From positions 6,373-70,372 of the forward strand of contig JACKBM010000036.1 of assembly GCA_020634575.1 (NCBI GenBank): DNA of 64,000 nucleotides. Reading direction: 5' to 3'. The stretch is from Ardenticatenales bacterium. GTDB taxonomy: Bacteria; Chloroflexota; Anaerolineae; Promineifilales; Promineifilaceae. Made by a program: the position numbers and the translations under genes. This document shows positions 1 to 64,000 of the stretch, piece after piece; within the stretch, counting starts at the first letter, position 1, and the number at the start of each line of letters is the position of its first letter. Under the pieces are notes generated by a model. That model was given only the letters and a program-made list of their open reading frames with translations. It searched no databases and had not been told where the DNA came from.

Positions 1-2
1 AA

Positions 3-1427
3 CGCTATGATGAAATTGAAGCAGGGCTGGCTTTTGGTCTGGGCGAGGAGGAAAGTGAAATCCAGGGCCTCTCCCGGGCGGATTTCATTGATGAAATAGC
101 CCCGGCCCTGGCTGTAGCCAGGGCCCTCGACGATGCCACAGAGGGCAACGCCGGCGGCACCTTCCTGACCGTAGCCGGTGTCCTGCTGGCGATCATCCTG
201 CTGCTGGCCCAGGGCGGCGGCTATGTCGGGGGCGCCGCCGTCGCGGCCAATGCGGCCCGGCTCGGCCGGCTGCCGCAGTTCTTTGACAATGACAGCAACG
301 GGATTGTTGTCATCTGGGCCATTTCTGCGGTTCTGATCCCGATCATTCGCGAAGTTGTGGTGGTCGAGTCTTACTACGCCTTCGGCTTTGTCAGTGCCTT
401 TATCATCACCAGCACGACGGTGTTCTTTGTGCGGAAGGATGCGTTGCAAGAACGGGGCATTGCGCCTGGTTCAAGTGAGGCCAAATCGCTGCGCTTTGCC
501 GGCCTGCGCGGCATGATCGCCAGCTACATTATGGGCATTGTCCTGGTCACGCAAAAGACTGAAGCACTCGTCGCCATTGTATTCTTTGGCGCCGTGATTA
601 CCTTGTTCCAGATATATATGGCGAATGGCAGCATCAGCCGGCGGGATCGCGTTCCCACCCTGAACAATCTTCAGCCTGGCACCAGCAAACCCCAATATGA
701 AATGGGTATCCAGCGAGCCCATGATCAGGCCCGGCAACGCGGCATCGTCGATGCCCTGGAAGAAATTGTCCACGATGGGTCGCTCAACAAGTTCAATGTT
801 GGCCCAGATCGGATACGCACCCTGATCAGTTATCTCTATAACATCGACCAGACCATCATGGATCCAGCTCATGATGATCATCATGAACGCATTGAAGAGC
901 CCAATATCGCTCTGGAAGAGACGTACCGCGAAGCGTATGAGCAAAAAGCCAGAATCCTGCGACGCATTGAGGATTATTCGCATCTGGGCATCTTCATGTT
1001 CATCAACAATTACCATTTGAACTGGGTTTCACCGGAACATGGCCGCCCGGCCGCCGTCGTCCAGAAGGCAATGCTGGACATCCTGTTCCCGCTGACTGAC
1101 CACGAGGAGATCTGGCAGGAGTTCTGCGCTTTTGAACCCCACCAGGTGCCGGAACCGATCTGGCAGTTCAGCCGGCAGCGCTACCTCTGGGCCAAAGATC
1201 AATGGCCCAATTTGAGTGACCGGATTACCACCATCTGGACGCTGCAGGACTTTGGCCTGCTGCCAGACAATATCAATGTGGAAATGGTGGTGTCCGTGGC
1301 CGACGGCAGGCAGTTCCGCTCCCTGCAAATGCCCACCGCCACGGATGGTCCGCGGGTTAATGCACCTTTAAGCGGCGACGAAGAAGCAGCCGAAGCCGGT
1401 GACGAAGAACCCGGCGAAGAGGCTTAA
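3..1427 (+). CDS. Polytopic membrane protein of unknown function, 5' end cut by window
   Basis: The frame is open from the first bases of the window, so the true start lies upstream; about 474 residues are visible. The first 55 residues are acidic and soluble. Several hydrophobic segments follow: one rich in Ala/Ile/Leu near residues 58-82, a second ending IPIIREVVVV, and two or three more up to about residue 200. After that comes a hydrophilic, charged domain with clusters of His and Asp (DPAHDDHHERIEE). The C-terminus is very acidic (EEAAEAGDEEPGEEA). I do not recognise a family. The layout fits an integral membrane protein with a large cytoplasmic C-terminal domain. An intrinsic terminator follows at 1462-1491. 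An ATG at 357 is internal, because the upstream codons continue the same hydrophobic protein. Confidence 0.75.
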   Translation, partial: RYDEIEAGLAFGLGEEESEIQGLSRADFIDEIAPALAVARALDDATEGNAGGTFLTVAGVLLAIILLLAQGGGYVGGAAVAANAARLGRLPQFFDNDSNGIVVIWAISAVLIPIIREVVVVESYYAFGFVSAFIITSTTVFFVRKDALQERGIAPGSSEAKSLRFAGLRGMIASYIMGIVLVTQKTEALVAIVFFGAVITLFQIYMANGSISRRDRVPTLNNLQPGTSKPQYEMGIQRAHDQARQRGIVDALEEIVHDGSLNKFNVGPDRIRTLISYLYNIDQTIMDPAHDDHHERIEEPNIALEETYREAYEQKARILRRIEDYSHLGIFMFINNYHLNWVSPEHGRPAAVVQKAMLDILFPLTDHEEIWQEFCAFEPHQVPEPIWQFSRQRYLWAKDQWPNLSDRITTIWTLQDFGLLPDNINVEMVVSVADGRQFRSLQMPTATDGPRVNAPLSGDEEAAEAGDEEPGEEA

Positions 1428-1461
1428 CCGCCCCTTCCCTGAATGAAAGTCGATACAATTT

Positions 1462-1491
1462 GAAGGCGGGCCTGGGCCCGCCTTCTTTTTT
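1462..1491 (+). terminator. Intrinsic terminator of the first membrane-protein gene
   Basis: A 10-bp GC-rich stem (GAAGGCGGGC pairing with GCCCGCCTTC) is followed by a run of six T. It starts 34 bases after the stop codon of the upstream gene. Confidence 0.85.
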
Positions 1492-1652
1492 GTCATCTCG
1501 CGCCTATCCTCGTAAGCATCCTGTAACAACAGGACAACCTCCGGTTAAGAACCCCGGCCTAAACTCCGGACCGTCTTGACCGCTCGGGCGGTCTTCCCCT
1601 TCTCTCATGGCCGCGAACGGCCATGAAACTTAATACTCTGGAGGATTTCCCC

Positions 1653-3062
1653 ATGAAACTCACGCTTTTTCGTTCATCGCACCGCACTGGCGTCATCGTC
1701 GGGCTGGTGGCCCTGCTTGTGCTCCTGTTGAGCGCCACGGCCAGTGCGTCCGGTGGTCGGCTGGACGATAACAGCATCCGCACGTACGAGGTCACCATTG
1801 AAAACCTGACGAATGGCCAGCCCCTGACACCGCCACTGCTCACGTTCCATCGACGTTATGAAGGCTACTTCGGCGTCGGCCAGCCGGCGACCTTTGCGAC
1901 CCAGCAGCTGGCCGAGAATGGCGATCTGGTGCCGGCCATCGCCGCTCTGAATGGTGATCCAAAGGCGTTGACCGTGGTCGCGGCTGATGCTCCCCTGGTA
2001 CCGGCCGGTACCCCCGGCGCCGCCACCTTTGCCGACAGTGTCACCCTCACCGTCCGCACCGAGCGCGCCGCCGACCTGCTCTCCGTCGCCTCCATGCTTA
2101 TCTGCACCAATGACGGCTTCACCGGCGTCGACGCCGTTCATCTACCCCACCATCTGGGCGACACCGTCGTCTACTACGGCGGCAGCTACGATGCCGGTAC
2201 CGAGATCAACACCGAATATTTCGGCGACCTCGTCCCGCCCTGCCAGGGGCTGATCGGCGTAACCGGCGACCCCGGCACCGGCGCCAGCAACCCGGCCCTG
2301 GCCGAGGGTGGCGTCGTTAGCACGCCCCATGCCGGCATTCAGGGTATCAGCGATCTCCTGCCTGCAGTACATGGTTGGACCGACCCGGCCGTGCGCGTCA
2401 CCATCACCCGCGTGCCCAACATCCGCACTTATGAAGTCACCATTCGCAACCTGACCGGTGGCCAGCCGTTGACACCGCCGTTGCTGGCGACCCACGACAA
2501 TCAGTTCGACCTGTTCCAGGTCGGCCACGCCGCCAGCGAAGGTATCATGCAGATTGCTGAGAACGGCAACCTGGCACCGGCGATTGCGATGTTGACCATT
2601 TCAGAACATGTGTTGGACGTGGTTGTGGGTGATGTGCCGCTGGTACCGGCCGGTACCCCTGGCGCCGCCACCTTCCCGGACACCGTCACCCTCACCATCG
2701 AAGGGACCGATCAGGCCAAGTTCCTCTCCTACGCCTCCATGTTGATCTGCACCAACGACGGCTTCACCGGCCTGAACAGCTACCGCCTGCCCCACAACGT
2801 CGGCCAGAGCCGCACCACCTATCGCTACGCCTATGATGCCGGCACCGAAATAAACACCGAATATTTCGGCGACATCGTGCCGCCGTGCCAGGGGCTGATT
2901 GGCGTGACCGGCGACCCCGGCACCGGCGCCAGCAACCCGGCCCTGGCCGAGGGTGGCCAGATCCACCGTCACGACGGTATCCAGGGCATTGCCGACCTCC
3001 TGCCTGAGGTCCACGGCTGGGATGGCGCCGTCGTCGAAATCACCATTACCCGCGTCGACTAA
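1653..3062 (+). CDS. Secreted protein with two tandem spondin domains
   Basis: A Sec signal peptide covers about residues 1-33 (basic start, long Leu/Val core, ATASA at the cleavage region). Two copies of a roughly 210-residue spondin_N-type domain follow. Each begins with IRTYEVTI-NLT and QPLTPPLL, contains SMLICTNDGFTG, and ends with GIQGI-DLLP-VHGW followed by a beta strand (VTITRV / ITITRV). Spondin domains are beta-sandwich adhesion modules, so a cell-surface or matrix role is likely. The start at 1653 is chosen because GGAGG lies 8 bases upstream; an in-frame ATG at 1623 (same 10-base context CCATGAAACT) lacks a ribosome site. The two domains share a block of about 50 identical bases, which suggests recent duplication or gene conversion. 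A hairpin follows at 3100-3127. Confidence 0.88.
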   Translation: MKLTLFRSSHRTGVIVGLVALLVLLLSATASASGGRLDDNSIRTYEVTIENLTNGQPLTPPLLTFHRRYEGYFGVGQPATFATQQLAENGDLVPAIAALNGDPKALTVVAADAPLVPAGTPGAATFADSVTLTVRTERAADLLSVASMLICTNDGFTGVDAVHLPHHLGDTVVYYGGSYDAGTEINTEYFGDLVPPCQGLIGVTGDPGTGASNPALAEGGVVSTPHAGIQGISDLLPAVHGWTDPAVRVTITRVPNIRTYEVTIRNLTGGQPLTPPLLATHDNQFDLFQVGHAASEGIMQIAENGNLAPAIAMLTISEHVLDVVVGDVPLVPAGTPGAATFPDTVTLTIEGTDQAKFLSYASMLICTNDGFTGLNSYRLPHNVGQSRTTYRYAYDAGTEINTEYFGDIVPPCQGLIGVTGDPGTGASNPALAEGGQIHRHDGIQGIADLLPEVHGWDGAVVEITITRVD

Positions 3063-3095
3063 CAGCCTGCCAACAGGCAAATAACAGTTGTCAAA

Positions 3096-3130
3096 AAAAG
3101 AGGGATCACCTGTTGGGGTGATCCCTCTTG
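3096..3130. terminator. Stem-loop after the spondin gene, probably bidirectional terminator
   Basis: An 11-12 bp stem (GAGGGATCACC with GGTGATCCCTC) is closed by TGTTG. It has seven A on the left, which would be a U-tract for minus-strand transcripts, but only a weak T run on the right. It lies between the convergent spondin and thioesterase genes. Confidence 0.65.
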
Positions 3131-3317
3131 CATTTATCTAGCTCCAACTCTCGTTCTGGGGCTCCGCCCCAGGTTGTCGCCCAGCTTGCCCTGAGGCCGC
3201 CGCAGGGCTCTGCGCCCTACTCTTTCCATGGATACCTATCGATACCCAGGCAATTCCCAAAAACGGCAGCGACGCCCTGCATATGACGCCAACGGCGATT
3301 TAGCCCGAAGAACCCGC

Positions 3318-3815
3318 CTACTTCAAACGGGTCGTCTCCGCCGTCGACAAAATAGCGTACGTCCCCGTCAAACTGGCGATCAGCGTCTCCCCCTGGTACA
3401 CCTTGCCTTCCACGGTGATGGTGCGCGAACCAACATGGACCGTCTGCGCCCGGCAGACAATTTTGCCAGCCCGGGCCGGCCCATGATAGCGAATTTGCAT
3501 ATCCTGGGTCACGATGCGCGGATCGTTCAGGGCTGAAAGAGCCGCAAAGCCCAATACATGATCGCCAAAGGCAAACGTTACCCCACCATGAGCGATGCCA
3601 TGGGCGTTGAGCAGATGGGTCAGCACTTCCATCTCCCCTTCGCATTGCCCCCCATTTGCCTCGCGTATTTCAATGCCCAAAAGCAGGGCAAACGGGCTGG
3701 CCTTACGGTAACTGGTCCGGCTGAGCGCCAGGAGGGCGGAATGGGCGATCTGGGCGCTGTCGAACTCTAAAGTATCGACCAGCGCATGATTCTGGGCATT
3801 GATATCTTCAATCAT
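3318..3815 (-). CDS. PaaI-type hotdog-fold thioesterase
   Basis: This 165-residue protein has the size and pattern of single-domain hotdog acyl-CoA thioesterases. The key helix motif is HGIAHGGVTFAFGDHVLGFA, about residues 72-91, where HGG precedes the central helix. The strands IRYHGPARAGKIVCRAQTVHVGSRTITVEGKVYQ follow the usual second half of the fold. These enzymes hydrolyse acyl- or aryl-CoA thioesters in the cytoplasm; the substrate cannot be read from the sequence. The gene starts 13 bases after the stop of the upstream response regulator, so the two are probably co-transcribed. No Shine-Dalgarno sequence is evident before the ATG, consistent with coupled translation. Confidence 0.85.
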   Translation of the reverse strand: MIEDINAQNHALVDTLEFDSAQIAHSALLALSRTSYRKASPFALLLGIEIREANGGQCEGEMEVLTHLLNAHGIAHGGVTFAFGDHVLGFAALSALNDPRIVTQDMQIRYHGPARAGKIVCRAQTVHVGSRTITVEGKVYQGETLIASLTGTYAILSTAETTRLK

Positions 3816-3828
3816 AATTTAGCGGAAG

Positions 3829-5796
3829 TTAGTTGTTGGCTTCCTGGTTGGCTACATGCAGCAGCTGATCGGAAAGCGCCAGGATTTGCGCCACGGTCTC
3901 TTTTTGCTCGTCGCTGAGATTGTCAGCCTGGCGCAATCGCTGACCCAGCGTCAAAATCTGGTCCAGGGTCTGCCGGACGCTGATACCCAATGGCCCCGTG
4001 CCGCGCCGCTTCAGATAGCTGATATCCTGCAAAAATAGCATCCGCCCCACGTTGGGGATCGGCGCCAGGGTGCACAGCCAGGTGGTGCCATCGGGAAACT
4101 TGATTTCGCTGCTGTTGGATTCCGCATTGGTGAGCGGCAACGACAGAAATTCAGCCAGCTCGGGCGGTTCGACGGTGCGCTGCGCCGGCCGGCCGATCGC
4201 TTCGTTGCTCAAGCCCAGCCGGACCCGTGCCTGGTGGTTTAGCAGTTGCAACTCACCCCGGTTATTAACCAGGATGACCGGGTTACCATTATGTTCCAGT
4301 ACCGCTTCAAGTTGACGTTGGCGGTCTCCCGCCTCACGGAATTGCAGCGCATTATTCACCGCAATCGCCACTGCTGAGGCCAGCGCCTCAGCCCGCTCGA
4401 TATCCCGGGCCACAAATTCACCACTTTCCGGGTTCAGCAGTTGCAACGCGCCAATGATGTTCTCGCGGAAGATCAACGGTACACAGAGAATTTGCTGTGA
4501 ACGGAAGCCGGTTTTCTCGTCAATGCGCCGGTAATGGAGGGGATGGCTGGGCACATCGTTGGACAGAATCGGCTTGCCCGTCTGGGCGACGTAGCCGACG
4601 ATCCCCTGCCCCAGCGGGATGCGGAACTGGCGCATCACTTCCTTGGGAATACCCACATTGTCCTGAATGCGCAATGTCTGGCTCTCGCGGTCGACCAGCC
4701 AGAGCGAACTGGCGCCGATCTTCCAGCTGTCATGAACTTGCTGGATAGTCAGCCGCACAATTTCATCCAGATTCAACGAGGAGGTAATCATGCGCGTGAT
4801 CTGGACGAGTGTCTTGAGTTCATCGGTGCCGGCGGCCAGCGCCTGGTCGGTTTGCTGGAAGGTGCGGGCATTTTGCAGGGCGATGGCGGCATAGTCGGCC
4901 AGAGCGACAAGCAAGAACTCATCCCGCTCGCTAAAGGCGCGGGGGGAGAGCCGGTTGGTGACGCTGAGCACGCCCAACGCCTTGCCGCGCACCATCAGCG
5001 GCACATACATGATCGCCCGGGCCAGGTAGCCGGTCTTGACCTTAAACCCCTGACCAGTGCCGGTGTAGAGACGCAACGGACGGCCGGAACGCATCACCTG
5101 CCCTACCTGCGAATCCCGCATGGAGAGGCTGAGGAGTTGCTTCTCGGAGCCATCGTTGCCCCCTTTACGGGCATAGGCGCGCAGGGTGCCGCTGCTCAAC
5201 TCCGGCAGCCAGATAATGCTTTCCTCAGCGTTGGTCAGGTAAACAGCCGCATCCAGCACCCGTTCCAGGATCTGCTCTACGGATAGCAGCGAGGTCACAA
5301 CCTTGCCGATGCCAAACAGCGTCTGCATCTGGTTGAGCTGGCGCCGCAGCCCTTCATTGGCCAGGTTTTGCTGGGAGCTGGCGGGGGCGGCACCGGCCGG
5401 TGCCGGCTCGGCCTGTTCCCCATCATCCACCTGCCCCATCGCCCGGTTCAAGGCGGTGACAACCTCGTCAACCGTAAAAGGCTTGACCAGGTAATCCTTG
5501 ATGCCCAGACGGAACGCGTCAATAGCGTTTTTCTCCGAGCCATAACCTGTCATCAGCACAACGGGGATATCCAGCGATTCCCGCGACATCACCTGCAGAA
5601 TGTCAATCCCGGTCATCTCCGGCAAGTTGAGGTCCAGCATGACCAGATCCGGCTTTTCTTCGCGGATCATTTGCAGGCCCGAACGACCATCAAATGCCTG
5701 CAACGTTTCATAGCCCAACGTCGGCAGCAACTGCTGCGTCAGATGGCGAGCTATTTCTTTGCTATCGTCAATGACCAGGATGCGTTCCCCGCTCAT
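3829..5796 (-). CDS. Response regulator with two GAF domains and a PAS-like domain, no kinase module
   Basis: Domain order from the sequence: an N-terminal receiver domain (about 1-120; IDDSK, acceptor Asp in MLDLNLPEMTG, Lys in LVKPF), an Ala/Pro linker to about 145, GAF 1 (about 165-310), GAF 2 (about 335-480), a PAS-like domain (about 495-600), and a short helical tail. There is no HisKA or HATPase domain, so this protein receives phosphate and probably binds small ligands but cannot itself be a kinase. The same REC-GAF-PAS logic appears in the hybrid kinase at 20456-22396; one may signal to the other, but that is inference. It is divergent from the Roadblock protein at 6091 and is followed by a thioesterase. 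A minus-strand extended -10 box lies at 5943-5951. Confidence 0.9.
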   Translation of the reverse strand: MSGERILVIDDSKEIARHLTQQLLPTLGYETLQAFDGRSGLQMIREEKPDLVMLDLNLPEMTGIDILQVMSRESLDIPVVLMTGYGSEKNAIDAFRLGIKDYLVKPFTVDEVVTALNRAMGQVDDGEQAEPAPAGAAPASSQQNLANEGLRRQLNQMQTLFGIGKVVTSLLSVEQILERVLDAAVYLTNAEESIIWLPELSSGTLRAYARKGGNDGSEKQLLSLSMRDSQVGQVMRSGRPLRLYTGTGQGFKVKTGYLARAIMYVPLMVRGKALGVLSVTNRLSPRAFSERDEFLLVALADYAAIALQNARTFQQTDQALAAGTDELKTLVQITRMITSSLNLDEIVRLTIQQVHDSWKIGASSLWLVDRESQTLRIQDNVGIPKEVMRQFRIPLGQGIVGYVAQTGKPILSNDVPSHPLHYRRIDEKTGFRSQQILCVPLIFRENIIGALQLLNPESGEFVARDIERAEALASAVAIAVNNALQFREAGDRQRQLEAVLEHNGNPVILVNNRGELQLLNHQARVRLGLSNEAIGRPAQRTVEPPELAEFLSLPLTNAESNSSEIKFPDGTTWLCTLAPIPNVGRMLFLQDISYLKRRGTGPLGISVRQTLDQILTLGQRLRQADNLSDEQKETVAQILALSDQLLHVANQEANN

Positions 5797-5942
5797 ACCC
5801 GGGCCTCAAACTCCGATTCCAATACGTATGCCCTGGAAGGGGCCTGCCAATGAATCACTCTGTCATCCATGTCGCTGGTATCGTTGCTTGCGTGTGGAGG
5901 TGGTCGGACTATCCGGCCGGTCGCAAACATGAATATCGGCAG

Positions 5943-5951
5943 ATTATAACA
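5943..5951 (-). promoter_or_regulatory. Extended -10 promoter for the GAF response regulator
   Basis: On the minus strand the sequence reads TGTTATAAT, a TGn extension plus consensus -10. No good -35 is visible. The same TGTTATAAT element appears upstream of genes at 17388 and 40679. Confidence 0.5.
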
Positions 5952-6013
5952 TAGGGCTGATTTCGTGGTAGTTGACACATTGTGAGCAATCTGGGTTTAT
6001 GCCTATTAGCTGA

Positions 6014-6043
6014 TTGAAATCTGTTCCGCTTTTGCACTATAAT
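6014..6043 (+). promoter_or_regulatory. Promoter of the Roadblock gene
   Basis: TTGAAA (6014-6019) and TATAAT (6038-6043) are separated by 18 bases. This would give a leader of about 40 bases before the ATG at 6091. The identical -35, spacing and -10 recur at 43641-43670. Confidence 0.75.
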
Positions 6044-6090
6044 GCAGCCATTGCCGGGGAGAATTTGTCCTAAACTGTGGCGCCTGCGTT

Positions 6091-6495
6091 ATGTTAAACG
6101 TTTATCGTGAAGAACTACTAGAAGAGCGGCTCAAGCGGCTTACCGAAAGCGTGGCTGGCATCGAAGGTGCCGTGATCGTAAGCGTTGAAGGCTTTGTGGT
6201 TGCTGCTTATGCGCCCCAGGATCACGGCAACGAACTGGTTGGCAATACGCCCCAGGTCGCGGCCATGTCCGCCACGCTCATGGCCCTGGGTGAGCAGACA
6301 CTCTCGCGCCTGGCTCAGGGCAAAATCGCCCGGCTGCTGGTCGAGGGGGAGGATGGCGCCATGATCGTTTACCCCATCAATAAGAATGCGGCCCTGGCTG
6401 CCCTGGTCAATAAATCAGCCAAAATGGGTCTCTCCCTGATGGCCGTTTCCCGGGCCGCCACCATCTTCGCCAATATCCTCGACGGCTCCGCCTGA
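6091..6495 (+). CDS. Roadblock/LC7 domain protein (MglB-like)
   Basis: The 134-residue protein is a single Roadblock/LC7 domain: an N-terminal helix (EELLEERLKRLTESVAGIEGAVIVSVEGFVVA), a long central helix (AAMSATLMALGEQTLSRLA) and strands such as GAMIVYPINKNAALAALV. Family members form dimers and act on small Ras-like GTPases, as MglB does on MglA, in polarity and gliding. No MglA-type GTPase is encoded nearby in this window. The gene stands alone behind a good promoter and is divergent from the GAF response regulator, so the two may share a regulatory region. Its partner is unknown. Confidence 0.85.
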   Translation: MLNVYREELLEERLKRLTESVAGIEGAVIVSVEGFVVAAYAPQDHGNELVGNTPQVAAMSATLMALGEQTLSRLAQGKIARLLVEGEDGAMIVYPINKNAALAALVNKSAKMGLSLMAVSRAATIFANILDGSA

Positions 6496-6544
6496 CAACG
6501 GGTGTCAGGCACCATCAACGCTGCCAGAACTGTCAAATTCCAGC

Positions 6545-6601
6545 TTTACGTAATGTTTATTCCATGCTATATTATGGTAACTTTTTTACGTTATGGTAAC
6601 T
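6545..6601 (+). promoter_or_regulatory. Promoter and paired direct repeats before the LysM lipoprotein
   Basis: TTTACG (6545-6550), a 17-base spacer and TATATT (6568-6573) form a plausible promoter. The 11-mer TTATGGTAACT occurs twice, at 6572-6582 and 6591-6601, with a 19-base period (near two helical turns), just downstream of the -10. This arrangement suits an operator bound by a dimer or by two regulator molecules. Confidence 0.5.
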
Positions 6602-6642
6602 AGAGCTACCTGGCTCAACCCTGAACAGGCGGAGGCAGAGTC

Positions 6643-7764
6643 ATGAAAATGTCTGCAAAACGAATCCATCTCGCATCTATTCTGCTCGTCCTCGTGCTGC
6701 TGCTGGCAGCCTGCGAGCGCCCCTTCCGTTCCAGCAGTGACGACGGCACCACCGATGACGCCACGACTACCGAGACTGACGAGGGCGCTGCGGACACTGG
6801 CGGAACCGAAGACGGCGCGGCTGAGGATGTCGCCGACGAAGCGACCGGCGGCGACGAATCCGCCGATACTGGCTCTGAAGAGGGCGCGGGATCTGAAGAC
6901 GAAGCCAACCGGCCGGACACGGGCACCGACGAAGGCGAGGGAGCAGCAGACGAACAAACGTCGGGTGATGACGGCGCCGCAGACGATGACTCAGCAACCG
7001 ACGAAGGCGCCCAACAAGAGGATGGAGACAATGCAGCCGGCGAAGGCGATGACGCTGCCGGCGATGAAGCCACGGGTGACGAAGCCACAGGCGATGACAC
7101 AACGGGCGACGAGGCCGCTGGTGACGCCACGGGCGATGAAGCCGCCGGCGAAGGCGATGACGCCGCTGGTGATGAGGCTACAGGCGACGAGGCCGCAGGG
7201 GATGATGCCACTGGTGACGAGACCACCGACCAGGGCGAAGCCGACGACACAACCGGCGACGCTGATGGCCCCATGGTCCACATCGTCCAGGCTGGCGAGA
7301 ATCTTTATCGCATCGGCCTGCAATACAATGTGAGCTGGGTCGCGATTGCCGAGGCCAACAACCTGCCCAATGCCAACGCGATTTACGTGGGCCAGCAGTT
7401 GACCATCCCCACCGCCGAAGCGGCGCCGGAAGGCACACCGGCCGGTGATGAAGTCACCCACGTTGTGCAGGCCGGCGAGACCCTACACACCATCGGGCTG
7501 CAATACAACGTCAGCTGGACCCAGATCGCCGAAGCCAACGGCCTGGTGAATCCGAACTACATCGTGGTCGGCCAGGTCCTCAAAATCCCGGCCAGCGCCC
7601 CTGGCCCGGCGCCCCAATTTGTCCACACCGTTCAGGCCGGTGAAACCCTGTTCATCCTGGCCCTCCGCTACGGCGTGGTCTGGACCGACATCGCCGCCGC
7701 TAATGACATCGAGGCCCCCTACGTCATCTTCCCGGGCCAACAGCTGGTCATCCCCGGCGGCTAA
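6643..7764 (+). CDS. Lipoprotein with polyanionic linker and three LysM domains
   Basis: The signal peptide ends in a lipobox (LLLAAC), so the mature protein should be lipid-anchored at Cys about residue 24. A stretch of about 175 residues follows, built almost only from Asp, Glu, Ala, Gly and Thr in degenerate repeats (GDEATGDEA, GDDAAGDEA); it contains one Arg and no Lys. The C-terminus carries three LysM modules of about 45 residues each (near 213-257, 270-315 and 325-372), with VQAGE-L--IGLQYNVSW and IY-GQQL-IP. LysM binds N-acetylglucosamine polymers such as peptidoglycan, so the protein probably bridges membrane and wall through a stiff negatively charged spacer. A strong terminator follows. 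Confidence 0.9.
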   Translation: MKMSAKRIHLASILLVLVLLLAACERPFRSSSDDGTTDDATTTETDEGAADTGGTEDGAAEDVADEATGGDESADTGSEEGAGSEDEANRPDTGTDEGEGAADEQTSGDDGAADDDSATDEGAQQEDGDNAAGEGDDAAGDEATGDEATGDDTTGDEAAGDATGDEAAGEGDDAAGDEATGDEAAGDDATGDETTDQGEADDTTGDADGPMVHIVQAGENLYRIGLQYNVSWVAIAEANNLPNANAIYVGQQLTIPTAEAAPEGTPAGDEVTHVVQAGETLHTIGLQYNVSWTQIAEANGLVNPNYIVVGQVLKIPASAPGPAPQFVHTVQAGETLFILALRYGVVWTDIAAANDIEAPYVIFPGQQLVIPGG

Positions 7765-7792
7765 ACCGGGATAGCAATTACCCTGAAACGAC

Positions 7793-7826
7793 AGAGCGCG
7801 AGGCCAAACCTCGCGCTCTTTTTTTT
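7793..7826 (+). terminator. Intrinsic terminator of the LysM lipoprotein gene
   Basis: A perfect 11-bp stem (AGAGCGCGAGG with CCTCGCGCTCT, loop CCAAA) is followed by eight or nine T. Confidence 0.92.
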
Positions 7827-7838
7827 GCCCGGCGTCCT

Positions 7839-7897
7839 ACCTCCGGGAGGCCCAGTAGGCGCCAGTCTCGCCAACATCGGTAGGGCCTCCCGGAGGT
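7839..7897. repeat. Perfect 15-bp inverted repeat between convergent genes
   Basis: Left arm 7839-7853 (ACCTCCGGGAGGCCC) is exactly complementary to right arm 7883-7897, with a 29-base loop. Each arm is itself nearly palindromic (CCTCCGGGAGG). It lies just downstream of the LysM gene terminator and before the end of the minus-strand SH3 gene. It may be a small REP-like element or a second bidirectional transcription stop. Confidence 0.6.
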
Positions 7898-7989
7898 TAG
7901 CCGAACCGCTAATACACTCAACGGAAAAAGTCGTTTTTTCCGCCATCAGTTTTGCAATTGTCTCTTATTTGGGGCGGCCCCAGCCGTTA

Positions 7990-8808
7990 TTAGTTTTGCA
8001 GAAACTCCGTCTGTACCCAACCCTGCAAACCTGCCAGCGTCTGTATCTCCTGCCACTCGATACCGCCCTGGTTGGCATGGCCGGGCAGCAGGATAACCAG
8101 CTCCCCATCGGTCACGATCACCAGCGGCGTGCCGCCAGGTGTACGCCGGACCCACAAGGTGCTGCCATTGGTCGAGATGGTGGCGGTATCGCCGGTGATA
8201 GGTGTGGGGGTGAGGGTCGGAGTGGGCGTTTGCGTTGGCGATGGGGAGGGTGTTGGTGTGGCCGTTTCTGTCGGCACACTGCTGGCTGTCGCTGTGGCCG
8301 TCGGCGCAACGGTGCGGCTGGGGGTCACCGAAGGATCAGGCGTTCCTTCGACTGTCTCCTCTGGATCAGCCTCGTCACCTTCCGCCGTCGGGCTATTGGC
8401 CGCAACCGGAGAGGTCGGTGTGGCCGTTGGGTCAGCCGGCTGGCCAAAGGCGCCCGTGCTGACTGTGCTACGGCTGGTCGGAGTAGCCTCGCCGTCTATG
8501 ATCGTGTCCAGCGGAATCTGGGTGACGTCGCCCGCCGCCGTGTCGGTAGCGGTTGGCTCGGGCAGCTGGGTCACCGGCTCAGCTGCCGGCCCCAGGGGGA
8601 CACCGGCCAGGAAAAAGCCGATTGCCAGCAAGATAAAAGCAAAACCCCAGCCAGTCAGAGCCCGGACACGCATATCCAGGCGGGCTCGGGCCAGGCTTAG
8701 CCGCCGTATCGTGGTTGGTGATTGGCCTAAAAGGGCCAGCCCGATGGCAATAAGCGCCGCCAGGATCGCGGCGCCCATGCCAATCAAGGTCCACGTTGGG
8801 AAACCCAT
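7990..8808 (-). CDS. Membrane-anchored bacterial SH3 domain protein with Pro/Thr linker
   Basis: Two N-terminal transmembrane helices (about residues 6-28 and 54-70) are separated by a basic loop (RRLSLARARLDMRVR). A linker of about 130 residues follows, dominated by Thr, Pro, Ala and Ser, with a TPTPSPSPTQTPTPT core. A C-terminal SH3b-like domain of about 65 residues ends it (STLWVRRTPGGTPLVIVTDGE and GLQGWVQTEFLQ). SH3b domains of this type bind wall peptides or other surface ligands. The protein at 49218-49796 has the same plan, so these are likely paralogues. The neighbours are divergent lpdA and the convergent LysM gene. Confidence 0.85.
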   Translation of the reverse strand: MGFPTWTLIGMGAAILAALIAIGLALLGQSPTTIRRLSLARARLDMRVRALTGWGFAFILLAIGFFLAGVPLGPAAEPVTQLPEPTATDTAAGDVTQIPLDTIIDGEATPTSRSTVSTGAFGQPADPTATPTSPVAANSPTAEGDEADPEETVEGTPDPSVTPSRTVAPTATATASSVPTETATPTPSPSPTQTPTPTLTPTPITGDTATISTNGSTLWVRRTPGGTPLVIVTDGELVILLPGHANQGGIEWQEIQTLAGLQGWVQTEFLQN

Positions 8809-8964
8809 ACGCTCCTGCCTCGCCGGCTTCCCTGGAATGAGAGGTCCCAGGGCGCCGGGTGGTTACAAAGTTCGGCGCCAAACGATGGCTGGCGCGTCCC
8901 CCCGATCTTGCAGGGGAACCGGCCGGTTGTCAAACGTTCTGTCGCGCCTCTAATCTGTTCCGGG

Positions 8965-9009
8965 TATAATACCGGCGCTCACGGGTTGGGGTTTCTGACC
9001 CACCAACCC
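8965..9009 (+). promoter_or_regulatory. Promoter -10 and leader hairpin of lpdA
   Basis: TATAAT lies at 8965-8970 with no clear -35. Thirteen bases further is a hairpin: GGGTTGG (8983-8989) pairs with CCAACCC (9003-9009), and a short GGT/ACC stem lies inside. It would sit in the 5' leader of the lpdA transcript. Confidence 0.45.
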
Positions 9010-9062
9010 ACCTATTGCACCTTTTACGTCTACAAATCATTCACATACAGACGGAGTATTTC

Positions 9063-10454
9063 ATGACGAACAAATATGAAGTCGTCGTCATCGGCTCTGG
9101 ACCCGGCGGCTACGTGGCCGCTATCCGTGCCGGTCAGCTAGGGCTAAAAACAGCCATCATCGAACGAGAAAGCCTGGGCGGCGTCTGTCTCAACATTGGC
9201 TGTATCCCCTCCAAGGCTTTGCTTAAGAATGCCGAACTGGTCTACACCATTACCAACCAGGCGCGTGAGTTTGGCTTTAGCTTTGACAACTTCAATGCTG
9301 ATTTTGCCGTCGCCTACAAGCGCAGCCGCCAGGTCTCAGACCGGTTGGTTAAAGGCGTCGGCTTCCTGATGAAGAAGAACAAGATCGATGTCTACGAGGG
9401 CAGCGGCACCCTGACCGGCCCCAACAGCATCCAGGTCACCTTGAACGCCGGCGGCGAAGAGACCATCGAGGCAGACAACATCATCCTGGCCACCGGCGCC
9501 CATCCCAAGAGCCTGCGCGGCATTGAGCTGGATGGCGAGAAGGTGATTACCTACAAGGAAGCGATCCTGAGTGACAAACTGCCGGCCCGGGCCGTAATCG
9601 TCGGCGGCGGCGCCATCGGCGTGGAGTTCGCCTACGTCTGGGCCAACTACGGCGTCGACGTCACCATCGTCGAATTTATGCCCCAGCTTCTGCCCCGCGA
9701 GGACCCGGATGCGGCTGATGTGCTGCAGAAGGCGTACAAGAAGATGGGCATCAAAATGTACACCGGCACCGGCGTGCAAGGGGTTGACAAATCGGGCGAT
9801 GAGATCAAGGTCAGCCTCTCCAACGGCGAGACTCTGGCTACAGACCTGGTGCTGATGGCGGTTGGTTTTGCCCCCAACATCAGCGGGATCGGCCTGGACG
9901 CCGCCGGCGTGGAGCTGAACGAGTTTGGCGCCATCGCCATCGACGAGCAGATGCGCACCAATGTGCCATCGATCTTCGCCATCGGCGACTGCGCTGTTGA
10001 GTTGCGCCTGGCCCATGTAGCCTCAGCCATGGGCATCGTCGCCGCTGAAGTGATCGCCGGACACCCAACCGTCACCCTGGACTATCGGATGATGCCACGC
10101 GCGACCTACTCCCAACCGCAGGTCGCCAGCTTTGGCTACACCGAGGCAGAGGCCAAAGAGGCCGGCTACGAAATCAATGTCGGTCAGTTCCCCTTCCAGC
10201 CCAACGGCCGCGCCCTGGGCATGGCCAAGCGGGATGGCTTCGTCAAGATCATCGCCGACGCCCGCTACGGCGAAATTCTGGGCGCCCACCTGGTGGGGCC
10301 GGATGTGGCCGAACTGCTGCCAGAACTGACGCTGGCCCAACAAGCTGAGCTCACGTCCGAGGAGATCGCCCGCAACGTCCACGCCCATCCGACCCTGAGT
10401 GAGGTCGTCATGGAAGCAGCCCACGGCGTCGAGGGCAGCCCCATCCACATCTAG
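9063..10454 (+). CDS. lpdA: Dihydrolipoyl dehydrogenase (E3)
   Basis: This is a full-length 463-residue class I flavin disulfide reductase. It has the N-terminal FAD motif GSGPGGYVAAIRAGQLG, the redox-active disulfide GGVCLNIGCIPSK (CxxxxC), the NAD motif VGGGAIGVEFA and the FAD-binding GDCA. The C-terminal catalytic His-Glu pair is HAHPTLSE. It reoxidises dihydrolipoamide in pyruvate, 2-oxoglutarate or branched-chain dehydrogenase complexes, or in glycine cleavage. No E1, E2 or GCV genes are adjacent, so it may serve several complexes. The ATG at 9063 follows ACGGAG; the in-frame codon at 9015 is too far upstream. Confidence 0.97.
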   Translation: MTNKYEVVVIGSGPGGYVAAIRAGQLGLKTAIIERESLGGVCLNIGCIPSKALLKNAELVYTITNQAREFGFSFDNFNADFAVAYKRSRQVSDRLVKGVGFLMKKNKIDVYEGSGTLTGPNSIQVTLNAGGEETIEADNIILATGAHPKSLRGIELDGEKVITYKEAILSDKLPARAVIVGGGAIGVEFAYVWANYGVDVTIVEFMPQLLPREDPDAADVLQKAYKKMGIKMYTGTGVQGVDKSGDEIKVSLSNGETLATDLVLMAVGFAPNISGIGLDAAGVELNEFGAIAIDEQMRTNVPSIFAIGDCAVELRLAHVASAMGIVAAEVIAGHPTVTLDYRMMPRATYSQPQVASFGYTEAEAKEAGYEINVGQFPFQPNGRALGMAKRDGFVKIIADARYGEILGAHLVGPDVAELLPELTLAQQAELTSEEIARNVHAHPTLSEVVMEAAHGVEGSPIHI

Positions 10455-10465
10455 AGTTAAGAGAA

Positions 10466-10503
10466 AGATGGCGAGGATGACAAAAGCGTCATCCTCGCCA
10501 TCT
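10466..10503. terminator. Hairpin between convergent lpdA and CDP-alcohol transferase genes
   Basis: A perfect 16-bp inverted repeat (AGATGGCGAGGATGAC and its complement) has a 6-base loop AAAAGC. There is no T tract on either side, so it may act as an RNA 3'-end stabiliser or a Rho-assisted stop for both strands. Confidence 0.6.
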
Positions 10504-10517
10504 CTGTCAAGATTATC

Positions 10518-11126
10518 CTAGTCCAGATGGCGGCGTGCCCAGAAAAGTCGCTGAATAACCCCCAGCAGCACCAGGCCACTCATCAGCACAAACAGATAGT
10601 CCAGCCAAAAAGGCAGGATGAGAAACGCATAGAAAAAGACAATGGTGAGAAAGCCGCCCACAATGCCATTCGGCATGGTGATGGTTGTCTCTTCAGCACG
10701 GGCAGCAGCGCCATGCTGGCGTTTTTCCAGAATAGCAGCCAGGTAGGTCCAGCTGACGCCGTTGACGTAGAAGCTACCCAGCAGTAGAGCCAGCAACAGC
10801 CAGCGCTGCTCATTTGGCTCGCCCGCTACCAGACCAATCGGCACGGCGGCATAAATGACAAAATCCAGCACAATGTCCAGGTAGCCGCCAAAATCTGATT
10901 GATTGCCGCTCAAGCGCGCAACCACCCCATCCAGCCCGTCAAAAATCCGGTTCAGACTCCAGCCCAACACAGCCCACCAATACAGCTGCTGCCAGGCCAG
11001 CACGGCCGTAACCAGACCAAAGAGCAGCGACACCAACGTCAGCGAGGCCGGCGGTACCCGCACAAAAAGGCGGGCTAATGGCAGTAACATGAATTCTTTA
11101 AAGCGGCGCATCAAATCATCAAACAT
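10518..11126 (-). CDS. CDP-alcohol phosphatidyltransferase family membrane enzyme
   Basis: The 202-residue membrane protein contains the full family signature DG-x2-AR-x8-G-x3-D-x3-D (DGVVAR, then G and two Asp in GGYLDIVLD) near residues 68-90, followed by about four more hydrophobic segments. The family transfers a phosphoalcohol from a CDP-activated donor to an acceptor alcohol, as in phosphatidylglycerol-phosphate or phosphatidylinositol-phosphate synthesis; the acceptor cannot be assigned. The start codon overlaps the end of the upstream double-SDR gene by 8 bases, which indicates translational coupling. PlsC at 13612 and the lipid-kinase and GDPD genes at 18.7-20.3 kb show that this region holds other lipid enzymes. 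Confidence 0.88.
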   Translation of the reverse strand: MFDDLMRRFKEFMLLPLARLFVRVPPASLTLVSLLFGLVTAVLAWQQLYWWAVLGWSLNRIFDGLDGVVARLSGNQSDFGGYLDIVLDFVIYAAVPIGLVAGEPNEQRWLLLALLLGSFYVNGVSWTYLAAILEKRQHGAAARAEETTITMPNGIVGGFLTIVFFYAFLILPFWLDYLFVLMSGLVLLGVIQRLFWARRHLD

Positions 11127-12630
11127 CGATCTTCTCGTAAAGCAGGCGGCGCATCATAGCGCCCATCAAGCGAGGGGCCAGCCGGCCGATCAGCGCCAGC
11201 ACCTTATTGCTCGCGCCTGGAATCAGCCGGCGGGCGCGGCGCTGCTGCGCCCGCCAGATGTGAGCTGCTAGGGTCGCCGGCAACATGCGGCGACCCTCCT
11301 GGCTGTTATCCGGGCTGTAGCGGCGGGCGTGTTCGGTTCGGGTTGGGCCGGGGAAAATGGTCAGGGTGCGCCAGCCCGCCGCTCCGAGGCTGCGGGCAAA
11401 GTGAGCCACCCCATCCTTGGTCGCCGCATAGACAGACGCACCCGGATAGCCGGTGTGATGGGACAGCGAGGAGAGGAATAGCAGGTTGGCATCCGGCCGG
11501 ATCAGCTCCGCAGCCAGCAGGCCCGCCGTCAACCAGAGCGGCGCCAGCAGATTGAGAGCCAGAACCTTCTCCTGGCCAGACCAGGCCATCTTTTCAAAAT
11601 GACCAAAGGCACTGATACCGGCATTCTGAATGACGACAGCCAGCAGCTCACCCCCGACCAGGTCGTCCAGCACAGCCTGGCAGCCAGCAGTCTGGCTCAG
11701 ATCAGCCACGATGACCTGGCAGCGCCCGCCGGCAGCTCGGATGGCGTCCGCAGTTGCCGCCGCCGCAGCCCCATCGTTGTCCACCCCGACGATCGCGTAG
11801 CCGGCCTGGCTATATTGCTGCGCCAGGGCCTGGCCAATGCCGGCGCCAAAGCCGGTGATGAGACAACGGCCAGGGGGGTGAGTGGCCCGGGGGTTGGGTC
11901 GCGCTTCCAGGAGCGGTTGCAGCCACCGGCCGGATCGGTAAATTAGCGTATTCAGAAATCCCAGCGACGCTTCCGGCCGGCCCTGCTCGATGAGGCGACG
12001 AATGCGCCGGGCTGCCTCCTCGGCGGGCATGAAGCGATCGGGCTTCATCTGGCTGAGGTCCAGGCCGCTTTTGGCATGCATGCCGGTCCGAGTGGCGCCG
12101 GGGTGGATGAGTTGGATGGTGACCGGCCGGTCCTGCCATTCAAGCTGCAGGCTGCGCACAAAGCCATCTAACGCCGCCTTACTGGCCGCATACGCCGCAT
12201 AATTCGGCGCCGGCCAGCCCACAACCACCGAGCTGATAAAAACGATGTGGGCTGCTGGAGCCAATTGGCCCCCGGCCAACGCGTGTGTCAGCGCCAGTGG
12301 CGCACGCACATTTACCGCCAGCAACTCGGCCAACGCCGCCGGCGGCTGGTCGGGTAATGGCCCCGTATACCCCAGCCCGGCATTCAAAATGAGTTCATCA
12401 ATGGGTGGCGCCGCTTGCGCCTGCAGAAACGCGCTGACCGCGCTGGCGCAATCCGGGTCGGCCAGGTCAACCTGGCAATAGGTTGTTGGCGTAAAAAAAG
12501 GCTCGCTGGTCAGCTCCGCCAGATCGCGCCGGCCTACCAGGAAGAGCTGCGCGCCGGCGGCGTAGTATTGGCGTGCCAGGGCCAGGCCAATGCCATCTGT
12601 AGCCCCTGTGATCAGTATCGTTTTGGTCAT
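11119..12630 (-). CDS. Fusion of two short-chain dehydrogenase/reductase domains
   Basis: The 503-residue protein is two complete SDR units in tandem. Unit 1 has TGATDGIG at its N-terminus and the active-site YAASK. Unit 2 starts near residue 255 with CLITGFGAGIGQ and has YAATK plus an upstream FLSS. Both nucleotide-binding and both catalytic motifs are intact, so both halves may be active. Classical SDRs reduce or oxidise keto/hydroxyl groups with NAD(P)H. Coupling to a CDP-alcohol phosphatidyltransferase hints at lipid or polyol substrates, but this is inference. The ATG at 12630 (MTKTILITG) is preferred over a TTG at 12684, as it places the Rossmann motif at the usual distance. Confidence 0.88.
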   Translation of the reverse strand: MTKTILITGATDGIGLALARQYYAAGAQLFLVGRRDLAELTSEPFFTPTTYCQVDLADPDCASAVSAFLQAQAAPPIDELILNAGLGYTGPLPDQPPAALAELLAVNVRAPLALTHALAGGQLAPAAHIVFISSVVVGWPAPNYAAYAASKAALDGFVRSLQLEWQDRPVTIQLIHPGATRTGMHAKSGLDLSQMKPDRFMPAEEAARRIRRLIEQGRPEASLGFLNTLIYRSGRWLQPLLEARPNPRATHPPGRCLITGFGAGIGQALAQQYSQAGYAIVGVDNDGAAAAATADAIRAAGGRCQVIVADLSQTAGCQAVLDDLVGGELLAVVIQNAGISAFGHFEKMAWSGQEKVLALNLLAPLWLTAGLLAAELIRPDANLLFLSSLSHHTGYPGASVYAATKDGVAHFARSLGAAGWRTLTIFPGPTRTEHARRYSPDNSQEGRRMLPATLAAHIWRAQQRRARRLIPGASNKVLALIGRLAPRLMGAMMRRLLYEKIDV

Positions 12631-12712
12631 CAAGATTGTCGTGCCGTTAACTCGCCGATTTTGCCAGCTGTCTCGCCCTGTCAAAAGCCCACAAAATCAG
12701 CAAGCTTTGGGG

Positions 12713-13546
12713 TTAGTTGAGCCTGACCCATTGGTCAAGACGGGCTACCATCTTGTCGCGCAAGATGGTGGCATCCGTGGCGTGCGGCGCCAGGGTCAAA
12801 TATTGTTCCAGGCAATAAAAGGCGCGGGACAGATCATTTTCCTGCAGAGCAGCGATCGCCTCATCACGCCACAGGTCTACCCGATCCGGAACAACGACCC
12901 TTAGATGTTGTATCACCCGCAGGCTATTACCCCATTCCCGCCGGGCCAGGTAAATCTGGCGCAGGTTTTCCAGCATCCGGGTAATAATGGCGACCGTGGA
13001 CACGGGCTGTAACCATTGCGGTTCGAAAGGTCCCTGATACCCGGTGCTTTCTTCTACCATGCGGGCGCATTCGCGGAATGTAACCGGCCGGCCGCCGTGA
13101 AATGGGTCAAAATGATAGGCGTTGGCTGGCCCATTGACCCCGACGATAAAGTGGCCGGGCAAACCAACCCCGTAGGCCGGGATTTTCAGCTTTTCGGCGA
13201 TGATGAGTAGGAGGGCGGACAGGGCAATCGGAATACCACGTTTCCGATCCAGAAGAATTGGCAGGAAGCTGTTGAGGGGATCGTAGTAATCCTCTTTCTC
13301 TCCCTGGAAGCCCTGGTCGACAAAGAGAAACTCGCATAACTCCTGCATCTGATCAACGTCGCCCAGCTGGCGGTCAATACGAGCCGCCGCCGCCTCGGCC
13401 AGCAGATTGAAGCGGGCGGCCGTACCGACCAGATCCAGCTCCGGCTGAGCAATACCCTGTGCCAACGTCAGGCACGCCAGCAAAAGATCTGGATCATCTT
13501 GATTAATCGCTTGTTTGAACTGCCGCATAAGCTGATTATCTTGCAT
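12713..13546 (-). CDS. SirB1/transglutaminase-like protein with C-terminal TPR-like region
   Basis: The protein is about 277 residues from the ATG at 13546; a GTG at 13591 would add 15. The central part matches the SirB1 N-terminal family: NSFLPILLDRKRGIPIALS, YGVGLPGHFIVGV and FDPFHGG are its usual landmarks. The family has a transglutaminase-like fold but mostly lacks the catalytic Cys, and none is placed here to act as one. Residues from about 210 on look like a tetratricopeptide pair (LIYLARREWGNSLRV, AIAALQENDLSRAFYCLEQYL). Its function is not established; related genes often sit near prmC or kdsA in other bacteria. It is divergent from plsC. Confidence 0.78.
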   Translation of the reverse strand: MQDNQLMRQFKQAINQDDPDLLLACLTLAQGIAQPELDLVGTAARFNLLAEAAAARIDRQLGDVDQMQELCEFLFVDQGFQGEKEDYYDPLNSFLPILLDRKRGIPIALSALLLIIAEKLKIPAYGVGLPGHFIVGVNGPANAYHFDPFHGGRPVTFRECARMVEESTGYQGPFEPQWLQPVSTVAIITRMLENLRQIYLARREWGNSLRVIQHLRVVVPDRVDLWRDEAIAALQENDLSRAFYCLEQYLTLAPHATDATILRDKMVARLDQWVRLN

Positions 13547-13593
13547 GGTCAGCCTGCCGACAAGTCCAGCCCCTGCCTGATCCCACTTCACTG

Positions 13594-13602
13594 TGCTAAA
13601 AT
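13594..13602 (+). promoter_or_regulatory. Extended -10 box giving a nearly leaderless plsC transcript
   Basis: TGCTAAAAT (TG extension plus TAAAAT) ends 9 bases before the ATG at 13612. Initiation about 7 bases past the -10 would leave almost no leader and would exclude the GTG at 13606 as start. Confidence 0.45.
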
Positions 13603-13611
13603 CAAGTGGCC

Positions 13612-14280
13612 ATGTTTCTGAAAATATTACGCCTTGTCAGTCGCTTCATTGTTCACGTCATTGCCCGGGTTGAAATTGTGGGCATGGACAACATTCCCGC
13701 CAATGGCGGCGCTGTTGTGGTCGCCAATCATATCGGCCGGCTGGATGCCATGCTCGGCGTTGTCCTCTCCAGCAGAACCGACTTCGTCCTATTTGTAGCC
13801 GACAAATACCGCACATCCGCCTTCTGGCGTTTCTTTGTGCGCCATCTGGATGCAGTCTGGCTCAATCGGGAGGGGCTGGATCTGAAAGCCATGCGTGCCG
13901 TGCAACAGCGGCTTGAAGCGGGCCAGGTATTGCTCATTGCCCCAGAGGGGACGCGCAGCAGCAGCGGCACGATGCAGCCGGCCAAACCAGGCGCTGCCTA
14001 CCTGGCAGCCCGGGCCGGTCTGCCCGTTGTCCCGATTGGGATCACGGGCACTGAGGATCATCTGGTGCGCGGACGCCTACGCCGCTTGCAGCGCCTCGAT
14101 ATTCGCATCAACATTGGCGAGCCGTTCTACCTGGCACCATTGGAAAGACATACCCGGGATGCCCAGTTGGCCGCCTACACAGATGAAATCATGTGTCAAA
14201 TTGGCCGGCTGCTCCCACCGCAATACCGGGGCATTTACGCCAGCCATCCTCGCCTTGACGAACTCTTGGCCGCAACCTGA
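13612..14280 (+). CDS. plsC: 1-acyl-sn-glycerol-3-phosphate acyltransferase
   Basis: The protein of about 222 residues has the four-block acyltransferase pattern. Block I is NHIGRLD (His-x4-Asp catalytic pair), block III is APEGTRS, and block IV is around VVPIGITG. A hydrophobic N-terminus (FLKILRLVSRFIVHVIARV) should associate it with the membrane. It transfers an acyl chain to the sn-2 position of lysophosphatidate, giving phosphatidic acid. The ATG at 13612 is preferred; GTG 13606 would add two residues. It is transcribed divergently from the SirB1-like gene. Confidence 0.9.
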   Translation: MFLKILRLVSRFIVHVIARVEIVGMDNIPANGGAVVVANHIGRLDAMLGVVLSSRTDFVLFVADKYRTSAFWRFFVRHLDAVWLNREGLDLKAMRAVQQRLEAGQVLLIAPEGTRSSSGTMQPAKPGAAYLAARAGLPVVPIGITGTEDHLVRGRLRRLQRLDIRINIGEPFYLAPLERHTRDAQLAAYTDEIMCQIGRLLPPQYRGIYASHPRLDELLAAT

Positions 14281-14601
14281 ATTCGCGGCACGAACGTTTG
14301 CCAAAATATCACACTCAAGCTATCCTTCTAACTGGTAGCCACTATTGGTAGGTTTCTTGGCGGATAAGATAGACCAGGTCATGACTACCGGGGTAATATC
14401 GCCAGTTTAGTCTAGGAAACGGCGCAACTGGCAAGCTTCATCGGTCCGGACACCTGGTTCCGTGCCCATCGTTTCAACCCACTTTATAGATGAATTAAGC
14501 AAGACTGCGCCATTGGCGTTAATGGTGCCTATCGGTCAAATTGTGGTTGCCAGTAGCTCACCGGCCCGAAAGCCATTGGGAGCGCTGAAAAGGAGTTTTG
14601 G
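14281..14601. other. Intergenic stretch, 321 bases, nothing recognised
   Basis: I see no open frame with a ribosome site, no tRNA-like cloverleaf and no intrinsic terminator. AAGGAG sits just before the next gene (ATG 14602), so the right end holds that gene's leader. No promoter can be called with confidence. Confidence 0.5.
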
Positions 14602-15675
14602 ATGAGTGACACAGAGTTTTCAGGCCTGACAATGCCTGTTTTTACAGCTTTTGGTTGGGCTGGTGAAGAAGCAGCCATTAATTATGCCCTGTCGCAGCTG
14701 GACGGTTTTGCCCGGGCCCTGCATGAGGCTCTGGCCGAGAATATCACCGCCTACATGCCATTTTTTGGTTTGGACAAGGGCAATCAGGTCTCTTATATCG
14801 CCGTCGAGCGCGATCACGAATCCGGCCCCTTCTTCTCTTTCATCGCCCGGCCGATGACCTTCGAGATGCGGCTGAATGTCACAAACCGCAAGGCCATTGG
14901 CGCCATCCTGTCTGCGGCCGAAAAGGATGCGGCCGGCTGGTATGAGCATATGAACAATGTGCCGGATGGCTGGCAATTGCGCATACAACAGGCCCAGGTT
15001 GAGGGTGAATCTGTTTCTCATTACCAGGACTTGTTCAAGGATAACCCGGGCAGCCTGACCGCTGAGTCCGCGACAGAGCTTGCGGGCCGCGCCGCCTATC
15101 TCAACAGCGAAGACGACAAGTGGCTCACACCGCTGTTTCTGACCTACAAGATGCCATCGGAAAGCGTGGCAACAATGGGTATGAACAGCCCGGTTGTCTT
15201 CGCTGACATGCTGGCTGAACTGTCCCCGCTGATCGATTGGCTGAATGCCAATACCGTCAAGCGCGTCACCAAAAGCAAGACGACCACCGCCCGCCGGCCA
15301 GTGCAGGCGCGCAGGGTCGCGCCCGCGCCCGCTATTCCCGTTTCCCGTGGTGAAGAAACCTTCACCTACACCACTGAATTGAAAGGTCTGCACATTCGCA
15401 AAGGCTTTATCAATCTCACGCCCAACCACTGGCCATTTTTTGCCCTGAGCGCCCGTGCTGAAACGCAACCTGTAACAATCTTTTACGATGACAAAAAGGA
15501 CCAGGAAAGCAGCGTCTGGCGTCTGGTAAGCACTGACCAGGCCAGGATCGTTCTCGGACCATCTGTCAAGATCTGGCTTGCTAATAACTTCCGAGCCGAA
15601 GACAAGGTCCAGGTCGTGGCGACCAAGAAGGACGATAAGCGCTTTGAGATTCGCCTGACGCCTATCGCAGGATAA
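14602..15675 (+). CDS. Uncharacterised soluble two-domain protein
   Basis: The 357-residue protein has no signal peptide or membrane segment. Residues 1-225 form one domain rich in aromatic and acidic residues (FSGLTMPVFTAFGWAGEEAA at the start). Residues about 230-262 are a basic, Ala/Pro-rich linker (TKSKTTTARRPVQARR). Residues about 265-357 form a compact, beta-rich C-terminal domain (GLHIRKGFINLTPNHWPFF ... FEIRLTP). I do not recognise either domain. The start is well supported by AAGGAG 7 bases upstream. The gene stands alone between plsC and pyk. Confidence 0.8.
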   Translation: MSDTEFSGLTMPVFTAFGWAGEEAAINYALSQLDGFARALHEALAENITAYMPFFGLDKGNQVSYIAVERDHESGPFFSFIARPMTFEMRLNVTNRKAIGAILSAAEKDAAGWYEHMNNVPDGWQLRIQQAQVEGESVSHYQDLFKDNPGSLTAESATELAGRAAYLNSEDDKWLTPLFLTYKMPSESVATMGMNSPVVFADMLAELSPLIDWLNANTVKRVTKSKTTTARRPVQARRVAPAPAIPVSRGEETFTYTTELKGLHIRKGFINLTPNHWPFFALSARAETQPVTIFYDDKKDQESSVWRLVSTDQARIVLGPSVKIWLANNFRAEDKVQVVATKKDDKRFEIRLTPIAG

Positions 15676-15799
15676 ATATCGATCCTGGCACATTTCTGTG
15701 CCAGTAAAACCCTGCGCCACCGGCCGGAAATTGGTAACATTAATACCTGATGTTTTCGGGCTGGCAGCTCAAATGCTCCTGCGCCTTTCGGGAAGCGAC

Positions 15800-17227
15800 A
15801 TGACACGAACCAAAATTGTGGCCACGATAGGGCCAGCCTCGGCCAAACCTGAAGTGTTCCGGCTGATGTTACGGGCCGGGCTCAACGTGGCCCGCGTAAA
15901 TTTCTCCCACGGCTCCCACGAGAGTCATCAGGAAACCATTGAAATGATCCGGCGCATTGCCCGTGAAGAGGGTAAGGTGCTGGCGATCCTGGGCGACCTC
16001 CAGGGGCCCAAAATCAGGTTTGGCCTGTTGCCGGACGGCGGCATTGAGCTGAAAAGCGGCGACCGCTTACGCATGGCGCCAGAAGCCACTGAACCGGACA
16101 TTATCCCCCTGCCCCATCCCGAAATTTTCCCGGCGATCCGGCCCGGTTCACGTATGGTGATTGGCGATGGTGAGCTGGAATTTCGTGTCCTGGCTCATCG
16201 CGACAATATCCTCACAACCGAAGCAATCTACCCTGGTCTGTTGGAATCGCGCAAGGGCATCAACATGCCGGGCACGATGCTGCCCATCTCCAGCATCACG
16301 GAAAAAGATAAAGAAGACCTTCTCTTCGCCTGCCGCATGGACCTGGATTACATCGCGCTCTCCTTTGTCCGTACTGCCGACGACATTCGCGAACTACGCG
16401 AAATCATGGCGACGTGCGCTGCCAATATCCCCATTATCGCCAAAATCGAGAAGAGCGAGGCGCTGGAACACCTGGAAGAGATTCTCCATGAGTCGGATGG
16501 CATGATGGTCGCCCGCGGCGATCTGGGTATCGACGTCCCGCCCCAACAGGTGCCATTCCTGCAAAAGCAGATCATTCGGGCCTGTAATGAAGTGGGTAAG
16601 CCCGTCATTACCGCGACGCAGATGCTGCAATCCATGGTCAGCAACCCCCGCCCCACTCGAGCCGAGGCGAGCGACGTCGCCAACGCCATCCTGGACGGCA
16701 GTGATGCCATCATGCTCTCTGGCGAAACAGCCTCTGGCAAATATCCGGTCGAGTCAGTCCTCATGATGCGTCACATCAGTGAGATCACCGAGCAGGAATT
16801 TCCCTACGACGTGTGGCAACAGCGTCGCCGCCAGAGCATCCACGACACAACCAACATCACAGCGGCGATCAGCGCCGCTTGTTGTGGTATCGCCGAAGAG
16901 GTTGATGCCAGCCTGATCGTCAGCACGACGATGTCCGGCTATACGGCCCGTCAAATCGCCCGCCACCGGCCCCGTACCCCCATCGTCGCCGTCTCGCCGC
17001 TGGAGCAAACCCAGCGTCGCCTGGCTCTTGTGTGGGGTGTGGAATGTTTTATCATCCCTTACTTCCGCAAGACGGACACCATGTTCAAGAAAACGCGGCA
17101 GGCGCTGCGACCGCTCAATTTGCACAAAGGTGAGCGGATGGTCTTTTCAGCTGGGGTCCCGTTTGGTGAGACCGGGCAAACCAACCTGATTACCGTGCAG
17201 GAGATTGGCGCACCCGGTTTTGATTGA
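15800..17227 (+). CDS. pyk: Pyruvate kinase
   Basis: The 475-residue enzyme has the TIM-barrel start TKIVATIGPAS, RVNFSHGSH, the ATP/PEP contacts LGDLQGPKIRFG, the catalytic Lys and Mg-binding Glu in IIAKIEKSEALEHL, ARGDLG, and the signature VITATQMLQSM. It ends in the ordinary allosteric C-domain, without the extra PEP-utiliser domain of some Gram-positive enzymes. It converts PEP and ADP to pyruvate and ATP in glycolysis. The ATG at 15800 gives the usual N-terminus; the in-frame codon at 15698 would add 34 residues with no family support. The gene appears monocistronic. Confidence 0.97.
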   Translation: MTRTKIVATIGPASAKPEVFRLMLRAGLNVARVNFSHGSHESHQETIEMIRRIAREEGKVLAILGDLQGPKIRFGLLPDGGIELKSGDRLRMAPEATEPDIIPLPHPEIFPAIRPGSRMVIGDGELEFRVLAHRDNILTTEAIYPGLLESRKGINMPGTMLPISSITEKDKEDLLFACRMDLDYIALSFVRTADDIRELREIMATCAANIPIIAKIEKSEALEHLEEILHESDGMMVARGDLGIDVPPQQVPFLQKQIIRACNEVGKPVITATQMLQSMVSNPRPTRAEASDVANAILDGSDAIMLSGETASGKYPVESVLMMRHISEITEQEFPYDVWQQRRRQSIHDTTNITAAISAACCGIAEEVDASLIVSTTMSGYTARQIARHRPRTPIVAVSPLEQTQRRLALVWGVECFIIPYFRKTDTMFKKTRQALRPLNLHKGERMVFSAGVPFGETGQTNLITVQEIGAPGFD

Positions 17228-17280
17228 GTTCAGCCTATTAATCCCTTAACAGAGCGCCTATCGGAGATCTCTCAGCCCAT

Positions 17281-17308
17281 ATCGGCGTGAAGCTGTTATA
17301 ATCGGCGT
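17281..17308 (+). promoter_or_regulatory. Extended -10 promoter flanked by an 8-base direct repeat
   Basis: TGTTATAAT lies at 17294-17302. The octamer ATCGGCGT occurs at 17281-17288 and 17301-17308, spaced 20 bases, the second copy overlapping the -10. This could be an operator for the AAA ATPase transcription unit. Confidence 0.45.
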
Positions 17309-17387
17309 AAGGTTCAACCAACATAATGGGTGTTTGTTAGTTGATCAAAATCCAGAAGTGCCGCTAAAACAAACGACGGAGTTGGTA

Positions 17388-18728
17388 ATGGCTGCTCAAA
17401 CCACGATGGGCACATCCGATTTACAGGCCCAGCATACCCCGCCCCCACAGACTGTGTGGCGCCCAAAAACTATAAGCAATCTTGAGGATACCGGCCTCAC
17501 CCAGGGTCTGGTTGCTGAGCTGGTTCTCAAGACGATCTATTTCCGCGGACAGGTCACCGGTTATGAAGTGGCAGACTATATTCGTCTGCCCTTTCAGAAT
17601 GTGGTCCGGCCGGTTCTCGAAAATCTCAAGCGAGAGCGCTTGTGCGAAGTGACCGGCGCCGGTGGCCTGGGTGCTGGCGCCTATCAATATGTCATCACCT
17701 CGGAAGGCATCCGCCGGGCCCGCGAATATCTGGAGCGGACAACCTACACGGATGTCGCCCCGGTGCCCTGGAAGCAATATGTCGAAGCGATGCGTATCCA
17801 GGGGCGCGAACGGTTGACGGTCAATGAAGAGATGATGCGGCGCACACTCAAGCATCTCATCCTCAACGAATCCATCTTTGACATGATTGGCCCAGCCGTC
17901 AATTCCGGCAAATCCATCTTCCTTTATGGCCCGCCCGGGAACGGCAAAACCACCATTGCTGAATCTATCGGCCGTCTGGTCCTGGGCAACGAAATGTATA
18001 TTCCGTACGCCGTCGAGGCCGATGGCCAGATTATCAAGGTATTTGACAACATCAACCATACGGTGATTGATGAGTCAACGCAGCGGGTGGTCACCGGCAG
18101 TCTGGGTGATAAGCCAGATGCACGCTGGATCCGCATTAAGCGGCCGGTCATCATGGTCGGTGGCGAGCTGACCCTGGATGGGTTGGAGCTCGTTTACGAC
18201 CCGGTGAACAAATATTATGAAGCGCCGTTCCAGATGAAAGCGAACGGCGGCATGTTCCTGATCGATGACTTTGGCCGGCAACAAATCCGGCCGCGCGACC
18301 TGCTGAACCGATGGGTTGTGCCGATGGAGAAGAATGTCGATTTCCTGGCGCTGCATACCGGCCGGAAAATGGAAGTCCCCTTCGAAGTCCTGATCGTTTT
18401 TTCCACCAACCTGCCGCCCCGCGATCTCGTCGACGAGGCGTTCCTGCGCCGTATCCGCCATAAAATCGGCGTCACGTCGCCCAGCTTTGACGAATACCGG
18501 TCGATCTTCGAACGGGAGTGCAAGGCCCGCAACATCCCGTACCAGGACAAAGCCGTCAAATATCTGCTGCAGGAATTCTATATCAAGAAAAATCGGACGC
18601 CGCGAGCCAGCCATCCGCGTGACTTGCTCGACCAGCTGGAGGATATTGCCGCTTATCTCAACACGGAACCGCGTCTGAGCAAGACCCTACTTGATCGGGC
18701 GGTCTCCTCCTACTTCGTCGATATGTAA
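17388..18728 (+). CDS. AAA family ATPase with N-terminal winged-helix-like domain
   Basis: The 446-residue protein has an N-terminal region of about 110 residues that looks like a winged helix (LVAELVLKTIYFRGQVTGYEVADYI, then VLENLKRERLCEV). The AAA core follows, with Walker A GPPGNGKTT (about 181-189), Walker B FLIDDFG (about 290) and an arginine-finger region FLRRIRHKIGV. The C-terminal lid is helical. Such ATPases with an N-terminal helix-turn-helix occur in several bacterial phyla, but I know of no assigned function. The ATG at 17388 follows GGAG; a TTG at 17334 is less likely. The GDPD gene begins two bases after the stop codon, so they share an operon. Confidence 0.85.
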   Translation: MAAQTTMGTSDLQAQHTPPPQTVWRPKTISNLEDTGLTQGLVAELVLKTIYFRGQVTGYEVADYIRLPFQNVVRPVLENLKRERLCEVTGAGGLGAGAYQYVITSEGIRRAREYLERTTYTDVAPVPWKQYVEAMRIQGRERLTVNEEMMRRTLKHLILNESIFDMIGPAVNSGKSIFLYGPPGNGKTTIAESIGRLVLGNEMYIPYAVEADGQIIKVFDNINHTVIDESTQRVVTGSLGDKPDARWIRIKRPVIMVGGELTLDGLELVYDPVNKYYEAPFQMKANGGMFLIDDFGRQQIRPRDLLNRWVVPMEKNVDFLALHTGRKMEVPFEVLIVFSTNLPPRDLVDEAFLRRIRHKIGVTSPSFDEYRSIFERECKARNIPYQDKAVKYLLQEFYIKKNRTPRASHPRDLLDQLEDIAAYLNTEPRLSKTLLDRAVSSYFVDM

Positions 18729-18729
18729 C

Positions 18730-19440
18730 ATGACATTGAGCTGGTTCACAACACCCGGTCCGCTTGTTCTCGGTCATCGGGGCGCAAGCGCCTTCGCACC
18801 GGAAAATACCATGGCGGCTTTCAAACTGGCCATCGAACAAGGTGCCGCCGGCGTTGAGTTTGATGTGCAACTCTCCCACGATGGCGTCCCGGTCATCATC
18901 CACGATGACACAGTTGACCGCACCACAGATGGCAGCGGCACCGTCACCGAGATGAGCCTGGCTGAGCTGAAAGCTCTGGACGCAGGCAACGGGGAAACTA
19001 TCCCCACTCTGGCCGAACTGCTGACCCATTTTGGGGCCAACATTCTCTACAATCTGGAAATCAAAAACGCGGACACGGAAGACAAAGGCGCAGAAAAGGC
19101 GATCCTGGCAATCCTGGACCAGTTTGAGCTGGCCGGCAACGTCCTGATCTCTTCCTTCAACCCTCTCGCCCTGCAACGCATTCAACAGCAGGCAGGTGAC
19201 CGCTGGCCGGTTGCCTACCTCTGGGTTTCGACTCCCACCACAGAATTACGCCAGACCCTGCACGCCACAGCGGATCACCCCTACCATAAACTCATCGACG
19301 AGGAGTATATGGCCTGGGCCAACGCAGCCAATCTGCTGGTCAACACCTGGACGGTTGACGACCCGGCAGATGCTGCTCGGCTGGTCGCGTTGGGTGTACA
19401 TGGCATCATTACTAATCAGCCCGGTGAGATGAAGCTCTAG
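18730..19440 (+). CDS. Glycerophosphodiester phosphodiesterase
   Basis: The 236-residue protein is a cytoplasmic GDPD TIM barrel: LGHRGASAFAPENT (catalytic His and Arg, metal Glu), VEFDVQLSHDGVPVIIHDDTVDRTT, and later LEIKN and VNTWTVDD. It hydrolyses glycerophosphodiesters to sn-glycerol-3-phosphate and an alcohol. No signal peptide is present. It starts right after the AAA ATPase and is followed 6 bases later by a lipid-kinase-like gene, so three genes form one unit. Confidence 0.94.
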   Translation: MTLSWFTTPGPLVLGHRGASAFAPENTMAAFKLAIEQGAAGVEFDVQLSHDGVPVIIHDDTVDRTTDGSGTVTEMSLAELKALDAGNGETIPTLAELLTHFGANILYNLEIKNADTEDKGAEKAILAILDQFELAGNVLISSFNPLALQRIQQQAGDRWPVAYLWVSTPTTELRQTLHATADHPYHKLIDEEYMAWANAANLLVNTWTVDDPADAARLVALGVHGIITNQPGEMKL

Positions 19441-19446
19441 GCCGCG

Positions 19447-20343
19447 ATGAAGGTTTTCGTCATTCTAAATCCATATGCCAATCGTTGGGGTGCCCAGCGG
19501 CGCCGGCCGCAGGTTGAGAAGGCGCTGCAAGCAGCCGGTCTGCAATACGAACTGCTGGTAACCCGGTCGCGGGGCCATGCCACACAGGCAGCCATGGAAG
19601 CGGCGCAGGGTGACTATGATGCGGTGATATCGGCCGGTGGCGACGGCACCCTCAACGAAGTCATCAATGGCCTGGTGAAAGCCAGCGGGGATGGGCCAAC
19701 CAAACCCCTGGGTATCCTGCCCATCGGCACCGGCAACGACTTTGCCTCATCTGCCGCCATCCCAGCCGATCTGACGGCCGCCGTCGCCCTGATTACCCAG
19801 GGGAAAAAGCAACAAGTTGACCTGGCCTCCGTCAACGGGCGCGTCTTCACCAACAATTGCGCCGCCGCCATGGAACCACTGGTTACCATCGAAGCAGAAG
19901 GGCTGCAACGTCTTTCCGGTTCGATTCGTTACGTGGTGGCCCTCATCAAGGCGCTCATGAAACTAAAAGCGTGGCAGATGCATGTGAGCTGGGACGAGGG
20001 TGATTTCCTGGGCCCGGTCTATCTGCTCTCTGTCTGCAATGGCATTCGGACCGGCGGTAGCTTTATCATGGCGCCTGATGCCAGAATCAATGACGGTCTC
20101 CTTAATTTCGTCCTGATCCCGGAAATCCCGATGCGCACCGTGCTGGCCATTTTGCCCCGCTTATTTAACGGCAGCCACATCCGCCATGAGAAGGTCACTT
20201 ACCTGCGCACCACCCATCTCACCATCAGCAGCCGACCGGGCACGCCCGTCCATGCTGACGGCGAAGTTATTGAGCATGAAATAGACCGGCTGGATTATCG
20301 TGTCCTACCCGGCAAATTAACCCTGTTGGCCAGCGAAATGTAG
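19447..20343 (+). CDS. Diacylglycerol/lipid kinase family protein
   Basis: The 298-residue protein belongs to the DagK/YegS/sphingosine-kinase fold. It has the N-terminal NPYANRWG, the nucleotide-binding GGDGTLNEVINGL (about 59-71) and the conserved PIGTGNDFA. The C-terminal beta domain ends HADGEVIEHE, with the family's D-G-E. It phosphorylates a lipid hydroxyl such as diacylglycerol or undecaprenol using ATP; the substrate is undetermined. The operon with a GDPD suggests recycling of phospholipid head groups or anchors. Confidence 0.9.
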   Translation: MKVFVILNPYANRWGAQRRRPQVEKALQAAGLQYELLVTRSRGHATQAAMEAAQGDYDAVISAGGDGTLNEVINGLVKASGDGPTKPLGILPIGTGNDFASSAAIPADLTAAVALITQGKKQQVDLASVNGRVFTNNCAAAMEPLVTIEAEGLQRLSGSIRYVVALIKALMKLKAWQMHVSWDEGDFLGPVYLLSVCNGIRTGGSFIMAPDARINDGLLNFVLIPEIPMRTVLAILPRLFNGSHIRHEKVTYLRTTHLTISSRPGTPVHADGEVIEHEIDRLDYRVLPGKLTLLASEM

Positions 20344-20372
20344 CCGGCAGGTTTTCATTTCCCGGGTACCTC

Positions 20373-20381
20373 TGTTATGAT
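20373..20381 (+). promoter_or_regulatory. Extended -10 box before the hybrid kinase
   Basis: TGTTATGAT is a TGn extension with TATGAT. A weak TTTTCA -35 lies 18 bases upstream of the -10. The leader would be about 70 bases. Confidence 0.4.
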
Positions 20382-20455
20382 GTAGCCGGGCATGAGTAGG
20401 GCAGCAATACAGGCTAGCCCTACATTATTTTTCTCATAAGAAGGTCCTGAGCGTT

Positions 20456-22396
20456 ATGCACGAACGTGTATTGGTTGTAGACGACTCCAAACCAATCTGT
20501 CAGTTTTTGAGTCAATCTATATTGAAGCCCAAAAACTTTGAAGTCATCATTGCCGACGATGGCATTAAAGGGCTGGAATTAGCCCTGACTGCGGCCCCCG
20601 ATCTCATCATCACCGACAATCAGATGCCCGGGATGACCGGTCTGGAATTGCTCAGCGCCCTGAAACAACGAGGCGTCGGCATTCCCGCCATCTTGATGAC
20701 CGCCCACGGTTCGGAGCAGATCGCGGTCGAAGCGTTTCGGCTGGGTATTCGCGATTATGTGATCAAGCCGTTCGAGCCGGAAGATATGTACGAGGCGATC
20801 GAGAGCGCCCTACGTGAAGCCCGGCTGGAAAAAGAACGGGACGATCTTTTACAGAAGCTAACCGATAGCAACGCGCAACTACAACGCCGCCTCCAGGAGA
20901 TCAATACGCTTTACGGCATCGGCAAATCCGTCTCCTCGTCACTGGAGATCGAAGAGGTCTTGCGCCGGGTCGTCGATGCCGCCGTCTACGTGACTGGCGC
21001 AGAAGAAGGTTCGCTACTTCTCCTCGATGAGGAACACGGCGAATTATACGTACGCGCCTCCAAGAATATGGAGTCAGCCACAAAATCAATGCGGCTACGG
21101 GTGGATGACAGCCTGGCCGGCCAGGTGCTACGCACCAAGAAGCCGCTGGTCATCGACGATGACGACCGCTGGCAGAAGATCAAGACGGCCTACCTGGTCA
21201 AATCCCTGATATACGTGCCCCTCATTTCGGAAGGGAACGCTGTTGGTGTGCTCGGTGTCTCCAACCGGCGTAAATCAGCCTCGTTTGAGCGGCGTGACAC
21301 GCGCGTGCTGGCCATGCTGGCAGACTACGCCTCCATCGCTATCCGCAACGCTGACCATTACAGCCGCACCGAGACTGAGCGCACCAAGTTAAGCGCCATT
21401 CTGACGCAATCGCAGGATCCCATCCTGGTGCTGGACAATGACGGCAAAGTAATCCTGGCCAATCAGGCAGCCATCCATACATTGAACTTACCGGCTGACG
21501 GCCGTATCCACGAATTCCCGATTGCCACTTTTGTCCATGACAATGAGACCGTCGCTTTCCTGCAGCAGGTTTCCGGCGAAGGCTGGACACCTCACATCGA
21601 GCTCAAATCACGTGATGGGCGTATTTTCAACGCCAGCATGTCGCTGATTGAGGGCACCGGCCGGACCATCGTCATGCATGACATCACCCAGTTAAAGGAA
21701 TTGGATCGGCTCAAATCAGAGTTTGTCTCAGTGGTTTCCTACGATCTGCGTGGCCCGTTGACCTCGATTCTCAGCTACATGGAGCTGCTGGACAGCGCCG
21801 GCGAGATGAATGCTACCCAACGCAACTATGTCGAGCGCATCAACGAAAATGTCTCCGACATCACCGCCCTCATCAACGACCTCCTCGACCTCGGCCGCCT
21901 GGAGGCGGGTATCGACATGAACATCGGTATCTGCACGATTGAGAGCATCCTGGAAGAGATCGTCGCCGAGATGGGCGCTGATTTTGCGGCCAAGGGTGTC
22001 CAGTTGAACCTGGCCCTGGCCGAAGAACCTTCTCAGGCGCTGGGCGATCAGCGGCGCTTGAAGCAGGCTTTTGAGCATTTGCTGGAGAACTCGCTGAAAT
22101 TTACACCGGCCGGTGGCTCCGTCACCCTGGAAAGTAAAAGACAGGAAGGCCAACTCATTATTCGCTTCAGCGACACCGGCATCGGCATCTCCCCATCGGA
22201 CCAGACCTTCATCTTTGATAAATTTTTCCGCTCCTCCAGCCTGGGTGACAGTTATGACGGCGCTGGGCTGGGTCTCTCTATCGTTCGCAGCGTCATTGAG
22301 CGACACCAGGGGCGCGTCTGGGTCAACAGTGAAGTCGGCTCCGGCTCCACGTTCAGCGTTGTCCTGCCGATTGTCTCCACCCCCTCCCTCTCATAA
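20456..22396 (+). CDS. Hybrid histidine kinase (REC-GAF-PAS-HisKA-HATPase) with Tyr in place of the acceptor His
   Basis: Domains: receiver (about 1-120; VDDSK, IITDNQMPGMTG, VIKPF), a coiled linker, GAF (about 155-305), PAS (about 315-415), a HisKA-like helix pair (about 420-490) and HATPase (about 530-640). The ATP-binding boxes are intact: N-box HLLENSLKF, G1 DTGIGIS, F-box FDKFFRS, G2 GAGLGLSIV. The H-box, however, reads VVSYDLRGPLTS where SHDLR is expected; residue 429 is Tyr (codon TAC at 21740-21742). The usual autophosphorylation site is therefore missing. The protein may be an allosteric or scaffold pseudo-kinase, may phosphorylate another residue, or may work in trans. No membrane segment is seen. 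A terminator follows. Confidence 0.92.
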   Translation: MHERVLVVDDSKPICQFLSQSILKPKNFEVIIADDGIKGLELALTAAPDLIITDNQMPGMTGLELLSALKQRGVGIPAILMTAHGSEQIAVEAFRLGIRDYVIKPFEPEDMYEAIESALREARLEKERDDLLQKLTDSNAQLQRRLQEINTLYGIGKSVSSSLEIEEVLRRVVDAAVYVTGAEEGSLLLLDEEHGELYVRASKNMESATKSMRLRVDDSLAGQVLRTKKPLVIDDDDRWQKIKTAYLVKSLIYVPLISEGNAVGVLGVSNRRKSASFERRDTRVLAMLADYASIAIRNADHYSRTETERTKLSAILTQSQDPILVLDNDGKVILANQAAIHTLNLPADGRIHEFPIATFVHDNETVAFLQQVSGEGWTPHIELKSRDGRIFNASMSLIEGTGRTIVMHDITQLKELDRLKSEFVSVVSYDLRGPLTSILSYMELLDSAGEMNATQRNYVERINENVSDITALINDLLDLGRLEAGIDMNIGICTIESILEEIVAEMGADFAAKGVQLNLALAEEPSQALGDQRRLKQAFEHLLENSLKFTPAGGSVTLESKRQEGQLIIRFSDTGIGISPSDQTFIFDKFFRSSSLGDSYDGAGLGLSIVRSVIERHQGRVWVNSEVGSGSTFSVVLPIVSTPSLS

Positions 22397-22400
22397 AAGT

Positions 22401-22437
22401 AAGGCGAGGCCCACTTTAGTTTGGGCCCCGCCTTTTT
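22401..22437 (+). terminator. Intrinsic terminator of the hybrid kinase gene
   Basis: An 11-bp stem (GGCGAGGCCCA with TGGGCCCCGCC, one mismatch) has an 8-base loop and is followed by TTTTTG. It separates the kinase from the convergent CRTAC1-like gene. Confidence 0.85.
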
Positions 22438-22439
22438 GT

Positions 22440-24359
22440 TTAGTCAGCCTTCTTGATGATAGGCAAATAGTGCAGGCTACCGCTAACAATCGTTTCGTCC
22501 GTGCGCGTCACGATAAGATCGGCGTCCAGGACCGAGCCCACTGTTAGCTCCGTCAGATCACCGGCAAAGCCACTGACCAGAACTGTCAGGGCAATCTCGC
22601 CGGTTTCCCCCGGATCCAGCCAGAGAAAGGCCGGCTGGGCATAGGCCAGCGTAGAACTCGACGCCCAGTTCAGGAAAAAGCCATCAGGGCAATTTCCATC
22701 ATTACGGATCGTATGGGTGTAAACCTGTGGCCCAGCCAAAGGCACTTCCAGCTGAACGTCCGCAGAAACAGTCATGGCAGCGGTACAGCCTGGCTGCTCG
22801 TATTGGTGGTACCAGGTGCTATTTAATGGCAACTGATTGCCGGAAAGCAATGTCGAACTCCCATCGGGCCAGTCAATCCGCAAGTCTGCTACCTCGGCTG
22901 CCCCCAGACCAAAATGCAGGGCCAGGCTATTGCCGGCCCCCAGGCTGGACCCGTTGGCGACCTCCTGCATCATCACCATGCCATTTGTTGCCGTCAGATA
23001 AACCCGACTACCAATCGCCTGATAATTGACATCGCCACCGCCAATCAGGTTGACTGACAGCCAATTACCAACCGTGCCTTCATTGTGGTAAAGGTGGTAG
23101 GCCTCATCCAGATTGCCGATAACCAGGTCCAGGTGGCCGTCCCTGTCATAATCCGCATAAGCGACGCCCAGGGTCGGGCCATTGTTGTTGGCGCCGCTGG
23201 TTTCGCTAACATCCAAAAAGGCACCGTTCATGGCGTTCTGGAAGAGCCGATTGGTCTGGGTGATATTCGGGTTCATCACCGCCTGGTAGATATCCAGCCA
23301 CCCATCATTATTGTAATCAAAGAAAACAGATCCCCAGCCGATAGCATCAAAATTGACGCCGGCGGCGGCGCTCACGTCCAGAAAGTCAGGGGTGCCCTGG
23401 CTGGTCTGATTTTGCAACAACGTTGAAGGACCGATGTCTGTGAAGAAAAAGTCCAGGTCCAGATCGTGATCGTAGTCGCCGACGGCGAGCCCCATGCCGA
23501 AGACTTCGGTGGCGGCACCGGCCGGTCCAGCCACATTGACAAAACAATGCCCGCCACAACCAGGCCCATCATTGCGCCACAGCACATTGCCATAATGTTT
23601 GTCATTGACGACATAGATGTCCAGATCACCATCGTTGTCAAAATCAACACTGCTGGCGGTAAAGCCAGGTCCCAGGGTGCCCGAGATATTGAGCTGGGCC
23701 GAGATATCATTAAAGGTGCCATCGCCATTGTTAAAATAGAGACCATCCCGATAACCGTCAGGGCAGCTCTCACAGGCCCAATTCACCACATAAACATCCA
23801 GCCAGCCATCTGCGTTAAAGTCCGCCCAGGCACTCGTCTCCCCCTGCCCCTCGTCGGCCAGGCCGCTGCTCAGCGACACGTCTAACCACCCCTGTCCAGC
23901 CAGATTTTGGAACAAATGATTGGCGCCAAGTCCGAGCACATACAAATCCAGCCAGCCATCATTGTCAAAATCCACAAAGTTGGCCCCACTATTCAGGGTG
24001 GTTGTCAGGGCAAGCATGGGAAAATCAAGCACCTCAACAAAAGTGCCGTCGCCACTGTTATGAAATAGCTTGTTCGGCCCGGCCCCGTTCGTCAGGTACA
24101 GATCCAGCCAGCCATCGCCATCATAATCACCCCACGCCTGCCCAATGATGAAGTAATCGCCGGGCTGTGTGGGGAGCTGATGGGTCATAGAAACGCCGGC
24201 GTTCGGACCAACTTCCTGAAATGGTGCGCCGCCTGCAGCAGAAGCCGTCACCCCGGCCAGCCTGGCCAGGGACGATAAGCACAGCGCCACCAGAAACAGC
24301 GAGCTGCCCAGCGACGCCACCAGAAACAATGCTTTCCGTAATGAAGTAGTTCTTTTCAT
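22440..24359 (-). CDS. Secreted CRTAC1-like protein with FG-GAP/VCBS repeats and ASPIC/UnbV domain
   Basis: The roughly 639-residue protein has a signal peptide (MKRTTSLRKALFLVASLGSS...) and then FQEVGPNAGV, the usual entry to this family. About seven repeats of the FG-GAP/VCBS type follow, recognised by DYDGDGWLDLY, DFDNDGWLDLY and DFNADGWLDVY, which are calcium-binding loops of a beta-propeller. The region DLRIDWPDGSSTLLSG is the ASPIC/UnbV domain. A last beta domain of about 110 residues ends at the C-terminus (VYTHTIRNDGNCPDGFFLNW). Such proteins are extracellular and probably bind glycans or other matrix parts. The ATG at 24359 opens the signal peptide; the frame upstream runs through the previous gene's terminator. 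Confidence 0.9.
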   Translation of the reverse strand: MKRTTSLRKALFLVASLGSSLFLVALCLSSLARLAGVTASAAGGAPFQEVGPNAGVSMTHQLPTQPGDYFIIGQAWGDYDGDGWLDLYLTNGAGPNKLFHNSGDGTFVEVLDFPMLALTTTLNSGANFVDFDNDGWLDLYVLGLGANHLFQNLAGQGWLDVSLSSGLADEGQGETSAWADFNADGWLDVYVVNWACESCPDGYRDGLYFNNGDGTFNDISAQLNISGTLGPGFTASSVDFDNDGDLDIYVVNDKHYGNVLWRNDGPGCGGHCFVNVAGPAGAATEVFGMGLAVGDYDHDLDLDFFFTDIGPSTLLQNQTSQGTPDFLDVSAAAGVNFDAIGWGSVFFDYNNDGWLDIYQAVMNPNITQTNRLFQNAMNGAFLDVSETSGANNNGPTLGVAYADYDRDGHLDLVIGNLDEAYHLYHNEGTVGNWLSVNLIGGGDVNYQAIGSRVYLTATNGMVMMQEVANGSSLGAGNSLALHFGLGAAEVADLRIDWPDGSSTLLSGNQLPLNSTWYHQYEQPGCTAAMTVSADVQLEVPLAGPQVYTHTIRNDGNCPDGFFLNWASSSTLAYAQPAFLWLDPGETGEIALTVLVSGFAGDLTELTVGSVLDADLIVTRTDETIVSGSLHYLPIIKKAD

Positions 24360-24377
24360 AGCTTTACTCTGGTCCCA

Positions 24378-24415
24378 GAAAAAAAGGCCTGTTGTACTTT
24401 CGTACAACAGGCCTT
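24378..24415 (-). terminator. Intrinsic terminator of the 24447-25385 gene
   Basis: A perfect 14-bp stem (24384-24397 with 24402-24415, four-base loop) is followed on the minus strand by a run of T. It lies between two minus-strand genes, so the CRTAC1-like gene probably needs its own promoter. Confidence 0.9.
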
Positions 24416-24446
24416 AACTCTTAGTCAGTACGTATCAGGCTTCGGT

Positions 24447-25385
24447 TTACGCTTCCTGGCGGCTACGCAGGGTCACAAAGATGCCCAGGGCAGCAACGGT
24501 CAGAAGGGCAATTGCCACAGCCGTCCACAGCGGCGAACCGGTTGAACCACCGACAAACCCGCTCAGGGAAACATCGGTCGGCGCGCTGGGCTCAAAGAAG
24601 CAGACAGCCGTGTCCTGGCCAGTCGGGAATGTCGTACCATCATTGCAGGCGTAGGTCAGACCATCGGTAGCACCGTCATTCTGGATACCAGTTGTCGAGC
24701 CACTGCCAGTTTCTTCGATGCCATCCGGCACCATCACGACGATTTCATTGGTGATCCCATACAGGATGACTTCCAGGTCAAACGTCGCGGTACCACCAAA
24801 GTGCGTCGCATTGTCATACATGAAAACATGGCAACCCGGCGAATTTCCGCCACTGTGGTCCCAGTTGTCGGCTGGACGTGGGCACGGATCCATCCACTCA
24901 TAGTAGCCGGTATTGGTCACCAGGTCATCATGAACAGAGTAGATACGGGCGCCACCACCCGTGCTCGGCGTGGCCGGCAGCGGGCAGTCATTGGAGAGAT
25001 CGGGGCCGGTATCAGTCGGATCCGTTGAAATGTACCCATTGGAGGCCATGACCAGGTCGGTATAGGTGTTTCCATAGAAGGAAATGTCATTCCCGCCGAG
25101 ACTGATCGGTCCGGACGAAACGTCATCACCAGATACGACCAGGGCACCGCTCCCACTGATGTCAACGAACTGATAATCACAGGAACCAGTACTCTGATCC
25201 ATCCAGGTATAGCCAAACGCATCTGGACCACCCGTCGCTTGAGGCGCCACACCGCCCCCCTGAGGAATATCCCCAGCGAACTTATTCTCAGCATCATCCT
25301 GGGCCAGGGCAGGCACGGCCAGCAACAAAATCCCGGCGAGTGCCATTACCATGAAAACAATAAGCGAACGTCTCTTTTTGGTCAT
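24447..25385 (-). CDS. Secreted protein with C-terminal membrane anchor or sorting tail
   Basis: The 312-residue protein has a clear signal peptide (MTKKRRSLIVFMVMALAGILLLAVPALA). Residues 30-275 are an extracellular, beta-rich domain with at least six Cys, probably in disulfides, and many Gly, Asp and Thr. The C-terminus is Ser/Gly-rich, then one hydrophobic helix (PLWTAVAIALLTVAALGIFVTL), then RSRQEA. That order resembles tripartite sorting tails recognised by exosortase- or archaeosortase-like enzymes, but no matching enzyme is in the window and a plain membrane anchor is equally possible. AGGAGG precedes the ATG. I do not recognise the main domain. Confidence 0.82.
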   Translation of the reverse strand: MTKKRRSLIVFMVMALAGILLLAVPALAQDDAENKFAGDIPQGGGVAPQATGGPDAFGYTWMDQSTGSCDYQFVDISGSGALVVSGDDVSSGPISLGGNDISFYGNTYTDLVMASNGYISTDPTDTGPDLSNDCPLPATPSTGGGARIYSVHDDLVTNTGYYEWMDPCPRPADNWDHSGGNSPGCHVFMYDNATHFGGTATFDLEVILYGITNEIVVMVPDGIEETGSGSTTGIQNDGATDGLTYACNDGTTFPTGQDTAVCFFEPSAPTDVSLSGFVGGSTGSPLWTAVAIALLTVAALGIFVTLRSRQEA

Positions 25386-25494
25386 CGAACCCTCCTAAGG
25401 TTGTATTACGTACATTCAGCTCTATCAAGCCCAGAAATGATAGCACAAGCAATTAATCCGCGCTCATAATTCGTTAATCTTTAGTACTATTGAT

Positions 25495-25527
25495 CAAAAA
25501 AGCCGCCCAAAAATTGGACGGCTTTTA
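25495..25527 (-). terminator. Terminator of the PspC-domain gene
   Basis: On the minus strand AAGCCGTCCA pairs with TGGGCGGCTT (one G-U pair), followed by TTTTTTGA. It lies 25 bases after the PspC stop codon. Confidence 0.8.
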
Positions 25528-25551
25528 CACGCAGTTTACAGAAGCGCCTTA

Positions 25552-25794
25552 TTAAGGCTCAATAATGATCTCGTCTTCGTCAAAAGGATATGCCTTGGCA
25601 CTATTCATCTGTACCTCCGGCATTACAAACGCCAGAATAACGTAGCCAAGGATGCCAAACCAACCCAGTGAAAGGATGGTAAGCAGGACAAATGCGAAGC
25701 GCACAATGACGGGGTCAATATTCAGATAACGGGCCAGCCCCCCGCAAACCCCAAACAGCATCTTATCTTGTGAACGGACCAGACTGCGATTCAT
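25552..25794 (-). CDS. Small PspC-domain membrane protein
   Basis: The 80-residue protein opens with the PspC pattern (KMLFGVCGGLARYLNIDPVIVRFAFVLLT), has one or two hydrophobic segments (FAFVLLTILSLGWFGILGYVILAFVM) and ends in an acidic tail (FDEDEIIIEP). PspC proteins act in membrane-stress sensing, often with PspA; no PspA is encoded nearby. The ATG at 25794 has GGAGG ten bases upstream; a TTG three codons earlier is less likely. Confidence 0.88.
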   Translation of the reverse strand: MNRSLVRSQDKMLFGVCGGLARYLNIDPVIVRFAFVLLTILSLGWFGILGYVILAFVMPEVQMNSAKAYPFDEDEIIIEP

Positions 25795-25938
25795 GATCGA
25801 CAACCTCCAAATTGATTAATCCAGGGACCGGGCAGCGCCCGGTGGGTAAGCCATTTGTTTTAGTTTAAGACAATGGCTTCTGGTTGGTTTCTGGGTAATA
25901 CCCTCTAATACGCATGTGATATAGATAGGTTGCAGCGC

Positions 25939-26403
25939 TCAATACTCAGCGTTCTGGAGAAACTGCCAGGCCTGGTGATATTTTTGCAGTCTTGCCATAT
26001 CTTTAGCCGTTACGGCTGGCAACCGGCGAATGTCCATGTTATGAGTCAGATCGGCCAGCTTTACCCGGCGCGCCAGCGGATTGTCCGCAATCTGGCGAAT
26101 GTAGGCTTCATATGGCATAGCCTCATCGTGTGTTAGCAGTTGTAGCGCAGCGATAACCGCATCAGGCAAGCCCAGATCAACGAGATCGGTCATAGTAATA
26201 GCAGTGTCTTCCACCACGTCATGGAGTACAGCGACCAGCTGGGCATCAGTCCCATCAAGCTGAGCCATCAGATGGAGCGGGTGCAGGATATAGGGTGAGC
26301 CATCCTTTTGCCGCTGACCCTGATGAGCCTGCGTTGCCAGCAGAATAGCTTTTTCCAGCAAAGTGGCCCAGTCTGGACCGGAAGAAGTATCAGCAAAATT
26401 CAT
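25939..26403 (-). CDS. HD-domain protein resembling a small (p)ppGpp hydrolase (MESH1-like)
   Basis: The 154-residue protein is a stand-alone HD domain of the RelA/SpoT hydrolase type. It has ATQAHQGQRQKDGSPYILHPLHL, the metal-binding VLHDVVEDT and KLADLTHNMD, all in the usual order. Stand-alone versions hydrolyse (p)ppGpp, or in animals also NADPH. The synthetase domain is absent. It is divergent from yggS with only 55 bases between start codons, so both promoters lie in that space. Confidence 0.87.
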   Translation of the reverse strand: MNFADTSSGPDWATLLEKAILLATQAHQGQRQKDGSPYILHPLHLMAQLDGTDAQLVAVLHDVVEDTAITMTDLVDLGLPDAVIAALQLLTHDEAMPYEAYIRQIADNPLARRVKLADLTHNMDIRRLPAVTAKDMARLQKYHQAWQFLQNAEY

Positions 26404-26421
26404 AATATCTCCACAGCATTC

Positions 26422-26451
26422 TTACCACCTTCTGATGGCATTACCTATAAT
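26422..26451 (+). promoter_or_regulatory. Promoter predicted to give a leaderless yggS mRNA
   Basis: TTACCA (26422-26427), an 18-base spacer and TATAAT (26446-26451) are seen. The -10 ends 7 bases before the ATG at 26459, and no Shine-Dalgarno sequence lies between them. Confidence 0.55.
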
Positions 26452-26458
26452 AATCATT

Positions 26459-27190
26459 ATGTCGGCAATAAAGGAACGCTTACAACATATTCAAGATCGC
26501 ATTGCAGCTGCCGCAGCGCGGGCCGGGCGAGATCCGGCCGGTATCACATTGGTCGGTGTGAGCAAAACCTGGCCAGTGGCAGACCTGTTGGCTGCCTACG
26601 AGGCAGGTCTGCGTCACTTTGGCGAAAACCGGCCGGAAGAGCTCGCCGAAAAACGGCCAGCCATTGAGGCCGTGCTCGGCCCAGACAGCGGCCTCACCTG
26701 GCACCATATCGGCACGGTCCAGAGTCGCAAGACCAATCTGGTCGCCACCCATGCCGACTACTTCCACGCCCTGGACCGGCTCAAAATCGCGCAGAGACTG
26801 GCAGCGCAACGCCCTGCGGGCAAGCCGCTGCCGGTCCTCATCGAGGTAAACATATCTGGCGAGGCGAGCAAAGCTGGCTTTGCCTGCCAAGAATGGGAAG
26901 CGAATGGCAGCCAGCGTGAAATGCTCGTGACCGCGATTCAAACTATCCGGGAGCTGCCAAACCTGGAACTGCGCGGCCTGATGACCATGGCCCCCTGGGA
27001 TGTGCCTGAGGCACAGATTCGGGCTGTCTTTTGCCGGACCAGGGAACTGGCTACCTGGCTGAATGAAACTATTCCCGACCTGGCACTGTCTGATTTATCA
27101 ATGGGCATGAGTGGTGATTTTGAGGTCGCGATAGAAGAAGGGGCGACCCTGGTCCGTGTCGGCAGCGCGATTTTTGGCTATCGTCGTTGA
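26459..27190 (+). CDS. yggS: YggS family pyridoxal-phosphate homeostasis protein
   Basis: The roughly 243-residue single-domain protein has the alanine-racemase-like PLP barrel. The PLP Lys is in LVGVSKTWP, with HFGENRPEEL, WHHIGTVQSRKT, VNISGEASKAGF, LMTMAPWD and DLSMGMSGDFEVAIEEGAT. YggS binds PLP and keeps vitamin B6 and amino-acid pools balanced. It is the first gene of a yggS-yggT-DUF167 cluster, an arrangement found near division genes in many bacteria. The start at 26459 gives the normal N-terminus (MSAIKERLQHIQDRI). Confidence 0.95.
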   Translation: MSAIKERLQHIQDRIAAAAARAGRDPAGITLVGVSKTWPVADLLAAYEAGLRHFGENRPEELAEKRPAIEAVLGPDSGLTWHHIGTVQSRKTNLVATHADYFHALDRLKIAQRLAAQRPAGKPLPVLIEVNISGEASKAGFACQEWEANGSQREMLVTAIQTIRELPNLELRGLMTMAPWDVPEAQIRAVFCRTRELATWLNETIPDLALSDLSMGMSGDFEVAIEEGATLVRVGSAIFGYRR

Positions 27191-27268
27191 GCTTTACCCG
27201 ATTCCTGTCAATTCACTTAAGGCGTGCGGAGCAAATGTTTTACGCTGCCACTATTAAGGTAATTACGC

Positions 27269-27526
27269 ATGATTACGAATTTTATCGCTACAGTTATTAA
27301 TGTAATTTACTACGTATTTGTTATCGCCCTACTGGTTAGAATGATTCTTTCCTTTGTGGGCCCTTACAAATACGAACAGGTATGGAGAGTCGTACGGGAT
27401 TTGACGGAGCCAGTTCTTGCCCCGGTACGCAGGATATTACCGCCGATGGGAGGACTTGATTTTAGTCCGATGATCGTCTTACTTGTTGCGGGGTTCCTGC
27501 GCGGAATTCTCCTGTCGCTGTTATAA
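27269..27526 (+). CDS. yggT: YggT family membrane protein
   Basis: The 85-residue protein has two transmembrane helices (ATVINVIYYVFVIALLVRMILSF and MIVLLVAGFLRGILLSLL) flanking the family motif DLTEPVLAPVRRILPPMGGLDFSPM. YggT proteins are linked by gene neighbourhood to cell division and osmotic tolerance. It sits 78 bases after yggS and 35 before the DUF167 gene. Confidence 0.93.
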   Translation: MITNFIATVINVIYYVFVIALLVRMILSFVGPYKYEQVWRVVRDLTEPVLAPVRRILPPMGGLDFSPMIVLLVAGFLRGILLSLL

Positions 27527-27561
27527 ACATAATAGTTCTCGCCGCCTGGCAGGAGGTGCCT

Positions 27562-27858
27562 ATGTTGTTTTTGCCCTTGCAGCAAACGTTTCGCAGTTTG
27601 CAGTTTAAGGTGCAAGTTGTTCCCCGCGCCCAAGATAACCAGATTGTCGGCCTGACCGAGGACGGCCTTGCCGTCGGGTTAAAAACGCCGCTCAATCGTG
27701 ATACCAACCGGGCACTTATCACGACGCTGGCACGCCATTTTGGCGTATCTGCCCAGCAGTTAACCCTGATCCAGGGCTTTCGCAGCCTGGAGAAAACGGT
27801 GGCCGTGGTTGGTGTTACAGCCCAGGAGTTGCATTCACGGTTACAACTGGTAGCCTGA
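27562..27858 (+). CDS. DUF167 (YggU-like) protein
   Basis: The 98-residue protein matches the DUF167 pattern: VQVVPRAQDNQIVG, LKTPLNRDTNRALITTLARHFGV, and LIQGFRSLEKTVAVVG in place of the usual E-I-V-S-G-E-T-S-R-x-K. Its function is not known. AGGAGG lies at 27551-27556, so the ATG at 27562 is used; the GTG at 27556 overlaps the ribosome site. It ends the yggS cluster. Confidence 0.85.
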   Translation: MLFLPLQQTFRSLQFKVQVVPRAQDNQIVGLTEDGLAVGLKTPLNRDTNRALITTLARHFGVSAQQLTLIQGFRSLEKTVAVVGVTAQELHSRLQLVA

Positions 27859-27917
27859 GGGCGCGGCCCGCATCATGGGCCGTCTGCACTGAGCTATACG
27901 ACAAATGAATATGTGCA

Positions 27918-27953
27918 AAGATCCGCCTTGAGCTATAGCCGGGCGGATTTTTG
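27918..27953 (+). terminator. Terminator of the yggS-yggT-DUF167 cluster
   Basis: GATCCGCC (27920-27927) pairs with GGCGGATT (27942-27949), followed by a short T run and TGC. The loop contains AGCTATAGCC. Confidence 0.75.
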
Positions 27954-27995
27954 CTTCAGGGGGGTCCGGCGCTTGTCAGCAAAAGTGTAATCTAT

Positions 27996-28024
27996 TTGAC
28001 AACAACTGTGAACTTTGCGATAAT
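27996..28024 (+). promoter_or_regulatory. Near-consensus promoter of a candidate small RNA
   Basis: TTGACA (27996-28001), exactly 17 bases, then GATAAT (28019-28024). This is the closest match to the sigma-70 consensus that I found in the window, yet it is not followed by a recognisable protein gene. Confidence 0.8.
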
Positions 28025-28030
28025 TATCTT

Positions 28031-28134
28031 GGCTCCCCCCGGAGGTGTGTAGAATAAACTCCCGTTTATGAAGCACCTCAATTTGGCTCCCCAGAAGAGC
28101 CCCGCATGCGCCCGCGTCGGGGCTCTTCCCTTTT
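28031..28134 (+). ncRNA. Candidate small regulatory RNA with exposed UCCC motifs
   Basis: A transcript of about 104 bases is framed by a strong promoter (start expected near 28031) and an intrinsic terminator (AAGAGCCCCG 28095-28104 with CGGGGCTCTT 28118-28127, then TCCCTTTT). Predicted fold: GAGGTG (28042-28047) pairs with CACCTC (28074-28079), enclosing ATAAAC (28054-28059) paired with GTTTAT (28064-28069). The loop is exactly UCCC. Two more C-rich segments, GGCTCCCCCC (28031-28040) and GGCTCCCC (28085-28092), lie outside the stems. Repeated single-stranded UCCC is typical of sRNAs that pair with GGGA or Shine-Dalgarno sequences, such as staphylococcal RsaE. A 31-codon frame from ATG 28068 has no ribosome site and runs through the terminator. 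It does not match SRP RNA or tmRNA features that I know. Confidence 0.6.
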
Positions 28135-28272
28135 CTAGCGACCACCTTCTTTACCCCTGAAAAACAGACAACAATTGAGTGCGTCCGTAGCGCCGTTTGT
28201 TTGGTTTGCAGTTCCCCTGATCTCCGTTGCTGCTGACGCTCTCAAGTCACCAAATCTGCAATGGAGTTTCAT
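28135..28272. other. Short intergenic leader before the phosphatase gene
   Basis: After the candidate RNA there are about 138 bases without a recognised promoter. GGAG at 28263-28266 serves as ribosome site for the ATG at 28273. Confidence 0.4.
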
Positions 28273-28812
28273 ATGGAATGGCTCACTGGCTTTCCGGCCG
28301 GTCGCCTGCTCACCAGCGCACGCCCTCGTGGCGGTGACTGGCTGCAAGTTGATCTCGCCTACTGGCAGCGCTATGGTGCGACCGACATCCTCTGCCTGTT
28401 AACCCAAACTGAACTCGAAGAACTTGATCTGGACCAGGAAGCCCGAGTCTGCCAGGAACTGGGCCTGCATTGGCACCATTTCCCCATCCGTGACAGACAC
28501 GTTCCGACTTCTCTGGAAGAGGCGTACCGACAGGCGCGACACTGCGCCAATCGGCTGCAGGCAGGTGCGGCAATCATTGTTCACTGCCGTATGGGTCTGG
28601 GCCGCAGCACGCTGATGGCGTCTGCAATCATGGCGCTGGGCGGCATCAGCCCGCGCCAAGCGTTGCGGCAGATCGGGGATTCGCGCCGTCTACCGGTCCC
28701 TGATACCAGTGCGCAGCGCGACTGGATCTTTGCCTTTGCCCGGCAATACGGTATCAGTCAGATGATCAAAGCGACTGATAATAGTCACAATCCCTTTGCA
28801 GGGGACAAATAG
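28273..28812 (+). CDS. Dual-specificity/tyrosine phosphatase-like protein
   Basis: The protein of about 179 residues contains the cysteine phosphatase P-loop HCRMGLGRS (HC-x5-RS; nucleophile Cys, phosphate-binding Arg) near residue 115. An Asp in FPIRDRHVP, upstream, could be the general acid. The size and the region before the loop (TDILCLLTQTELEELDLD) fit compact dual-specificity phosphatases. The substrate is unknown. ATG 28273 is preferred because GGAG lies six bases before it; an ATG at 28261 contains that ribosome site. The 3' end overlaps the convergent endonuclease III gene by 47 bases. Confidence 0.87.
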   Translation: MEWLTGFPAGRLLTSARPRGGDWLQVDLAYWQRYGATDILCLLTQTELEELDLDQEARVCQELGLHWHHFPIRDRHVPTSLEEAYRQARHCANRLQAGAAIIVHCRMGLGRSTLMASAIMALGGISPRQALRQIGDSRRLPVPDTSAQRDWIFAFARQYGISQMIKATDNSHNPFAGDK

Positions 28813-29452
28813 CGCATTTCGGGTTGCGCGCTGTGCAGATTTCGCGACCGTGGCGAATCAGGTTCATGTGTAGCGGGTAATAATGGCGGGGCGGCGCCAG
28901 TGCCTCCATTTCAGCATGGGCTTTGGTGGCACTCACCTTCGGGCCAATCAGCCCGACTCGTTGAGTAATCCGGTGCACGTGCGTATCAACCGGGAAAGCA
29001 GCCTGTCCAAATGAGAACAGCATGATGATAGAGGCAGTTTTTAGGCCAATACCATTGATGCGAGTTAACCAGGCCCGGGCTTCGTCCACGGGCAGGTCAG
29101 CCAGCCACTCCAGATCGATCGCGCCGCGTTCATTGTACACGTAGCGCAACGCTTCCTGAATACGCGGGGCTTTCTGATTCGCCAGGCCGGCTGAAAAAAT
29201 AGCCTCACGAACTGCCTCGGTCGGCGCGTTCATAACCGCTTCCCAATCAGCAAAACCTGTCTGCAAGCCCTGAAAGCCTTTATCTCGGTTGGTATCCGAG
29301 GTTGCCTGCGAGAGGATGGTGCAGACCAGTTCATCTTCCGGCGGCAAGGAACGGTGCCATTCCGGCTCCCCATATTGTTGAACCAGCGCCACGTATATCC
29401 GCTCGTATTTCTCTTTTAGCTTCTGTGCTTTTTTGCTCATCATATGCCCCAT
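28766..29452 (-). CDS. nth: Endonuclease III family DNA glycosylase
   Basis: The 228-residue protein has an HhH-GPD fold: LTRINGIGLKTASIIMLF (helix-hairpin-helix with the catalytic Lys) and PVDTHVHRITQRVG (catalytic Asp). A C-terminal iron-sulfur cluster motif is C-x6-C-x2-C-x5-C (CTARNPKCAICPLQRDC). These enzymes remove oxidised pyrimidines and cut abasic sites in base-excision repair. The N-terminal 30 residues are charged and differ from E. coli Nth, so a related Nth-like subgroup is possible. ATGs occur at 29452, 29443 and 29440. The 3' end overlaps the phosphatase gene on the other strand. Confidence 0.9.
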   Translation of the reverse strand: MGHMMSKKAQKLKEKYERIYVALVQQYGEPEWHRSLPPEDELVCTILSQATSDTNRDKGFQGLQTGFADWEAVMNAPTEAVREAIFSAGLANQKAPRIQEALRYVYNERGAIDLEWLADLPVDEARAWLTRINGIGLKTASIIMLFSFGQAAFPVDTHVHRITQRVGLIGPKVSATKAHAEMEALAPPRHYYPLHMNLIRHGREICTARNPKCAICPLQRDCDYYQSL

Positions 29453-29511
29453 TGGTTTCCGCCAAGTATAATGACCTGCCCGATGACGGGCGAGGCATCT
29501 ACCAATTTATT

Positions 29512-29955
29512 ATGAGTTCCCTGTCCTACAGCAAATTTTTGCAGACATTGCCCGAGATTGTGCTACCGGCCTTACCGGCAGAATTGCGGCGGCGGTTTCA
29601 GATCCGCCAGCCGTTTCGGGCCATTATCCAGCTATATGATCATGAACCGCGCATTCATTATGAGGTTGGGCGAGCCTGGCGCCAGCCGGGTCTGGAGCTT
29701 GGCTTTCATTTTGAAGCACGTGACAAAGAGCTAAACAGTCGGCTCCTGACTGGCTATCGCCGCCACTTGCTTGAGCTGAAAGATAATCTCGGCCCCCAGA
29801 TTGAAGCTGAGCGCTGGGATCGTGGCTGGACCAAAATTTATGAAGTCTTGCCTGAAGCTACCTACACCACTGCTTTTCAGAAGAAGGTGGGCCAGCGGCT
29901 AAGCCAACTTATTGTGGCACTCCACCCCATTTACCTGGAAATCTGCGGTCTCTAG
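29512..29955 (+). CDS. Uncharacterised 147-residue protein
   Basis: This is a soluble protein with an N-terminal helix (YSKFLQTLPEIVLPALPAEL) and alternating strands (FRAIIQLYDHEPRIHYEVGRAW ... LELGFHFEARDKELNSRLL), then helices to the end. I do not recognise the family. A -10-like TATAAT lies at 29467-29472. The frame is open further upstream (to 29302), but that part is antisense to nth and is ignored. Its stop codon overlaps the stop of the convergent methyltransferase (shared CTAG). Confidence 0.7.
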   Translation: MSSLSYSKFLQTLPEIVLPALPAELRRRFQIRQPFRAIIQLYDHEPRIHYEVGRAWRQPGLELGFHFEARDKELNSRLLTGYRRHLLELKDNLGPQIEAERWDRGWTKIYEVLPEATYTTAFQKKVGQRLSQLIVALHPIYLEICGL

Positions 29956-30659
29956 GAACTGGCCGGCGCCTGCCAGCGCCAGAACCCGGTCCACTCCGGC
30001 AGGCGAGCCCAGCCATTTGCCCGAATAGCCGCTGCCAGTTCTGGTCCAAAGAAGAACTCAGCATGGGCAACGGCGTCCTCCGGGGTAGCGAATTGGTAAT
30101 CTGTCTGCAACTCGCGTCGTTGAAAGCCCCAGTCACCTTCCAGCCAGGCGTAGTAGCGGGCCAGCTCGGGCGTGGGCGGTCTTGGTTCGAGGCTGCCAGT
30201 GGAAAGCGTTTCCATGATGATTACCTGGCCGCCCGGCTGCACGACGCGGCGCATTTCAGTCAGCACGTGGTGCATCTCCACCTGCCAATTGTCCCCATAC
30301 CAGCCACAGAAATGGCCCAGGGCCCAGCCAGCGGTTACAAGGTCGAACTCAGCATTTGTAAAGGGGAGATGGCGCATGTCGCCTTGCAGGAGCGGCCATT
30401 GGCCGTTGACCAGTGCCCGCTGCCGCTGGTGTTCACGCAGCATTGCCTCGTGGAGGTCAAAGGCGACGATGTGAGGGATGTCTGCGTGGAAGAGGAGGGG
30501 GATCCGGCCGGTTCCCGTCCCCAAATCCAATAAGCGCTGGGCCTGCAACGCGCCATTGTCCACCAGCGCCCCCCGCACCTGCTGATCGACATCCTCGCGG
30601 GCGATCATCGCATGATAAGCAACCGCCTCTTCATGATAAATGCGAATAAAGTGATCCAT
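29952..30659 (-). CDS. Class I SAM-dependent methyltransferase
   Basis: The 235-residue protein has motif I LLDLGTGTGRIPLL, the acidic end of strand 2 (VAFDLHEAML), motif DMRHLPF and motif III-like RRVVQPGGQVIIMETL. The arrangement fits Methyltransf_11/25-type small-molecule methylases. The substrate is unknown. The C-terminal 80 residues are rich in aromatic residues (FGPELAAAIRANGWARLPEW), which may form the substrate lid. Confidence 0.88.
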   Translation of the reverse strand: MDHFIRIYHEEAVAYHAMIAREDVDQQVRGALVDNGALQAQRLLDLGTGTGRIPLLFHADIPHIVAFDLHEAMLREHQRQRALVNGQWPLLQGDMRHLPFTNAEFDLVTAGWALGHFCGWYGDNWQVEMHHVLTEMRRVVQPGGQVIIMETLSTGSLEPRPPTPELARYYAWLEGDWGFQRRELQTDYQFATPEDAVAHAEFFFGPELAAAIRANGWARLPEWTGFWRWQAPASS

Positions 30660-30774
30660 GTGAGCCTCGTCCTGATCGAGCAGCCAGGCGGCAAAATAAG
30701 GTGATTGCCCCTGGCTAAGCCTTTGATTAATTTGGGTAATTTTTTCGCTTTTTGGCGCTTCTATAAATTAATTG

Positions 30775-30803
30775 TTGTAATGACACAACCTAGATGGTAA
30801 TAT
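30775..30803 (+). promoter_or_regulatory. Promoter of the Nudix-like gene
   Basis: TTGTAA (30775-30780), 17 bases, TAATAT (30798-30803). An imperfect inverted repeat TTGT...ACAA (30772-30788) overlaps the -35 and could be an operator. Confidence 0.5.
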
Positions 30804-30866
30804 TCCCGCTTGTTTGGGGATAGGCCCCAGCTAGAGATAGGTTAACTCTCGCCAACGGTGTTTGCA

Positions 30867-31463
30867 ATGAAGCAACTGCTTGATCTGAAACGAGAAATCA
30901 ATTTTGGCAATATTGACGAGCTGCAAAGATGGCTGCATCGGCAAGGCATCAACACGATGCGCTGGGGTCAGCATCATGCGCTTACAGTGCAACACCTTTG
31001 GGCAGAAATCTTGCGTGGTGAAACGATTATTCTGACCAATCCACCCTTGCGCGTGGTTCAGGTCGCTCAAATCATCGTACGTCGTGGCGATCAAATTCTC
31101 ATCGAGGCGGAGCAAGAGTTGAAGCGGGGCGGCCGCCGGCGCCGGCAGCGCCCCCCGGCCGAAAAGATGAAACCTGGCGAAACCGTGAGCGAAGCTTCGC
31201 TGCGCTGCCTTCACGAAGAGCTAGGGGTTTCGCCTGACCAGGTTAAGCTGTTCCACGATACTTATGAGCGCCAGTTTCACGATGGTACAGCCCAATCTTA
31301 CCCCGGCTTACCCACCCGTTGGCTGTTGCATCGCATTGAGGCTGAGGTTACGGGATTGCCAACAGGCTCTTTCTGTACCGCTGAATGTACCAGCAACGGT
31401 CACGATCCAATTGAACGCCATTTTTGGGAATGGCAGCCAGAGACAATGCTGGAAAAGGCTTAG
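30867..31463 (+). CDS. Nudix-like protein with degenerate Nudix box
   Basis: The protein of about 198 residues has a helical N-terminal third (MKQLLDLKREINFGNIDELQRWL) and a region from about residue 70 that aligns with a Nudix fold. The box reads KPGETVSEASLRCLHEELGV. The two metal-binding Glu (EE), the preceding Arg and the GV end are kept, but the first Gly of GX5E is absent and the REU Glu is Cys. Hydrolysis of nucleoside diphosphate-X substrates may be reduced or specialised. An insert GGRRRRQRPPAEKM just before the box is strongly basic. ATG 30867 is preferred to GTG 30858. Confidence 0.7.
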   Translation: MKQLLDLKREINFGNIDELQRWLHRQGINTMRWGQHHALTVQHLWAEILRGETIILTNPPLRVVQVAQIIVRRGDQILIEAEQELKRGGRRRRQRPPAEKMKPGETVSEASLRCLHEELGVSPDQVKLFHDTYERQFHDGTAQSYPGLPTRWLLHRIEAEVTGLPTGSFCTAECTSNGHDPIERHFWEWQPETMLEKA

Positions 31464-31498
31464 CGCCAGCCTACGCCCACATCGTTCTCGCCGCAAAA

Positions 31499-32428
31499 TC
31501 AAAAATGCAGCAGGGCATGATGGTGCTGTTGTTGTTCGGCAATACGCTGCTGCAAACGCTGCCCCTGCTCAGCCAACAAAGCCAACGTCCCCCGAACCTT
31601 GTTGCCGGTCTCGGCTAATAGCTGCCGGCTCACGGCTGGCTGGTCCGGAACGATCCAATCGGTGACCAACCCATACGAGAAAAAATCACCGAAGTTGATG
31701 AAGGCACCTCGAGCCGCAGTCAAATCATGACTCATTTCAACTTGCTGGAGCTCCTGCTGAAAAAGACGGAGCGTATGACGAACCTCAAAGGCACGCTTAC
31801 GGGCGTTTTCCAGCCGATTCTGCCCAGGCGCCTGACGCCCAGGCATTAATGTGACCTGGCTGCCGGCAGCAACTGCATCGCCCAGGAGTTCCAGGCCCCG
31901 CTCCAGCTGTTCGCCGAGCCGAACCGCTTCATTCAGGTGTGTCAGGCTGGTTTGATCTTTTTGCAGACCATCCGTGAGCGCATGCAACAGCCGGCTATTT
32001 TCCCCACCCTGATCCAGGATCACTATCTCTTTCCGCTCTACAGCGGCTTGATAGCGCTTCTCAGCAGCAGGGAAGGCATTTGCAGGTTGCAGCAGTCGTT
32101 CTAACTCCGCTTCCATCTGGCTGATGCGGGCGGTCAGCTCGTCATGCCTGGCCCGGGCAACCTCAAATTCGCGCCGCTCTTTCGCCAGGCGCTGCTGGCG
32201 CGAACCCATGACTGTCTGCAGGATGCTGGTCATCGTGACTTCTTCTAACTCGACGACGTCAGCGTATTCTTTGCGCAACGCCTGACGCAGGGCAAAAAGG
32301 TGGGCTTTCTCCACGCTCAATGCCTGCTGCAATTCACCCAGGCGTGTTTTGGCCGCCTGACTGGTTTGCAACTGCTCATAGGCAGCAGCCAGTTCCTGCT
32401 CAATCTGGGTGGGGTGCGGTCCATGCAT
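31499..32428 (-). CDS. Long coiled-coil protein
   Basis: The protein of about 309 residues is almost wholly helical with heptad spacing through residues 5-135 and 140-240 (QIEQELAAAYEQLQTSQ, RQQRLAKERREFEVARARHDEL). It ends in another helical segment and a His-rich tail (QQQQHHHALLHF). A Gly-containing break around GDFFSYGLVTDWIVPD separates two parts. There is no signal peptide. It could be a structural or scaffolding protein; no family is recognised. The ATG at 32428 follows GAGAGG. A minus-strand TATAAT lies at 32465-32470. Confidence 0.72.
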   Translation of the reverse strand: MHGPHPTQIEQELAAAYEQLQTSQAAKTRLGELQQALSVEKAHLFALRQALRKEYADVVELEEVTMTSILQTVMGSRQQRLAKERREFEVARARHDELTARISQMEAELERLLQPANAFPAAEKRYQAAVERKEIVILDQGGENSRLLHALTDGLQKDQTSLTHLNEAVRLGEQLERGLELLGDAVAAGSQVTLMPGRQAPGQNRLENARKRAFEVRHTLRLFQQELQQVEMSHDLTAARGAFINFGDFFSYGLVTDWIVPDQPAVSRQLLAETGNKVRGTLALLAEQGQRLQQRIAEQQQHHHALLHF

Positions 32429-32522
32429 AACAAGCCTCTCGTCTGGTGATTGCTTCTGCCCAGCATTATACGATTTTAGGGTAATGGGGTTGCGCCAATG
32501 GGACGAAATGGCTAGCCGGCAC

Positions 32523-32562
32523 AAAAGTGGCGTGGCCCCGATTAGTTTTCGGAGCCACGCCA
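32523..32562 (-). terminator. Intrinsic terminator of asnS
   Basis: On the minus strand TGGCGTGGC pairs with GCCACGCCA around a partly paired loop, followed by CTTTTGT. It starts 10 bases after the asnS stop codon. Confidence 0.85.
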
Positions 32563-32571
32563 GTTAACTCG

Positions 32572-33909
32572 TTATGGATACATCCGGTTAAGCGTGCGCA
32601 CAAAGGCGCCAGTTTCGCGCAGGTGGTTGATACCGCATACCCAGGCCACGGTGCGCTCCAGCCCCAGGCCGAAGCCGCTGTGCGGTACGCTGCCGTATTT
32701 GCGCAAATCAATGTACCACTGGTACGGCTCAAGCGGTAAACCATGTTTCTTGATAGCCGCCACCAGCAAGTCCGGATCGCTCATGCGCTCGCTGCCGCCG
32801 ATGATCTCGCCATACCCCTCGGGGGCCAGCAGGTCCACGCTCTTGCAGACTTCCGGCCGGTCCGGCCAAGGCTCCATGTAGAACGCCTTTACTGCTGAAG
32901 GATAGCCATAAACAAAGACCGGTTTGTCATACAGCTTGGTCAGCTCAGTCTCATGCGGCGAACCAAAATCATCGCCCCACTCAATGGCCAATTCCGCTTT
33001 GCGCTCAGGATCAGTTTCGGCCGCCTGGAGCTCCTTAATTTTCGCCACGGCGTCGTCATAGCTGATGCGTGGGAAAGGTGGTGTCACCCGTTCGAGGTGG
33101 CTGATGTCCCGCTCCAGCACCTCCAACTCGTGACGGCATTTGGCCAGAACGGTCTGGACAATGTAGCTGACAAAGTTCTCTTCCAACTCCATCAACTGGT
33201 CCAGGTCGCAAAACGCCAGTTCCGGCTCCACCATCCAGAATTCAGAGAGATGGCGCCGGGTCTTGGATTTCTCCGCCCGGAACGTCGGGCCAAAGCAATA
33301 CACTTTGCCAAAGGCGAAGATATTGGCCTCATTGTAGAGCTGCCCCGTCTGGGCCAGGTAGGCCGGTTCACCGTGATATTCGAGGGCAAACAATGTCGAA
33401 GTCCCCTCAGCCGCCGAGGGCGTGATGATTGGGGTATCGATGTTAAGGAAGCCATTGTCGTCCAGGTAATCGATGATGGCCCGCTTGACGACGGTGCGAA
33501 CGCGCATGATGGCCCATTGGCGCTGGGAGCGAATCCAGAGATGGCGGTTGTCCATGAGGAACTCGATGCCATGCTCCTTCGGCGTGATCGGATACTCAGC
33601 GGTGTTCTGCAAGATCTCAAAAGATTTGATGCCGACCTCGAAGCCGCCGGGAATACCGGGAGCGCGTTCATCAGCGCGGACAGTGCCGGTCACGCGCAGC
33701 GCTGACTCCTGGCCGGCCGATTTTAGTTCGGCAAACGGCTCATCGCCCAGATCCGGCCGGAAAGCCACACATTGTACGACACCCGTGCCGTCACGGAAGC
33801 GGATAAATTGCAGCTTGCCCTTACCTGTGCGAGCGTAGACCCAGCCTTCCAGGGTCACATCCTGACCGACATAGTCGGCGATATCCTGAATACGAATGGT
33901 TGTAGCCAT
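32572..33909 (-). CDS. asnS: Asparaginyl-tRNA synthetase
   Basis: The 445-residue class II enzyme has an N-terminal OB-fold anticodon domain (VTLEGWVYARTGKGKLQFIRFRDG), motif 2 with FRAEKSKTRRHLSEFWMVEPE, and motif 3 GFGLGLERTVAWVCG. The absence of the GAD insertion of bacterial AspRS, the length and the active-site sequence favour AsnRS. It charges tRNA-Asn with asparagine. ATG 33909 has AAGGA six bases upstream; an ATG two codons earlier overlaps that site. A divergent arrangement is not present: the upstream lipoprotein gene is on the same strand. Confidence 0.95.
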   Translation of the reverse strand: MATTIRIQDIADYVGQDVTLEGWVYARTGKGKLQFIRFRDGTGVVQCVAFRPDLGDEPFAELKSAGQESALRVTGTVRADERAPGIPGGFEVGIKSFEILQNTAEYPITPKEHGIEFLMDNRHLWIRSQRQWAIMRVRTVVKRAIIDYLDDNGFLNIDTPIITPSAAEGTSTLFALEYHGEPAYLAQTGQLYNEANIFAFGKVYCFGPTFRAEKSKTRRHLSEFWMVEPELAFCDLDQLMELEENFVSYIVQTVLAKCRHELEVLERDISHLERVTPPFPRISYDDAVAKIKELQAAETDPERKAELAIEWGDDFGSPHETELTKLYDKPVFVYGYPSAVKAFYMEPWPDRPEVCKSVDLLAPEGYGEIIGGSERMSDPDLLVAAIKKHGLPLEPYQWYIDLRKYGSVPHSGFGLGLERTVAWVCGINHLRETGAFVRTLNRMYP

Positions 33910-33972
33910 GTTCATTCCTTGTTGTGGGATTTTCTGCAGATATTGTAGCGGTCAGGGCGATTTTGGCGAATC

Positions 33973-34692
33973 CTAACCATCCGGAGTCCAGAGGACCTCC
34001 ACGGTCTTGCTTCCGCTGGCGATGTCATAGCGCACCTGCCCTCTGGGCGGCGCATCCGGCGGAATTTGTGAAAGTTCCAGACAGCAGGAGTTGATACGCT
34101 CATAAAGAAAGGATTGGCCATCATCGGCCCAACTCACATTGTCACCATTGAGATAATCCCAGGCAGCGGTAATCAGCAGTTTTTCGCTGCCATCAGCTTG
34201 AAAAAGAAATAGCTGATTGTCCCCTTCGATGCAGTAAACAATGAGCAGGAAGTGGACAGCGGTTGGTGACCAGATAAGCGTGACCGGGATGTCGGGATAA
34301 CAGGCAGGCAGTTCAGCCGGGATATCGACGAGCAGCGTATCCTGCCAGCTAACCTGTCCGGTCACAGATGGCTCCAGTCGCTGGACCGATGTGAAGGCTT
34401 CGGTTGGCGTGGCCGTCGGGTCGGCAAGGGTTGGCACAGCCGTCAGCGTTGGCGCCGGCAAGGTGGGCTCAGTCATAGTAGGGCTGGGCAGCGCTGTGGC
34501 TGGCGTCACCGGGCTTGCCGTGGCGATAGTGGTTGGTTGGGCAGGCTGCGTTCCGGGCAGGGTTGGTGCTGCCTCTGTTGGCGCTAAGGAACCGGCCGGT
34601 TCCTCACGCACCTCAGCCGCGCAGGCTGCCATCGCCAACAGCAATATTGGCAAAACAAACCGAATACGAGTGATACAGAACTTAATCAACAT
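33973..34692 (-). CDS. Lipoprotein with Pro/Thr-rich linker
   Basis: The 239-residue protein starts with a signal peptide ending in a lipobox (LLLAMAAC), so it should be lipid-anchored. Residues about 25-110 are a Thr/Pro/Ala linker (PAQPTTIATASPVTPATALP and similar). The C-terminal 125 residues are a compact domain with Trp and Cys (DIPVTLIWSPTAVHFLLIVYC ... VLWTPDG), perhaps a single propeller-like blade pair. No family is assigned. The ATG at 34692 has AGGGAG six bases upstream. Confidence 0.82.
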   Translation of the reverse strand: MLIKFCITRIRFVLPILLLAMAACAAEVREEPAGSLAPTEAAPTLPGTQPAQPTTIATASPVTPATALPSPTMTEPTLPAPTLTAVPTLADPTATPTEAFTSVQRLEPSVTGQVSWQDTLLVDIPAELPACYPDIPVTLIWSPTAVHFLLIVYCIEGDNQLFLFQADGSEKLLITAAWDYLNGDNVSWADDGQSFLYERINSCCLELSQIPPDAPPRGQVRYDIASGSKTVEVLWTPDG

Positions 34693-34863
34693 GGTTACTC
34701 CCTGGTCCATCCACTCAAGAGACGGCAAAGAACAAGCGGGCACGGCTATTTGCTCAGCAAATCCATGTCTTCGCTCCCCGCTTCATCTCTTTTTCTTTTG
34801 GATGACCTGAGCGTACTTTAGCGCTCTAGCGTAGCCAAATCGTTCCCGCCGGAAATCAAGCCA

Positions 34864-35727
34864 TTAACTGACAAAGACGCGTCGCCAATGAGCGCCGCGG
34901 CGGAGAAAGGCCAGCTGATCCGCCAGGCGCGCCGGCTGGAAGCCAAATTGACGATAAACTAGGTCCAGATCGGTCACTTCTGGCACGGAAAAGCGGTCCA
35001 TAAAAAAGCGGGAAAGGGCGGGTTTGCGCCGCCAGGGCCAACCCTGGGAGACGATCAGCCGGGCCAGCAGGATCGGCAGCGGCAGCGGAATGCGGCGCAT
35101 GCCAGCGGCGGCCAATGTGCGCTTGACGATCTCACGATAATGAAGCCGTTCATCGCCGGCGACCTGAATCGTTTGGCCAATGAAGCGATCTTCCGCCGCA
35201 ACCCGCAGCAGCACCCGGACAGCGTCCTCCACCCAGAGCGGTTGCAGGGGCAGACGGCCTCGGTCGGGCAGCCAGGCAAAGGGCCAGCTCCAGGCAGCGG
35301 CGCCGGCGATCGCATTAATGAAATGGTCTTCGCGGCCAAAAAGCGTCGCCGACCGGACGATCGTGTAGTCCAACTCAGCCCGGCGGATGTAGCGCTCAGC
35401 CTCGCCCTTGGCGCGCAGCAGCGGATAGAGCGCGTCCGCATCAGCTCCGAGGCGGCTCAGGTAGATGAGGCGACGTACCCGCAGGAGCTCACAGGCGCGG
35501 ATGAGCGTTTCGGTGCCCTGCACGTCAACTGTCTGCAGACGCCGGATGCGGTTGTGGGCTTCACCGGTGGCCAGGTGAATCACCGTGTCCACACCGTTGA
35601 GCTGTTCGCGCAGGCGCAGGCTGTTGGTGATCCGGCCGGTAAACGGCCGCGCCTCCACCCCATGCGTCGCCAACGCCCGCATCAGTGAGCGGCCTACAAA
35701 ACCAGTTGCTCCCGTAACCAAGATCAT
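34864..35727 (-). CDS. Atypical NAD(P)-binding SDR, NDUFA9/NmrA-like
   Basis: The 287-residue protein has the Rossmann motif VTGATGFVGRSL at its N-terminus, then DTVIHLATG and LDYTIVRSATLFG. It lacks the classical YxxxK, as expected for atypical SDRs related to complex I subunit NDUFA9. Such proteins bind NAD(P)H and often act as reductases or assembly factors. The substrate is unknown. A minus-strand TATAAT with TG extension ends 8 bases before the ATG, so the mRNA is probably leaderless. Confidence 0.88.
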   Translation of the reverse strand: MILVTGATGFVGRSLMRALATHGVEARPFTGRITNSLRLREQLNGVDTVIHLATGEAHNRIRRLQTVDVQGTETLIRACELLRVRRLIYLSRLGADADALYPLLRAKGEAERYIRRAELDYTIVRSATLFGREDHFINAIAGAAAWSWPFAWLPDRGRLPLQPLWVEDAVRVLLRVAAEDRFIGQTIQVAGDERLHYREIVKRTLAAAGMRRIPLPLPILLARLIVSQGWPWRRKPALSRFFMDRFSVPEVTDLDLVYRQFGFQPARLADQLAFLRRGAHWRRVFVS

Positions 35728-35735
35728 AAGCTAGA

Positions 35736-35744
35736 ATTATACCA
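35736..35744 (-). promoter_or_regulatory. Extended -10 giving a leaderless transcript
   Basis: On the minus strand TGGTATAAT ends 8 bases before the start codon at 35727. No Shine-Dalgarno sequence precedes that codon. Confidence 0.5.
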
Positions 35745-35790
35745 ACTTGACAGCGGAGGCTCCGCTGGGGAAATTCTGAGCCACGAACGC

Positions 35791-36927
35791 ATGCGAATCT
35801 GTCTTATTGGTCCAACTTACCCGTTTCGGGGGGGCATTGCCCATTACACCACGCTGCTCAGCCGCCACATTCAGACAGAAACGGCGCATGAAGCGCTTTT
35901 GATCTCCTTTAGCCGGCAATACCCCCGCTTTCTTTACAAGGGTGAAAGCGACCAGGACCCATCGGCCACACCGCTAACGACCCCGGCCGAATATCTCCTT
36001 GACTCGCTCAACCCCCTGAGTTGGTGGCGCACGGCCCGGCGCATTGCCCGCTGGCAGCCGGATATGGTGATATTGCAATGGTGGACGCCTTATTGGACCC
36101 CCGTCTGGGCAACAATTAGCAGCCTCGTGCGCAGATGGTGCCCATCAGCCCGGCAGATCTGCATCTGCCACAACGTTTTGCCTCACGAGAGCCATTGGTA
36201 TGACGATGTCGCCCTGAACCTGGCCGTGGGGCGCTCCGACGGGTTTATTGTGCATAGCGAAGCGGACGGTCGGGTGCTGAGCAAGGTCCTGCCTGAACGC
36301 CGCTGGGCGACGGCCCCAATCCCCACCTATGCCTCGCTGGCGGCGCCGGCGGCTGAGGAAACGCTGGGGCTGCCGGAGGACCGGCCGGTCCTCCTCTTCT
36401 GCGGCCTCATTCGCGAATACAAGGGGCTTTCAGTCTTGCTGGAAGCGCTACCAAAGGTCTTGCGAGAGCGGCCGGTCCACCTGGCCATCGTGGGCGAATT
36501 CTGGGGCAACAGCAAGCCTACCTATGAGGCGCAAATTGCGGAGCTGGGCATCGCAGCAGCCGTCACCCTGCGCGACGAGTATGTGGCGGATGAGCTTCTA
36601 ACCGCTTATGTGCGGCGGGCGGACGTCGTGGTGCTGCCCTATCGCAGCGCCACCCAGAGCGCGGTGATCCAGCTTGCTTTTGGCCAGGGCACACCGGTCA
36701 TTACCACGAATGTAGGCGGCCTGCCGGAAGCAGTGGCGGATGGCCAGACCGGTCTCACCGTACCACCCAACAACCCGGGCGCGTTAGCTGCTGCCATTCT
36801 GCGTTTTTTTGACGAGGGGATGGGGCCACGGTTTGCCGCCGAAATCCAGGCTCGCCAGGCGCAGTTCTCCTGGCAACGCCTGCTTGATGTCATCGTCGCC
36901 TTGAGCCACGAAGAAAACGCCCGCTAA
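35791..36927 (+). CDS. Family 4-type glycosyltransferase
   Basis: The 378-residue GT-B enzyme has MRICLIGPTYPFRGGIAHYTTLL (acceptor-binding N-domain) and a donor-binding C-domain with LLFCGLIREYKGLSVLLEAL, DVVVLPYRSATQSAVIQLAFGQGTPVI and VGGLPEAVADGQTG. The conserved Glu of EX7E is in the last motif region. It transfers a sugar from a nucleotide donor, probably at the cytoplasmic face of the membrane. With the genes that follow it defines a glycan assembly region. Confidence 0.92.
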   Translation: MRICLIGPTYPFRGGIAHYTTLLSRHIQTETAHEALLISFSRQYPRFLYKGESDQDPSATPLTTPAEYLLDSLNPLSWWRTARRIARWQPDMVILQWWTPYWTPVWATISSLVRRWCPSARQICICHNVLPHESHWYDDVALNLAVGRSDGFIVHSEADGRVLSKVLPERRWATAPIPTYASLAAPAAEETLGLPEDRPVLLFCGLIREYKGLSVLLEALPKVLRERPVHLAIVGEFWGNSKPTYEAQIAELGIAAAVTLRDEYVADELLTAYVRRADVVVLPYRSATQSAVIQLAFGQGTPVITTNVGGLPEAVADGQTGLTVPPNNPGALAAAILRFFDEGMGPRFAAEIQARQAQFSWQRLLDVIVALSHEENAR

Positions 36928-36961
36928 CGTCTGCAAGCCCGGGTCTGCCTTACCCCCTGGT

Positions 36962-37138
36962 CACCGTCATTCCGAGCGTGTCACATCTTAGCCAATGGGT
37001 TCAACCTGGCACAGCGAGGAATCTCTGCAGCGGGCGGCTACGGCACGGGACACAGAGAAGGCATAATTTGGTGTAGAGATTCCTCCCCTCGGCGTGAGTA
37101 GGCGCTTATCGGGGTTTGCAGAGGTCGGAATGACGGTG
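36962..37138. repeat. Nested palindromic intergenic element (MITE-like)
   Basis: The outer arms are a perfect 14-bp inverted repeat, CACCGTCATTCCGA (36962-36975) and TCGGAATGACGGTG (37125-37138). Inner arms GAGGAATCTCT (37016-37026) and AGAGATTCCTC (37075-37085) are also perfect. The words CATTCCGAG and GAGGAATCT recur as dispersed intergenic elements in many bacterial genomes. It fills most of the roughly 300-base gap between two convergent glycosyltransferase genes. No transposase is present, so it would be a non-autonomous element. I saw only one copy here. Confidence 0.75.
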
Positions 37139-37228
37139 TTTGGATCACCGGTTAATGCAGATGACGATACCAGCCAGATTTGGCAAGAGCTGAACTTAAC
37201 GAGTTTTTGCTGCTCCCGCCGGCCTCCA

Positions 37229-38338
37229 CTAGTTAAGAAGATTGGTTTTGGCCCAGATGTGATCCCAATCGTAGGCACTGATAAATTCGGGGGTCAGCGC
37301 AATTTCCGGGGGCTGGCCCAGTTCAGCCGCAATCGTGGCGGCAAAGGCATCCCAACCGTCAACCACTTTTAGCGCTGGACCCACCACATCCTGGTCAAGC
37401 CCCTCGGCCCCGATCGTCGTGCTCACAACCCGGCGACCACAGGCGATGCTCTCCAGGATCTTATAGCGGGTGCCGCTGCCGGCCAGCAAAGGGACCAACA
37501 CCAGGTCGCTGCTTTTGATCAGCGGCACAATATCGTCAGCAAAACCAGCAAAGATAACATTTGCCGGCAGCTCCCCACGATTGGCCAGGAACGCCTCCTG
37601 TCCGCGCCCGACAATGAGCAGCTTCCAATCCCGATGCAATCTATTCAACCTGGGCACAATTTCATCGAGCAGGAGCGTCACGGCTTCAAGATTGGGGCCG
37701 TGGGACAGAGAACCGAAGAAGAGCAGCAGTGCTGTGGTCGCGGCGATGCCCAGTTCGGCGCGGGCAGCGGCGCGATCAACCGTCTGGGCTTGCAGGGTGG
37801 GCACATCAGCCCCGTTGGCCACCACGGTGATTTTAGCCAGACTGACGTGTAGATTTTTGGCCAACCCGCGCTTGTCGACTTCAGAAACAACCAGAACTTG
37901 ATCGGCCACTGTGCAAACAAGCCATTCCAGCAGCGCAACTAGCGGCCAAAGCGGCTGGCCCATCCGACGTAGACGTAGATATTCGACGTTGTGATTATCA
38001 AAAATGAGCGAACAACGGCTCAATAACTTCAGCGCGATGCCAAAGCAGCCACTCCAGAGCTGGCTCACAACAACCGTATCTATCTTCTCACGCCAAACGA
38101 GTCGTAATAGCCGGAATAGGTAAAGAGGATCAAACAAATTGCGCCAGCGACTGACCGGCCCCACAACCGCATGATAGGTGAACGGCTGCACAGCGGCCGC
38201 CTCACTGCCCCGGAAGGCAAACCAGAGCTGATGCCGGCTCGCCAGATAACGGGCCAGATGATGGGTGCGAACAATTGTGCCATGGTAAAGCGGCCATTGC
38301 TCAAACGGAGAAAGCAGGAGAATCTTACGCCGCTTCAT
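37229..38338 (-). CDS. Family 4-type glycosyltransferase
   Basis: The 369-residue GT-B enzyme has an N-terminal HGTIVRTHHLARYLA (acceptor side), a middle IFDNHNVEYLRLRR, and C-terminal LLFFGSLSHGPNLEAVTLLL, LVPLLAGSGTRYKILESIACGRRVVST (donor site with the conserved Glu). Its start codon follows directly on the stop of the large membrane transferase gene, so the two are co-transcribed on the minus strand. Confidence 0.92.
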   Translation of the reverse strand: MKRRKILLLSPFEQWPLYHGTIVRTHHLARYLASRHQLWFAFRGSEAAAVQPFTYHAVVGPVSRWRNLFDPLYLFRLLRLVWREKIDTVVVSQLWSGCFGIALKLLSRCSLIFDNHNVEYLRLRRMGQPLWPLVALLEWLVCTVADQVLVVSEVDKRGLAKNLHVSLAKITVVANGADVPTLQAQTVDRAAARAELGIAATTALLLFFGSLSHGPNLEAVTLLLDEIVPRLNRLHRDWKLLIVGRGQEAFLANRGELPANVIFAGFADDIVPLIKSSDLVLVPLLAGSGTRYKILESIACGRRVVSTTIGAEGLDQDVVGPALKVVDGWDAFAATIAAELGQPPEIALTPEFISAYDWDHIWAKTNLLN

Positions 38339-40492
38339 CTATGGTTGCGACAGGGGTAACAGACGATAAATATCGGCTGTCCACAGAATGGACTGAATGT
38401 TCACCGGCTTGCGATCATAGGTGCTCTCCAGCACCGTAAACCTGAGTTCAAACGTTGATTCAAAGCTCAGGTTCTCCGGGGCGAGTGGTGACGGATTGGG
38501 CTCGGACAACTCAACCCAATAAATTTCCCAGCCCTCTTCCTGCCAGCGTGCCAGCGTCTGCATCAGGAGATCGGCCTGTGGCCCGGTCAGGTTCTGTACC
38601 GTAAAGGCATGTTTCCCGTAGATCAGGTTTAGGGGGACACTGAGATGATCACCCAGATCCACCGGCCGGGCCTGATTAAAGAGGAAGATGGCGTTCTCAG
38701 GGAACTGGGCCACCAGTGACTCAAATTGGGCCGGCATCGTCTGGTAGTTGGTCTGCGACAAAAAGCCCCTGGACGTCCAGGCTATGCCGGCCAGCCAAAC
38801 CATGAGCAATAGCCAGCCAGCCAGCCGGTAGAGGGTCTGCGAACGTTGTAGCAGCCAATCAAAGAGGAGGATGGCTGAGAGGACAAAAAACGGAATGACG
38901 ATCGGGACATAACGCCGCAAAGCATACATGTGGATCCCGTTGGAGCGGATATTCCACAGATAAAACAGCGCAAAGATTGTCCCAAGAAACACCATGGCCC
39001 AGGTGCGTCGCTGCAGATCCCACCAGAGACGTAGCGCCCCGGCAATGGCCAGAAAAACGGCCGGGGCGGACATGTACCAGCCGAGATGGCGCAGGTTCAT
39101 ATGATTCCATTGTTGGACGGTCACATTGTCCCACGGGTTCACATATTCCAGCGCTGAACCGAGCCGCGGGCGGAGAAACCAGGCATATAGCGCCAGCGCC
39201 ACACCGCCAATCAGGATCAGATACCGGCCGGTTCCCCAAAACCGGGTCAGCAGAGTAAACAAACCTCCCCGTCGCAACAACACCAGGACCAGCAAACCAG
39301 CCAGCCCCATGATGGGCAACAGCCACCAGAATTGCTGCCAGGCCACAGCCAGGGCATAACCATAAATATTGTCAAAATAGGGTCTGGCAAAGACCAGCGC
39401 ATGCCAGGTCGCATAGATGGGCAAAATGACAAGGGGAGCAAAAAACCAGAGCTGCGAGCGCTGCCAGCGCTTTTCGCCAATAAGGTAAACGGCCAACACC
39501 GCAGGAATAATCCAGACAAAAAAGGTGTCGATACGGACCAGAAACGTCGTTCCCCAGGCGCCACCGGCCAGATAGGCCAGAGTGCCATCCTCATACTCGT
39601 CTTCACCCCAAACGATAAACGCCCAGAGCCCAAACCAGAAGAGAAATTGCGTCAGCATCTCCGAGGTAGGGTAACGAGCAAACCAGACCTGAATCGCTGT
39701 GATGGCCAGGCTGCCAACGGCGCCCAGGGCCAGCCACCAGCCATGCGGGGAGCCTTTCAGAAGGCGCCGGGCCACCAGGTAGATGGCAAAGGTAGCGAGC
39801 AGAGCCCAGTATGGGGTCAGTTGCAGGGCGCCAGCGACACCGCCCAGGGCGAAGCCGGCGGCCAGCCAGACCACGTGTAGGTGGTAGAAGGGGGGCCAGA
39901 TCCGGCCGGTTTGGTCCGTAACCAGAAAGCCGGACGACCAGAAAAAGGTCCCATCCGGCATTGTACGCAGAAAGGTAGGGTATAGCTCAGGGGGCAGTTC
40001 AGCCAGCAGCTCATCTTTGACCACCAGCGTACCCTGCTGCTCCAGATAGGCGCCAAGATTGATGTAGACGCCGGCATCCGCACCGCCCCACATAATCTCA
40101 TGGGGCCGGAAGTAAATAAGGGTGGACCCAGCTAGCCAAAGCGCCACCAGAAGGTACTCCACGCGTCCTGGCAAGGTCCATTGCGTAAACGGAACAGCCA
40201 GGCTCGACAGCGCTGTCGACCCGCCCTGCTCCTTTCGCCGGCTTTGACGAAAAAAGCCAGCAGCAGCCAAAACGAGGGCGCCAACTAGCAGAAGCCATGA
40301 AGCATAGACGCCAGCATCAGCCAGCAGGAGACCCAGGAGGCTGTTCGCCAGCACCCCGGCCCCCAACATGCTCAGCAGCCGTTCCAGCGGGTCCAGTTTC
40401 TGCCGAAATTTCAGGGGCGCCAGGAGCGCTAACAGCCCAAATCCTGTGCCCAGATTCAGCAGAGTCAGCAACCCAATAACAAGAAACACCAT
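38339..40492 (-). CDS. Large polytopic membrane protein, probable GT-C glycosyltransferase
   Basis: The 717-residue protein has about 12 to 13 transmembrane helices over residues 1-560 and a C-terminal extracytoplasmic domain of about 130 residues. The first large loop contains acidic residues (MWGGADAGVYINLGAYLEQQG), a position where GT-C enzymes carry catalytic Asp/Glu. Such enzymes use polyprenyl-phosphate sugars at the outer face. The stop codon abuts the ATG of the GT4 gene. A family name cannot be given with certainty; a polysaccharide polymerase-like role is an alternative. Confidence 0.75.
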   Translation of the reverse strand: MVFLVIGLLTLLNLGTGFGLLALLAPLKFRQKLDPLERLLSMLGAGVLANSLLGLLLADAGVYASWLLLVGALVLAAAGFFRQSRRKEQGGSTALSSLAVPFTQWTLPGRVEYLLVALWLAGSTLIYFRPHEIMWGGADAGVYINLGAYLEQQGTLVVKDELLAELPPELYPTFLRTMPDGTFFWSSGFLVTDQTGRIWPPFYHLHVVWLAAGFALGGVAGALQLTPYWALLATFAIYLVARRLLKGSPHGWWLALGAVGSLAITAIQVWFARYPTSEMLTQFLFWFGLWAFIVWGEDEYEDGTLAYLAGGAWGTTFLVRIDTFFVWIIPAVLAVYLIGEKRWQRSQLWFFAPLVILPIYATWHALVFARPYFDNIYGYALAVAWQQFWWLLPIMGLAGLLVLVLLRRGGLFTLLTRFWGTGRYLILIGGVALALYAWFLRPRLGSALEYVNPWDNVTVQQWNHMNLRHLGWYMSAPAVFLAIAGALRLWWDLQRRTWAMVFLGTIFALFYLWNIRSNGIHMYALRRYVPIVIPFFVLSAILLFDWLLQRSQTLYRLAGWLLLMVWLAGIAWTSRGFLSQTNYQTMPAQFESLVAQFPENAIFLFNQARPVDLGDHLSVPLNLIYGKHAFTVQNLTGPQADLLMQTLARWQEEGWEIYWVELSEPNPSPLAPENLSFESTFELRFTVLESTYDRKPVNIQSILWTADIYRLLPLSQP

Positions 40493-40586
40493 GACCTAAT
40501 CTACGCCTTCAAATCCATGGGAAATTCAAGCGATTATAACGCCTTCAATCGCTTCCACAACTTACCCAGGAGCGGTCTGAAAAGAA

Positions 40587-40595
40587 TGTTATAAT
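40587..40595 (+). promoter_or_regulatory. Extended -10 box of the 40679-43563 glycan genes
   Basis: TGTTATAAT, the same nonamer as at 17294 and on the minus strand at 5943. No -35 is obvious. The leader would be about 80 bases. Confidence 0.5.
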
Positions 40596-40678
40596 TGGCA
40601 GGTTGTGAGGGTCATGGCGACAGCATTATCTAACAGAGTCCTGTCTGGTAGGCGCTTCTGACGGCAACTGTAAACACC

Positions 40679-41635
40679 ATGAGCAATGCCACACTGAACT
40701 CAACACCAGATCACAAGAGCGGCGCCAAAGTTGCCGTCGTTATTGCCGGCTGGAACCAGGCTGAGGTAACACAAAAATGCCTGGATAGCATTGCCAGGCA
40801 ATCGGGCGTGTGCCCAGCCGTCATTCTGGTCGACAATGGTAGTCAGCCTTCATTGGAACAGCTTCTGGATTTCCCGAGTGAAACCACGTTGCTCAGAAAT
40901 GTCGAGAATCGTGGCTTCGCCGGTGGCTATAACCCGGGCCTGCGCTATGCCCTGCAGCAAGGGTTTGAATACATCTGTCTCCTCAATAATGATGTCGTCA
41001 TCGCGCCAGACTGCCTGACAGAGCTGGTGCAGGCAGCCCAACCACCCCATGTCGGACTGGTATCAGCCAAAATCTATCTGGCTGCTGAACCCGACATTAT
41101 CTGGTCTGTGGGGGCGACCCTGGACCCATGGTTGTTGGAGTTAAAAGGGAATGACACAGCCAAAAAGGGCAAATGGGCGGACGAGAAAATCGACAAGGAT
41201 TTCTTTCCTTTCTGCGTTGTTTTGCTAAAGCGGGCGGTCCTGGAAGAGGTCGGCTTATTGGACGAAGGGTTCTTTGTCTACTACGAGGATCTGGATTATT
41301 GCCAACGATTAAAAAGAACACAATGGCGCTGCCAGCTGGCGCCTGCGGCTCATGCCTGGCACGAGGTTTCAACCAGTAGCGGCGGCAAAAACACCCCTTT
41401 TGCCCGCTACTGGTTCGCTCAGGCAAGTGGCCGTTATTTCCGTAAACATGGGGGCTGGCATCTCCTGTTGATTGTGCCCTACCGTCTGGCAAGTGCCATG
41501 AAATTCTCCCTGAAGATGCTTTGGCAGCGAAAAATGCGCACCCTCGGTGCCTACTGGCTGGGTTTGGCACGTGGCTGGCTTACAGGCAGGGCCGACACCC
41601 CCCCACCCGGATGGGTGAGCTCGCCGCCAGGCTAA
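40679..41635 (+). CDS. Family 2 glycosyltransferase (rhamnosyltransferase-like)
   Basis: The 318-residue GT-A enzyme has the N-terminal VVIAGWNQAEVTQKCLDSI, VILVDNGS, ENRGFAGGYNPGLRYA and the metal-binding CLLNNDV. A FVYYEDLDYCQRLKR motif completes the catalytic site. A hydrophobic or amphipathic C-terminal part (WHLLLIVPYRLASAMKFSLKML) suggests membrane association. These features are usual in O-antigen and exopolysaccharide transferases that add rhamnose or related sugars. It begins a plus-strand group of three genes. Confidence 0.92.
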   Translation: MSNATLNSTPDHKSGAKVAVVIAGWNQAEVTQKCLDSIARQSGVCPAVILVDNGSQPSLEQLLDFPSETTLLRNVENRGFAGGYNPGLRYALQQGFEYICLLNNDVVIAPDCLTELVQAAQPPHVGLVSAKIYLAAEPDIIWSVGATLDPWLLELKGNDTAKKGKWADEKIDKDFFPFCVVLLKRAVLEEVGLLDEGFFVYYEDLDYCQRLKRTQWRCQLAPAAHAWHEVSTSSGGKNTPFARYWFAQASGRYFRKHGGWHLLLIVPYRLASAMKFSLKMLWQRKMRTLGAYWLGLARGWLTGRADTPPPGWVSSPPG

Positions 41636-41684
41636 TTGGCGCTGGGCTGGCAAGATTCAGACAGTCCAGATAGGATTCCGCGCT

Positions 41685-42611
41685 ATGGAATACGTTAATT
41701 GCAACAATTGTGGTCAGGATAATGCTGTCCTGCTCAATGAGGGTCCTGACCTTCTGCTAAACCGGCCTGGCAGCTTCCGCCTGGTCCGTTGTCGTAACTG
41801 CGATCTGATTTACCAGAATCCCCGCTTGACGCTGGAGGAACTCCCGCTCCATTACCCTGATCAATATGAACCATATCAGCGCGGGCTGGTAGAGCAACTG
41901 TCCTGGTCACAGAAACAGGATAGGAATAATGATATGGAGCGGCGCTACAAACATGTCAGCGAGTTCGCGCCCTCCACAGGTCATGTATTGGACATCGGTT
42001 GTGCCACGGGGCAATTCCTGGCCACCATGGCTGACCACGGCTGGCAAGCAACTGGCGTTGAGCTCAGCGCCTTTGCGGCTGACTATGCGCGTAAAACCTT
42101 CAATCTGACTGTGCATCAAGGCACCCTCGAAAGCGCGGAGTTTGCCGACGCCAGCTTCGACGTCATCACCCAGTGGGATGTACTGGAGCATGTCATCGAT
42201 CCGAAGGAGACCCTGGCCATAATCAGCCGGCTGCTGAAGCCAGGTGGCCTTTATGTCGCCAGTCTGCCCAATCCCACCGCTTTTGAAGCGAGCCTGTTCG
42301 GCTCGAGTTGGGTTGGCTGGGATAGGCCCCGTCATCTGCATCTTTTCACGCCCAGGGTTCTGGAAAATTATCTGGAGCGCGCCGGTCTGAAGCCAATTGC
42401 CCTCAAAAGCTTTAGTGGACACCTGGCGGTCACGCTACTCAGTCTGGAGTTTGCCGTGAAGGCACGTGGCTGGTCTGAATCACGGTGGCGGCCCTGGATT
42501 CGGCTTGCCTACAACTGGCCGCTACGGCTGCTGTCATTACCGGCTTTCCGTTTGGCCGGTGCCCTGAATCGTCTCTCTGTCATGACCATGTTTGCCCGTA
42601 AGGCAGAGTAA
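41685..42611 (+). CDS. SAM methyltransferase with N-terminal zinc-finger-like domain
   Basis: The 308-residue protein opens with two Cys pairs (CNNC at 6-9, CRNC near 36-39) that could bind zinc. The Rossmann methylase core follows: VLDIGCATGQFLATM, ITQWDVLEHVIDP, LLKPGGLYVASLPNP. The same architecture occurs in many polysaccharide loci, where the enzyme methylates sugars or lipid-linked glycans. It lies between a glycosyltransferase and a flippase-like protein. Confidence 0.9.
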   Translation: MEYVNCNNCGQDNAVLLNEGPDLLLNRPGSFRLVRCRNCDLIYQNPRLTLEELPLHYPDQYEPYQRGLVEQLSWSQKQDRNNDMERRYKHVSEFAPSTGHVLDIGCATGQFLATMADHGWQATGVELSAFAADYARKTFNLTVHQGTLESAEFADASFDVITQWDVLEHVIDPKETLAIISRLLKPGGLYVASLPNPTAFEASLFGSSWVGWDRPRHLHLFTPRVLENYLERAGLKPIALKSFSGHLAVTLLSLEFAVKARGWSESRWRPWIRLAYNWPLRLLSLPAFRLAGALNRLSVMTMFARKAE

Positions 42612-42618
42612 AGCGTTG

Positions 42619-43563
42619 ATGAAACTGCTGGCCAGAGCAAATCACTTTGTATCATCTGTCTCCAAATTCATAACGGAAAGCCGCTGGCGGCATCTCTTTA
42701 CTGCAGGCCTTGTCCTGATGTCGGTCCTGATCATTGCCGGAATATTGATGGGCAATTGGGAGACATTGGTGGCGTTTGACTGGCAAATCACCCCAATTTG
42801 GCTGCTAATCGGCCTGCTACTCTTGCTCGTAAACTTCGCCCTGAACGCCTGGGTTTGGCATCTTCTGTCGGATAAATTGGTGGCTAGCCATAACGCGCGC
42901 TTTAACATCAAAGTGTGGTGTTATGCGAATCTCTTGCGCCGCATCCCGGGGACCGTTTGGTTTGTGGCCGGCCGCGCTATGCAATACGAGAAGATTGGTG
43001 TTAGCAAGCTCCGCGTCTCAATTTTGAGTGGTATTGAACTGGCGTTGATACTGGGTGCGGGTTTACTGACCGGTCTGGTGGCGCTACCCATACTCATATT
43101 AACACCGGCGTTTCAGGAAACACTTAAGGGATCCTGGCTTCTCATTCCCATCTTTGTCCTGGTTGGCTTATTGCTGCACCCCAGGGTGTTGGGCAAACTT
43201 TGGGGCCGGCTAGGGCAGAGTGATTTGCAGGAACAGCCCACGTGGCGCGATATCTCGCTTTGGGTTGGTCTATTTGTCGTGGCCTGGGTTACTGGTGGGC
43301 TAACCCTGTTCAGTACAATCAACTTTGTCCATTCCCTGCCTATTTCCGAATTCATACCGATATTAGGCATTTGGGTAGTGGCCAACACCGTATCTGTGGC
43401 AGGGGCGCTCACCATTGGCGGTTTTGGCTTGCGGGAAATCTCGCTGACAGTTTTACTTAGCCAGATAGTCCCCGCGCCCGTGGCGCTTGTGATTAGTTTG
43501 CTGATGCGCGTGATCTGGTTGGCGGCGGAACTCCTGGGCGCGCTGGTGTCTTTGCTGTTGTAA
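42619..43563 (+). CDS. LPG-synthase TM-type (UPF0104) membrane protein
   Basis: The 314-residue protein has about eight transmembrane helices and the pattern of the lysylphosphatidylglycerol synthase transmembrane/flippase family (RRIPGTVWFVAGRAMQYEKIGVS, GGFGLREISLTVLL). It carries only the membrane part, with no aminoacyl-transferase domain. Such stand-alone proteins in glycan loci probably move or help move lipid-linked intermediates. The ATG at 42619 follows the methyltransferase stop by eight bases. Confidence 0.85.
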   Translation: MKLLARANHFVSSVSKFITESRWRHLFTAGLVLMSVLIIAGILMGNWETLVAFDWQITPIWLLIGLLLLLVNFALNAWVWHLLSDKLVASHNARFNIKVWCYANLLRRIPGTVWFVAGRAMQYEKIGVSKLRVSILSGIELALILGAGLLTGLVALPILILTPAFQETLKGSWLLIPIFVLVGLLLHPRVLGKLWGRLGQSDLQEQPTWRDISLWVGLFVVAWVTGGLTLFSTINFVHSLPISEFIPILGIWVVANTVSVAGALTIGGFGLREISLTVLLSQIVPAPVALVISLLMRVIWLAAELLGALVSLLL

Positions 43564-43640
43564 ACGGGTCTTGCCATGATTAATCCCCGATTACCACGAA
43601 TGAGGGCCAAAATACTCCTGAAAATAATCCATCCGGGTTA

Positions 43641-43670
43641 TTGAAATAAGTCATGCTTATGGCCTATAAT
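43641..43670 (+). promoter_or_regulatory. Promoter of the repeat surface protein
   Basis: TTGAAA (43641-43646), 18 bases, TATAAT (43665-43670), identical to the Roadblock promoter in both boxes and spacing. GGAGG precedes the ATG at 43724. Confidence 0.8.
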
Positions 43671-43723
43671 CTGAGTCGGATAAACAAAATTCCGCCTGAT
43701 CTACTTACCTTGGAGGTATCTTG

Positions 43724-45070
43724 ATGAAGAAATTAGTTATGCTATTGATTGTCATAGCAGCCATGGCCATGATGGTGCCAATGGTGGGCGCGCAGGGGCC
43801 ATCTGTCTATGACTCCAGTATTCAGGTTCAGAACCTGGATGCTGCGAACACCGCCAATATCGTGGTCGAGTTTTACAACCAGGATGGTACCATTGCTCAC
43901 AGCTTCAGCGACACTGTGTCTGCTTCTGGTTCCAACACCTACTTCCCGCTTTCTGTAGCGGCCGGCTTTGATGGCTCGGTGGTTGTCTCTTCTGACCGTG
44001 AAGTTGCGGCCATTGTCAACGTCATCGCTGACAATTTTGCCTTTGGTTCCAGCTACGGTGGTTTCGATGGCGGCGCTGAAGTCATCAGCCTGCCTCTGAT
44101 CATGCGCGGGAACTCAGGTTTCAACACCTGGTTCAACGTTCAGAATGCTGGCGGCACTGCGGCTACCATTAATGTTGATTATGCTGACTCAGCTTGTGCT
44201 GAAGGCCCGATCACCATTCAGCCGGGCGCTGCTCACACGTTTGATCAAGCGACCTTCTCCTGTCTGGGCACCACCTACGTTGGTGCCGCGACCGTAACCG
44301 GCAACTCCGGTTCTCAGTTGGTTGCCACCGTCATGGAAGCTGGTTCCCAGGCCCCCCTGCTGAACCTGCTTTCCTACAATGGCTTCACCACCGGCTCGAC
44401 CGAACTGGTTGCTCCGCTGGTTCAGTTCAACAACAGTGGTTTCACCTCCGGTTTCTCGATTCAGAATGCTGGTGGTACCGCCACCAACGTCACTGTGTCG
44501 TTTACCCCCGGCGCTGGTAACCCTGGCACCGCCTGCACCGAGACAATCTCGATTGCTCCGGGTAGCTCGCAGACCTTTGGTCTGTTCGCCTTCACCCTGA
44601 CCGGTTCCAATAACACAACCTGTACGCGCGGTGAGCGTTTCATCGGCTCCGCCGAAGTTACGACCAACAGCGCCAGCCAGGACCTGGTTGGTATCGTCAA
44701 CCAGATCAACTTCGCCTACTTCGGTAGCGCCTACAATGCTATTGACCCGGCTGCTGCGACGAACACTGTGGTTATGCCGCTCATCATGGGCCAGAACAGT
44801 GGTTTCTTCACCACCTGGAACCTCGCCAATGTTGGTGGTAGCTCAACCAACGTGAGCTGTACCTACAGCAACTCGGCAGTGACCTCAAACCAGACCCTGG
44901 GTGCTGGTGAAGCGTGGACGCTTGACCACAACAACCTCTTCGGTGGTACCTACGTTGGTAGTGCGACCTGTACTGCTGACGGCGCCGGTATTATCGTCGC
45001 TGTTGTGAACGAGTTCACCTTTACGAATAACGCCGACCTCCTGTTTACTTACAATGCGGTAAATCGGTAA
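43724..45070 (+). CDS. Secreted protein with about four repeated beta modules, probably abundant surface protein
   Basis: The 448-residue protein has a signal peptide ending MVPMVGA-Q. The mature part is made of about four modules of 95-120 residues, each with N-SGF--WF-VQNAGGTA--I-V-Y, seen at LIMRGNSGFNTWFNVQNAGG, LVQFNNSGFTSGFSIQNAGG and LIMGQNSGFFTTWNLANVGG. The modules are rich in Asn, Thr, Ser and Gly, with a few Cys pairs and almost no Lys. Codon choice differs from the neighbours (many GGT, GCT, GTT, ACC, AAC) and the promoter is strong, which together suggest high expression. An S-layer-like or matrix protein is a reasonable reading; the family is not recognised. A terminator follows. 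Confidence 0.85.
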   Translation: MKKLVMLLIVIAAMAMMVPMVGAQGPSVYDSSIQVQNLDAANTANIVVEFYNQDGTIAHSFSDTVSASGSNTYFPLSVAAGFDGSVVVSSDREVAAIVNVIADNFAFGSSYGGFDGGAEVISLPLIMRGNSGFNTWFNVQNAGGTAATINVDYADSACAEGPITIQPGAAHTFDQATFSCLGTTYVGAATVTGNSGSQLVATVMEAGSQAPLLNLLSYNGFTTGSTELVAPLVQFNNSGFTSGFSIQNAGGTATNVTVSFTPGAGNPGTACTETISIAPGSSQTFGLFAFTLTGSNNTTCTRGERFIGSAEVTTNSASQDLVGIVNQINFAYFGSAYNAIDPAAATNTVVMPLIMGQNSGFFTTWNLANVGGSSTNVSCTYSNSAVTSNQTLGAGEAWTLDHNNLFGGTYVGSATCTADGAGIIVAVVNEFTFTNNADLLFTYNAVNR

Positions 45071-45107
45071 GTCTCGGTAAGTATCAGCGTCAACTAAATT
45101 ATTAAGC

Positions 45108-45150
45108 AGATGGAGGGCCGCTTGTATTAGCTGCTCTCCATTTGTTTTTC
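45108..45150 (+). terminator. Terminator of the surface-protein gene
   Basis: ATGGAGGGCCGC pairs imperfectly with GCTGCTCTCCAT, followed by TTGTTTTTC. Confidence 0.7.
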
Positions 45151-45175
45151 TGTCAAAAGATCAGAAAAGGTGCTC

Positions 45176-45775
45176 ATGAAGAAGTCTAGTTATGCCATTA
45201 TCGTGATGCTTGTCATCACTCTCTCTGCCCTGTTGTTAGTCGCCGGATGTGGCTCGTCGCAAGACGAACCAGCAACCATTGAGGTTATTATCAACACACC
45301 TGGGCCAATAACCCCCGCTGCTGACGGTTCTGGGTATCCGGCGCCCGCGCAAAATGCTGTCGCAAGCTACCCCGGCTCCCAGAACTCCCAACTTTCTGAA
45401 ACGCCTCCGGATATTGACGTCGATATTCCAAGTCCCGGTGCAGACTTTGGTTCAGTCGGTGGTATCATGGTTCGCGAGATTTCTGGTGAAGGCTTCATTC
45501 CCTTGACTCCAATTGAAGTTGCCCTCGCAGAAGTCAAATTTCTGGACACAGGCGAGCCCGGCTACCTGGCCCATAGTGACGAGTCCCTAAAGGCCGATCT
45601 ACCGGGAACAGGTATTTTTATCTTCAACAACGTTCCACCTGGTCAATATGGACTCGTCATTGACATGGGCTTCACGCAGCTTCTCGCTCTGGATGAAAAC
45701 GGCGAAACATTGCTCTTCGACGTAGAAGCGGGGCAGATCCTGGATCTCGGTCATATCTTCGTTAGTTTCGGTTAG
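45176..45775 (+). CDS. Lipoprotein of unknown function
   Basis: The roughly 199-residue protein starts with MKKSS and a lipobox (LLVAGC), so it should be lipid-anchored. A Pro/Ser/Ala linker covers about residues 25-80. The C-terminal 115 residues look like a carboxypeptidase-regulatory-like beta domain (GIFIFNNVPPGQYGLVIDMG), a module common in surface proteins. AAAAGG is the ribosome site. The phosphodiesterase gene begins about nine bases after the stop codon. Confidence 0.8.
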   Translation: MKKSSYAIIVMLVITLSALLLVAGCGSSQDEPATIEVIINTPGPITPAADGSGYPAPAQNAVASYPGSQNSQLSETPPDIDVDIPSPGADFGSVGGIMVREISGEGFIPLTPIEVALAEVKFLDTGEPGYLAHSDESLKADLPGTGIFIFNNVPPGQYGLVIDMGFTQLLALDENGETLLFDVEAGQILDLGHIFVSFG

Positions 45776-45784
45776 GTTTTTTCA

Positions 45785-47227
45785 TTGCTAAAGCGACTCT
45801 TCAAGAAAAAAGAACCTGAGCGCGTTTTTGTCATCGGGTTGGATTGTGCGCCACCCGAGCTGCTGTTTGATCGCTGGCGACATGAATTGCCCCATTTAGG
45901 CCGGCTTATGGATGGTGGCGCTTACGGCAAGCTGCAAAGCTCGACGCCAGCGATCACTGTGCCCGCCTGGAGCAGCATGACCAGCAGCAAGGATCCAGGT
46001 ACGCTGGGGTTCTACGGCTTCCGCAATCGGCAAGACTACAGTTATGATGGCCGTTACATCGCCACGGGATTGGCCGTTAAGGAAAAGCGGGTTTGGGACA
46101 TCCTGGGGGAACATGGCAAGCAGAGCATTGTTGTCGGGGTGCCACAGACTTATCCGGTCAAGCCTGTCAATGGCCATCTGATCTCCAGTTTCCTGACGCC
46201 TGACACCGTCAATCCCAAGATTAAGTGGACCTATCCGGCCTCGCTCCGGCCGGAAATTGAACAGGTGCTGGCGCCTGAAGTGTATGACGTCGATGTGCGC
46301 GAATTCCGCACTGATGACAAAAATCACATTCTGCAGCAAATCCACGACATGACCCGAAAACGCTTCAAGGTGCTGCGCTATCTGTTGGCGGAAAAACCGT
46401 GGGACTTCTTCATGTTTGTGGAAATGGGGGTAGATCGCATCCACCATGCGCTCTGGGCCTATCATGATGAGACCCATCCCAAACATGAACCGGAGAGCCC
46501 GCTCCGCCACGCCATCCGCGACTACTATCGCTATCTGGATGGTGAGATTGGCACCCTGCTAGAGTTGCTGCCGGAAAACACGCACACCATTGTCGTCTCT
46601 GATCATGGGGTGAAGAAGATGCATGGGGGCATTTGCATCAACGAATGGTTACGTCGGGAAGGTTACCTGGTGCTGAAGGAAGAGCCACCGGCCGGTCAGC
46701 TCACCAACCTGGAAAAAGCCGTTGTTGACTGGGATAAGACGACCGTCTGGGGCGATGGCGGCTATTACGCGCGCATCTTCTTCAACGTTGCCGGGCGCGA
46801 GCCCCAGGGGGTGATCGCCTCCGATGAGCTGCCGGCCTTCCGTGAGAAGTTCGTCGCGCACCTCAAGGCCCTGCCTGACCCAGCCGGCCAGCCCATCAAC
46901 ACCGTCGTTTTCCGGCCCGAGGAGATCTATCATGAGGTGCGCAATGTGCCTCCTGATCTGATCGTTTACCTGGGCAACCTTGAATGGCGTTCGGTAGGTA
47001 GCCTGGGGCATGACGACATCTACACGTTTGAGAACGACACCGGGCCTGATGATGCCAATCATGCTGAGTACGGCGTCTATATCTATCATCCACCGGCCGG
47101 TAATCTCGGCGGACGTCACCTGCCGGACGCCCAGCTCATGGATTTTGCGCCTACCGTGCTTAACTTGTTTGGCCTGCCAGTCCCCCCAGACATGCAGGGC
47201 AGAGTCATCCAGCACCAGCCCCGATGA
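45785..47227 (+). CDS. Alkaline-phosphatase superfamily phosphodiesterase/nucleotide pyrophosphatase-like enzyme
   Basis: The 480-residue protein has GLDCAPPELLFDRW (first metal Asp), STPAITVPAWSSMTSSKDPG (nucleophile Thr), MGVDRIHHALW (Asp and His), VVSDHGVKKMHGG (Asp-His metal pair) and NHAEYGVYI (last His). All are in the order of type I phosphodiesterases. No signal peptide is seen, so it is probably cytoplasmic. The start is TTG 45785 (MLKRLFKKKEPERVFVIG). Its stop overlaps the start of the APS-kinase-like gene by 4 bases (ATGA), so the two are translationally coupled. Confidence 0.9.
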   Translation: MLKRLFKKKEPERVFVIGLDCAPPELLFDRWRHELPHLGRLMDGGAYGKLQSSTPAITVPAWSSMTSSKDPGTLGFYGFRNRQDYSYDGRYIATGLAVKEKRVWDILGEHGKQSIVVGVPQTYPVKPVNGHLISSFLTPDTVNPKIKWTYPASLRPEIEQVLAPEVYDVDVREFRTDDKNHILQQIHDMTRKRFKVLRYLLAEKPWDFFMFVEMGVDRIHHALWAYHDETHPKHEPESPLRHAIRDYYRYLDGEIGTLLELLPENTHTIVVSDHGVKKMHGGICINEWLRREGYLVLKEEPPAGQLTNLEKAVVDWDKTTVWGDGGYYARIFFNVAGREPQGVIASDELPAFREKFVAHLKALPDPAGQPINTVVFRPEEIYHEVRNVPPDLIVYLGNLEWRSVGSLGHDDIYTFENDTGPDDANHAEYGVYIYHPPAGNLGGRHLPDAQLMDFAPTVLNLFGLPVPPDMQGRVIQHQPR

Positions 47228-47691
47228 GCGAACAGTTCACCCTCTGGCTGACCGGGCGCTCCGGCAGCGGCAAATCCACAATCGCCTCCCTACTCTGTAC
47301 AGAGCTGGCAGACCGCGGGCTTTCCGTCCGCTGTCTGGATGAGAACGGCTGGCCCGAACCCAAATTCGACCCGCAAGCAACCATCCATATTTGCGCCTAC
47401 GTTTCGCCGACAGAAGCAAGCCGCGAGATGTGGCGCGACGCAACCGGCAAATTTGTGCTGGTGTACCTCGAGGCGCCCGAACGTGAGTTGCGCCGTCGTG
47501 ACGTGCGCGGTTGGTATAAACAGGCCGCTTCAGGCGATACCGCAGCACAGATAGCGCTTGACCAGGCGTACGAACCGCCCGCAAGACCCGATATTCACCT
47601 GCGTACAGACCTGCAAACGCCCCTGGAAAGCGCCGGCCGCATCCTGGGCGCCATTGAAGACAGCGGCTTGATCCCGCTTGTGGAGTTGTAG
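47224..47691 (+). CDS. Truncated adenylylsulfate-kinase-like protein
   Basis: The 155-residue protein has Walker A GRSGSGKST and the C-terminal APS-kinase pattern RRDVRGWYKQAASGD ... YEPPARPD. The normal kinase is about 195-210 residues; here the segment between Walker A and the A-YVSPTE region is some 35-40 residues short. The usual LDGDxxR is replaced by LDENGWPEP. APS binding may therefore be altered. It could phosphorylate another small molecule. Coupling to a phosphodiesterase (4-base overlap) and direct contact with prmC define its operon. Confidence 0.78.
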   Translation: MSEQFTLWLTGRSGSGKSTIASLLCTELADRGLSVRCLDENGWPEPKFDPQATIHICAYVSPTEASREMWRDATGKFVLVYLEAPERELRRRDVRGWYKQAASGDTAAQIALDQAYEPPARPDIHLRTDLQTPLESAGRILGAIEDSGLIPLVEL

Positions 47692-48564
47692 GTGACCATC
47701 CGCCAGCTATTGGCCTGGGCTGGAAAGGCGCTGGCAAACCAGGCTGAAGCCGAACTGTCAGCCCGTCTCCTGCTGCAAGCGCTGCTGGATCGGCCGGCCA
47801 GCTACCTCATCGCCCATGATGATGAACGACTCACGACCGATATCGTCAACAAGATGCAGGCCTGGGTCAAGCGGGCCGGCGCTGGCGAACCCATCCCCTA
47901 CATCATTGGCCGGGCGCCTTTTTACGACGCGGACTTTATTGTCTCGCCGGCAGTGCTTATTCCCCGGCCGGAAACAGAGGGGCTGGTAGAGCTAGCTCTG
48001 AACTGGGCCAGGGTTAACCGGCCGGTCCACATCTTCGACGTGGGCACAGGCAGCGGTTGCATTCCCATCACCTTGGCCCGACATGCTCCGCCAGCTAATA
48101 TCTGGGCGGTGGACATTTCTCAGGCTGCCCTAAACATTGCCTGGCAAAATTGCCGGCGGCTAATGGTTGAGGGTCAGGTCCAACTGGTCAACGCCGATCT
48201 GTTGGCCCCTTTTTCAGCGCAGTTGACATCACAAGGCCCCTGGCTGATCACCGCCAACCTGCCCTACATCACTGACCTCGAGTGGACGGAGTTGGCCGTT
48301 GGGGTAAAATCGTATGAACCTGCTCTGGCGCTCAAGGGTGGGCCAGATGGTTTTGTTCTAATTGAGCAGTTGCTGGCGCAGGTCGCTACCATGGCAGAGC
48401 ACGCGAAGTTCCCGGGTGCTCTTTTTTTGGAAATTGGCTATCAACAGGGACCGGCCGGTCTGGATCTTCTGCAGGGATACCTGCCGCTGGCTGAAGCAAA
48501 CCTGAGCCAGGATTATGGCGGACAGGATCGCTACCTGACAGCTTTCATACCCGGCAAAAAGTAG
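47692..48564 (+). CDS. prmC: Release factor glutamine methyltransferase
   Basis: The 290-residue protein has the helical N-terminal domain (TIRQLLAWAGKALANQAEAELSARLLL), motif I IFDVGTGSGCIPI, and the catalytic ITANLPYI, an NLPY variant of the usual NPPY. The motif VLIPRPETEGL matches PrmC closely. It methylates the GGQ glutamine of release factors RF1 and RF2. The start is GTG 47692, directly after the upstream stop codon. TsaC follows, a common prmC neighbour. Confidence 0.93.
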   Translation: MTIRQLLAWAGKALANQAEAELSARLLLQALLDRPASYLIAHDDERLTTDIVNKMQAWVKRAGAGEPIPYIIGRAPFYDADFIVSPAVLIPRPETEGLVELALNWARVNRPVHIFDVGTGSGCIPITLARHAPPANIWAVDISQAALNIAWQNCRRLMVEGQVQLVNADLLAPFSAQLTSQGPWLITANLPYITDLEWTELAVGVKSYEPALALKGGPDGFVLIEQLLAQVATMAEHAKFPGALFLEIGYQQGPAGLDLLQGYLPLAEANLSQDYGGQDRYLTAFIPGKK

Positions 48565-48600
48565 GCTTAATTGGCTCCCGGAGAGCCCGTTTTATTGGCA

Positions 48601-49221
48601 ATGAGCAATCGTTTATCCATTCACACATCTGAAGATCGCCGGCACGCAGCGGAACTGATTCAGGCTAAAGAGCTTGTCGTCTTCCCTACAGACACAGTCT
48701 ACGGCATTGGCGCTGAAGTTCATTCTGAGGCGGCCATCGCCGCGCTCTATGCCGCCAAACAGCGGCCGCTCGATAAGGGGCTACCCGTGCTGCTTGCCGA
48801 TGCCAGCGATGTGTGGCAAATCGCCGCCGGAATGAGTCCACTGGCCCAGCAGTTAGCTGAGCAATATTGGCCCGGACCGTTAACGCTTATCGTCAGTAAG
48901 CGCACTGATCTGCCAGCCAACCTCTCGCCAAATGATGGCGTGGCTGTACGCGTCCCTGATCATGATGGCACACGCGCGTTTATCAGGCTGGCCGGTGGCG
49001 CTATTGCCAGCAGCAGCGCTAACATTGCTGCTGAGCCCCCGGCCCGCTCCGCCGATGAAGCTGATGCCAGTTTGGGTGGCCTGGTTGCCGCGATTCTGGA
49101 TGGCGGCGAGGTGGAGTTGGGCGAACCCTCGACAATTGTGGATTGTCGTGCAGCCGAACCTGTCCTGGTCCGGCAAGGACCGCTGGCACTGCAACTCAAA
49201 GATTTGGCTACGCTCAGATGA
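48601..49221 (+). CDS. tsaC: Threonylcarbamoyl-AMP synthase (TsaC/Sua5/YrdC)
   Basis: The protein of about 206 residues has the YrdC fold: VVFPTDTVYGIGAEVHS, AAKQRPLDKGLPVLL, WPGPLTLIVSKR, VAVRVPDHDGTR, IASSSANIAAEPPA. It makes threonylcarbamoyl-AMP for t6A37 of tRNAs. The C-terminal Sua5 domain is missing, as in TsaC. Start choice is uncertain: ATG 48601 or TTG 48571. The last bases overlap the start of the SH3 protein gene (ATGA). Confidence 0.92.
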   Translation: MSNRLSIHTSEDRRHAAELIQAKELVVFPTDTVYGIGAEVHSEAAIAALYAAKQRPLDKGLPVLLADASDVWQIAAGMSPLAQQLAEQYWPGPLTLIVSKRTDLPANLSPNDGVAVRVPDHDGTRAFIRLAGGAIASSSANIAAEPPARSADEADASLGGLVAAILDGGEVELGEPSTIVDCRAAEPVLVRQGPLALQLKDLATLR

Positions 49222-49796
49222 CAAGTCCGGTAATACCTACTATCCTGGCCATCATCGGCCTGTTTTTCGCCCTCAATACCTACACCAGCATTCGGCGTGG
49301 CGGCGCGCGGCACTATACCCTGGAACGGGAAGCCGTTTTGCGCCGGGCGATGTTTACACTGATGGTCTCGGCCCTGGCGTTTACCGCCTCGGTGGCTTTG
49401 CTGGTTACCGGACTGAACCAGCTTACCAGCCCGACGCTTGAAGAGGCAGCCACAGAGGGCGATGTGGCAACCGAACTGGAGGCTACAGCGGCTCCTGTCG
49501 AGGTCAACAGCTTCCCGCCTACCTCCGAAGTCACGCCATCCCCGTTCCCAACGGCGACGACCACGCCCGTCGTTATCCGAGGCATGGTTGAGGGAACCGC
49601 CGGCTCCGGCCTGACCTTGCGTGATCAACCGGATGTCGATGGTGAACAGATAAGAGTCCTGGCAGATGGTGAAATCGTGACTATTCTCGAAGATGAGCCC
49701 GTTGATACCAACGGCATCGTCTGGATTAAGGTCCGGACGATCACCAATGAAGAGGGCTGGGTCGCGCAACAATATCTGGTCACGCGCGACCGCTAA
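49218..49796 (+). CDS. Membrane-anchored SH3b domain protein
   Basis: The 192-residue protein has two N-terminal transmembrane helices (IPTILAIIGLFFALNTY and FTLMVSALAFTASVALLVTG) joined by a basic loop. A Glu/Ala/Thr/Pro linker follows, then a C-terminal SH3b domain (LTLRDQPDVDGEQIRVLADGEIVTIL ... GWVAQQYLV). The plan is the same as in 7990-8808. The ATG at 49218 overlaps the tsaC stop; the gene lies 19 bases before the next glycosyltransferase. It may bind wall peptides at the site of glycan export, but that is inference. Confidence 0.85.
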   Translation: MTSPVIPTILAIIGLFFALNTYTSIRRGGARHYTLEREAVLRRAMFTLMVSALAFTASVALLVTGLNQLTSPTLEEAATEGDVATELEATAAPVEVNSFPPTSEVTPSPFPTATTTPVVIRGMVEGTAGSGLTLRDQPDVDGEQIRVLADGEIVTILEDEPVDTNGIVWIKVRTITNEEGWVAQQYLVTRDR

Positions 49797-49815
49797 CAGG
49801 AACCCGGCAGCCGTC

Positions 49816-50967
49816 ATGATTATCGGCATCGATGCCAGTCGGGCGCTTACCGAGCAGAAAACAGGCACAGAAGCGTACGCGCACCATCTCATCCAGCATC
49901 TGCTCCCTCTTGCGGCGAGTGCTGGCCATCAAATCCGTCTTTACTTCAATGTAGCTGATGAAACCGTCGCTGCCTCGCTGCAGGCGCGCTACCCGGGCGA
50001 TCATGTCACGATCGTGAACGTACCCTTGCGCCGGCTCTGGACCCATGTCCGTTTAGGTTGGGAGCTGCGCCAGTCGCCGCCTGATCTGTTTTTTACGCCG
50101 GCGCATGTGATACCGGCCGGTTATCACGGCCCCAGCGTCGCCACCGTCCACGACCTCGGCTACCATCATTTTCCTGACGCCCATCCCCCCAACCAACTGC
50201 GTTACCTGCGCTGGAGCACCCGCCACAACGCTCAAGTCAGCCGGCTGGTCATCGTGGACTCTGAAGCAACCAGACAAGATCTGCAACAATTGTATGGCGT
50301 CCCTGGCGAAAAAATCGTTGTGGTTTATCCTGGCCTGACCCCAGGGCTGGCACCGGTAACTGATCAGGCAGTCTTGCGGGCTGTCGCGCGCAAATACAAG
50401 ATTCGCGGCGATTATCTGCTGTTTATTGGCACTCTACAGCCGCGCAAAAATCTGGCCCGGTTGATCGCTGCCTACGATCGTTATTTTGAAAGCAACGACG
50501 GGCAGGTCCACAAACTGGTGCTGGCGGGCAAACTTGGCTGGCGCTCAGAAGGCATCGTCAAGGCTCTCACCAGCCTCAAGTTTCCCAACTACACGGGCAT
50601 TATCACTCCAGGCTTCATCGACGAAGCTGATAAAAGTGCCCTGATATCCGGCGCCACGGCCTTGCTCTTCCCATCGCTTTACGAGGGTTTTGGCTTTCCG
50701 GCGCTAGAAGCGCAGCATTGCGGCACACCGGTCCTGACGGCAAATAGCAGCTCACTGCCGGAAATCTGCGGCCCGGACGGCGCGCTCTATATCGACCCGG
50801 AAGATCTGGATGCCATTCATGCGGGCATGTTAAGGCTCATGCGTGAACCAGAGCTACGGGACCGGCTCAGCGCCAGCGGACGGGAGAACAGCAAACGTTT
50901 CTCCTGGCAGACAGCGGCCGCCCAGGTCCTGGAGCTATTGGAGCAGGCGTCGCGGGGGGAAGCATAG
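49816..50967 (+). CDS. Family 4-type glycosyltransferase
   Basis: The 383-residue GT-B enzyme has MIIGIDASRALTEQKTGTEAYAHHL, YLLFIGTLQPRKNLARLIAAY, LLFPSLYEGFGFPALEAQHCGTPVLTANSSSLPEICGPDGALYIDP. The donor-site Glu residues are intact (EGFGFPALE). It resembles mannosyltransferases of the WbdB/WbaZ type. It starts the second glycan cassette, followed three bases later by a TagA/WecG-type gene. Confidence 0.93.
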   Translation: MIIGIDASRALTEQKTGTEAYAHHLIQHLLPLAASAGHQIRLYFNVADETVAASLQARYPGDHVTIVNVPLRRLWTHVRLGWELRQSPPDLFFTPAHVIPAGYHGPSVATVHDLGYHHFPDAHPPNQLRYLRWSTRHNAQVSRLVIVDSEATRQDLQQLYGVPGEKIVVVYPGLTPGLAPVTDQAVLRAVARKYKIRGDYLLFIGTLQPRKNLARLIAAYDRYFESNDGQVHKLVLAGKLGWRSEGIVKALTSLKFPNYTGIITPGFIDEADKSALISGATALLFPSLYEGFGFPALEAQHCGTPVLTANSSSLPEICGPDGALYIDPEDLDAIHAGMLRLMREPELRDRLSASGRENSKRFSWQTAAAQVLELLEQASRGEA

Positions 50968-50970
50968 CTC

Positions 50971-51711
50971 TTGATTCCCAAGCCTGTTCCTATCCTTGGC
51001 ATCCCCGTTCATCCGGTCACAATGGCAGAGACGTTGTTGCGGGTCCATGAATTTATGGCGGCACCGCACCTGCACCAAATCGCCACAGTAAACCCGGAAT
51101 TTGTTATGCAGGCTCAGGGTAATGAGCCGTTTCGCCAGACGCTGCAGGAATCTGATCTATGTATCCCGGATGGGATTGGGCTGGTCTGGGCCTCACGTTG
51201 GCTGAAACGACCATTACCGGAACGCGTACCCGGCTCAGAATTGATCTACCACATTGCTGCTCTGGCCGCCCAAAAACAGTGGCGGCTATTTTTGCTGGGG
51301 GCTGCGCCAGGGGTGGCTGAAGAAGCGGCTGCCATCCTGCAAGACAAATTCCCGGGTCTAGTGATAGCCGGCACTTACGCTGGATCACCAGATCCGGCGA
51401 TGAACGAGGCCATTGTCGACATGGTCAATGGCTCTGGCGCCGACATTCTGTATGTCGCCTATGGTGCGCCCAAACAGGACCTCTGGATTGCCCGGAACAA
51501 ATCTGCCCTAACAACCGTGAGGCTAGCCATGGGCGTCGGTGGGTCACTGGATTTTATTACCGGCCGGTCTCAGCGCGCCCCCAAATGGCTCCAGCGCCTC
51601 GGCCTGGAGTGGCTCTACCGCCTGCTCCGCGAACCCTGGCGCTGGCGGCGTATGCTTGCTCTGCCCCGCTTTGCCTGGCAGATATTGCTTACTGGTCGGA
51701 AAGTCCCATAG
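50971..51711 (+). CDS. WecG/TagA/CpsF family glycosyltransferase
   Basis: The 246-residue GT26 enzyme has ILGIPVHPVTMAETLL, TVNPEFVMQAQ, CIPDGIGLVWASRW, LFLLGAAPGVAEEAA, YVAYGAPKQDLWI and AMGVGGSLDFITGRSQRAPKWLQRLGLEWLYRLL. All the family landmarks are present. It adds ManNAc or a similar sugar to a lipid-linked acceptor in teichoic-acid, ECA or exopolysaccharide synthesis. The start is TTG 50971 behind GGGGGGA. Confidence 0.93.
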   Translation: MIPKPVPILGIPVHPVTMAETLLRVHEFMAAPHLHQIATVNPEFVMQAQGNEPFRQTLQESDLCIPDGIGLVWASRWLKRPLPERVPGSELIYHIAALAAQKQWRLFLLGAAPGVAEEAAAILQDKFPGLVIAGTYAGSPDPAMNEAIVDMVNGSGADILYVAYGAPKQDLWIARNKSALTTVRLAMGVGGSLDFITGRSQRAPKWLQRLGLEWLYRLLREPWRWRRMLALPRFAWQILLTGRKVP

Positions 51712-51835
51712 CAGCCCATTCCCAAACGCCTGCTATCCTGTACAATGCTCATGAGCGTGGGGACGTCAGAGCAGGTGCACGGCGCATACGATCTCGCCGG
51801 CACCAACAAAACAAAACAGCCAAATTGGAGCTACG

Positions 51836-52792
51836 ATGCGCATTTTAATTACGGGATCAAGCGGACAGATCGGGACCAATCTGGGTCTTCACCTGCAAAA
51901 TCAGGGTCATTATGTTTTTGGCATAGATAAACGCCGCAACACCTGGACCACCGATATAGAAACCCTTTACCAGGATCTCAGCATGCCTTACCGGGACTTC
52001 GCCGGCGGTATCGGCAATATCGAATACCCTGAGGATCTGGATGCGGTTGTCCACTTTGCCGCTCATGCCAAGGTGCATGAGTTAGTCAAACAGCCCCATC
52101 GGGCCCTGGAAAACATCACCATGACCTTCAATGTTCTGGAGTTCTGCCGCCAGAACAATCTGCCCATCATCTTTAGCAGCTCTCGCGAGGTATACGGCGA
52201 CATCCACCGCTACATCACCGAAGAATCGCACGCAGACTTTGCCTTTACAGAGAGCCCCTACTCGGCCAGCAAAATCTCGGGCGAAGCGCTTGTGTACTCA
52301 TATGCGCAATGTTATGACATCCCCTACCTGGTCTTTCGTTTCAGCAATGTCTACGGCCGCTATGACAACGACATCCAGCGGATGGAGCGCGTCATTCCAC
52401 TCTTTATTCGTCGGATCAGCCAGGGTGAGCCAATTACTGTCTTTGGCGAGAAAAAAGTACTCGATTTCACCTATGTGGATGATTGTGTGGCCGGGGTCAC
52501 AGCCGGTATCGAGAAGCTGGTCTCTGGCGAAATCAAAAACCATACGATTAACCTGGCCTACGGTCACGGCAACAGTCTGGTTAATATGGCGAAATTCATT
52601 GGGGAAGAGCTTGGGGTAGAGCCTAACATGACGATTGAGCCTTCCCAGGTAGGTGAGGTCACCCACTATGTCGCCAACATCGGCAAGGCTCATGCTTTAC
52701 TGGGCTATCAACCAAAAACGCCCTTGCGCGAGGGTATCGCCAAGAGCGTTGCCTGGTCAGTTAAATGGTGGGAAGAACACGGTCTGAATTAA
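51836..52792 (+). CDS. NAD-dependent nucleotide-sugar epimerase/dehydratase
   Basis: The 318-residue extended SDR has ILITGSSGQIGTNL (NAD site), VVHFAAHAKVHELVKQP, and catalytic YSASK with an upstream Ser (FSSSREVYG). The last domain has VLDFTYVDDCVAGV. It belongs to the UDP-glucose 4-epimerase/GDP-mannose dehydratase superfamily. The exact sugar is not decidable. GGAG lies shortly before the ATG. It is convergent with the small protein at 52800. Confidence 0.92.
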   Translation: MRILITGSSGQIGTNLGLHLQNQGHYVFGIDKRRNTWTTDIETLYQDLSMPYRDFAGGIGNIEYPEDLDAVVHFAAHAKVHELVKQPHRALENITMTFNVLEFCRQNNLPIIFSSSREVYGDIHRYITEESHADFAFTESPYSASKISGEALVYSYAQCYDIPYLVFRFSNVYGRYDNDIQRMERVIPLFIRRISQGEPITVFGEKKVLDFTYVDDCVAGVTAGIEKLVSGEIKNHTINLAYGHGNSLVNMAKFIGEELGVEPNMTIEPSQVGEVTHYVANIGKAHALLGYQPKTPLREGIAKSVAWSVKWWEEHGLN

Positions 52793-52799
52793 GTAGAAG

Positions 52800-53024
52800 C
52801 TAAACAGCATCCACCCCCAACCAGAAATGGCTGGGCATGACATGTTTGGCCGGCCGAACGTCAATCCGTCCAATCGTCGTGCGCTCTGCCACTGCTTTGG
52901 CATTCACAAAGCAAAGGGTTGGCGTCTGACCATATTTGTCCTGGTAATACGCTGCAGCCCGCTCCACTTTTTCTTCCAGCGGGCGCTTCTGATCATCATC
53001 CAGCCACAACATACCAATTTGCAT
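52800..53024 (-). CDS. Small uncharacterised protein in an operon with the FtsK-like gene
   Basis: The 74-residue soluble protein (MQIGMLWLDDDQKRPLEEKVERAAAYYQDKYGQTP ...) is rich in charged residues with a short helix-strand pattern. AGGGAG is a clear ribosome site 7 bases before the ATG. Its gene starts 17 bases after the stop codon of the FtsK-like ATPase, so the two are almost certainly one transcript. The function is unknown; a partner of the ATPase is plausible. Confidence 0.72.
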   Translation of the reverse strand: MQIGMLWLDDDQKRPLEEKVERAAAYYQDKYGQTPTLCFVNAKAVAERTTIGRIDVRPAKHVMPSHFWLGVDAV

Positions 53025-53041
53025 CGTCTTACTCCCTGAAG

Positions 53042-54544
53042 CTACTCAAATGGGATCTCATCGTCTTCGTCGACGACTTCTGTCCCATATTCTTCGTCAT
53101 CTTCGTATTCAAGCTCAACTGCGCTGGTGTCCAGCTCCGCTTCAGCTTGCTCCATAATCTCTTCATCTTCCTCAGCTTCGGCATCATCATCCAGCCCACT
53201 AAATGGGTTGATGGGCAACGGATTTTGAGGTTTGGTCAGCGCCGACCAATTGGGACGAGATATCACGCGAGGAGGCAAGATTGGGCGCGGCAACTCAGGC
53301 TCGCTATCCTCTTCCGCCTCGTCTTCATCACTTTCCCATTCGGCCATTTCTGGCTGCGCGTCAGCCTCTTCCTCATCATCCCAGAGGGCATCATCGCTTA
53401 AGGCATCAGCCCAGGGTGAGTCCGCCAGGTGAAGAAGCGGCTCCGCCTCAACAATAGGCTCCTCTTCGACGACTGCCTCGGAGGATGGCACAACCGCAGC
53501 CGGCGGTTCTTCCGGTGCCTCAGCCTCAAGCAGTTGGCCGGTCACGGGGTCAATTGGGAAAGCCAGCAACTTGCCCCCAGAGTCACGCCGCAACTGTTGG
53601 ACCATGCGTTTGGCGGCGCGTTCACCAACGTACGCTCCCTGGAAGGCAGTCATCATGTCCCCGGCGATAGCGACAAAATCCCCCTGCCCCTGTAGATATT
53701 CGGCCTGGCTGTGACCAATGCCAGCCGCGGCCCGCGCGGCGCCAGCATCAGGCAGGTGACCCACGATCCGCAAAGGAATGGCCGCTTTGAGAACGTTATC
53801 CAGCAAGGGAGCGGCTGGCGCGGCGCTGGTGAGAAGGAGATGGATACCGGCCGGTGCCCCTTTCTGCAACAAACGCATGAGCGCAGCCACAATCGGCTGA
53901 CCGCCTGCCTCCAGCAGATTCTCAATTTCATCAATGGCGACAACCAGCGCCGGCGTCTTGACGCCTTGCTCCTGGCGGTAGCCCATTTCATTGACCAGAA
54001 AATTCAGCGTCTCGGCGACATCGTCAAGCTCGCTTACAACGGGCCCTAATGCGTGAGGCAATTCAGCCAACGACGCCAGCTCCGGACGTTGGCTGCCGTC
54101 CAGCAGCACCATCTGGACCAGGGCCTGCCGCTGCCGGATGGCCAAAGAAAGCAGCAACGACCGCAGCAACATCGTCTTGCCAGCCCCGGCTTCACCGGCG
54201 ATCAAGATGTGCGCCGATTCGGGTGCACGCAGATCCACCAGCAGCGGAGCGCCGTCCTCATCTACGCCCAGGATCGCCGACATTTCCGGCAATGCTGGCA
54301 TATCGCGGAGAAGCTGTAACAAACTTACCGGTACATCGTCTTCACGGGCCAAGTAATACTCCAGGAAATCCTCATTGCCGGTCAATTTTACCATTGCCGA
54401 GCCTAGCAGGTTCTGCATACCATGCTTGACCGTCTGATAATGAACCCGGCCCCTGGCAAACTTATTCTGCCAGATCGAAAGCCTGAAAAAATCGTTCACG
54501 TCAAAAGGGTCTACCTCAGTTGTTTCTTCGATTTCCTGTTCCAT
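53042..54544 (-). CDS. Soluble FtsK/SpoIIIE-like ATPase with long acidic C-terminal tail
   Basis: The protein of about 500 residues has an N-terminal helical region (about 1-90) and then an FtsK-type ATPase core: Walker A GEAGAGKT (about 117-124), VLLDGSQRPEL, and Walker B LVVAIDEIENLL. It is followed by LLTSAAPAAPLLDNVL and RIVGHLPDAGAARAAAGI, as in FtsK motors. There are no transmembrane helices and no gamma DNA-reading domain. Residues about 360-500 are a strongly acidic, low-complexity tail (DDEEEADAQPEMAEWESDEDEAEED). It may act on DNA or on protein secretion substrates (FtsK-like ATPases of type VII systems), with the tail as a docking or regulatory segment. Confidence 0.85.
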   Translation of the reverse strand: MEQEIEETTEVDPFDVNDFFRLSIWQNKFARGRVHYQTVKHGMQNLLGSAMVKLTGNEDFLEYYLAREDDVPVSLLQLLRDMPALPEMSAILGVDEDGAPLLVDLRAPESAHILIAGEAGAGKTMLLRSLLLSLAIRQRQALVQMVLLDGSQRPELASLAELPHALGPVVSELDDVAETLNFLVNEMGYRQEQGVKTPALVVAIDEIENLLEAGGQPIVAALMRLLQKGAPAGIHLLLTSAAPAAPLLDNVLKAAIPLRIVGHLPDAGAARAAAGIGHSQAEYLQGQGDFVAIAGDMMTAFQGAYVGERAAKRMVQQLRRDSGGKLLAFPIDPVTGQLLEAEAPEEPPAAVVPSSEAVVEEEPIVEAEPLLHLADSPWADALSDDALWDDEEEADAQPEMAEWESDEDEAEEDSEPELPRPILPPRVISRPNWSALTKPQNPLPINPFSGLDDDAEAEEDEEIMEQAEAELDTSAVELEYEDDEEYGTEVVDEDDEIPFE

Positions 54545-54614
54545 TACCACGTCCTACCAGCGAAAACTAGAAACATTGCGCGACCAAAACGCACAGATGT
54601 TCTAATTCAGGGTA

Positions 54615-54643
54615 AAAAAAGAGACGGCAGACGCCGCCTCTTA
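54615..54643 (-). terminator. Intrinsic terminator of lexA
   Basis: On the minus strand AGAGGCGGC pairs with GCCGTCTCT (one G-U pair, loop GTCT), followed by a run of seven T. It starts about 19 bases after the lexA stop codon. Confidence 0.9.
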
Positions 54644-54661
54644 TCTTCAACGTAAGCGCGC

Positions 54662-55378
54662 TTAGGGTGATTGGCGCAGCACCATCATCACTTTACCCTG
54701 AACATCCACTTCTTTGGCGCCGACGTAGATCGGCTCCATTTCTTTGTTGGCCGGCTGTAAGCGCACCTGCGGCCCTTCACGGTAGATTTTCTTCAGGGTT
54801 GTCGTGCCACTGTCACGCAACCAGACCGCCACCATATCACCGTCACGGATGTTGCTGTCCTGCTGCATGATGACGATGTCGCCGTCAGCGATCATCGCGT
54901 CAATCATGGAATCACCGCGAACACGCAGGGCAAACATCTGCTTGGGATCACCCTTGAACAGAGAAGCGCTCAGTTCCAGCGCGTCCTCCGAATCGTAGGC
55001 ATCAAAGTCATCATGGCCCATTTCCAACGGCTTGCTGGCCACGATATCGCCCATCAACGGAATACGAACCATGTTCTCAAGGGTCTCGGAAATAGTTTCC
55101 GCAACCGTGTTGATCGTATCCTTGAGTGTTTCGCCGAGTTCGCCAAACTTGACAAACGCCTTTTCCGTGAGGCGCAGACCACGCGAAACATCTTTTTCAC
55201 GTTCCAGGTAGCCCTGCTCCGATAAGCGGTTGAGATTGTAGTTCACCACGGAGGTGGAACTGATGTTGCATTTCTCACCGATCTCTCTTATCGTCGGCGG
55301 GCGTCCTTTCCTATCAACGTAGGACCATATGTAGGCCAAAATTTCATTTTGGCGCTTGGTCATGTTCTTTTTGGCCAT
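54662..55378 (-). CDS. lexA: LexA repressor
   Basis: The 238-residue protein has an N-terminal winged helix (TKRQNEILAYIWSYVDRKGRPPTIREIGEKCNIS) and a C-terminal S24 peptidase domain with catalytic Ser in VRGDSMIDAMIADGD and Lys in TTTLKKIYREG. It represses SOS genes and cleaves itself when RecA is activated. The scissile site reads IPLMGDIVASKP, so Ala-Ser stands where LexA usually has Ala-Gly. The start at 55378 (MAKKNMTKRQ) follows GAGG; the frame extends upstream in non-coding sequence. A perfect LexA-type box GAACAATTGTTC lies at 55452-55463 in the divergent spacer. Confidence 0.93.
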   Translation of the reverse strand: MAKKNMTKRQNEILAYIWSYVDRKGRPPTIREIGEKCNISSTSVVNYNLNRLSEQGYLEREKDVSRGLRLTEKAFVKFGELGETLKDTINTVAETISETLENMVRIPLMGDIVASKPLEMGHDDFDAYDSEDALELSASLFKGDPKQMFALRVRGDSMIDAMIADGDIVIMQQDSNIRDGDMVAVWLRDSGTTTLKKIYREGPQVRLQPANKEMEPIYVGAKEVDVQGKVMMVLRQSP

Positions 55379-55405
55379 ATATTGGTACCTCACAGATATA
55401 ATAAA

Positions 55406-55463
55406 CCAGAACAGATGAGTCTCGCTCAAATGTTCTGGAAGAATCATACACGAACAATTGTTC
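55406..55463. promoter_or_regulatory. LexA operator region between lexA and gamma-glutamyltransferase
   Basis: GAACAATTGTTC (55452-55463) is a perfect palindrome and fits the GAAC-N4-GTTC LexA box known from Gram-positive bacteria and Chloroflexota. A second inverted repeat, CCAGAACA (55406-55413) and TGTTCTGG (55431-55438), carries the same GAACA half-sites but 17 bases apart. It overlaps a likely lexA promoter (minus-strand TTGAGC and TTTATT/TATTAT). Autoregulation of lexA is expected; the box is only 18 bases upstream of the ggt start, so ggt may also be under SOS control. Confidence 0.65.
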
Positions 55464-55481
55464 TGTGTCAAGGAGTGGTTC

Positions 55482-57089
55482 ATGCAGTTCGAGAAGTACA
55501 GCTTTCCTAGCCGGCGTTCAAATGTGGTGGCCCGCAACGGGTTGGTAGCGACCAGCCAGCCCCTGGCGGCCCAGGCCGGCCTCGCGATTTTGCAGGCCGG
55601 CGGCAATGCCGTGGATGCTGCCATCGCCACAGTCGCCACCCTCTGTGTCGTGGAGCCCTGCTCCACCGGTGTCGGCGGCGATGCGTTCGCCCTGATCTGG
55701 TCCGCGAAGGACAAAAAACTATACGGTCTCAACGCCAGTGGACCGGCGCCAGCCGCGCTCACTTCGGACTGGATCCGGGGCCAGGGCCATGACGAAGTGC
55801 CCGCGCTTGGGCCCATCCCGGTGACTGTGCCCGGCGCCGTACGCGGCTGGCAATTGGCCCTGGAGCGATTTGGCTCGATGGGGCTGGATACGCTGCTCAG
55901 CCGGCCGATCCATTATGCCCGCGACGGCTATGGGGTCAGCCAGCGCATTGGCTTTGCCTGGGAGCGCTCAATAGAAAAGATGAGCGCCCATCCTGACTCA
56001 AAACGGGTCTGGCTGCCCGGCGGCAAAGCGCCCGCGCCTGGCACCATCTTCCGCAATCCCGAATTTGCCCGGACGCTGCAAACCCTGGCCGAAGATGGTT
56101 ATGATGCGTTCTACCATGGCGACATTGGCCGCCAGATCGCCCAATGCGTGCAGGACGCCGGCGGTGTGTTGACGCAAGAGGACCTGGTAAATTACATGGC
56201 GGAATGGGTGGAGCCTATCCAGGTCGATTACCGCGATGGCTACGCCTTCCACGAAATCCCACCGAATGGCCAGGGTCTGACGGCCCTGCTCGCCCTCAAC
56301 ATCGTCAAGCATTTTGACCTGAAGAGTATGGGCTTTGGCTCAGCCGGCGCCTACCACACACAGATGGAAGCAATCAAGCTGGCCTTTGCCGACGCTCACG
56401 CCTTCATCGGTGACCCGCGCAAGGTGGATGTGCCCGTCGAGACGCTGCTGAGTGATGCCTACACCCAGAGCCGGCTGGCCCTAATCAACCGTGACACTGC
56501 CCTCGATCCCACTGCTGGCGACCCGTCTCGCATCGGCGACACGGTGTATCTGACCGTCGCCGATGGCGAAGGCAACATGGTGAGCTGGATTCAAAGTCTC
56601 TATATGGGCTTTGGCAGCGGTCTGACGGCGGGGACAACCGGGATTCAACTGCAGAATCGCGGCGCCAACTTCTCGCTGGAACCCGGCCATCCCAACGAAG
56701 CGGCGCCCGGCCGGCGGCCGTACCATACAATTATCCCTGGCTTCATCACCCGCAACGGCGAGGCTTTTTCCAGCTTCGGCGTCATGGGCGGCTTTATGCA
56801 GCCCCAGGGGCATCTACAGGTCGGCGTAAACATGATCGACTTCGGCATGGACCCGCAAGCTGCCCTGGATGCGCCGCGCTTCCAGTGGGTGCGTGATAAG
56901 GAGATCGGCCTGGAGGATTGGGCGGCTGACTACGTCCGCGACGAGCTGATCGGCCGCGGTCACAATCTGCTCCCCAAGGGCTATCGGATGCATTACGGCG
57001 GCGGCCAGGCCATCGTCCGCGACCCGGCCACCGGCGTCCTCGTCGGCGGCAGCGAGCCGCGGAATGATGGCTCAGCGGTTGGTTACTAA
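55482..57089 (+). CDS. ggt: Gamma-glutamyltransferase family protein
   Basis: The 535-residue protein has the Ntn-hydrolase GGT pattern: NGLVATSQPLAAQAGLAIL, GGNAVDAAIATV, STGVGGDAFALIW. The processing/nucleophile Thr lies in GDTVYLTVADGEGN at about residue 354, followed by MGFGSGLTAGTTGIQLQNRG. The family cleaves gamma-glutamyl bonds in glutathione and related compounds after self-cleavage into two chains. The form of the motif (DTVYLTVAD) is like the YwrD subgroup rather than E. coli Ggt. No signal peptide is seen. The ATG at 55482 has AAGGAG just upstream. Confidence 0.92.
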   Translation: MQFEKYSFPSRRSNVVARNGLVATSQPLAAQAGLAILQAGGNAVDAAIATVATLCVVEPCSTGVGGDAFALIWSAKDKKLYGLNASGPAPAALTSDWIRGQGHDEVPALGPIPVTVPGAVRGWQLALERFGSMGLDTLLSRPIHYARDGYGVSQRIGFAWERSIEKMSAHPDSKRVWLPGGKAPAPGTIFRNPEFARTLQTLAEDGYDAFYHGDIGRQIAQCVQDAGGVLTQEDLVNYMAEWVEPIQVDYRDGYAFHEIPPNGQGLTALLALNIVKHFDLKSMGFGSAGAYHTQMEAIKLAFADAHAFIGDPRKVDVPVETLLSDAYTQSRLALINRDTALDPTAGDPSRIGDTVYLTVADGEGNMVSWIQSLYMGFGSGLTAGTTGIQLQNRGANFSLEPGHPNEAAPGRRPYHTIIPGFITRNGEAFSSFGVMGGFMQPQGHLQVGVNMIDFGMDPQAALDAPRFQWVRDKEIGLEDWAADYVRDELIGRGHNLLPKGYRMHYGGGQAIVRDPATGVLVGGSEPRNDGSAVGY

Positions 57090-57120
57090 CAGCTGTTAGC
57101 GAATAGCTGTTAGCTGTTAG
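57087..57120. repeat. Short tandem repeat of AGCTGTTAG
   Basis: The words TAACAGCTGTTAG and AGCTGTTAG occur three times in succession between the ggt stop and the end of the next minus-strand gene. The first is itself a palindrome (TAACAGCTGTTA). Confidence 0.5.
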
Positions 57121-59759
57121 TCTCTTGGTGCGATTGGCAGGAAGAGGCTGCGGATCTCGAAGGGTGGGGTGACGCCGTTGGCGTAGCCCAGGACTTCGAT
57201 CTCGTTGATGGCGGCGACGCGGCTCCAATACCACCGGCCGGTCGTCGCCGTCACGGTAAACCGTAACTGGTCGATGGTGGTGGGCGCGCTCAGCGTGATG
57301 AGCGTGCCGCCACCATTCGCCAGCGGCTCGATCCGGCCCACCGCGATCGTTTCAACCAGATTGCCATCACGGAAAAGCTCCAGCGTGCCGCCTTCGACGT
57401 AATAATCGCCAAATTGGGCCGGCTCGCCAAAACCGTCCCAGTCGCCGCCCAGCGGCGGCGGCCCGACCAGGCGGATCGACTCGACCGTCATCTCATTGGG
57501 CCAGCTCAGCTCAAACCATTCGCCCACATCCGAATCCAGGGCGGACATCCAGCCCGTCGTATCATCCTGGTAGGGGCCATCCGGCTCAGGGCCACCGGCC
57601 GGTACCGGCACCCAACCCCGGCGGTCGTTCAATCGCCACGGCACAAACGGGTTGTATTGATTGCCCTCTTCGTGGTGGCTGCTGGCAATCACCGAGGCGT
57701 AAGGCGCGACATTGGTCAGCCCCTGGAGCGAGGTCAGCATCACATCATCCAATGTGTCGCTGACGTGGCCCATGTGACAGCCGACACAGGTGACCGTCTC
57801 GCCCGGCCGGCCCCAGGCGCTGCCCTGCGCGATGGAGATATAACCCCGCGTCCAGCTGCGGACCACCTGCCCCTGCGCATCACGCAAAACGATGAAACCC
57901 ATCAGATCGGCCGGCACCTGGATGGTGAATTCACCGGCCAGGCTGACCGGCGCCGTGCCCCAGAGCACGGCGCGGACCTGGTTATCCGGCCGGAAATCAT
58001 CACACGGTTGCGGCCAGCCGTTGTAACAGCGGGCGCCGGTGAACTGGTTGGCATCGATCCAGACCTCGACGGTGGCGATGCTGCCAGGCGGGGGTGAGTT
58101 GTTGACAAACGGCCGGTACAGCGAAGCATTAGCGTACACATTCGGATTATGCAGCGTCGTCATCGGCAAGCTGCCCGCCGGCTGGCTGGCCCAGGCGTAT
58201 TCGGGGAAATCGTTGGGCACATTCCAGGCCAGCGGATCATCGGCCGGTACATCGGTAAACTGGTCTGGCAAGCTCTGCCAGCCACTCCGAACCGCGATTG
58301 GTTTGGCGTCCATGATGTCCGCCGTTGGCAAGCCAATGCTGCCCAGGTTGACTGCCAACTGCGCCTTGCCGCTACCGTCGATGGCCATCACATAAAGCGT
58401 GTACTGCTGATCCGAGCCTTGCAAAGCGTAATTCTGGCCGCCCTGGCTGTAATTGCCGCTGGTGGGCAGGCTGCCATTGGTGTGGGATTGCGAGTAGAGG
58501 ATACGACCGTCGGGCAAACCGGCCGGATGCAGCGCATAGGGCGGGTCGGTATTGCCATTCCACGCCTGATCATAATCCAGTCCGGCAATGGCCGGCTGCG
58601 TGTTGGCATAGATGTAGTCGATGCCCGGCAAGCCGACGCGAATGCCGGTGAACTGGGTGCTATGCACCATCGTATTGTCCGCCTGCATTGTGTAGGCGAT
58701 GTGGGTCTGGCCGTTCACCTGAACGACGGCGGGCTGGGTAGCCGCATACGTGTCGGAACTGCCGCTGTCATCGTCGATAGCCCAGATATAGCGCGGCGTC
58801 CAGACATGACGCTGAAAGCTGGTGCCATCCGGGTTGACCGTCATCAGATGCCAGGTGTTGGGCGCATTGCGAATCTCCTGGCCGCCGGGCAGGATGCCGT
58901 TGGGTGGGTTAAATGTGGCATTCGGATTGGCCAGGATGATGGTGCCATCCGGCAACGTGTAGGTTGTATCCGAGTTGTCGATCCGGTTAAAGATGCCCTC
59001 GTTGCTGGGCTGGTTAAACTGGTTCCACCAGCGCGAGGCCAGGATGCGGCCATCCGGCAGCGGCGTCGGGTGCAGGACGCTGGCCCTTTCCGTGGTCACC
59101 CGGCGCAGCCCGGAGCCATCGCCATTCATAATGTAGATGTTGAAGGTGCGGCGGGAATCGTAGTGAGCGCGGGTTGGGTAGCGGGAAGAGTTGAAGACGA
59201 TGCGCCCATCGGCCATGTAGGCCGGGAACAGATCGTCGTAGGTGCGATACTCCTCCTCCGTCAGGAAATCCTCGCCATTGGGGATGGTGATATCCCGGTC
59301 GGAAAAGGTAAGTTGGTGGAAGCCACTACCATCGACGTTGATTTCATAAAGGCGCCAGCCGTAACTTGTCGATTCTTCATCGAGGGTAGTGGCTCCGGCA
59401 AAGACGATCTTCTGACCGTCGAAAGAGACATCGGGAGATTGGACGTCAACCAGGCCGGGCGTGTTATAGACGAGGAGCGAGCCATCGGCATTGCGCCGCA
59501 CCAGCTTTGAGCCAGGGGCAAATTTGGGGATACCGGTACCAAACTGACCGGCCGGTCCCACCTCATCCTGGAAAATCACATCCGGCGTCGCCAGATGACT
59601 GCGGGCGACAAAGACGATCGGGGGGACCGCCTCCGTGGCGGCGCGGGCCACCGGCCGGAGTGCCAGCAGGATGGCGAACAGGCCCAGCAAAAACAGCGAC
59701 CCGGCAACCAGGCCACGCTGCGAAATTGAGGCTATACGACGTAAAAATACCAATACCAT
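57117..59759 (-). CDS. Large secreted c-heme protein resembling hydrazine synthase alpha subunit, with TolB-like repeats and F5/8C domain
   Basis: The roughly 880-residue protein has a signal peptide or anchor (RRIASISQRGLVAGSLFLLGLFAILLAL). TolB/PD40-like propeller repeats follow (DVSFDGQKIVFAGAT, LYEINVDGSGFHQLTFSD, IYIMNGDGSGLRRVT, YVMAIDGSGKAQL). The middle region, with DADGRIL-like and LPDGRILYSQSHT motifs, resembles the HzsA middle domain. One c-type heme motif CVGCH is at about residue 658 (57774-57788). Residues from about 700 on look like an F5/8 type C carbohydrate-binding domain (PYQDDTTGWMSALDSDVGEWFELSWP). Hydrazine synthesis is not implied: the other anammox genes are absent and only one CxxCH is present. 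The ATG at 59759 has AGGAGG ten bases before it. Confidence 0.85.
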   Translation of the reverse strand: MVLVFLRRIASISQRGLVAGSLFLLGLFAILLALRPVARAATEAVPPIVFVARSHLATPDVIFQDEVGPAGQFGTGIPKFAPGSKLVRRNADGSLLVYNTPGLVDVQSPDVSFDGQKIVFAGATTLDEESTSYGWRLYEINVDGSGFHQLTFSDRDITIPNGEDFLTEEEYRTYDDLFPAYMADGRIVFNSSRYPTRAHYDSRRTFNIYIMNGDGSGLRRVTTERASVLHPTPLPDGRILASRWWNQFNQPSNEGIFNRIDNSDTTYTLPDGTIILANPNATFNPPNGILPGGQEIRNAPNTWHLMTVNPDGTSFQRHVWTPRYIWAIDDDSGSSDTYAATQPAVVQVNGQTHIAYTMQADNTMVHSTQFTGIRVGLPGIDYIYANTQPAIAGLDYDQAWNGNTDPPYALHPAGLPDGRILYSQSHTNGSLPTSGNYSQGGQNYALQGSDQQYTLYVMAIDGSGKAQLAVNLGSIGLPTADIMDAKPIAVRSGWQSLPDQFTDVPADDPLAWNVPNDFPEYAWASQPAGSLPMTTLHNPNVYANASLYRPFVNNSPPPGSIATVEVWIDANQFTGARCYNGWPQPCDDFRPDNQVRAVLWGTAPVSLAGEFTIQVPADLMGFIVLRDAQGQVVRSWTRGYISIAQGSAWGRPGETVTCVGCHMGHVSDTLDDVMLTSLQGLTNVAPYASVIASSHHEEGNQYNPFVPWRLNDRRGWVPVPAGGPEPDGPYQDDTTGWMSALDSDVGEWFELSWPNEMTVESIRLVGPPPLGGDWDGFGEPAQFGDYYVEGGTLELFRDGNLVETIAVGRIEPLANGGGTLITLSAPTTIDQLRFTVTATTGRWYWSRVAAINEIEVLGYANGVTPPFEIRSLFLPIAPRD

Positions 59760-59883
59760 GGGCCCGGGCCCTCCTAAACAGGTTGCCAGCCATAAACCAG
59801 TACAAGAAACTGACGGTTGCATTATGGGGGATTGGCTCGTTTCGCGGTATTAACTGTTTTACGCTGCTGAGGGGTTGGTCAGT

Positions 59884-59990
59884 ACCTGTCGGGTTAGGCG
59901 CCGGTTGTCCGTACCCGTCAGGTTAGACGTCAGGTTGGCAATACCGTCAGGTTAGGAGAACCCGTCAGGTTGGGGTACCTGTCAGGTTGG
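59884..59990. repeat. Cluster of six GTCAGGTTRG-like repeats
   Basis: The consensus ACCYGTCAGGTTRG occurs near 59884 (with GTCGGGTTAG), 59913, 59927 (short form ACGTCAGGTTGG), 59942, 59960 and 59977, always in the same direction. Spacing is irregular and far too short for a CRISPR. The cluster lies in the divergent spacer between the c-heme protein and the GNAT gene, where repeated regulator sites would fit. It could also be a small dispersed repeat. Confidence 0.7.
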
Positions 59991-60018
59991 CGCGCCGCTC
60001 ACGCGACGCAGCCAACCT

Positions 60019-60489
60019 TTGGGAATTACAATTCGCCAGCTATGCCTGACACCAACCCGGACAACGATGACCGAATTGGCAGCTCACCAATACCCTGCTG
60101 ACATCTCCTCTGCTGGCGGCCATGAACAAGCAGCTCATCCGCGCGCTGAAGGCCATCGTAACCCGATGACGCTGGCCCAATTGGAAGAGCGAATGGCCGG
60201 CTTCCTGGCCGGCGCCTACCAGGCCGCCATTTTTGTGGCTGAAAGACCGGCCGGTTACGCCCTCTGGCGCCCTGAACCAGACCATGTCTACCTGCGCCAG
60301 TTCTTCATCGCCCCCAAATATCGCCGCCGCGGCTTCGGCCGTCAGGCTATTGCGCTATTGCGGCAGGACGCCTGGCCCGGCCAGACACGGTTGCGGCTGG
60401 AGGTGCTGGTCGGGAACGAGAGCGGCATTGCGTTCTGGCGCTCAATCGGGCTGGAACCGTACTGCCTGACGATGGAGATGGCGTTATAG
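60019..60489 (+). CDS. GNAT family N-acetyltransferase
   Basis: The 156-residue protein has the acetyl-CoA loop RRRGFGRQAIALL (about residues 100-112) preceded by YLRQFFIAPKY, then LRLEVLVGNESGIAFWRSIGL, the usual GNAT end. It transfers an acetyl group from acetyl-CoA to an amine; the acceptor is unknown. The start is uncertain: TTG 60019 gives the typical ITIRQL beginning, while ATG 60067 would lose the first strand. Confidence 0.88.
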   Translation: MGITIRQLCLTPTRTTMTELAAHQYPADISSAGGHEQAAHPRAEGHRNPMTLAQLEERMAGFLAGAYQAAIFVAERPAGYALWRPEPDHVYLRQFFIAPKYRRRGFGRQAIALLRQDAWPGQTRLRLEVLVGNESGIAFWRSIGLEPYCLTMEMAL

Positions 60490-60520
60490 TAGTAGCCTGA
60501 ACACGGACCTGGAGGTTTTT

Positions 60521-61108
60521 ATGCTGCCGGACGATGGCTACGACGAAATATTTACCGACCTGGACCTGGCAGAAGCGGTGTTGACCGGCCGGTCCTTCGA
60601 AGATTGCACCTTCAGCAACTGCAAACTCAACAACGCCAACCTGCAGCATTGCCGCTTCCTGCGCTGCCGCTTTGAAAATTGCGATCTCAGCCTCAGCGAC
60701 ATCAGCTTTAGCAGCTTCTGCCAATCCAGCTTCTTCGATTGCCGCCTCCTGGGGCTGAATTGGGCCGCCGCCGCCTGGGAAAACTGCCGCTTCGGCAAAC
60801 CGCTCTTTTTTAAGGGCTGCCTGCTTAACCACAGCACGTTTATCGGCCTGGAACTGGCCGGCCTCAATCTCACCGACTGCCAGGCCCATGACGTCGACTT
60901 CCGCCAGGCCAAATTGAGCAAGGCAAACTTTAGCGGCAGCGATCTGGCAGAAGCGATCTTCCACGAGACCGACCTGAGCCAGGCCGACCTGCGCAGCGCG
61001 CGCAACTATCGTATCAACCCCGGCGAAAACAACATTAGCAAAGCCCGCTTCGCCCTGCCGGAGGCGCTGGGCCTGCTCTACAGCCTTGATATCCGGCTGG
61101 ATGAATAG
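60521..61108 (+). CDS. Pentapeptide-repeat protein
   Basis: The 195-residue protein is built of A(N/D)LxX-type pentapeptides, for example FEDCTFSNCKLNNANLQHC and DFRQAKLSKANFSGSDL, in two blocks separated by a less regular stretch near residues 75-95. The tail NYRINPGENNISKARFALP resembles the end of McbG/YjbI-like members. The fold is a right-handed quadrilateral beta-helix that can mimic DNA; some relatives (Qnr, McbG) protect DNA gyrase. Whether this one does is unknown. GGAGG lies just before the ATG. Confidence 0.9.
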   Translation: MLPDDGYDEIFTDLDLAEAVLTGRSFEDCTFSNCKLNNANLQHCRFLRCRFENCDLSLSDISFSSFCQSSFFDCRLLGLNWAAAAWENCRFGKPLFFKGCLLNHSTFIGLELAGLNLTDCQAHDVDFRQAKLSKANFSGSDLAEAIFHETDLSQADLRSARNYRINPGENNISKARFALPEALGLLYSLDIRLDE

Positions 61109-61117
61109 GAATTTTTT

Positions 61118-61301
61118 GCCACGGATTAACACGGATTAGGCACGGATTTCTTTTTTTCTTTGCCGCAGATTGCGCAGATTTCGCAGAAGATTTTTTGGTG
61201 GTTAGTCTCGCTCTAGCCTGCTATTTTTAGAATCGCGAGACCAAAAAATCCCCTAATCCGCGCAATCTGCGGCAAAAGAAAAATCCGTGTTAATCCGTGG
61301 C
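61118..61301. repeat. Long nested palindromic intergenic element (MITE-like)
   Basis: The outer arms are a perfect 20-bp inverted repeat (61118-61137 and 61282-61301; GCCACGGATTAACACGGATT on the left). A second pair TTTGCCGCAGATTGCGC (61159-61175) matches 61260-61276, and a third pair GATTTTTTGGT (61189-61199) matches 61240-61250. The whole can fold into one long hairpin. The words CACGGATTAACACGGATT and GCCGCAGATTGCGCAGATT recur as dispersed repeats in many bacterial genomes. No transposase is nearby. Confidence 0.8.
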
Positions 61302-61322
61302 CAAGTCCCCCTTGGAGGAAGA

Positions 61323-62255
61323 ATGGTTCACGGAACGCATAATGCCGTCGCCGACGAGCGCAACGAGAATGTCCTGATTTATGTGAATGGGGAGCTCTTC
61401 CCTCGCAACGAAGCCAAAATCTCCGTTTTCGACAGCGGTTACCTGGTCGGCGACGGCGTTTGGGAGGCGCTGCGGCTGCACGAAGGGGTGCTGGTCTTTC
61501 TCGACGAGCATCTCAATCGGCTTTACCAGGGCGCGGCCACCATCGGCATGGACATCGGCATGAGCCGGGAGGAGCTGGTGGCGGAGATCTGGCGCGTCCT
61601 GAAGGCTAACCAGATGGAGGATGGCGTCCATGTCCGCTTTATGCTCACCCGCGGTATCAAAAAGACGCCCTCACAAGACCCGCGGCTAACGATTTCCGGC
61701 CCCAATCTGGTGATCATCGCCGAACACAAGCAGGCGTCCGGCGAAAGCCGGAACAAGGGAGTGAAGCTGTTCACCTCCACCATTCGCCGCGGCTCACCGG
61801 ACTACCTGGACCCGCGCCTCAACTGCCACAGCAAGCTGCATGAGGTGATGGCCCTCGTCCAGGCGATCGAGGCGGGCGCCGATGAGGCGTTGATGCTGGA
61901 TATTCATGGCTTCGTCGCCACCTGCAACGCCACCAACTTCTTCATGATCAAGGACGGCGAACTCTGGACCTCAACCGGGCAATATTGCATGAACGGGATC
62001 ACGCGGGGCAAGGTGATCAAGGTGGCCCGCCAAGCCGGCATCCCATGTTACGAGAAAAACTTCTCGCTCTTTGACGTTTACGGCGCGGACGAAGCGTTCG
62101 TCACCGGCACCTTCGGTGGCCTGACGCCGGTTTATGACGTCGACGGCCGGACGATCGGCGACGGTGGCGCTGGCCCGCTAACACTCCGGCTTGAGGCGCT
62201 GTACCGCGACGAGATCCATCGCGCCGTCCGCGCCGCCAAAGGCACCCAGGCGTGA
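61323..62255 (+). CDS. Class IV aminotransferase (branched-chain/D-amino acid type)
   Basis: The 310-residue protein has the fold-type IV PLP pattern: YVNGELFPRNEAKISVFDSGYLVGDGVWEALR at the start, VRFMLTRGIKK, the PLP Lys in NCHSKLHEV, EALMLDIHGFVATCNATNFFMIKDGELW and GITRGKVIKVARQAGI. The enzymes transaminate branched-chain amino acids or D-amino acids. The substrate cannot be chosen here. GGAGG at 61315-61319 sets the start. The stop overlaps the start of the sulfotransferase-like gene, so the two are coupled. Confidence 0.93.
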   Translation: MVHGTHNAVADERNENVLIYVNGELFPRNEAKISVFDSGYLVGDGVWEALRLHEGVLVFLDEHLNRLYQGAATIGMDIGMSREELVAEIWRVLKANQMEDGVHVRFMLTRGIKKTPSQDPRLTISGPNLVIIAEHKQASGESRNKGVKLFTSTIRRGSPDYLDPRLNCHSKLHEVMALVQAIEAGADEALMLDIHGFVATCNATNFFMIKDGELWTSTGQYCMNGITRGKVIKVARQAGIPCYEKNFSLFDVYGADEAFVTGTFGGLTPVYDVDGRTIGDGGAGPLTLRLEALYRDEIHRAVRAAKGTQA

Positions 62256-62992
62256 CGATGGCTGAGGTCACGCGCATTTGCGTCTGGAGCGGGCCGCGCA
62301 ATATCTCGACCGCGCTCATGTACTCGTTTGCCCAGCGAGCTGACACGACCGTCTACGATGAGCCGCTTTACGCCCATTACCTGGCCCGCTCCCCCGCCCG
62401 CGAATACCATCCCGGCGCCGCCGAGGTGCTGGCCACGATGGAAAACGACGGCGCCAGCGTGGTGCGCGACCTCATTCTTGGTCCCCAGCCCACGCCAGTC
62501 GCCTTTTTCAAGCAGATGACCCATCATCTGTACGAGTTGGACCAGGCGTTTATGGCCCAGACCGTCAACGTCATCCTGACGCGGGACCCGCTGGAGATGC
62601 TGCCATCCTATGCCAAAAATGTGGAGCAGCCTACGCTCTACGATGTTGGCTATGCGCAGCATATCGAGCTGTTAGCTTATCTACGCTCGTTGGGCCAGGA
62701 GCCGCCGGTCCTGGACTCGCGCCTGACGCTGTTGAACCCGCGCGGCGTCCTCAGCCAGCTTTGCGCGCAGATCGGCATCCCCTTTGACGAGGCGATGCTG
62801 GGCTGGCCGGCCGGTCCGCGCCCGTTTGATGGCGCCTGGGCACCCTACTGGTATGCCAGCGTCCATCGCTCAACCGGCTTCCAGCCTTACCAGCCGAAAG
62901 CAGACCCGTTTCCCGATCACCTGCGTCCGCTGCTGGCCGAATGCCGCCCTTTTTATGAGGCGTTGGCGGCGTTGGCCATTCGGGGCATATGA
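62252..62992 (+). CDS. Sulfotransferase family protein
   Basis: The 246-residue protein begins RICVWSGPRNISTALMYSFAQRADTTVYDEPLYAHYL, with the 5'-phosphosulfate-binding loop (SGPRNISTALM). NVILTRDPLEMLPSYAKN fits the 3'-phosphate-binding strand and helix. The fold is like PAPS-dependent sulfotransferases, but the acceptor is unknown; related proteins are found next to class IV aminotransferases in other bacteria. The start is GTG 62252 (overlapping the previous stop) or ATG 62258. Confidence 0.87.
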   Translation: MTMAEVTRICVWSGPRNISTALMYSFAQRADTTVYDEPLYAHYLARSPAREYHPGAAEVLATMENDGASVVRDLILGPQPTPVAFFKQMTHHLYELDQAFMAQTVNVILTRDPLEMLPSYAKNVEQPTLYDVGYAQHIELLAYLRSLGQEPPVLDSRLTLLNPRGVLSQLCAQIGIPFDEAMLGWPAGPRPFDGAWAPYWYASVHRSTGFQPYQPKADPFPDHLRPLLAECRPFYEALAALAIRGI

Positions 62993-63179
62993 GCACGGCG
63001 CTTTACACCGGCCGGTAGATGCCCTACCATAGCAATCATGCTGGCGTTGACAGTTCCCTTACAGCACACAGGTGCGTTAGCGTACCCTGGCGTATCGCGC
63101 TATCAGACCACTTCTCAGGTTCGATGGGGCCGCGCGCGTAGCTACGCCGCAGCGGCGGTCAACCAGCCGGGAGGCTGCC

Positions 63180-64000
63180 ATGCCTGACGTCTGGGAACCG
63201 CTGCGTTCGCATGATCTGACCTGGTATCTGGGCACGATGGGTTATGGCTATCGCGACTGGCAGAATGGCATTTTTTACCCCGATGGATTGGCCAAGAACC
63301 GGCAGTTAAGCCGCTATAGCGAAGTGTTTAATGCGGTGGAGATGGACAATACGTTTTACGCCATCCCCGCCGTCGACCAGGTGAAACGCTGGGGGGCGCA
63401 GGTACCGGCCGGTTTTCAATTCTGCCCCAAAACCCCGCGCGATATCACCCACGAAGGCCGCCTGGCCCAAAGCGACGAGCTGATGGCGGCGTTTCTCAGC
63501 GCCATGCGCCATTTCGAGGACAAACTCGGCATCATCCTGATCCAGTTTCCGCCAGACTTCACGCGCATCAACATTGACGACGTCGCCGGCTTCCTCGCCA
63601 AATTGCCCACGGATCTGCGCTACGCCGTCGAATTCCGCCACCGTTCCTGGCATGCTGCCGTCACCGGCGAGATGCTCCAGGCGCACAACATCTGTTGGGT
63701 CTCCGCTGAATATCTCTACATGCCCCAACGGATCTACAAGACCACAGATTTCTTCTACGTCCGCTTCCTCGGCCGCCACGGCACCTTTGAGCACAAGACC
63801 CACGAGCAAATCGACCGTGGCGACCGGCTAGAAGCCTGGTGGATTGACATCCAGCAGCGCGCTGAAGGCATCAACACCGTCTACACCTTCTTCAACAACG
63901 ATTATTCCGGCCACTCCCCCACCACCTGCAACCGCTTCAAATCCCTGGTCGGCCTGCCCACCGTCCCCACCGTCCCCTCCCGCCAACAGCGCCTCCTGTA
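63180..64000 (+). CDS. DUF72 family protein, cut by the window end
   Basis: An open frame of 273 codons runs to the last base. DUF72 landmarks are WYLGTMGYGYRDWQNGIFYP, VEMDNTFYAIP, FCPKTPRDITHEGRL, LIQFPPDF, YAVEFRHRSW, FYVRFLGRHG and TVYTFFNNDYSGHSPTTCNRF. The family is TIM-barrel-like and functionally unassigned. GGGAGG lies a few bases before the ATG at 63180. The visible part is nearly full length, and the last two bases are TA, so the stop may be at base 64001. Confidence 0.92.
   Translation, partial: MPDVWEPLRSHDLTWYLGTMGYGYRDWQNGIFYPDGLAKNRQLSRYSEVFNAVEMDNTFYAIPAVDQVKRWGAQVPAGFQFCPKTPRDITHEGRLAQSDELMAAFLSAMRHFEDKLGIILIQFPPDFTRINIDDVAGFLAKLPTDLRYAVEFRHRSWHAAVTGEMLQAHNICWVSAEYLYMPQRIYKTTDFFYVRFLGRHGTFEHKTHEQIDRGDRLEAWWIDIQQRAEGINTVYTFFNNDYSGHSPTTCNRFKSLVGLPTVPTVPSRQQRLL

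Follow-up and report, generated by a model that had tools for sequence, protein, structure and literature searches.

Tandem modules of a putative C-rich small RNA family conserved in one order of Chloroflexota

Organization of the locus

Between the last gene of a yggS-yggT-yggU cluster and a gene for a dual-specificity-type phosphatase, both of which serve here as context, the window (the whole stretch of 64,000 nucleotides that was analysed) carries a strong promoter-like sequence followed by two C-rich hairpin modules (Table 1). The TTGACA-17-GATAAT promoter reported in an earlier note on this DNA is present at that place and scores 11/12 in a promoter scan, with a TG upstream of GATAAT; the surrounding 1-kb region contains three promoter-like sites, compared with a mean of 0.4 in shuffles. 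The RNA is predicted to start at about 28029-28031, and the 5' end of a discrete RNA of 55-60 nt, or about 105 nt in the tandem form, would be expected at UUGGCUCC. The -10 element ends at 28024 and GCUCC starts at 28032, in agreement with the spacing that characterizes the family described below (6-8 nt between the end of the -10 element and GCUCC).

Table 1. Features of the locus, with coordinates in the window.
Feature	Position	Strand	Description
YggU family (DUF167) gene, upstream flank	27562..27858	+	Last gene of the yggS-yggT-yggU cluster; PF02594, PF02325, PF01168; context only
Promoter	27996..28024	+	TTGACA 27996-28001, 17-nt spacer, extended -10 GATAAT 28019-28024
Module 1	28029..28082	+	GGCUCCCC block and UCCC-loop hairpin, without U tract; R1 28.4 bits; R2 36.0 bits, E 1.2e-6
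First GGCUCCCC block	28031..28038	+	Near the predicted 5' end
Hairpin 1	28042..28079	+	28042-28048 with 28073-28079; 28054-28059 with 28064-28069; internal loop between; apical UCCC 28060-28063
Module 2	28083..28137	+	GGCUCCCC block and GCCC-loop terminator hairpin; R1 39.9 bits; R2 48.1 bits, E 1.9e-9
Second GGCUCCCC block	28085..28092	+	
Hairpin 2/terminator stem	28094..28128	+	15 pairs, 28094-28109 with 28114-28128, one bulged base; apical GCCC 28110-28113
Weak terminator tail CCCTTTTC	28129..28136	+	At most four T in a row
Dual-specificity-type phosphatase gene, downstream flank	28261..28812	+	PF05706 and others; context only

The segment 28029-28137 consists of one module in tandem duplicate, a feature absent from the earlier reading: each copy begins with a 5' GGCUCCCC block that is followed by a hairpin closed by C(U/G)CCCG, and the terminator is the hairpin of the second module. 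The nested hairpin with the UCCC loop was confirmed, and the two further segments that had been noted, both GGCTCCCC, are present at 28031-28038 and 28085-28092. The terminator lies where it had been placed, but the proposed 10-bp stem gives way to one of 15 pairs with a bulged base; this hairpin has a GCCC loop of its own, so that the region contains two C-rich loops. With a UCCC loop and two single-stranded CUCCCC blocks, the window displays an arrangement of the LhrC/RsaE type. The predicted fold of the RNA at 28030-28135 has an energy of -45.8 kcal/mol (z -4.28), equalled by 1 of 200 shuffles. The terminator was missed by a simple terminator scan; its U tract reads CCCTTTTC, with only four consecutive T, versus T7-T8 in many relatives. 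A 30-codon ATG frame spans 28068-28160. Taken alone, GGCTCCCC shows no excess over chance in the window (4 occurrences compared with 4.13 expected), so that relatives had to decide, and it is mainly through them that the element rises above chance.

The phosphatase has eight related proteins at E <= 1e-15 in a large protein search, one of them 98% identical and the others at most 46%. No relatives of it were found in viral contigs, and those found elsewhere are few and distant, a poor guide to homologous loci. Plasmid records produced no match.

Homologues and their distribution

The best matches to yggS, at about 62%, came from the genomes G390, G361, G395 and G184. The asparaginyl-tRNA synthetase of the window matches at 100% (rounded) an enzyme from a MAG labelled Anaerolineales bacterium and at 78% an enzyme labelled Candidatus Promineifilaceae. 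Asparaginyl-tRNA synthetases from the order of G390, represented by 56 genomes, reach 77% to that of the window, and those of G001 and G002 reach 68%. Among these enzymes, those of G184 and G500 are 99.8% and 94.8% identical, respectively, to proteins labelled Promineifilaceae, and that of G380 is identical to a protein labelled Anaerolinea sp. The order that holds the closest relatives is probably Promineifilales, which includes sludge filaments; we can only infer this assignment because the protein labels are not unanimous.

A DNA search of this order aligned the first module over a long stretch with four genomes (G500, 9e-6; G302, 2.5e-4; G184, 0.003; G349, 0.73). All four loci contain a promoter, GGCUCCCCCCC, a long hairpin with a GCCC loop and a T run, which is missing only after the first G500 module. 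A covariance model built from G184 and G349 alone (R1), with neither window module in training, matched the two window modules separately and detected the element in 45 of the 56 genomes of the order, the weakest best match having an E-value of 2.6e-5. A second model (R2) was built from 94 copies, including window module 2 but not module 1; it recovered both window modules (Table 1), the next best match in the window reaching 13.2 bits, and added G284, extending the family to 46 of the 56 genomes. The 13.2-bit match, third in rank, lies at 3091-3133 on the minus strand; it looks like a strong terminator, a hairpin followed by a long run of T, and has no C-rich block. Of 99 matches, five were left out of the covariation alignment at E 1e-5, namely four antisense matches and window module 1. 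The copies analysed below number 104, that is, 102 from the 46 genomes and the two window modules, the weak matches G257:C444 and G355:C243 not being among them; most are single modules of about 55-60 nt behind a sigma70-type promoter.

The spread of the family is narrow. Among 396 genomes sampled across the class, 33 have a match at E <= 0.01, 29 inside the order and 4 outside it (E 6.7e-6 to 0.0055), which corresponds to approximately 29 of 34 order members versus 4 of 362 others when membership is counted by genome handle. In a phylum-wide sample, 2 of 231 genomes match at E <= 0.001, both from the order. The class and phylum searches used stricter Infernal filters, so that weak distant relatives could be missed. 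The four matches outside the order (G075, G230, G321 and G106) were put down to terminators that are probably unrelated; GCUCCC is absent from the alignment of G075.

Covariation, fixed C-rich segments and conserved promoters

Across the 87 distinct rows of the alignment, 98.8% of the helix cells are paired, and 15 of the 16 pairs have changed on both sides. Double-changed cells number 347, compared with 95.5 +- 11.6 in shuffled alignments, and slid controls never exceeded 68. Fitting the alignment to the structure works in favour of covariation, but the margin is very large. The earlier note had suggested a search for covariation in related genomes at the position between the yggS cluster and the phosphatase gene; the helix does covary within the order, but 30 yggS loci contained no homologue next to that gene. 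In L118 and L119, blastn gave weak matches upstream of yggS; both were rejected, their surroundings reading, by eye, as coding sequence.

GCUCCC occurs within the first 14 nt of 103 of the 104 copies, GGCUCCCC is found in 80, and the loop C(G/U)CCCG in 92 (CGCCCG in 84 and CUCCCG in 8), although the copies were found with a model that contains both block and loop, so that the apparent constancy of both is inflated. The 5' CUCCC is predicted to be unpaired with a mean of 0.94 (104 copies) and the loop with a mean of 0.99 (93 copies). The stem drifts while the C-rich segments stay, as would be expected if these segments did the work. Variants of the 5' block that keep GCUCCC include GCUCCCCGCCC in G499 and G310 (L240-L242, L250, L251) and UAGGCUCCCUCU in G207 and its kin (L246, L249, L253, L260).

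Leaving aside the two inner modules and two further copies whose upstream sequence was too short, 65 of 100 copies have a promoter-like site scoring at least 9/12 at about the equivalent position, compared with 1.8% of shuffles that kept base composition only. The -10 element of the best promoter-like site ends 7 or 8 nt before GCUCC in 62 of 94 rows. Given the promoter at a fixed distance, the 5' end of the RNA is probably at the C-rich block or immediately beside it. A closed frame of at least 8 codons was found in only 15 of 103 copies; between a kept reading frame, which the earlier note had named as the competing outcome, and the stems with their C-rich loops, the scarcity of frames and the helix covariation favour the latter.

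The copies fall into two types that differ at the foot of the stem, GAGAUG in type A and GAGGUG in type B. Exactly one copy of each type is present in 23 of the 46 genomes, and four to eight copies in five genomes (G284, 4; G499, 5; G207, 6; G355, 7; G310, 8), these copy numbers being lower bounds, with R2 applied to the class and phylum samples only. For copy numbers, type A was defined by GAGAT or GAGGTAC, and for the genomic contexts below, by GAGAT. Among the loci examined, two-module tandems occur only in the window and in G500. No U tract follows the inner hairpin of either, so that one transcript could run through to the second module.

Altogether, the homologues, the covariation and the conserved promoters lend strong support to the original proposal of a small RNA with exposed UCCC-type motifs. 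To the extent that genome comparison can show it, the family, its fold, the conserved place of its promoter, its spread in one order and its two paralogue types are established, and we infer that the RNA is transcribed.

Comparison with known RNAs

A search of the whole window against Rfam 15 (4227 models) produced 0 matches at gathering score. At E <= 5, the segment 27950-28200 matched only sR32 (13.8 bits versus a gathering score of 40), and at E <= 1, four homologous loci (L146, L147, L148 and L162) gave a single, unrelated match to Thr_leader. Thus, these searches detected no sequence homology to LhrC or RsaE, nor to the 6C RNA, the model of which presumably belongs to the set searched. 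The statement that no such RNA has been described in this group held against Rfam 15 and against the literature that we covered on C-rich and UCCC sRNAs, small RNAs of Chloroflexota and structured-RNA surveys, which included few subscription papers. The kind of RNA, a trans-acting C-rich sRNA, is known, whereas the family and its reduced, concatenable form are apparently uncatalogued.

RsaE/RoxS share the UCCC motif with the present family, but are a Firmicutes family that differs from the Chloroflexota one in size and fold and was not matched by Rfam here. The loops of the 6C RNA carry runs of six C, whereas those of the present family read C(G/U)CCCG, and the main block of the present family is the 5' single strand. 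In the accessible text of the respective reports, RsaE/RoxS of Staphylococcus and Bacillus use the UCCC motif against Shine-Dalgarno regions (PMC4132741), and the actinobacterial 6C RNA (B11) targets a G tract of a 5' untranslated region through two C-rich hairpin loops (PMC10470900). The nearest described design, as far as these texts extend, is that of the multicopy RNAs LhrC1-5 of Listeria monocytogenes, in which UCCC occurs both single-stranded and in hairpin loops, that of the terminator among them; the LhrC RNAs are 111-114 nt long, exist in five nearly identical copies, are controlled by LisRK and bind Hfq (PMC4132741), whereas the family described here consists mostly of RNAs of 55-60 nt with diverged stems, in genomes with no Hfq over the cut-off (0 of 56). 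Chloroflexi-1 RNA (RF01698), listed in the accessible part of a survey as a structured RNA candidate from Chloroflexus aggregans, a member of Chloroflexota (PMC2864571), has an Rfam accession and differs from the present family in that, apart from the unrelated hit above, neither the window nor the four loci searched gave a match to any Rfam family.

Mode of action, potential targets and RNA-binding proteins

With a probability of roughly 0.6, we interpret the element in the window as a stand-alone sRNA of about 105 nt, composed of two tandem modules of a conserved family, the C-rich seeds of which pair in trans without Hfq. By analogy, this would most likely be a trans-acting sRNA that works through its C-rich seeds like LhrC, RsaE or the 6C RNA. 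Each module would expose GCUCCC(C) as an unpaired block and C(G/U)CCCG as the loop of a hairpin, and the hairpin of the last module would also end transcription. The fixed seeds may pair in trans with G-rich stretches of a restricted number of mRNAs, whose translation or stability would thereby be altered; the covarying stem would only hold the seeds out and terminate the RNA. Hfq (PF17209) was found over the cut-off in 0 of the 56 genomes of the order, with one sub-threshold match in G275, so that such pairing would be Hfq-free, perhaps assisted by KhpA/KhpB; proteins with KhpA/B domains are present in all 56 genomes.

Potential targets were sought at guessed gene starts, defined as the first ATG of frames of at least 120 codons, in two genomes of the order. 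AGGAG is 11- and 31-fold enriched before these starts (400 kb from each genome), and GGGAG mildly so, at 3.9-fold (6 of 304 genes) and 3.1-fold (8 of 309). Sites complementary to GCUCCC are not enriched at the 613 guessed starts in parts of the two genomes, the numbers being small: the counts are 4 for GGGAGC (rank 16 of 30 permutations), 3 for GGGGAG (rank 3 of 6), 2 for GGGAGCC (rank 15 of 105) and 0 for GGGGAGC. Shortly before ATG, the perfect 10-base site GGGGGGAGCC was found in 26 of the 56 genomes, at 57 sites compared with 29 in a reversed control. Without the 14 sites that correspond to antisense strands of sRNA copies, 43 are left, only a moderate excess over 29. Inspection of 30 of the GGGGGGAGCC loci revealed no convincing gene start. 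A crude filter marked 6 of these 30 as antisense strands of sRNA copies, L295 probably wrongly; of the 24 left, L294 opens a frame of 203 codons and is a possible exception. A general masking of Shine-Dalgarno sequences is therefore not supported by the pattern, k-mer enrichment or permutation tests; a regulator that pairs with Shine-Dalgarno regions, as originally suggested, is still plausible by analogy with LhrC and RsaE, and a small regulon of such targets is possible. GCUCCCC (28031-28038 and 28085-28092) is also complementary to GGGGAGC of what we take to be helix 24 of 16S rRNA, a seven-base match that could easily be due to chance.

The lack of enrichment at gene starts speaks also for a different role, in which the repeated C-rich segments would recruit or titrate an RNA-binding protein, with copy number and tandem modules setting the dose; CsrB/RsmZ recruit or titrate CsrA in this manner, through another motif. 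A fixed motif that recurs both in the loop and in single-stranded sequence, a copy number of up to 8 per genome and the ubiquity of KhpA/B domain proteins in the order agree with such a role. However, all this evidence is negative or generic, and the C-rich loops of LhrC and B11/6C act by base pairing in the published text accessible to us; hence, we regard protein binding as an unlikely, if respectable, alternative.

Genomic context

Most copies cannot be plain terminators of the upstream gene, which points away from the RNA in 50 of 93 contexts. A role as a cis-acting leader or attenuator, with the hairpin serving as a conditional terminator in the 5' untranslated region of the downstream gene, would fit 29 of 93 contexts, where a same-strand gene of a single carboxylesterase cluster (PF02230 in the one member scanned) follows next, in most cases at a distance of no more than 60 nt. 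Against it, the next gene is convergent, that is, opposed to the RNA, in 45 of the 93 contexts, including 21 of the 25 type A copies; the downstream genes vary between copies, those at type A copies including DinB_2 and Clp-type ATPase genes; no alternative antiterminator pairing was seen; and in L202, L214 and L219, a -10-like sequence was noticed by eye between the terminator and the esterase ATG. We judge a cis-acting role to be quite improbable. The carboxylesterase loci include L147, L202, L206, L214 and L219, and in some of them the position of the -10-like sequence suggests an esterase mRNA with little or no leader.

A chance combination of a promoter with an ordinary terminator, or a small reading frame, without an RNA function, for which one could cite the commonness of GGCTCCCC in the window and the 30-codon ATG frame, is hardly credible in view of the covariation, the conserved promoters, the conservation across the order and the scarcity of closed frames among the copies.

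Discussion

If the modules are, as we favour, sRNAs that act in trans through C-rich seeds, a broader interpretation can be offered, which we advance tentatively and consider doubtful as a whole: an order-wide pair of minimal sRNAs, each reduced almost to a promoter, a C-rich seed at the 5' end and a terminator that carries a second seed in its loop, might constitute a global, Hfq-free post-transcriptional system, in which the module can be concatenated via loss of the inner U tract, as in the window and in G500.

The analysis delineates a sharply defined putative sRNA family for an order of Chloroflexota, with no such RNA in Rfam or in the literature searched. If the proposed function is correct, sRNAs with C-rich seeds would have arisen outside Firmicutes and Actinobacteria, without a recognisable Hfq, and reduced to a seed and a terminator. 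The covariance model and the two paralogue types make the family directly testable in existing metatranscriptomes.
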